Origin: a virus
DNA length: 20,022 nucleotides
Direction: 5' to 3' (one strand)
Virus record (IMG/VR): IMGVR_UViG_3300006919_000638
Coordinates: 1 to 20,022 of that record
Numbering within the stretch: position 1 is the first letter of the stretch; each line of letters begins with the position of its first letter. Of the stretch, positions 1-20,022 are shown piece after piece. Under the pieces are notes generated by a model, which was not told the DNA's origin, searched no databases, and saw nothing but the letters and a program-made list of their open reading frames with translations. The position numbers were made by a program, and so were the translations under genes.

Positions 1-138
1 CTGGTAACGGTTGTTTATCTTAGTTTTACCTGTGCTGACGTAGTAAGCAAACGTGTTACACCGTGTGATATCGCGGAAGTAGAACTGATCTTCTATCGGC
101 TCTCCGTTCACGACCACGACAAGCAAAAAAGCCATCAT
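1..138 (-). CDS. Partial conserved phage protein, N-terminal end only
   Basis: An open frame begins at ATG 138-136 (a second in-frame ATG follows at once) and runs without a stop to base 1, giving the first 46 residues of a longer protein. The start overlaps the stop of the upstream gene as ATGATGA, a typical coupled junction. The visible sequence has a short hydrophobic beta-like start (MAFLLVVVVNGEPI), then DQFYFRDITRCNTFAYYV, a pattern of aromatic residues with one Cys. I recall similar short proteins at the end of lysis cassettes in marine phages, with a YFRDI..CN.FA core, but no function is known to me. It is too short for ordinary ORF cut-offs. The C-terminal part lies outside the window. 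Confidence 0.72.
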   Translation of the reverse strand, partial: MMAFLLVVVVNGEPIEDQFYFRDITRCNTFAYYVSTGKTKINNRYQ

Positions 139-584
139 CGTGTTAACCAACCAAGCAATAACGCCAGCGTCATGGGCAAAAGAATTACCAGTATTCCAAT
201 GACGAAAGAGATTTCCCTAACCTCTTTCCAAAACTTCTTTTTAGCTGCCGCTGCTCTAGCCAACTCAAGCTGCTTTTGCTTACGGGCTTCCGCCATTGCC
301 TGCATAGCCTCTTGGTATAGCTGCCCGTTCCCGGATACGGTAAACAGATCCTTAATTTCACGCATGGTTTCTTGGATCTGCTTCTTGGCTAGTGCCGCCT
401 TTACAGCGTCCGCCTCTGACAGCTTTCCCTCGTTTTGGGCGCGTTGAAGCTCTACCTCAGCGCCGCCTAGAGCAGATAGAAATCCCGAGATGGATTGAAT
501 GTCGTTGGTAGTCTCAGCGATCTGCTTAATCGCACTTGTAGCCGCGTTTACGCCAGCCACGATAGCAGCGATTTCACCAATCAT
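135..584 (-). CDS. Putative membrane-anchored lysis-cassette protein
   Basis: A protein of 149 residues. Residues 1-20 form a mildly hydrophobic helix (MIGEIAAIVAGVNAATSAIK). Residues 45-118 are rich in Ala, Gln, Glu and Lys, and likely a long helix or coiled coil. Residues 126-147 are a clear transmembrane segment (FVIGILVILLPMTLALLLGWL) just before a short basic tail. The ATG lies two bases after the stop of the preceding 63-residue gene, and its own stop overlaps the next start, so it is translated within a polycistron. Location among small membrane proteins suggests a role at the inner membrane during lysis or DNA entry. I recall similar unnamed proteins in marine phages. Holin or spanin-like function is only an inference from topology and position. 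Confidence 0.75.
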   Translation of the reverse strand: MIGEIAAIVAGVNAATSAIKQIAETTNDIQSISGFLSALGGAEVELQRAQNEGKLSEADAVKAALAKKQIQETMREIKDLFTVSGNGQLYQEAMQAMAEARKQKQLELARAAAAKKKFWKEVREISFVIGILVILLPMTLALLLGWLTR

Positions 585-586
585 GG

Positions 587-778
587 TCAGCCGCCAAGGA
601 AGAACTGCGGCAGCGCCGCCGCTGCAATCAGCGCATACAGTCCGTATATCAGGTTTTCTAGGTGCTTAAACTTGGCAGAGCCTTCTGCAAGGCGCTCTTC
701 GATACGTTGGTAGCGCAAGGCACACTCACGCTCATGCGCGTTGACTTCGTTTAATGCTTGTTCGCCTTTGTCGCTCAT
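587..778 (-). CDS. Small coiled-coil/transmembrane protein, XhlA-like
   Basis: A protein of 63 residues. The N-terminal two thirds is charged and helical, with a HERECALRYQRIEERL stretch near residues 15-29, and the end (about residues 43-60, LIYGLYALIAAAALPQFF) is a single transmembrane segment. This layout, soluble coiled coil then C-terminal membrane anchor, is that of the haemolysin XhlA-type small proteins found next to holins in phage lysis cassettes. The ATG overlaps the stop of the preceding 68-residue ORF as ATGA, and the next gene begins two bases after its stop. I infer a lysis accessory or anti-holin-like role. The family assignment is by pattern only. Confidence 0.75.
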   Translation of the reverse strand: MSDKGEQALNEVNAHERECALRYQRIEERLAEGSAKFKHLENLIYGLYALIAAAALPQFFLGG

Positions 779-981
779 ACCGATATATTCACTCTTTGGG
801 TTGGCGCAAGTGGCTGCGCCTCTACCTTGTTGCCTTCTTTGGTGTAGACAGTCGGGATTATTGTTTCCACAGCTTCGCGCACAGTCTCACCCTCGGCACC
901 CGTCCGCAGGCGCTCTTGCTTCTGAACCGCTATCTGCTTCCAGCTTACCTGAGCAGTGTCGCTGACTGACCCTATGTCCAC
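775..981 (-). CDS. Small hypothetical protein, GTG start
   Basis: A 68-residue frame opening with GTG at 981-979. Its support is positional: it begins six bases after the stop of the 53-residue ORF and its stop overlaps the next ATG as ATGA. It fills the only space between them. The sequence is soluble and mixed (VSWKQIAVQKQERLRTGAEG then EAVETIIPTVYTKEGNKVEAQ), without a membrane segment, cysteines or a motif that I recognise. No good Shine-Dalgarno sequence precedes the GTG, so translation may depend on coupling to the gene before it, or the true start may be different. Function unknown. Confidence 0.55.
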   Translation of the reverse strand: MDIGSVSDTAQVSWKQIAVQKQERLRTGAEGETVREAVETIIPTVYTKEGNKVEAQPLAPTQRVNISV

Positions 982-987
982 AGGGTG

Positions 988-1149
988 CTACTTGTCTTCA
1001 GACTTCCAGACGTTGAAAGCGATGATATTCATGATCCGATATGCTTTCTTCGCCCATTCGTTGTTCGGCGGCGTGGTCGTGGCGCAGAGCACTGCTGACA
1101 GTGCTATGGCAAAGGTCACGCCATGAAATACGTCAATTAAGAATCCCAT
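988..1149 (-). CDS. 53-residue putative small membrane protein of the lysis region
   Basis: This short ORF starts at ATG 1149-1147 and ends with TAG at 988-990. A perfect GGAGG (1156-1160) lies six bases upstream, one of the best ribosome binding sites in the window, so I consider it real despite its length. The start overlaps the last 17 bases of the sulfotransferase gene. Residues 6-24 are hydrophobic (DVFHGVTFAIALSAVLCATT), a likely single membrane helix. They are followed by TTPPNNEWAKKAYRIMNIIAFNVWKSEDK. The pattern of a hydrophobic start followed by TPP, a KAY..I segment and a lysine-rich end resembles, from memory, small unnamed proteins near phage lysis genes. A holin-like or regulatory role is an inference. 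Confidence 0.75.
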   Translation of the reverse strand: MGFLIDVFHGVTFAIALSAVLCATTTPPNNEWAKKAYRIMNIIAFNVWKSEDK

Positions 1150-1954
1150 AATTAGCCTCCGTGTTGACCGTTGTATCGATCAGATTGAGAGCTTTGTCTA
1201 GCTCCATACACTTTTGCACAGTTTCATCCATCAACTGCGTATGGTTCTTTCGATACCCTACTTTCTTTCTTACGCTGTGCATTCCCTTCAAGCCATAAAT
1301 GTCATCGTTTTCAGTGTACTTTTGCTTGATGTTATTTGTGTTGTGAATGAATCGATCCCATCCACAGAAATCATATATGCCTTTCAATGTTTGCGCTGTG
1401 TCTTCCACTAGATCCCTGTAAGACACAAACAGAAACCGACCACTTGTGTCTTGTTGTGCTGCATAAACACCCGCGAGCGGCCTCGTCAAAGGGTCACTGC
1501 CTGGATTAAATAAATCCCTTTCTAACTGTTCTGTGTAAATACCGTTTTCTTTGTACAGCTTCACAAACGATTTAACGATTTCTACAACAGGACGAACCAA
1601 AACGACTACCTTTGTATCCTTGCCAATAAACTCATCGACCATCTGCATGTTAGCTTTCAGCGTCCATGTTCGACACTTATCTACGACAATCCGTTCCTGT
1701 TTTTCGTTCCTTTTGTAGTAAGAGTGAGGCAACTGAGACACTATGTCGTGGACACAATAGAACCTGTTGTTTGCCGCTATAGCCTCTTTGGAGGCATCTC
1801 TGCATGAGTTTTGAGTGTCCCACATAATCTGACAAAGCGTCGAATTACCTTCTGCGTGTATTGCAGGGTTCTGCGACAGCAGTGCAGAAAGTAAACTAGA
1901 ACCCGTTCTAGGCAGTCCACTCAAACACACTAATTGGTCAAAAGACTTAATCAC
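1133..1954 (-). CDS. PAPS-dependent sulfotransferase
   Basis: Predicted to transfer a sulfate group from PAPS to an acceptor that cannot be deduced. From the GTG at 1954 it has 273 residues. The 5'-phosphosulfate loop is LSGLPRTGSS at residues 11-20. The 3'-phosphate motif is VLVRPVVEIVKSF, with Arg121 and Ser129 eight residues apart, as in classical cytosolic sulfotransferases. The frame extends upstream to an ATG at 2005, but that would overlap the previous gene by 59 bases without a ribosome binding site. The GTG at 1954 overlaps the stop by only eight bases, has GGAGG just upstream and places the protein start close to the loop, as is usual. It follows the adhesin genes and precedes the lysis-like genes, so it may modify the virion or cell-surface glycans. 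It appears intact and is probably an auxiliary gene gained from a host. Confidence 0.88.
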   Translation of the reverse strand: MIKSFDQLVCLSGLPRTGSSLLSALLSQNPAIHAEGNSTLCQIMWDTQNSCRDASKEAIAANNRFYCVHDIVSQLPHSYYKRNEKQERIVVDKCRTWTLKANMQMVDEFIGKDTKVVVLVRPVVEIVKSFVKLYKENGIYTEQLERDLFNPGSDPLTRPLAGVYAAQQDTSGRFLFVSYRDLVEDTAQTLKGIYDFCGWDRFIHNTNNIKQKYTENDDIYGLKGMHSVRKKVGYRKNHTQLMDETVQKCMELDKALNLIDTTVNTEANYGILN

Positions 1955-2303
1955 CCACCTCCACCCAAGAGGTGGTGTCTTCGTCCCAGATATAGTCCTT
2001 TCCATCTGTTGGATGCGTTGTAGGCGGGTTCCACAAGCAGGTATCTTCGTTCAGCAACCAACTGGCAAACGGCTGGGGAGGAATAAAAGCATCGCGCACA
2101 GAGTCGTATGTGAACCCAATCCCAGCGTAGTTTTTGCGTAACGCCACACCACCATCAGGCTCTAGGTCTTGCCCTAAATGCACCCCACCTCGCGTGTTAT
2201 AAGAGGTTTGAACCCAAGTACCTTCTTGCGTATCAATGAAGTCTTGTTCAGCAACAATTACGTTCTCAACAACACCATCAACAACTTTTGCAAAATGTGC
2301 CAT
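1947..2303 (-). CDS. Conserved small phage protein behind the adhesin gene
   Basis: A 118-residue protein that starts three bases after the Gly-rich adhesin stops. It begins MAHFAKVVDGVVENVIVAEQDF, with later motifs WVQTSYNTRGG, LRKNYAGIGFTYDSVRDAF and a Trp/Pro-rich end (FASWLLNEDTCLWNPP, YIWDEDTTSWVEV). I recall very similar proteins in marine phages, including cyanophages, near tail-fibre genes and annotated only as hypothetical. The Trp and Tyr pattern suggests a compact beta-rich fold. A role as a fibre chaperone or a small virion component is possible from its position, but nothing in the sequence proves it. Its stop overlaps the GTG start of the sulfotransferase by eight bases. Confidence 0.85.
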   Translation of the reverse strand: MAHFAKVVDGVVENVIVAEQDFIDTQEGTWVQTSYNTRGGVHLGQDLEPDGGVALRKNYAGIGFTYDSVRDAFIPPQPFASWLLNEDTCLWNPPTTHPTDGKDYIWDEDTTSWVEVGD

Positions 2304-2306
2304 GTC

Positions 2307-3218
2307 TTATCCCGACCCTGTGTTAAATGTGCCGGAGCTTGTAAAGGTATGATAAGTAAACCCGCCTACTGATGTTACCGTTCCACCAGTGCCTCGCTGT
2401 GAACCTTTGTATCTAAGAATGACTACACCGGATGAACCATTACCGGCGGTTGCATGATACGAACCAACAACCATTCGTGCGCCACCACCGCCGCCAGCGC
2501 CTCTGTTTGCAGTAGCATTTTGCCCATTAGCTTGAACACCGCCATTAGATGCCGCGCCGCCATCTCCGCCACCGCCAGTACCACCGTCGCTTGCTTCCAT
2601 GTTGCCGTAATCAACGGTTCCGAAGCCGCCACCACCGCCGCCAGCGTAGGCAGTTCCGTCTAGCCATGTTTGACCGTTACCGCCATTACCACCGCCACCG
2701 CCAGCATAGTTTGCTCCATTGCCTCCATCTTCTGGGCTTCCGCCATCACCACCACCGCCACCGCCAGCGCGAACGTCACCGCTTTTATAGGAAGTACCGC
2801 CATCGCCGCCTTGAGATCCAGTTCCTCCAGCGTATCCTTGAACGTTGGCACCAGCACCACCACCGCAAGCGCCATCTGCGCCACTATAGGCTTCCGCTTG
2901 TGCTTGACCAGCACCACCGCCATTCCCAGTGGTTGTCGTTATGCCAGTACCAGATATTACGGAGTTGGCACCTTTATTTCCGCCGTAAAAATTAAAGGCT
3001 TGTGCGCCACCCGCGCCAACAGTGACGCTATAATTGGTGCTAAGGTTGGGAGTAATTTGGGAAAGCGTTTGAAAACCACCAGCACCACCGCCGCCTCCAG
3101 CGTAATAATAGCTTGCACCACCGCCACCACCACCCACTACTAGAATGTCTATGAGATAAGGCGGTGTGCGGCTAGGAAAAGAGCCAAACCCGTTTACGTT
3201 GTAACCAAAACCCGACAT
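2307..3218 (-). CDS. Glycine-rich tail adhesin-like protein
   Basis: A 303-residue protein, likely at the tail tip or fibre tip and used for receptor contact. After a short N-terminal part and a beta strand (YLIDILVVGGGGGGA, residues 21-35), residues 30-265 contain runs of four to seven glycines separated by short aromatic or polar loops. Such arrangement is compatible with a polyglycine type II helix sandwich as in the gp38-type adhesins of some T4-like phages. The C-terminal part returns to beta structure (GSSGVVILRYKG, then TSVGGFTYHTFTSSGTF), a module commonly seen in phage and marine bacterial Gly-rich surface proteins. It has a strong ribosome site (GGAG six bases before ATG) overlapping the end of the fibre gene. 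The exact receptor is unknown, and the loops are presumably the specificity determinants. Confidence 0.8.
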   Translation of the reverse strand: MSGFGYNVNGFGSFPSRTPPYLIDILVVGGGGGGASYYYAGGGGGAGGFQTLSQITPNLSTNYSVTVGAGGAQAFNFYGGNKGANSVISGTGITTTTGNGGGAGQAQAEAYSGADGACGGGAGANVQGYAGGTGSQGGDGGTSYKSGDVRAGGGGGGDGGSPEDGGNGANYAGGGGGNGGNGQTWLDGTAYAGGGGGGFGTVDYGNMEASDGGTGGGGDGGAASNGGVQANGQNATANRGAGGGGGARMVVGSYHATAGNGSSGVVILRYKGSQRGTGGTVTSVGGFTYHTFTSSGTFNTGSG

Positions 3219-3228
3219 CAGTTACTCC

Positions 3229-5049
3229 TTATGCGTCATTAGCTGCGTCAGTGGTAAAGAACAGCTTGATGCCGAGCAGTCGAGCATCACCTGATTGGCT
3301 GTCTGCCGATACATCACGCATGATCTGAAAGTAAGTTTGTGTATCAACGGCAGCGTTGGCAATCGTTACTGCGCCAGACGTTGCCGATACAGTCATGTCA
3401 TTCGACGTTCCGCTAAAGGCTTTTGCCGTGGCAACCACGTTTGTACCAAAAGCGGTATTGATGCTTGCGTCATCTGCAATACAAACGCCCGATAAGCCCC
3501 AAGCAACTGTACCTGTATTGGTGCCTGTAACCGTCCAGAACGCCTGAAATGTCACTGTGCCTTCGTTCCAAGACTTAGGAAAACACACGGTAAACTGAGC
3601 GTTCTCATCAGAGCTTGCGTCAAAGTCCAAGCACTTGAGTTCTGGCCCGTTGGATAGTTCCACCTGCTCCAAGTCGGCACAACCGTTTGTGCTGTTGGGG
3701 TACATCGCAGCGGCAGGTACATAGATCGTTTCGGTTCCTGCAACCTTAGCTTTTGCCCCGCCGACATCAAGGGCACCCGCTATCGCTACGTTTGTTGTGC
3801 CCGTTGGGATTTCGATTACGTCAGCGTCAGCATCGTTTTTGATCGTGACATCGTTTGTGCTGCCTTGACCCGTGAGGATCAAGCCCTCTGCTGCTGTATA
3901 GCCTATCGCAGCGTTATCTCCAGCGGCTGTATCGCCATCAGCGTTTAACGTACCCGCAGTAAGATCTCCAACAATATCTACGTTGGTGGTGCCTGTAGGG
4001 ATCGTTAGCACAGTCCCGTCGGCGTCGTTCTTTAACGTGACATCTGACGTTGAGCCTTGCCCAGTTACAATGATCCCTTCCGCACTTGTAAAACCAAGCG
4101 CAGCAGTATCCCCAGCAGATGTATCGCCTGTTATGGTTGGCGTATCAAGAGTCTTATTCGTAAGCGTCTGCGTAGCTGCAATACCTGCCAAAGTGTCAGT
4201 AGACGCAGGTAGCGTTAGGGTTACATTGCCAGAAAATTCACTGTGCGCGGGAGCTTGAATCTGTGCGTAGTGCGCGTTAGAGCTTTCACAGTAAAACTTG
4301 ATCGTGGACTGCGTACCGCCATTCTTAATAGCAATGTCGCCTTGACTAATAACAACGCCGTTGGTTGCGTCTCCAGCTACACCAAGGGTTCCAGCAATCG
4401 TTGCGTTTGTCGTACCAGTTGGCACCTGCAAGACAGCGGCATCTGCGTCATTCTTAATCGTTACATCGTTAGTAGATCCCTGCCCCGTAAGGATGAGTCC
4501 CTCTGCGGAAGTAAACCCCATTGCAGCATTGTCGCCAGACGAAGTATCTCCAGTCGCTTCGACAGTAGCCCCTGTGATTACGCCAGAGGCAGTCAGTGCC
4601 GCTACAGTTGTTGTGCCAGTAAGATCAAGATCTACCAAGGCATCAACTATCGCAGCGCCTGATCCAGCGCCATCTGAATAGACTGCTTTGGTCTGACCAG
4701 TAGGGATTGTGACATTCGCACCAGAGCCTTGACTGATGATGATGCTCTGTGACCCGCTGGTAGCATTCTCAATGAACCACAGCTTACTGACCGTGTTTGG
4801 CCCTATCGTGATCGTGCAAGTGCTATCTAGGGTGCCAGTATACTTGAGGAACAGCGACCGGCCCGGATCAGTAGAACCATCAGCTATCGTCGTGGTGTGG
4901 GTGTCTGCATTCGTCGTGATCGCTTCTGTGCCAAACGAAAATGCCTCTGCAATCAACTCAAGGTTGGTATTCGTACTGGTGCCCCAGGTACCTGCCTCAT
5001 CGCCGGTAGATATCTCTTTGAGCCGTAAATCGTTAACGTAAGTTGCCAT
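3229..5049 (-). CDS. Repeat-containing tail fibre protein
   Basis: A 606-residue fibre-type protein. Residues 1-140 (MATYVNDLRLKEISTGDEAGTWG onward) form the conserved N-terminal part that I recall as the virion-attachment end in marine phage fibres. Residues 140-430 form a Thr/Gly/Ala/Asp-rich shaft containing three 54-residue repeats and, between the first and second, a segment with the common fibre motif LPASTDTLAG..ATQTLTNKTLDTP. Residues 430-606 form a separate C-terminal beta-rich domain (YVPAAAMYPNSTNG, FPKSWNEGTVTFQAFW, MRDVSADSQSGDARLLGIKLFF), probably the receptor-binding or trimerising head. GGAG is seven bases before the ATG. Gly/Ala/Thr richness, few charged clusters and shaft repeats are typical for trimeric fibres. 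The Gly-rich adhesin follows immediately, so both likely act in adsorption. Confidence 0.88.
   Translation of the reverse strand: MATYVNDLRLKEISTGDEAGTWGTSTNTNLELIAEAFSFGTEAITTNADTHTTTIADGSTDPGRSLFLKYTGTLDSTCTITIGPNTVSKLWFIENATSGSQSIIISQGSGANVTIPTGQTKAVYSDGAGSGAAIVDALVDLDLTGTTTVAALTASGVITGATVEATGDTSSGDNAAMGFTSAEGLILTGQGSTNDVTIKNDADAAVLQVPTGTTNATIAGTLGVAGDATNGVVISQGDIAIKNGGTQSTIKFYCESSNAHYAQIQAPAHSEFSGNVTLTLPASTDTLAGIAATQTLTNKTLDTPTITGDTSAGDTAALGFTSAEGIIVTGQGSTSDVTLKNDADGTVLTIPTGTTNVDIVGDLTAGTLNADGDTAAGDNAAIGYTAAEGLILTGQGSTNDVTIKNDADADVIEIPTGTTNVAIAGALDVGGAKAKVAGTETIYVPAAAMYPNSTNGCADLEQVELSNGPELKCLDFDASSDENAQFTVCFPKSWNEGTVTFQAFWTVTGTNTGTVAWGLSGVCIADDASINTAFGTNVVATAKAFSGTSNDMTVSATSGAVTIANAAVDTQTYFQIMRDVSADSQSGDARLLGIKLFFTTDAANDA
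3775..3936 (-). repeat. Tail fibre shaft repeat, third copy
   Basis: Encodes residues 372-425 of the fibre, starting GDTAAGDNAAIGYTAAEG and ending TTNVAIAG. It matches the two other 54-residue copies at most positions. Confidence 0.85.
3967..4128 (-). repeat. Tail fibre shaft repeat, second copy
   Basis: Encodes residues 308-361, starting GDTSAGDTAALGFTSAEG. It lies only ten residues before the third copy, while the first copy is 87 residues away. Confidence 0.85.
4390..4551 (-). repeat. Tail fibre shaft repeat, first copy
   Basis: Encodes residues 167-220, starting GDTSSGDNAAMGFTSAEG and containing LTGQGSTNDVTIKNDADA. The protein copies are closely similar while the DNA differs at many synonymous positions, so the duplication is not recent. 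Confidence 0.85.
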
Positions 5050-5065
5050 CTGTTTTCTCCGACTT

Positions 5066-5119
5066 TTAGTCTTGGGCTTTCTCTATTCCCTTAATAACTT
5101 TCTTTACTCTCTGAAACAT
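5066..5119 (-). CDS. Possible 17-residue micro-ORF
   Basis: The stop of the preceding gene overlaps an ATG as TGATG, opening a frame of 17 codons (MFQRVKKVIKGIEKAQD) closed by TAA. The sequence would make a short basic amphipathic helix. It fills most of the 69-base gap before the tail fibre gene. Coupled starts of this type are common in this window, but such a small frame can easily occur by chance, and it may simply be leader sequence. Confidence 0.3.
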   Translation of the reverse strand: MFQRVKKVIKGIEKAQD

Positions 5120-5418
5120 CAGAGCACCTCTTGCCACCCAGGTGTTTGACTTGTGTCTACCAAGCTCCAAACATTAACAGCAGATACTGCTCCTGTAGCT
5201 GAAACCCCTTCTACGACAACCACTTTTGGTATTGCGACTGTTACACTTCCAACTGCCCCAGTTCCTGCAACACCTGTTGCAACAATGGTTTGTCCCAGCC
5301 CAACAGTAACTGTTCCAACAGCGCCAGTACCTGCGACACCCGTAACTGCAACAGGGTTTACTTCGCCCCATGGGCCTGCGCCCCAAGTACCTCTGCCCCA
5401 TCCAAATAGATCTGCCAC
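5119..5418 (-). CDS. Small Gly/Val repeat protein of the virion module
   Basis: A 99-residue protein opening with GTG at 5418. The N-terminal part is rich in Gly and Trp (LFGWGRGTWGAGPWGE). It then has three copies of a short unit: TGVAGTGAVGTVTV (residues 26-39), TGVAGTGAVGSVTV (48-61) and a diverged GVSATGAVSAVNV (71-83). The end, TSQTPGWQEVL, matches a QTP.W ending I recall in similar marine phage proteins. The alternating small and beta-branched residues indicate a repetitive beta structure. It lies between small structural genes and the tail fibre, so a tail or fibre-associated virion role is probable but not proven. There is no strong ribosome binding site ahead of the GTG. Confidence 0.78.
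   Translation of the reverse strand: MADLFGWGRGTWGAGPWGEVNPVAVTGVAGTGAVGTVTVGLGQTIVATGVAGTGAVGSVTVAIPKVVVVEGVSATGAVSAVNVWSLVDTSQTPGWQEVL
5170..5343 (-). repeat. Three short tandem GTGAVGTVTV-type repeats
   Basis: Units at 5302-5343, 5236-5277 and 5170-5211, separated by eight or nine residues of unrelated sequence. The first two differ at one residue; the third is degenerate. Confidence 0.8.
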
Positions 5419-5428
5419 ATATTACTCG

Positions 5429-5860
5429 CTATGCGATGCGAATAATCGCATTTGAGGCATCTGCTGCGGGAAATTGAATAGTAAAATCCCCTGAATTTGA
5501 CGTTTTATCAGCGCCAAAATCTAACGCACATACAGCAGGGTCGCCAGATGCAGAATCATTAAAAATCAACGCGCCTCGTGCAGTAATACTGCTTGAGCTA
5601 AACGTAAGATTAGCAAAGTCTGTGAACGCTGTAGTGCCTGAAGTAGTAGGATCAACGCGAGTTAGCGCGGCGCCTTTAGCAGTGTAACCCGTGCCAGATG
5701 TTTCGTTTGACGTTGTGTACGCTGTAGTTCCGGCGCCTAAAGAAGCGGAGCTTGTGTACAACGCAAGATTAAACGTGCTGCCACCTGAGTTTTTGAAGTT
5801 ATGCACTGCCTCCATAAGCTCTTTCTTGAAGCTAGTACACATTGCAGTTGTTATCGCCAT
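5429..5860 (-). CDS. Conserved small structural protein
   Basis: A 143-residue protein beginning MAITTAMCTSFKKELMEAVHNF, an amphipathic helix. It is followed by a beta-rich Thr/Ser/Gly/Ala body (FNLALYTSSASLGAGTTAYTTSNE, then DFANLTFSSSSITARGALIFND) and a C-terminal segment FTIQFPAADASNAIIRIA. I recall this family as very widespread in marine and other tailed phages among head-tail or tail genes, usually with no function assigned. It contains no enzyme motif and few charged residues in the body, as expected for a virion protein. Its ATG overlaps the previous stop as TAATG, so it is co-translated with the head-tail set. A tail or decoration component is the likeliest role. Confidence 0.87.
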   Translation of the reverse strand: MAITTAMCTSFKKELMEAVHNFKNSGGSTFNLALYTSSASLGAGTTAYTTSNETSGTGYTAKGAALTRVDPTTSGTTAFTDFANLTFSSSSITARGALIFNDSASGDPAVCALDFGADKTSNSGDFTIQFPAADASNAIIRIA

Positions 5861-6153
5861 TACAGACTCCTGATTATGTTCGCCATGTCGCCATGGCCTT
5901 GACGTTCTAGTTCGGCAATCAACGTTGTTCTATCGCTCTTGATCGCTTCTTTAATGTAAAAACTTACCGTTGTTTCCACAGACTGCTTAAAAGCTTCAGC
6001 TTGCTGGGCAATCAAAGGATGACAGTTTCCACCGACACTCACAATTCTATCTGATGCCGTCTTTGCCCAAAACTCTGGGTCATGCCCTTTGTTCTGAGTT
6101 GTTGCCACAACAACGTTGCCAACCTCAAGAGTAGATGCTTCAAACAAAGCCAA
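5860..6153 (-). CDS. Conserved small phage protein with GHDPEFWA motif, TTG start
   Basis: A 97-residue protein starting at TTG 6153-6151, supported by AGGGGG (6159-6164) five bases upstream and by the tight fit two bases after the previous stop. Residues 12-40 include NVVVATTQNKGHDPEFWAKTASDRIVSV. Residues 45-80 are helical with IKEAIKSDRTTLIAELERQGH. I recall this family in many phages between head-tail joining genes; the conserved GH.PEFWA and SDRTTL patterns are its signature. It probably serves in virion assembly, but no biochemical role is known to me. It has no membrane segment or catalytic motif. Confidence 0.85.
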   Translation of the reverse strand: MALFEASTLEVGNVVVATTQNKGHDPEFWAKTASDRIVSVGGNCHPLIAQQAEAFKQSVETTVSFYIKEAIKSDRTTLIAELERQGHGDMANIIRSL

Positions 6154-6155
6154 TG

Positions 6156-6791
6156 TTACCCCCTAGCAATATCGTATCTGAATTCATCTCTTGCTCCATA
6201 GCCTTCTCCAAGCTTCTTTAGCGCGGATACAGCAGACAAGAAACGTTGCTCATACTGAGCAGCTTCTTCAGGTATTTTCAAAAAAGTAGCCGCTTCAACT
6301 AGCGTGCCATACAACATGGCATCTGGCGCATTATCTGAAAGCCAGGTTGTGCTTGATCCTGACGTTGTTGTCAGAGATGCAGGACGATATTTGTAGTGCA
6401 GTTCATAGTCGTAATTAGCTGCAGGTGTAGGCGCCAAAATGAACGTGCTGTCATCAAACAAAGCATAATACTTTGTTGCCCCAGTCGTTGATGGATTTGG
6501 CGTGTAGTCTCTAATAAACGATACATGTTTGAACAATGGATAGGTGTAAACACTGTCGATGATCAGCGCCAAACTGTATGTGGCCAAGAAGTCTGTTGGC
6601 GTGCCTAGGTATGGAGAACTTGAAGTGCCGTTGCCTGTAACGTTCTTTCTGAACACAGGAAGCTCCACATTCTTCAATATGCGCTCTTCTGCCTCTTGGA
6701 TAAACGTATCTAGCTCGGCAACAAAAGTCGTTTCTGCAGTCTCACAGTAGTCCTGAACCGTAGATTTTAAGCTCGCTAATGTAAAACTCAT
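6156..6791 (-). CDS. Putative head-tail joining (tail adaptor/stopper) protein
   Basis: A 211-residue protein. The N-terminal 45 residues are helical (LKSTVQDYCETAETTFVAELDTFIQEAEERI), the middle is mixed beta (LPVFRKNVTGN, YLGTPTDFLATYSLAL), and a later part has LAPTPAANYDYELHYKYRPASLT. A helical end (AMLYGTLVEAATFLK..YEQRFLSAVSALKK) follows. This order, helix bundle, beta core, helices, occurs in connector or tail-completion proteins. I recall close relatives in marine phage genomes next to the same zinc-ribbon and connector genes. Its start overlaps the previous stop as ATGA. Function is inferred from position between connector and fibre genes. Confidence 0.82.
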   Translation of the reverse strand: MSFTLASLKSTVQDYCETAETTFVAELDTFIQEAEERILKNVELPVFRKNVTGNGTSSSPYLGTPTDFLATYSLALIIDSVYTYPLFKHVSFIRDYTPNPSTTGATKYYALFDDSTFILAPTPAANYDYELHYKYRPASLTTTSGSSTTWLSDNAPDAMLYGTLVEAATFLKIPEEAAQYEQRFLSAVSALKKLGEGYGARDEFRYDIARG

Positions 6792-7129
6792 GTTGTTACC
6801 ACCGTTACTGTTCCAATGGAGCCGGTTGCGCCATCAATGCTAAAGGCCGAGCCAATAGGGTCGCCAGTGATAGACATCATCTGGTTAGCATCAATGGTTC
6901 TAACAACGCCTTCACCAGCTACAGTGCTTGCCGCCCGATTCGGCCTAGCAAACCTCAAGCCCTCTGGATCAGAAACGTGCCTAGGCGGCTCTAGTTGAGG
7001 GTGTTTTGGTTCAAAGCATTCATTACAAACGCGGAACCCAGTCCACTCTTCTTTAAGTTCTGTGTATTTATACTGAAAGCCACATCTGTCGCAGATGGCA
7101 ATCGCATACTTGCCAGAAGCAAAGGCCAT
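6788..7129 (-). CDS. Zinc-ribbon protein of the head-tail gene set
   Basis: A 113-residue protein with two CxxC pairs, Cys13-Cys16 (CDRCG) and Cys35-Cys38 (CNEC), separated by KYTELKEEWTGFRV. This is a clear four-cysteine zinc ribbon. The motif end EPKHPQLEPPR is, as I recall, conserved in marine phage relatives. The C-terminal part (residues 65-113) is Gly/Thr/Val-rich and ends TGSIGTVTVVTT, similar to the repeat unit in the 99-residue protein at 5119-5418. Both ends overlap neighbours (TAATG and ATGA), so it is made together with the connector proteins. A structural rather than DNA-binding role is suggested by this context, but the sequence alone cannot decide. Confidence 0.87.
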   Translation of the reverse strand: MAFASGKYAIAICDRCGFQYKYTELKEEWTGFRVCNECFEPKHPQLEPPRHVSDPEGLRFARPNRAASTVAGEGVVRTIDANQMMSITGDPIGSAFSIDGATGSIGTVTVVTT

Positions 7130-7806
7130 TACGCTATCCTAGACCTCATGCTAGGCGCCACCATCAATGACGCTCTGCTTTGATCTTGATCCGCAGCCCG
7201 AGCAAACTCTTCATCGTACAAGGCTTTAAGCATCTGAACTCGATCAGGCGCCTTCTTCAAGGCTATGTAGTAAGACAGCCCTGCTGCCAGACATGGGTAA
7301 AACCTAAAAGGGACATCTACTGTGTTGACACCAGCGTCTGCGTCTTCAATACGAACCAGGCGGTTAATGATCAACTGGTCTGTAGAGTTTTCAGATGCAG
7401 GCCAAATATACAGCCTTGGCGTTATTTGTTTGTCTAGAAAGAATTGAGTCGGCCTAGATTGAGTGGATTTGTCGGGAAGATTCCAGTACTCAGACCGCCC
7501 GATCTGCTCCATAGCTATATCTGTCGTGTTGCTGCCGTCAGTTCGCCTAACAACAACATCAAGCACATCGATGGTAGTAGCCGTTAAATCAATAAACTCA
7601 TCGCCTTGAGATAGGGTGGTGGTACTATTGGTAACAGTCCACTGGTTTAACCCTCTGTTTGCCCAATCAGCAAACAAAAGATTGAGTGACCGTCTTGCGG
7701 TCACCCCATCGTAGCCAGTACGGTACTCAAGGCCGCATCGTTCAAATGCTTCCTCAACGTACTCCGCAACATCTGGCTCGAAATCAGAGCTTCCTGAGGT
7801 TGCCAT
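7129..7806 (-). CDS. Putative head-tail connector protein
   Basis: A 225-residue protein. The N-terminal part contains VAEYVEEAFERCGLEYRTGYDGVTARRSLNLL split around residues 13-45 and FADWANRGLNQWTV. It then has a beta-rich middle (DEFIDLTATTIDVLDVVVRR; PRLYIWPASENSTDQLIINR) and a helical end (AAGLSYYIALKKAPDRVQMLKALYDEEFARA). I recall this family as abundant in marine phages and placed just after capsid genes. The helical start with an ADWANRGL-type segment resembles P22 gp4-like and other connector proteins that bind the portal. It overlaps both neighbours by one base (TAATG). The connector call rests on position and general layout. Confidence 0.85.
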   Translation of the reverse strand: MATSGSSDFEPDVAEYVEEAFERCGLEYRTGYDGVTARRSLNLLFADWANRGLNQWTVTNSTTTLSQGDEFIDLTATTIDVLDVVVRRTDGSNTTDIAMEQIGRSEYWNLPDKSTQSRPTQFFLDKQITPRLYIWPASENSTDQLIINRLVRIEDADAGVNTVDVPFRFYPCLAAGLSYYIALKKAPDRVQMLKALYDEEFARAADQDQSRASLMVAPSMRSRIA

Positions 7807-8207
7807 TAGTACGTCTTCAATACTTCAACGATTACGGTGTAAGTGTCTGTGTTGCTTGCACCGATTGTGGTGAACTTCACATCACCCGTCTTTCCAGATC
7901 CAGCATCATTTGGTATCCCAGAAAACGGTGAATAATCATGGAATCCATTTGAATCAGGCGACAAGCCGATGATCAGAGTATCTGTGGTTGCATCGTTCAA
8001 AAGCTCAACCCCCATGCCGACGCACTGCCACCAGATTTTTGCAATCGCAACCTCAGTGCAAGCTGCCCCAGCACTGTTAGCCGCAAGAGCACTTACGTCA
8101 ATCTTGGTAACTGCTGATTCGCCACTTCCATCACTTATGTTTGTAAACTTCAGTACGGCCTTTCTCTCGCCATCCTGGATGGTTTGAGATGTTACTGTAT
8201 CAGCCAT
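7806..8207 (-). CDS. Small virion protein of the capsid/head-tail region
   Basis: A 133-residue, mostly beta-type protein (AVLKFTNISDGSGESAVTKIDVS, DTLIIGLSPDSNGFHDYS, GKTGDVKFTTIGASNTDTYTVIVEVLK in successive parts). There is no signal peptide, membrane segment or enzyme motif. AGGAG lies six bases before the ATG, and a perfect eight-base-pair hairpin stands just ahead of it, so this gene has its own strong translation signal. It is coupled to the connector gene by TAATG. I recall comparable unnamed proteins in marine phages in the same place. A head decoration or head-completion role is likely from context only. Confidence 0.83.
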   Translation of the reverse strand: MADTVTSQTIQDGERKAVLKFTNISDGSGESAVTKIDVSALAANSAGAACTEVAIAKIWWQCVGMGVELLNDATTDTLIIGLSPDSNGFHDYSPFSGIPNDAGSGKTGDVKFTTIGASNTDTYTVIVEVLKTY

Positions 8208-8223
8208 GCTTTTCTCCTAAATA

Positions 8224-8243
8224 GAGAGGGCTTATGCCCTCTC
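8224..8243 (-). other. Intergenic hairpin, weak terminator or processing site
   Basis: Perfect inverted repeat GAGAGGGC / GCCCTCTC with loop ATAA on the transcript. It is followed by TATTT and then the AGGAG of the next gene. The T tract is poor, so full termination is doubtful. Partial termination, RNA processing or protection of an mRNA end are all possible. Confidence 0.55.
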
Positions 8244-8262
8244 ATTGAAGTTAATCAATATA

Positions 8263-8772
8263 TTACTGATCAGCAAACGCAGGCGCAGTAGTACTCGTTA
8301 CATTTCCAAAGATCTGATAGTTGGTCGTGTTCAAGCCAACAATGGTTACCTCAAAGCCAGCAGGAACATTCAACTGAATGCTGCTGTTGGAATTGCCATC
8401 AGAGAAGACTGAACTAACTTCGTTGCCGTCTGTATCTAAGAAGGTAACACCGCCAATGTAAAAGTTAGTGTTGCCGGGAGTGACAATAATTGCATCCGTG
8501 GCATCAGCAGCGCCGCCCGCGTAAACAAACTTAAACACAGAACCAGCAACTGGTGCAGGTAGAGTGTAAGTGTTGTCTTGTCCGCCATCTGGAACAAGCA
8601 GAACTCGTCCACTGTGAGTGGCGTTGGTAAGCGTTACGTTGCCGTCTGCTAGGCTAACTGGAGCGCCGCCATAGGTAGTGATTTCAGTAATTGCGCCAGT
8701 AGTGGCATTTTTGCTGATAGCTTTGAAGGTGCTTTCAGATCGCACCGCACCCGAAAAAGTCGTATTCGCCAT
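8263..8772 (-). CDS. Putative capsid decoration or minor virion protein
   Basis: A 169-residue beta-rich protein. The start MANTTFSGAVRSESTFKAI is followed by segments GRVLLVPDGGQDNTYTLP, GSVFKFVYAGGAADATDAII, TPGNTNFYIGGVTFLDTDG and a C-terminal VTIVGLNTTNYQIFGNV. There are almost no lysines after residue 21 and many Thr, Gly, Ala and Val, as in exposed shell proteins. AGGAG is six bases ahead of the ATG. It is the first gene after the capsid terminator and may have its own promoter, which fits a protein needed in many copies. I recall this family near major capsid genes of marine phages. A decoration function is inferred. Confidence 0.85.
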   Translation of the reverse strand: MANTTFSGAVRSESTFKAISKNATTGAITEITTYGGAPVSLADGNVTLTNATHSGRVLLVPDGGQDNTYTLPAPVAGSVFKFVYAGGAADATDAIIVTPGNTNFYIGGVTFLDTDGNEVSSVFSDGNSNSSIQLNVPAGFEVTIVGLNTTNYQIFGNVTSTTAPAFADQ

Positions 8773-8797
8773 GAGTATCTCCTGTCGTGGCTAGTGT

Positions 8798-8816
8798 CAG
8801 ATGCGGTATGCATCTG
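8798..8816 (-). other. Small hairpin in the leader of the decoration-like gene
   Basis: Inverted repeat CAGATGC / GCATCTG with a five-base loop lies between the candidate promoter and the ribosome binding site. It could form a seven-base-pair stem in the mRNA leader. No function is evident. Confidence 0.4.
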
Positions 8817-8830
8817 TCAGGGATAGTTGT

Positions 8831-8859
8831 TTTATACAGCACAAAAAGAAAAGGGGCAA
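8831..8859 (-). promoter_or_regulatory. Candidate sigma70-type promoter
   Basis: On the minus strand TTGCCC (8854-8859) and TATAAA (8831-8836) are exactly 17 bases apart. This is 4/6 and 5/6 of the sigma70 boxes. It overlaps the terminator and would restart transcription ahead of the decoration-like gene at 8772. It is only a sequence match. Confidence 0.35.
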
Positions 8860-8871
8860 CAAGTGCCCCTT
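8841..8871 (-). terminator. Intrinsic terminator after the major capsid gene
   Basis: On the transcript, AAGGGGCA, loop CTTGT, TGCCCCTT is followed by TTCTTTTTGT. The eight-base-pair GC-rich stem and the T-rich tail form a standard Rho-independent terminator. It is oriented with the late genes and lies 25 bases after the capsid stop codon, so it may limit expression downstream of the capsid gene. Confidence 0.85.
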
Positions 8872-8876
8872 ATCTC

Positions 8877-8896
8877 ATTGTTCCATGTGGAACAAT
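8877..8896. other. parS-like palindrome / hairpin just after capsid stop
   Basis: Inverted repeat ATTGTTCC, ATGT, GGAACAAT. The core at 8879-8894, TGTTCCATGTGGAACA, differs at one position from the palindromic bacterial parS form TGTTCCACGTGGAACA. It starts within the capsid stop codon and precedes the terminator, so it could equally be an RNA hairpin protecting the capsid mRNA end. ParB binding is speculative. Confidence 0.5.
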
Positions 8897-9804
8897 TAAG
8901 CGCCTTGAGAACCAAACACGGCGCGTGGGTTACTGAAGCCGAAGCTGTAACGCTCACGGGCCTTGTAACGCACGTTGCCTGTGTCGAAATCACCTTCCAT
9001 AGAAGTTGAAATCGGGCTTCGCTCGAAGTGCTTGAACCCATCTGGGCAGTCGGTCTTAACAAACCAAGCATCAGTGTCAGTCAAGAAGTGGTTCACTGCA
9101 TAACCTTGCGGCAGCATGCCCATATTCCTGATTGCATTGATGTCGTTGTCAGCCGTACCTACTCGTCCGGGGGTGTCTAGAAGACGATCCGCCACAAACT
9201 GAAGCTGTGGTGGAACAATCAACTTAACGCCCTGCAGAGCCAAGATCATATTACGATCATCTACAAACGTAGAAATGCTGATTAAAGCATCTTCGAGTGA
9301 GGTTTCGTTCAGATCTGAGTAAGCACTTGGTCGGTTTGAGAACGTACCACCGCCAGCAAGGGGGTGTGCATCGTCAATCAACTCGACACCGTCGCCACCA
9401 GCAAAGCTAGAGTTGAACGCATTGTTCAAAACGTTAGCAGCTTTAACTTGCTTTGAGTGTGCCATGCTGCGCGCAAGAGCCTTCGTATAACGCGCACCGA
9501 GGCGGTCATACAAGTTGTCTTCCACTGCTTCCTCGGTCAACGCGAAAGCAAGCGCAACGGTTTCGTGAGTGTAACGAGAAGTGAAACCTTCAGACGCAGA
9601 ATCGTAACCGACACTTTGTCCTTCAGACTTATCACGAGCGTTACCAAAGCCTACGATCAGCACTTCTTCTTCAAACGCTCGGTCTGAAGATTCAGTTTCA
9701 AAGATCTCGGCGTGCTCGTTTTCATAACGAGCGTATTCCATGCCAAATAAAGCGTTGAGACCAGGCTCTAGCTCTTTGGCTAATTGTGCTCTTGAAATAG
9801 CCAT
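8896..9804 (-). CDS. Major capsid protein, Mu gpT-like
   Basis: A 302-residue protein expected to form the icosahedral shell (HK97-type fold). Recognisable segments include MAISRAQLAKELEPGLNALF at the start, then FALTEEAVEDNLYDRLGARY (about residues 88-107), a Lys/Asn-rich helix SKQVKAANVLNNAFN and LIVPPQLQFVADRLL. Near the end are DAWFVKTDCPDGFKHFER and VRYKARERYSFGF. The alternation of a long alpha spine-like segment and the NVRYKARERYSFGF end agrees with the Mu-type major head subunit as I remember it. AGGAGG seven bases ahead of ATG, overlapping the previous stop, predicts strong translation. Scaffold and GroES-like genes lie upstream and a strong terminator follows, as expected for the most expressed gene. 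Confidence 0.9.
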   Translation of the reverse strand: MAISRAQLAKELEPGLNALFGMEYARYENEHAEIFETESSDRAFEEEVLIVGFGNARDKSEGQSVGYDSASEGFTSRYTHETVALAFALTEEAVEDNLYDRLGARYTKALARSMAHSKQVKAANVLNNAFNSSFAGGDGVELIDDAHPLAGGGTFSNRPSAYSDLNETSLEDALISISTFVDDRNMILALQGVKLIVPPQLQFVADRLLDTPGRVGTADNDINAIRNMGMLPQGYAVNHFLTDTDAWFVKTDCPDGFKHFERSPISTSMEGDFDTGNVRYKARERYSFGFSNPRAVFGSQGA

Positions 9805-9815
9805 TAGTTAGCCTC

Positions 9816-10400
9816 CTATGCTAAACCGGCGCCTTTTTGGCCGTAAATTGAGTTCTGAATAACAACAAGAACGTTGGTATTCGCCGTAGCAACATCTGAG
9901 TTTTCTGGGTCGCCAGAAATATCAATTGCTTTAATTGGCAGGCCTGCCGTGGTTGCACCCGTGGTCACATCTAGCTCAGCGCCAGAAATGCCAGTTACAG
10001 TGCTTCCAGAACTGGTGTACACAATATCGAAGTTACCGAACAAGTCGGCAATCGGGAACGTGTCATCAGCCTGGATTTCGTACACAACATTCGGATCATC
10101 AATGATAAAAGCAATGATGTCTGAAGCATTAGTACTTGCAGGATAGAAGTTGCTGTAAACCTGTTCCTTAGTAGTAGGATCGGTGTACTGACAACCGTTG
10201 AACACACCAACGATAGGCACAGTGCCTCCGTCAGCGTGGACCTCTACCGTACCACCAGTAACCTGGGCAACCATATCTCCTTGGAAGATAGCAGTTCCAT
10301 AGTTAGCAGCGATCCGATATCGGCTTTGTCCACCAGTATAGGGGGCACCGCCCACCATACGCACTGGACGCATTCCAAAAGCGGCATCTTGGTTCGCCAT
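9816..10400 (-). CDS. Structural virion protein encoded before the capsid protein
   Basis: A 194-residue protein from ATG 10400, chosen because TAGGAG (10408-10413) lies seven bases upstream. The frame opens eight codons earlier, but that start would exclude this site. It begins MANQDAAFGMRPVRMVGG, followed by YRIAANYGTAIFQGDMV, VGVFNGCQYTDPTTKEQVY, and YPASTNASDIIAFIIDDPN. The rest is Thr/Gly-rich beta sequence ending in VVIQNSIYGQKGAGLA. I recall close relatives as a standard neighbour of marine phage capsid genes. No scaffold-like charge pattern or enzyme motif is present. A second shell or stabilising protein is the likely role. Confidence 0.87.
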   Translation of the reverse strand: MANQDAAFGMRPVRMVGGAPYTGGQSRYRIAANYGTAIFQGDMVAQVTGGTVEVHADGGTVPIVGVFNGCQYTDPTTKEQVYSNFYPASTNASDIIAFIIDDPNVVYEIQADDTFPIADLFGNFDIVYTSSGSTVTGISGAELDVTTGATTAGLPIKAIDISGDPENSDVATANTNVLVVIQNSIYGQKGAGLA

Positions 10401-10436
10401 TTGGGATCTCCTAGTTAAACACAATCAAAAATGAGG

Positions 10437-10904
10437 TCATTTCTTCCCTCGGCCAAATGATACCTGCGTCTTTCTCTCGTTAGAGATTGGCATAGCAGGG
10501 TGCTCATCTTTCATAAGATCGTTATCAACAGCATGCATCTGTTGATCCGTTTGCTTAGCAAAATAAGCATTTCTTTCTTCAACCGTTTCTTCTGGGATTT
10601 TTGCAAGCATCAATCCGCCAACACCCACAGTGCCGGTATGGTTGCCTTCGTCAATGACGGGCAAGTCATAGCCTGCGATTTCTTCAGGACGTACAGGTTC
10701 GTACCCCTCACGAAATCTCATGTGAACATTGGTCTTGTCTGCTTCCCCACGAATATGGGTTCGCAGCCATCGATACTTCATCCCCGGAGGCGGTTCAGGA
10801 GTTTCCAACGCTTGAGGCGGCTTCCATGGTTTACGGGCAGCTTTAGCCTCTCGGCTTCCACTGCTTCTTGGCGTTCTATTAGAACCCTTTATTTCGTCAC
10901 TCAT
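10437..10904 (-). CDS. Conserved phage protein with PPPGMKYRW motif
   Basis: A 155-residue protein. The first 40 residues are basic and Pro-rich, likely disordered (SREAKAARKPWKPPQ). A conserved-looking core follows: GMKYRWLRTHIRGEADKTN (residues 41-59), MRFREGYEPVRPEEI, GTVGVGGLMLAKIPEETVEERN, then AVDNDLMKDEHPAMPI and a basic end VSFGRGKK. I recall this family between scaffold and capsid genes in marine phages, always unnamed. Its ATG overlaps the scaffold stop as ATGA, so the two are co-translated and may be needed in similar amounts. A capsid-assembly role is inferred from context only. Confidence 0.85.
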   Translation of the reverse strand: MSDEIKGSNRTPRSSGSREAKAARKPWKPPQALETPEPPPGMKYRWLRTHIRGEADKTNVHMRFREGYEPVRPEEIAGYDLPVIDEGNHTGTVGVGGLMLAKIPEETVEERNAYFAKQTDQQMHAVDNDLMKDEHPAMPISNERKTQVSFGRGKK

Positions 10905-11977
10905 GATCGTTGTAGCCTCATTTTCTGTTTTGCGTATTCTTTGAACGGTACTCCAAGCTTCCTAGCTAATGCTTGTTCACTTGTTGTCAGTTCAACTCTA
11001 CGAGAGTTTTGATTGCGTCCAGTTCCAGTCGTGCGCGATCCAGAGACAACAGTTTGGACGGGTTGTTGGTTGTCTCCCGCGTTAGTTTGCTCGTTAAATT
11101 TATGCGGCAGTTCTTGCCTCATACGAGAATCAATTTGAGCGTAGTATTCATCAGATTCTAAGTCAACACCGCTCTGTATTAAGTCGTTGTGTATGGCGAA
11201 AGCCACATTGGTCATGACAGTGTCCGTGCCGAACCATTCGTTTGCAGAAGCCCAGTCTTGGGCCTTAGCTGATGGCTCTTGATATGCAGGCTCTTCTTGG
11301 TAAACAGGCTGTTGCTGAGCAAGCTCTTGCTCTGCCTGCATATTAGCTTCTTGCTGCTCAAGCCAGTTTGCGTAATCAACTTTGTATTTCTCAAGATCTC
11401 TTTGATACTGAGAAAGCGCATTACGATCCGCTTCTGCCCTAGCCAAAAGCTGTTGAGCCTCGGCCATAGCGTCAGGGTCGCCAGACTCATACGCAGTTTT
11501 AAGATTGCGTTTAGCTGCTTCAGCTTGAGTTTCCACACGATTAGCAAACTCGTTGCTATACGTTTCCTGCATCTTCAAGTTTTGCTCAGCAGTAGACGTT
11601 TGAGTGCTTTGCAGTTGAGAAGCTAGTTCCTCATTCTGTTGCTTCAACTCTTTCGCGTACTGAAGCGCCTGCAACTCTCTGCGCTGAAAGTCTTTTGCTT
11701 GGCCAACAGCCTTGTTGATGCGCTCTTGTGCAGAACGAGCACGCCTTTCGGCCTCCGTAAGCTCTGGCTCTGCATCAGTATCAGGCGACTCAAACTCTTC
11801 ACGAACAGAGTCTTCAGTAACCGGCGCAATGGATTCAGCTTCTTCTTCAGAGAACTCAATGTAAGTAGGTTCTTCCTGAACCTCTTCTTCAACACGCTTG
11901 TGTTCGGGAAGCGCAGCCTTGTTTATGTTGTCATCGTCAAGCTTTGATAAAGCTTCAGTCAATGTTTCTTCCGACAT
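10901..11977 (-). CDS. Capsid scaffolding protein
   Basis: A 358-residue protein that should guide procapsid assembly and then leave the shell. Residues 1-85 are very acidic (EEEVQEEPTYIEFSEEEAES). Residues 85-220 form a long Gln/Glu/Ala-rich coiled coil, and residues 220-245 a Gln/Glu/Pro linker. A compact part follows with WASANEWFGTDTVMTNVAFAI (about residues 248-268) and SDEYYAQIDSRMRQELPHKF. The C-terminal end is LTTSEQALARKLGVPFKEYAKQKMRLQRS, basic and helical, the usual coat-binding end of scaffolds. Its position, two genes upstream of the capsid gene and directly after the co-chaperonin, supports the call. AGGTGA lies six bases ahead of the ATG. Confidence 0.85.
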   Translation of the reverse strand: MSEETLTEALSKLDDDNINKAALPEHKRVEEEVQEEPTYIEFSEEEAESIAPVTEDSVREEFESPDTDAEPELTEAERRARSAQERINKAVGQAKDFQRRELQALQYAKELKQQNEELASQLQSTQTSTAEQNLKMQETYSNEFANRVETQAEAAKRNLKTAYESGDPDAMAEAQQLLARAEADRNALSQYQRDLEKYKVDYANWLEQQEANMQAEQELAQQQPVYQEEPAYQEPSAKAQDWASANEWFGTDTVMTNVAFAIHNDLIQSGVDLESDEYYAQIDSRMRQELPHKFNEQTNAGDNQQPVQTVVSGSRTTGTGRNQNSRRVELTTSEQALARKLGVPFKEYAKQKMRLQRS

Positions 11978-11987
11978 GTCATTTCAC

Positions 11988-12431
11988 CTATGCAGACTTA
12001 ATATCGTCTGGGTTAAGAATGGTTCCAATCACTTCATCGTCATTAATGATTCGCACTTCATGGTCATCCTCAAGGGAGAACCTAGCACCGGCATAACGAC
12101 CAATAAGCACCCAATCACCGACTTCACACCATGGGTCATCACCAAACTTCTCGTAGTCCTGATAGGCAAGCGGGCCCATTTTCATGACATAACAAACAGA
12201 AGTGGCAAGGTTTTCCTTGTCGAGCGTTGATTGGATTAACTGTATACCGCCTTCTGTCATGCCCTTCCCTTTGTAAGGAAGTACTAACAAACGATAGCCA
12301 GTTGGAGTTGGCATTCTTTCAACCAAAGACTTGTCTAGCACAGACGGGTCTAAGACCCGATTTTCTTCATTCACATATGCATCCGTAACGGACGGTTTTG
12401 ATGCGATGGAATCTAATAATAGATCACTCAT
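11988..12431 (-). CDS. GroES-like co-chaperonin
   Basis: Predicted phage-encoded Cpn10, partner of the host GroEL for folding capsid proteins. From ATG 12431 it has 147 residues, about 50 more than bacterial GroES, with an N-terminal extension (residues 1-39) of unknown use. The Cpn10 part has PTPTGYRLLVLPYKGKG, then the mobile-loop region with GGIQL at residues 61-65, corresponding to the hydrophobic tripeptide that contacts GroEL. This is followed by VMKMGPLAYQDYEKF, EVGDWVLIGRYAGARF and a VRIINDDEVIGTILNPDDI end. A TTG start six codons earlier is possible, but AAGGAG (12441-12446) nine bases before the ATG decides for 12431. It overlaps the previous gene as ATGAGTGA and lies just before the scaffold. 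Comparable roles are known for T4 gp31. Confidence 0.88.
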   Translation of the reverse strand: MSDLLLDSIASKPSVTDAYVNEENRVLDPSVLDKSLVERMPTPTGYRLLVLPYKGKGMTEGGIQLIQSTLDKENLATSVCYVMKMGPLAYQDYEKFGDDPWCEVGDWVLIGRYAGARFSLEDDHEVRIINDDEVIGTILNPDDIKSA

Positions 12432-12624
12432 CGAGGGGATCTCCTTCAATATGCAACGCTTCTTTCAGTTCATCACGAAGGGTGCGAAGCATTGATAACT
12501 CACCCATCGCAAATTTGTAGTCCTCCATATCCTTGATATTACCAGAGGTTATATAATCAACATGAGACTGCTCATATTGATCTAGTTTTTTGTAGATGTA
12601 GGCCGCGAGAGATATTGAATCCAT
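12424..12624 (-). CDS. Small helical protein
   Basis: A 66-residue protein, probably all helical: AAYIYKKLDQYEQSHVDYI, then SGNIKDMEDYKFAMGELSMLRTLRDELKEAL. The pattern of a short first helix, SG.IKD..DYK...GEL..L, and a final helix occurs, as I recall, in many marine phage small proteins located between portal and scaffold genes. It begins directly after the preceding stop (TAAATG) and its end overlaps the GroES start. It has no known function; a capsid or portal assembly factor is a reasonable guess. Confidence 0.82.
   Translation of the reverse strand: MDSISLAAYIYKKLDQYEQSHVDYITSGNIKDMEDYKFAMGELSMLRTLRDELKEALHIEGDPLDE
12441..12446 (-). promoter_or_regulatory. Ribosome binding site setting the co-chaperonin start
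   Basis: AAGGAG on the minus strand, nine bases ahead of ATG 12431. It lies inside the frame extension that would begin at TTG 12449, so the longer form is unlikely. Confidence 0.7.
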
Positions 12625-13566
12625 TTATCTAACGTAGGACCCCATCGGATTTTCAAAAACATTGAAATCAACTCCAGGCGTATTGCCCGGAATGGCGCCT
12701 GGGATGTTAGAAGACATTACAGGCTGTGCATTAGGCTGCGGCGCTGGTTGATTAGTCTCAGGCCGTGGCACTGTTTCATAAATAGGATCAGGCCTTGGAA
12801 TATACGTTGGAAAGAAGTCAGTTGGCATAGGTTGCGACTGAGCCATTCCTGCGTAAGGCGCTAACGCCTGCATAGGTGCTTGCTGACCGTACCCGCCAAA
12901 AACGCTACCCACTGGTGGTTCTGGTCGTTGTGGCATCACCATCATGCCCATGCCATTGCCTGCATCCACATTGGTTTCACCTGTGCCACCTGCAAAAAAT
13001 CTTGCCGCAAAGCCTGGGTCATACGACTGACCAACGATGTTGCTTGGTATTAGTGAGTCAGGAGTGCCAAGGTTTGATGTTGGCGGCACATACCTGCCTT
13101 CAAACTTATCGGGCGTTTCTGTGGGAGGAGGCATAAATTCTGGAGGAAAAGGCTCTGTAGGAGCAGGCTCTGTAGGAGCAGTAGTCACAGGCGCGGTGCT
13201 GTACATCGCCCTTGATGGCTCGCTTGCTTCCCACTGCTTTAAGTTTTCTTTGTATTCCCTATTCGCCTTTTGATAACTCTTGCTTGCTGCACCCATGCCT
13301 TTAGGCCGTCTAGGTTGTACAGGCTTAGACCTCAACCAATCGATATAGTCTGACTCGAAAGATGCCCCATCAGGCTGGCTCGTGAGGACAGTTTCAGTCG
13401 CTATAGGCGCTGGAGGCATCGGCATTTCAACGGGTGCTTGCCCACGATTGTACACATCGTCTGGGCGAGGCATAGAACGACCTAGCATGGGATTATTAAA
13501 CTTATCAGGATCATCAATGTAATCTTGACGATTGGGCGAATAGCCCCGAATGGGAAGCGCGCTCAT
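12625..13566 (-). CDS. Proline-rich disordered protein of unknown function
   Basis: A 313-residue protein, rich in Pro, Met, Gly and Gln. It starts with MSALPIRGYSPNRQDYIDDP. A short charged helical part lies around residues 90-118 (MGAASKSYQKANREYKENLKQW), then Thr/Glu/Pro runs (TAPTEPAPTEPFPPEFMPPP, residues 128-147) and another Pro-rich region to the C-terminus. No catalytic, membrane or binding motif is recognised. The composition predicts disorder. It sits between small post-portal genes and the co-chaperonin and overlaps the preceding stop as TAATG. It could be an internal virion or portal-bound protein, but that is only positional inference. Confidence 0.78.
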   Translation of the reverse strand: MSALPIRGYSPNRQDYIDDPDKFNNPMLGRSMPRPDDVYNRGQAPVEMPMPPAPIATETVLTSQPDGASFESDYIDWLRSKPVQPRRPKGMGAASKSYQKANREYKENLKQWEASEPSRAMYSTAPVTTAPTEPAPTEPFPPEFMPPPTETPDKFEGRYVPPTSNLGTPDSLIPSNIVGQSYDPGFAARFFAGGTGETNVDAGNGMGMMVMPQRPEPPVGSVFGGYGQQAPMQALAPYAGMAQSQPMPTDFFPTYIPRPDPIYETVPRPETNQPAPQPNAQPVMSSNIPGAIPGNTPGVDFNVFENPMGSYVR

Positions 13567-13760
13567 TAGTAAATCCCGCTGAACTTCTTGCCGCGCAGTG
13601 CCGCACCACCACCTCGAGACTCACCGGCACCAAAAGGAGCGGGCTTGCCTGGAGTAGCAATGCTTTCAGCCTTCGCATAGTTAACGGTGCCCTGATCCTT
13701 AATAGATACCTTGCTATCGGTAACCTTGGGCTGAGGAAAACTTGTTTGACGCTTGATCAT
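13566..13760 (-). CDS. Small basic protein with RGGGAALRGKKFSG end
   Basis: A 64-residue protein, basic and probably flexible. The C-terminal GESRGGGAALRGKKFSGIY is the distinctive part and matches a motif I recall in small proteins encoded after portal genes in several marine phages. The N-terminal half (KRQTSFPQPKVTDSKVSIKD) is polar. Its start overlaps the previous stop as ATGA and its stop overlaps the next start as TAATG, strongly arguing that it is translated. Function unknown; the basic Gly-rich tail could bind nucleic acid or the acidic portal region. Confidence 0.8.
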   Translation of the reverse strand: MIKRQTSFPQPKVTDSKVSIKDQGTVNYAKAESIATPGKPAPFGAGESRGGGAALRGKKFSGIY

Positions 13761-13999
13761 GACTTTTTACCTTTAGGTGCTGATTTGGGTGCGGCCTTAG
13801 CTTTAGGCGCGGCTTTCTTCTTGGGTGCGGCCTTTACTTTGGGTTCGACCATCGCCTCAACATTCGCTTCAGTTTCCGCAGAAACTTCTTCCACAACTGC
13901 CGGTTGGATGGGCTTTGGTTCTTCGCCATTCTTCAAAGCCTCAAATGCCTTGTTTGCGGCCTTCTGAACTTGGGCCATTTTCTGTCGTACTGAACTCAT
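13757..13999 (-). CDS. Small Lys/Ala-rich protein with histone-like tail
   Basis: An 80-residue protein with two parts. Residues 1-30 form a helix (SVRQKMAQVQKAANKAFEAL), and residues 34-54 are acidic (AVVEEVSAETEANVEAMVE). Residues 54-80 are a strongly basic Lys/Ala/Pro repeat (KAAPKKKAAPKAKAAPKSAP), similar to histone H1 tails and bacterial H1-like proteins. It starts eleven bases after the portal stop and is coupled to the following gene. The tail suggests contact with DNA or with an acidic surface during packaging; this is inference, as low-complexity composition is weak evidence. Confidence 0.8.
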   Translation of the reverse strand: MSSVRQKMAQVQKAANKAFEALKNGEEPKPIQPAVVEEVSAETEANVEAMVEPKVKAAPKKKAAPKAKAAPKSAPKGKKS

Positions 14000-14010
14000 T
14001 GTAAATCTCT

Positions 14011-16557
14011 CTATCGATTACCGAAAAATTCTTTCGCCACGTTTTCTGCAGTTTTAGCCATTTGAGCAGATTTCTGCAAGTCGATTCTTTCCCTTGCAAC
14101 ACTATCTTTCATTTCAGCCAACTCGCGCTGTAAGTCCATGCGCTCATCAGCCATGTCGGCAGTGTTATCAATTCGCTCACTTTCCAGCTTAATTCTTCGA
14201 TCAGCTTCCTCAGCTTTGCGCTGCAGATCCGCTTCTTTGATATCAAGCTCACGATCACGCAGATTAACCAGCGGGTCATCTTGTTGTGTCGGTGCAAGCT
14301 CTGGCGCCATCGCCTCAGTCAACTGCATAGAAATCTGTGCGACCTTGTCTTCCATGATCACCTGCATCTGCTGTTGCATCTGCTGCATTTGCATCTGAAC
14401 CTGTTGCATCATCATCGGATCCATCTGAGCTTGCTGCTGAGTCTGCTGCATCTGTTGCTGCATCTGTTGAATCTCAGGGTCTTGCTGAGCCATCTCACGC
14501 GCTTTGAAATCAATGTGCTGATAAATGTGCGCTTGAATCATCGACATGCCCTGCTGTTGACCAGGAGGCGCTGCAGAAATAAGCGGTGTTTTTAATAACG
14601 CAATGTGCGAATCAATGTGAGCATCGTGATCTTGTTGAGCAAACGCCTGTGCAGGCTGCATCTGCAAGAACCCAGAGTTCTCGATTGCTGGTGACACAGG
14701 CTGTGGCTGTGGTGGTGGTGGCAACAACTGCTCAATCTGCTGCACACCCATCGCCTCGTACATACGGCGATACGCCTCGTACATGCCTTGTGGCCCATGG
14801 ATCTGCGGGTTCGACTGGACCATTTGCATCATCTCTTGAGCGAGCATAACGCGCTGGCTCATGGAGAATATGTTCGGGTCAGACACAGGAATGATGTCGA
14901 TACGATCATCAAAGTCCTGTGCCAACAACTGCTGCTGCCCACTAGCGATCTGGTATGGATACGCCTTGATCGGTGACTCTTTGATCACTCGTGCAAGTAT
15001 GTTGAACTCCACACGCTGGCTGTAATGCATTCGCTTGTGTATCGCGCTCATCACTCGGCTACCGCGCTCAAGCAACGCAATCGTTGTGCCTACAGGCGCC
15101 TCTTGGTTGCCATCACCAATCTGCATATCACCAACAGAAGCGAAACGACGGCCTGCGTCAACCAACATGCCCAGCAACTGCAAGAGTGTGCCGCTTGGCT
15201 CTTTAAACGGCAGAGGCATCAACGCATCGCGCAATGACCCGCCAGGCGCATCCATGTCTCTGAACTCACCAGGTTGCAATGGAACATCGTTGTCTCGGAT
15301 ACGAATGCCACGAGCCTTAAATCCTGCAGGCAAGTTCGCCAACGTACCGGCATCAATCAACTGACGCAGAATAGAAGTGGCCGCTTGAGACAAGCCACCA
15401 ATCATGTGGGTCAGACCAAAACCGTAAAAACCAACACCTGGCAGAAACTTATAGTGAACAAAATAGTCAATGCGACGGCGCATAGCATCGTCTTGCTTGT
15501 AGTTCCTGCGAACAGAAAGGATAGTGCTCTGCTTCGGTAGTAGCGTGACGATGTACGGTAGTTTGATACCCGTTTCTTCGCCTTGAGCATCGACATCTTC
15601 AAACCCTGGAATGTCCAACTCAACATGAACCTCCATAACCTCGGCGTCGTAATCGTTTGAGCTACCAGATGGCTTAACGCCTTGTAGTTCATCAATCTCT
15701 TCCTCAATGTCACTAGCTGAATATGTCGAGTCATCAGACTCGCCACTGACCTTTGTCTTGCGATAAAAACCAGCCTGCTGAAGCTTGCGAACCTCGTTCA
15801 TCGACATGTCAATTACATGCGTGATACGAACCGCATCATCAAGACTCGTAGTGCCATAAGGCACAATCAGTTTCTCAGACGGGATGAAACGCGATACAGG
15901 ACGGCCTAGCGACTGATCAAAGTGAACCTTACGAAACGCACTGCCAGACAAAGGCAAATAGAAAAGTAGTTGGTCTGTCTCAGGATCGTATTCTTTCATC
16001 TCCTGAGTGATCAGATAGTTCATGAACTCCTGCACACGAGCAGCCTGAAGGTCAGTCTGGGGCGTGCCCATACCCATGACCATCGTCTTAACAGGCCCAC
16101 CAGAAGGCAACATCTCTTTGTAAGCTTGTGCTTGAAACTGCGTGACAGACTCAGCCAAGAGGGGGTGAATGACGCCAGAAGCCCCGTCAAAGGGTTCTGT
16201 GCGATCTTCAAACTTCATACCTAAGAACTTCAAGCCCTCGGTGTACTGATCAATCCACTCTTTGCGCGATGACTTATCGTCATCAATATCACCCATCAAG
16301 TCAGAGTAGATTCGACCTAGATCCGCTTGATCAATAACCTCTGCAAGGTTGGCGTCAAACGCAAGAGGAGCCTCCATATCAAGATCGCCTTCACCAAAGA
16401 CCATGGTGCCATCGTCCATCATCATGGCATCTTCATCGTCCATGTCATCAAACATCAGGTCTTCATCAGAACCCTCAGAAAGCTGAATCTCTTTTGAACT
16501 GTTTTCGATATCAAGTTCATCGATATCAACGTCATCTACACCGCGCTCTATAGCCAT
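14011..16557 (-). CDS. Portal protein
   Basis: An 848-residue protein expected to form the dodecameric ring at the DNA-packaging vertex. Residues 1-70 are strikingly acidic (EDAMMMDDG and similar). The core, about 70-640, has motifs that I associate with P22-like and marine phage portals: RKEWIDQYTEGLKFLGM, PFDGASGVIHPLLAESVTQF, FYLPLSGSAFRKVHFDQ, FIPSEKLIVPYG, ITHVIDMSMNEVRKLQQAGF, VHYKFLPGVGFYGFGLTHM and QLIDAGTLANLPAGFKARG. Residues 692-740 are a Gln/Met-rich tract, and 765-848 a charged coiled coil, as in the barrel or crown of long portals. It is larger than a usual siphovirus portal. It lies downstream of the terminase gene on the same transcript, which supports the packaging role. Confidence 0.92.
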   Translation of the reverse strand: MAIERGVDDVDIDELDIENSSKEIQLSEGSDEDLMFDDMDDEDAMMMDDGTMVFGEGDLDMEAPLAFDANLAEVIDQADLGRIYSDLMGDIDDDKSSRKEWIDQYTEGLKFLGMKFEDRTEPFDGASGVIHPLLAESVTQFQAQAYKEMLPSGGPVKTMVMGMGTPQTDLQAARVQEFMNYLITQEMKEYDPETDQLLFYLPLSGSAFRKVHFDQSLGRPVSRFIPSEKLIVPYGTTSLDDAVRITHVIDMSMNEVRKLQQAGFYRKTKVSGESDDSTYSASDIEEEIDELQGVKPSGSSNDYDAEVMEVHVELDIPGFEDVDAQGEETGIKLPYIVTLLPKQSTILSVRRNYKQDDAMRRRIDYFVHYKFLPGVGFYGFGLTHMIGGLSQAATSILRQLIDAGTLANLPAGFKARGIRIRDNDVPLQPGEFRDMDAPGGSLRDALMPLPFKEPSGTLLQLLGMLVDAGRRFASVGDMQIGDGNQEAPVGTTIALLERGSRVMSAIHKRMHYSQRVEFNILARVIKESPIKAYPYQIASGQQQLLAQDFDDRIDIIPVSDPNIFSMSQRVMLAQEMMQMVQSNPQIHGPQGMYEAYRRMYEAMGVQQIEQLLPPPPQPQPVSPAIENSGFLQMQPAQAFAQQDHDAHIDSHIALLKTPLISAAPPGQQQGMSMIQAHIYQHIDFKAREMAQQDPEIQQMQQQMQQTQQQAQMDPMMMQQVQMQMQQMQQQMQVIMEDKVAQISMQLTEAMAPELAPTQQDDPLVNLRDRELDIKEADLQRKAEEADRRIKLESERIDNTADMADERMDLQRELAEMKDSVARERIDLQKSAQMAKTAENVAKEFFGNR

Positions 16558-16580
16558 GGCTCGCCCTTTCTGAGTTCGTC

Positions 16581-17261
16581 TCAGTCTTTGTCTGCGTACA
16601 GATTATCGAAGATACGGTTCACATCTAGCGTGTAATCCAAGTCCGACTTGCTGTAATGAATATGCTGTGACGGCCTAAAATCAGGGGCGCCATCACCAGT
16701 CTCAAACCACGCAGGATGCGTCACCCTCACCCTGTTGTTGGGCAAAGCTACTATATTCCCCGTCCACTCGCCAGCATCAAGTAACTCCATCACATGCGAT
16801 TGTTTGTGCTGTGCAGGATCATCAGCGATCTCATTCTCAGCATAATCCACAGTGAACAAGTACTTCGCGGGGTACATCTCCCCACCAATTTTGGCCATCC
16901 AGGGGCACGGCGTTGCGCGATCTAAAACGTATACAGCATGAGTGTGAGAAGAACAGTCCCAAGGCTGGGCATCATGTACCGCCATAGGGACTGGCCACTC
17001 CTCAAACGGCGTATCCGCAACCAAAGCAGTGATCGGCATTCTTGCCCACATGGCTCCACCATGAACATTCGGTTCGTCCTCATCATCGTCAGTTTCACAC
17101 CCAGTGAAAATGACCTGAAAACTGAGGCATCTCGTAGGCATCGTAGTTACAGCAATAACCATCGCGTGTAAAAACTCGCCATGGTATTTCTCGTGATTGT
17201 GTGTGTATTCCCGTCTCACCCACGCCTTAAAGTGCGGGATGTTACTTTGTAAGTATGGCAA
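16581..17261 (-). CDS. Conserved phage protein of unknown function, TTG start
   Basis: A 226-residue protein starting at TTG 17261, directly after the previous TAA. AAGGA (17272-17276) ten bases upstream supports this unusual start. The sequence is compact and rich in His, Trp, Cys and Met: IPHFKAWVRREYTHNHEKYH, LHAMVIAVTTMPTRCLSFQV, VHGGAMWARMPITALV, HDAQPWDCSSHTHAVYVLDR, PCPWMAKIGGEMYPAKYLF. I remember nearly the same sequence in many marine phage genomes next to terminase and portal genes, always unnamed. The clustered His and Cys residues could bind metal or form an active site, but no known fold is recognised. Its place between metallopeptidase and portal suggests a role in head morphogenesis. 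Confidence 0.87.
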   Translation of the reverse strand: MPYLQSNIPHFKAWVRREYTHNHEKYHGEFLHAMVIAVTTMPTRCLSFQVIFTGCETDDDEDEPNVHGGAMWARMPITALVADTPFEEWPVPMAVHDAQPWDCSSHTHAVYVLDRATPCPWMAKIGGEMYPAKYLFTVDYAENEIADDPAQHKQSHVMELLDAGEWTGNIVALPNNRVRVTHPAWFETGDGAPDFRPSQHIHYSKSDLDYTLDVNRIFDNLYADKD

Positions 17262-18182
17262 TTAAAAAATGTCCTTAGCATAGTCTATTGCCCGTTCAAC
17301 AAAGCCTGGCGGTTCTTTTGGTTTCGCCGCAGGGGTTGGAAGCCTGACCCCAAGTTCCTTTTGTTTTTCAGGCGTTAAATAACCTCTGATATCGTCTTGT
17401 AGCCTTCTAAGATTTAACATCGTAAGAGGGCGTCTGTCTCCTCCAAAAGACTCTTTTAACTTCCTTTCTTTAGGAGTGTTTGGATAAGCAGCGTCAAATG
17501 CGTCTAAATAATAGTGACTTTCATTAATAAAAGAATACAGTCTAGCACGTTCTTTATTCAGCCTTCTGTACTCCGCACGACCTTCCGAAGAGTCTTGATC
17601 AACACTTTCCATTTCAAGCTCTAATTGTTTAAGCCTGTCTTCAAACAATGGAAGGCTTTGTGCCCTATGAAACAACTCATGATTTACTGTCTTTGATAGA
17701 TCGTCTAGACCGCCAAACCCACCATACCCTTCGTATTCTTTGCCGCTATAAAGCTTCCCGCCTTCATCCCTTAGCTTTCGGTCTGTGGATTGAAAGTACC
17801 TGATCTCATCAGGCTTGGGGTAAGAGCCTTGGTAAAAATCAAAGCCAAGCGTCCTTCTTGCGTCTCTAGCAAGAGCATCCTCGGTAGTTGTCGGAGGAGC
17901 ATAATGACCCAAAGCATTGGACATCCTTTGCCGCTGGTCGCGAGAAGGCATACCCATCGGCCTAATAATAGCGCGTCGGCCCAGCGTTCCTTCTTGATCA
18001 CCCTGACCTTGCATGCCTAGATAAGACATCAAGCCATAAAGACCACCATAGCGGAGGTCTTCAGGAAGACGGGTCTGAATCTCATCCTCAAACTCAATGT
18101 CAGCCATCTGCTCAGATGCCGCACGAGCTTCCTCAGACAAAGCGTCCCGCAGTAGGTCTTCTATCCCCACTTGGCTTCCCAC
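17262..18182 (-). CDS. Putative zinc metallopeptidase (HExxH)
   Basis: A 306-residue protein from GTG 18182; a second GTG at 18170 would shorten the overlap with the previous gene from 22 to 10 bases, and neither has a clear ribosome site. Residues 166-175 contain VNHELFHRAQ, a HExxH zincin motif with His168, Glu169 and His172. At 219-228 INESHYYLDA follows, so Glu221 could be the third zinc ligand, recalling the NE...D segment of gluzincins. Around the motif, DDLSKTVNHELFHRAQ fits a helix. No signal peptide or membrane segment is present, so it would act in the cytoplasm or in the procapsid. No other head protease is visible in this window, so a maturation protease is a hypothesis. A toxin-like or inactive peptidase is an alternative. 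Confidence 0.75.
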   Translation of the reverse strand: MGSQVGIEDLLRDALSEEARAASEQMADIEFEDEIQTRLPEDLRYGGLYGLMSYLGMQGQGDQEGTLGRRAIIRPMGMPSRDQRQRMSNALGHYAPPTTTEDALARDARRTLGFDFYQGSYPKPDEIRYFQSTDRKLRDEGGKLYSGKEYEGYGGFGGLDDLSKTVNHELFHRAQSLPLFEDRLKQLELEMESVDQDSSEGRAEYRRLNKERARLYSFINESHYYLDAFDAAYPNTPKERKLKESFGGDRRPLTMLNLRRLQDDIRGYLTPEKQKELGVRLPTPAAKPKEPPGFVERAIDYAKDIF

Positions 18183-18553
18183 TTGGTGCTCTTAGTGCGC
18201 TTATTGGCCATGCCGCCTTTGGCCCTCTTGATAGGAGATCTGGATGGCTTGATGCCACGCTTCTCCATCTCCGCACGACCAACACGGGTCATCAACTCGT
18301 TTATGCCCGCCGTAGCTGTACCAACACCAGTTGCGCCAGCAATAACACGGTTGCGAGTCTTCTTAGCTGCAGTCGCTGCACGCTCACGATCAGCAATAGA
18401 CGGGCCTTTCTGATCCCGCATGTACTTTGGCGTAGGCTGGTTCTTGGAGGCCTCCTGGGCCTTCTTAACCGCAGTCTTCCCATACTTCTTGATCGCAGCC
18501 TCAACGCCCTTCTTAGCGATGAGAGCCATGATCGGGAATAACGGAGCGGCCAT
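18161..18553 (-). CDS. Small basic protein with KGG-type C-terminus
   Basis: A 130-residue, strongly basic protein. Residues 1-40 include an amphipathic helix (PIMALIAKKGVEAAIKKYGK), residues 60-75 are charged, and residues 68-88 (RVIAGATGVGTATAGINELM) are hydrophobic and Gly/Ala-rich, possibly membrane-active or a loose helix. The C-terminal part, IKPSRSPIKRAKGGMANKRT then KSTKWEAKWG, is basic and shares the AKGGM element with the repeats of the preceding protein. Its ATG overlaps that stop as TAATG. Function unknown. Shared tails suggest both proteins work at the same place, perhaps with DNA or the terminase complex, but this is inference. Confidence 0.72.
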   Translation of the reverse strand: MAAPLFPIMALIAKKGVEAAIKKYGKTAVKKAQEASKNQPTPKYMRDQKGPSIADRERAATAAKKTRNRVIAGATGVGTATAGINELMTRVGRAEMEKRGIKPSRSPIKRAKGGMANKRTKSTKWEAKWG

Positions 18554-19623
18554 TACTTCATCGCCTTGCCGTAACCGCGCTTAGCTGCGCCTACACCGCG
18601 TGGCTTAGTAGGCTTGCGTGAAACTGCACCGCCTTTGGCCATGCCTTTCTTCTTAACAGCACCGCCCATGGCGTAGCCCTTCTTCTTCATGGCACCACCC
18701 TTAGCCATGCCTTTGGACTTCATCATGCCGCCCATAGCCTTCTTGGTGACTCCTCGACCCTGCAAGATGTCCGCCTGTGTTACCTTGCCGTCCTTGTTTA
18801 AGTCAGGGAAACCACCCTTCTTCATGCCCATAGCCTTACGCCCACCACGAGCGCCGCCTTTGGATGCCATTTTAGATTTCATCATACCGCCTCCCATTTT
18901 CTTGACCGGCTTCTTTTTAACCGCAGTCTTCAGTTCAGTTGTGTATTTCTTGCCGTTCCAAGTGAATGTTTTAGAGCCACCCTTCAACGCTTTGTCCCTA
19001 TGGAATTTAAAAGCTTCCTTGAAAGGAACGCCGCCTTTGCTCACCCCAACGTTGTATTTCTTGTCGCCGGTAAGTGCTGGCGTGGACTTGGCGCCCTTCG
19101 CCTTAGGGGCACGGGCCTTGGGAGCAGGGGTCTTGGAAGCAGGTGTTTTGGCGGCAGGAGCCTTCGGCTTAGGAGCAGTGGCCTTAGGGGCAGGCTTGGT
19201 TGCCGCGACCACTGCGCTTTGCTTGGCAGTCTCGCCCGTGGCTTGGCCCGCAGCCTTAGCAACAACAGGCGCCGCCCTGCGTGTAGAAATCTGCTCTTCC
19301 TTCTGACTCCTCAAACGAGCAGCCCTTTCCTCGCCTTCCTTCTTGCGCTCAGCAAGAACTCTTGCCGCCTTATTCTTTCTTATCTCTTGATCTTTCTTTC
19401 GCTTCAAAGCAGCAGCACGTCTCTTGCCTTCAGCTTCGCGCTGCTTGAGAGTCTCCATGCCCTTGCGTCTTCGGTTCAAACGGCCTTGTGGATCATCCAT
19501 ACTCTCGGATCGGGGCATCTTGCCACTGAGGTATGTGCCAATCGTGCCGAATAAACCCTTCTCCTCAAGAGTGTCAGAAGCAATTTGCTGACGAGTCCTA
19601 TCATCGTACTTCGTTTTTGCCAT
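18553..19623 (-). CDS. Basic Lys/Ala/Pro-rich protein with EF-hand-like loop and KGG repeats
   Basis: A 356-residue, extremely basic protein; ATG is preceded by TAGGAG. Residues 50-112 form a Lys/Arg/Glu coiled coil. Residues 118-185 are an Ala/Lys/Pro tract like histone H1 or ribosomal tails. A small ordered piece follows (GVPFKEAFKFHRD, 198-210; KTFTWNGKKYTTELK, 218-232). Then a loop DLNKDGKVTQAD (274-285) fits the EF-hand/dockerin calcium pattern DxNxDGxxxxxD. Residues 302-334 are three 11-residue KKKGxAxGGAV repeats. The FTWNGKKYTTELK and FPDLNKDGKVTQADI segments occur, as I recall, in other marine phage proteins. It lies directly after the terminase gene, so a role in packaged DNA, head interior or terminase function is likely but undefined. 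Confidence 0.82.
   Translation of the reverse strand: MAKTKYDDRTRQQIASDTLEEKGLFGTIGTYLSGKMPRSESMDDPQGRLNRRRKGMETLKQREAEGKRRAAALKRKKDQEIRKNKAARVLAERKKEGEERAARLRSQKEEQISTRRAAPVVAKAAGQATGETAKQSAVVAATKPAPKATAPKPKAPAAKTPASKTPAPKARAPKAKGAKSTPALTGDKKYNVGVSKGGVPFKEAFKFHRDKALKGGSKTFTWNGKKYTTELKTAVKKKPVKKMGGGMMKSKMASKGGARGGRKAMGMKKGGFPDLNKDGKVTQADILQGRGVTKKAMGGMMKSKGMAKGGAMKKKGYAMGGAVKKKGMAKGGAVSRKPTKPRGVGAAKRGYGKAMK
18622..18720 (-). repeat. Three tandem 11-residue KKKGxAxGGAV repeats
   Basis: Units KSKGMAKGGAM, KKKGYAMGGAV and KKKGMAKGGAV follow directly on each other at residues 302-334 of the basic protein. Confidence 0.85.
18769..18804 (-). other. EF-hand/dockerin-like calcium loop in the basic protein
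   Basis: Encodes DLNKDGKVTQAD (residues 274-285), with Asp1, Asn3, Asp5, Gly6, Val8 and Asp12 in EF-hand loop numbering. Only one loop is present. Confidence 0.65.
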
Positions 19624-19632
19624 GGCTGGCTC

Positions 19633-20022
19633 CTAATAATATGCGCGCTGTCGCCGGTATACTTCCTCTTCATCCTCGTCAGAATAAAGATTAATGAAGT
19701 TGCCTTGACGGAATCTTAATATCGCCTGCGTCGTAGTGTCCACATAATCATCGTGCGGTGCAAACGGAAATGCAGCACACTCCTCAATCACCTCATCCGC
19801 AAATACACGGTCAGGCGCCCATACCATACCAGCCTCAAAAACAGGGCTAACAGCGTGAACACGCGACATCTTGTCATTACCCCTAGATGGCCGGTAATTC
19901 ACCACAGGAATGCCCATAGCCCTCAACTCGTGCGTCAACGGCGTACCACTCGCCTGAGCCTCAATCAAAACCATATCCGGCTGGTATTCCGAATACTGCT
20001 CCTGGGCAATCGCCTTCAACTC
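19633..20022 (-). CDS. terL: Terminase large subunit, C-terminal nuclease part (partial)
   Basis: The frame is open to the window edge (GAG TTG AAG ...), so the first visible codons are internal and the gene starts outside. The visible 129 residues form the end of the RNase H-like nuclease domain that cuts concatemeric DNA during packaging. A beta strand with an acidic residue, PDMVLIEAQASGTPLTHELR, resembles the strand carrying a metal-binding residue. The segment FAPHDDYVDTTTQAILRFRQ, with HDD..D, is the typical last acidic motif of the nuclease. Between them are PSRGNDKMSRVHAVSPVFEAG and VWAPDRVFADEVIEE, also usual in large terminases. The ATPase part with Walker motifs is not in the window. 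The next gene begins nine bases after its stop. Confidence 0.9.
   Translation of the reverse strand, partial: ELKAIAQEQYSEYQPDMVLIEAQASGTPLTHELRAMGIPVVNYRPSRGNDKMSRVHAVSPVFEAGMVWAPDRVFADEVIEECAAFPFAPHDDYVDTTTQAILRFRQGNFINLYSDEDEEEVYRRQRAYY

Follow-up and report, generated by a model that had tools for sequence, protein, structure and literature searches.

The 20,022 nucleotides of viral DNA analysed here (the window; IMG/VR record IMGVR_UViG_3300006919_000638) encode a member of the Cpn10/GroES family, an ordinary phage GroES, and in nearly all the relatives that we examined this Cpn10 accompanies the same head genes. From sequence comparisons and a structure model, we consider it likely that the protein acts as a phage-encoded lid for the GroEL of the host. 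This likelihood concerns the lid as a whole; a general-purpose GroES and a lid for another head protein, both weighed below, are sub-cases of it. The main client may be the major capsid protein, an assignment that we make only tentatively. A phage GroES beside head genes is a known and expected kind of phage gene. In the open-licence literature, we found no published account of a Cpn10 association across a whole capsid lineage or of the loop insert described below.

Identification of the GroES gene and its neighbours

The original prediction had located the gene exactly and left its strand unstated: it is on the minus strand (Table 1), where the ORF is intact, whereas the plus strand of the same interval is interrupted by stops. 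The start is the ATG at 12431, with AAGGAG 9 nt 5' of it, and the stop of the preceding gene overlaps this start codon (ATGA). A TTG at 12449 was set aside as a start, the ribosome-binding sequence belonging to the ATG at 12431. The Cpn10 signature and GGIQL mobile-loop motif that had been claimed for the protein are both present. The Pfam Cpn10 profile (PF00166) matches residues 42–138 with a narrow pass (22.1 bits, the cut-off being 21.1; E 1.5e-4), the PHROG search assigns the protein to phrog_3188 "co-chaperonin GroES" (51.8 bits, E 1.1e-13), and GGIQL occupies residues 61–65. The NCBIfam GroES models gave weak matches, far under their own cut-offs.

Residues 42–147 are under purifying selection, with a dN/dS of 0.068 over 109 of the 2,080 pairs formed by 65 GroES-side locus sequences, the other 1,971 pairs having been dropped as saturated or too close. 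A looser earlier run pointed in the same direction. Loci whose protein has no M start were excluded from the selection and dN/dS sets, and the window's own locus (L081) was left out of all selections and counts.

Table 1. Features of the GroES gene and of the head-gene neighbourhood in the window.
Feature	Coordinates	Strand	Size or codons	Basis
Portal protein	14011..16557	minus	848 aa, 95.5 kDa	Pfam SU10_portal, 33.5 bits; phrog_1216
Small upstream gene	12424..12624	minus	66 aa	phrog_32603 (function unannotated), E 8e-4
GroES/Cpn10 gene	11988..12431	minus	147 aa	Pfam, PHROG, predicted and solved structures
Variable low-confidence N-terminal tail	12360..12431	minus	codons 1–24	dN/dS 0.445; length differs among relatives
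Conserved proximal stub, RVLDPSVLDKSLVERMP	12309..12359	minus	codons 25–41	dN/dS 0.092, near the 0.068 of residues 42–147
Mobile loop with GGIQL and a 4-residue insertion in its C-terminal arm	12204..12275	minus	codons 53–76	lower pLDDT; length comparison
Roof segment between G86 and G105	12120..12173	minus	codons 87–104	18 residues
Putative scaffold, directly after GroES	10901..11977	minus	358 aa, 40.9 kDa	phrog_28737 (function unannotated)
Head-module gene	10437..10904	minus	155 aa	phrog_36003 (function unannotated)
Head-module gene	9816..10424	minus	~194–202 aa by start choice	phrog_37556 (function unannotated)
Major capsid protein	8896..9804	minus	302 aa, 33.1 kDa	Pfam Phage_capsid_4, 42.8 bits; phrog_371

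Read along the minus strand, the neighbourhood consists of the portal gene, small ORFs, GroES, a scaffold-like gene, two further genes, and the gene of the major capsid protein, which is 69.6% identical to the capsid protein of HTVC023P. This agrees with the earlier placement of GroES just ahead of scaffold and capsid genes, with the label "scaffold" given from position and predicted shape: the product would be a putative scaffold, and its model has long helices at residues 75–165 and 168–221 and an overall pTM of 0.35. Pfam, PHROG, and NCBIfam returned no function for this gene, and Pfam and PHROG returned none for the small gene upstream of GroES.

The minus strand also carries a sulfotransferase-family gene at 1133–2005 (Pfam Sulfotransfer_3, 61.1 bits), two SU10 adaptor family genes at 6156–6791 and 7129–7806 (82.2 and 33.3 bits), a gene adjoining that of the portal at 16581–17261 (phrog_3704 "ferredoxin", E 1.1e-27), and a gene at 3229–5049 for a 606 aa protein containing near-repeats of a motif like GQGSTNDVTIKNDADA. 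The last two had no Pfam match at E 0.01.

The predicted fold is that of a Cpn10

A single-chain model of the window GroES, computed from an alignment of 44 sequences, has a mean pLDDT of 72.7 and a pTM of 0.64. The barrel is confident, so one of the outcomes that the original prediction had named as refuting it, a structure prediction lacking a Cpn10 barrel, did not arise. The loop at about residues 53–76 is less certain, with pLDDT lowered in the blocks covering 51–80, an indirect hint that it is flexible. In a Foldseek search with this model, ranks 1–36 were all GroES, Cpn10, chloroplast co-chaperonin (7ekq), or T4 gp31, and 32 of these first 36 solved structures had an E of 0.001 or better. 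VIA-align placed 8wuc_a first (Z 10.0, 91 aligned residues, rmsd 2.7) and gave Z of 8.3 to 1aon_O and 8.1 to T4 gp31 (1g31_A); next after the Cpn10-type structures came oxidoreductases, at Z 6.6 and below. These oxidoreductases carry a GroES-like domain.

The closest known counterparts are phage proteins. The GroES of HTVC023P (gp36), HTVC027P (gp55), and DSL-LC04 occupy the same place as that of the window, between the portal and the scaffold and capsid genes, and measure 146–155 aa; they too have an N-terminal extension, of a different sequence. They are about 44–49% identical to the window protein, as against 15–26% for cellular Cpn10s in structural alignments, and on this ground we rejected a recent capture of a host groES. 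An uncultured-virus protein annotated as "Co-chaperonin GroES" (A0A221S4I5, 155 aa) is 52% identical to the window protein over 120 columns, with a TM-score of 0.71 by query length and a similar length.

GroES is described as a core gene of HTVC023P-type phages, for which the criterion given is a PolA similarity of at least 45% to cultured members (PMC9599517). The window record is a 20 kb fragment holding structural and packaging genes, with replication genes outside its view, and Pfam and PHROG identified no PolA within it. In another family of phages, the "Pervagoviridae", Cpn10 is likewise reported to be core (PMC8776804), and in siphovirus B8b a GroES was noted and a link to capsid or tail structure suggested (PMC4294664).

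The Cpn10 gene accompanies one capsid lineage

We examined the linkage from both sides. On the capsid side, a single query, the capsid protein of Alcaligenes phage QDWS535, retrieved 50 viral loci and thus sampled one branch of the lineage. Cpn10 is upstream on the same strand in 41 of them. The other nine are uninformative because their sequence ends too near the capsid ORF: they hold 0–1594 bases before it, and the shortest of the 41 holds 2517. The scaffold profile matches between Cpn10 and capsid in 40 of the 41 (in five of these, 295–1311 bases separate the two ORFs). Among the GroES-side loci, all 49 with at least 3.7 kb downstream have the scaffold gene next and the capsid gene after it; where less sequence follows, the scaffold gene is next in 22 of 22, and nine of the 80 loci were too short for judgement. 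The scaffold profile was made from the scaffold-like gene of the window and, for 12 phage records, from the gene coming after GroES; in those records "scaffold next" holds by definition, so the viral-contig counts alone test this order.

Annotated phages gave a similar picture. The capsid protein matches 21 records, and the 16 records matched by GroES are all among them; of the five that remain, four have annotated Cpn10 genes, and the fifth, MW202604, matches the Cpn10 profile. Exactly one Cpn10 was found in each of the 16 records searched whole. The five records outside that search (Pag-Yong1, Pra-JY27, GB2A, RLK, and KcrB) have match values equal to those of a searched record, and GroES matches are present in them. 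Cpn10 is located between the portal gene and the gene in scaffold position in 13 of the 16 records, and it is away from the head genes, yet retained, in MW202601, MW202604, and vir526, which argues against mere hitch-hiking. The lineage is represented by phages whose hosts are SAR11, a roseobacter, Caulobacter, cyanobacteria, and Alcaligenes, as well as by a virus assigned to a methanogen.

At the margins of the lineage, the family profile found no Cpn10 in MT836833, a fragment of 10.8 kb whose capsid protein is distant. Among eight loci with a capsid protein of the MW202601 type, a Cpn10 match was obtained only in a contig of 47.9 kb and in none of the other seven contigs, which are 4.7–14 kb long. 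PF00166 matched 11 of 12 large contigs, one under the cut-off, and missed the Cpn10 of L114, which the family profile found. Separately, a virus assigned to Methanomicrobiales (BK063670) encodes a Cpn10 (L090:1027-1383) upstream of a terminase and a distant relative of the capsid protein.

Over 117 loci (65 GroES-side, 12 phage records, and 40 capsid-side), Cpn10 distances correlate with those of the capsid protein (r 0.94). This carries little weight because co-inherited genes of any kind would correlate; scaffold distances correlate as well, at 0.86 with Cpn10 and 0.89 with the capsid protein.

A phage-encoded GroEL partner was considered and rejected: no Cpn60 was found in the 16 phage records, in the 12 large contigs, or in the 20 kb record of the window itself.

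The mobile loop is lengthened and the roof is retained

The original prediction had described a lengthened segment between loop and core. The lengthening is real, and small: four residues are added beside the mobile loop and about one in the roof. The stretch from P43 to G86 numbers 42 residues in the window protein; three cellular Cpn10s have 38 here, and T4 gp31 has 43. The span is at least 41 residues in 71 of 72 phage sequences (the window included; sequences containing X were excluded from the segment-length comparison), the exception being L127, with 27 residues and a start that was probably chosen wrongly. A 4-residue gap falls directly after the mobile loop in all seven printed cellular Cpn10 domains (five chains), and the table of matches for 11 solved bacterial sequences, with matching spans of 92–93 residues, gives no sign of the insert. 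From G86 to G105, the window protein has 18 residues and the three cellular Cpn10s 17–18, whereas T4 gp31 has 10. The window protein has the lengthened loop segment of the gp31 type and not its missing roof loop. In this comparison, the loop of the phage family is like that of gp31 and its roof like that of GroES. The alignment puts the extra loop residues of the window protein in the C-terminal arm, whereas those of gp31 are mostly in the N-terminal arm.

Longer loops also occur. Many of the Cpn10s fetched with the Alcaligenes-phage capsid protein have a loop segment of 49–51 residues, against 38 in the three cellular Cpn10s (e.g., L098:5368-5694, L113:1013-1357, and L146:4293-4637), and that of L119 has 62.

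The N-terminal extension is variable and missing from many relatives

About 40 extra N-terminal residues had been predicted, and this figure was borne out: the Cpn10 match begins at residue 41 with one profile and 42 with the other, which makes the extension about 41 residues long, and 42 residues precede the conserved P43. It has two parts (Table 1). The dN/dS values indicate that the tail is loosely constrained and the stub almost as constrained as the barrel. In the model, pLDDT is below 50 at residues 1–13 and 18–27, and a short helix lies at residues 34–39, within the stub. The tail is thus fast-evolving and probably disordered. Our guess is that the conserved stub packs at the edge of the barrel and that the tail is a flexible appendage.

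The number of residues before the equivalent of P43 ranges from 3 to 64 in the 72 phage sequences. It is 40–64 in the nearest relatives of the window (the GroES-side locus representatives), HTVC023P, HTVC027P, and DSL-LC04; 19–35 in MinM2, CRP-902, RW, MW202675, MW202545, and L142; and 3–15 in three phage records and in the remaining loci that the Alcaligenes phage capsid protein retrieved. Relatives that have neither tail nor stub keep the Cpn10 gene in the same position. The extension as a part of the mechanism is weakened because many relatives with the gene in this position have only 3–15 residues before the barrel, and it is inessential to the idea of a capsid-dedicated lid.

The extension does bear on the possibility that the Cpn10 fold now serves in structure or assembly, e.g., as a component of the prohead, and has lost its role as a GroEL lid. 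An appendage missing from the compared cellular Cpn10s, a divergent roof sequence, and the position among head genes would all suit such a part. Nevertheless, most members in an alignment of 26 from the phage family retain a GGI-L-like loop, the model makes this loop look flexible, and strong purifying selection acts on the barrel, although selection alone cannot separate a lid from a structural part. We regard such a change of role as very improbable.

A probable lid for host GroEL and its possible clients

In the mechanism that we propose, seven copies of the window GroES would form a lid, their GGIQL mobile loops would dock on host GroEL, and the closed chamber would fold a head protein from this gene cluster, the likeliest being the major capsid protein. 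The original prediction had suggested a dedicated chamber in which the capsid protein folds with host GroEL. What stands of it is the Cpn10 barrel with its flexible-looking, low-confidence mobile loop and the head-gene setting (41/41 informative capsid-side loci, 49/49 GroES-side loci with enough downstream sequence, and 13/16 records); a part for the N-terminal extension in the mechanism is weakened. A capsid-dedicated lid is plausible, and the fixed linkage adds support.

The known precedents are T4 gp31 and, grouped with it in the literature as a capsid co-chaperonin, RB49 CocO. Both gp31 and GroEL are reported to be required for folding the T4 capsid protein gp23, with GroES no substitute (PMC3012670). 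An enlargement of the chamber is attributed to gp31 (PMC3012670, PMC6318259), and the size argument made for this concerns the 56 kDa of gp23 (PMC6318259). gp31 and the window protein are both phage-encoded and share the Cpn10 fold and a loop segment of nearly equal length, whereas the roof and the ~41-residue extension set them apart, as do capsid proteins of 56 and 33 kDa. At 33.1 kDa, the capsid protein of the window is one to which the gp31/gp23 size argument does not transfer, and a larger chamber for it is not obviously needed. The cellular proteins compared (E. coli GroES, 1aon, and human mitochondrial Cpn10) have the barrel and mobile loop in common with the window protein, four fewer residues beside that loop, and no such N-terminal extension.

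The modest size of the capsid protein fits a general-purpose GroES, which would add lid capacity on host GroEL and serve a wide range of phage and host proteins, none of them a special client; the position among head genes would set only its timing. The barrel is close to those of cellular Cpn10s by Foldseek and VIA-align, the capsid protein would fit an ordinary chamber, and gp31 is described as able to substitute for GroES in general folding (PMC3012670, PMC6318259). What speaks against this general role is that the Cpn10 is tied in a fixed manner to a single capsid lineage (T4 alone among eight control phages gave a Cpn10 match, which is gp31) and that the loop segment is longer than that of the three cellular Cpn10s in 71 of the 72 phage sequences. 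We hold it to be possible but rather unlikely.

The lid could also serve another head protein: the portal, the scaffold, or the product of one of the two small genes. Portal homologues were found in 18 phage records, every one of which carries Cpn10, and the scaffold gene directly follows GroES. A protein of the size of the portal (95.5 kDa) is, on the other hand, too large for the closed GroEL chamber, and the capsid relationship persists in vir526 and the MW202601 records, where Cpn10 is apart from the head genes. Such a client seems to us unlikely, and the capsid protein remains the one that we tentatively prefer.

Implications for capsid co-chaperonins

These observations could fit a broader scenario, which we offer as speculation, possible rather than probable. 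One capsid lineage would depend on its own Cpn10 lid, keeping the gene even when it is away from the head genes, and its loop arm would have been lengthened separately from that of gp31. Capsid-dedicated lids would then have evolved more than once, and not through an oversized capsid protein. For the retooling of a cellular folding machine by a virus, T4 gp31 is the textbook case, and the way in which it is explained depends on a single large capsid protein. If the scenario is true, the "bigger chamber" explanation could be put to a direct test in a widespread lineage whose capsid protein is small and whose private lid is fixed.
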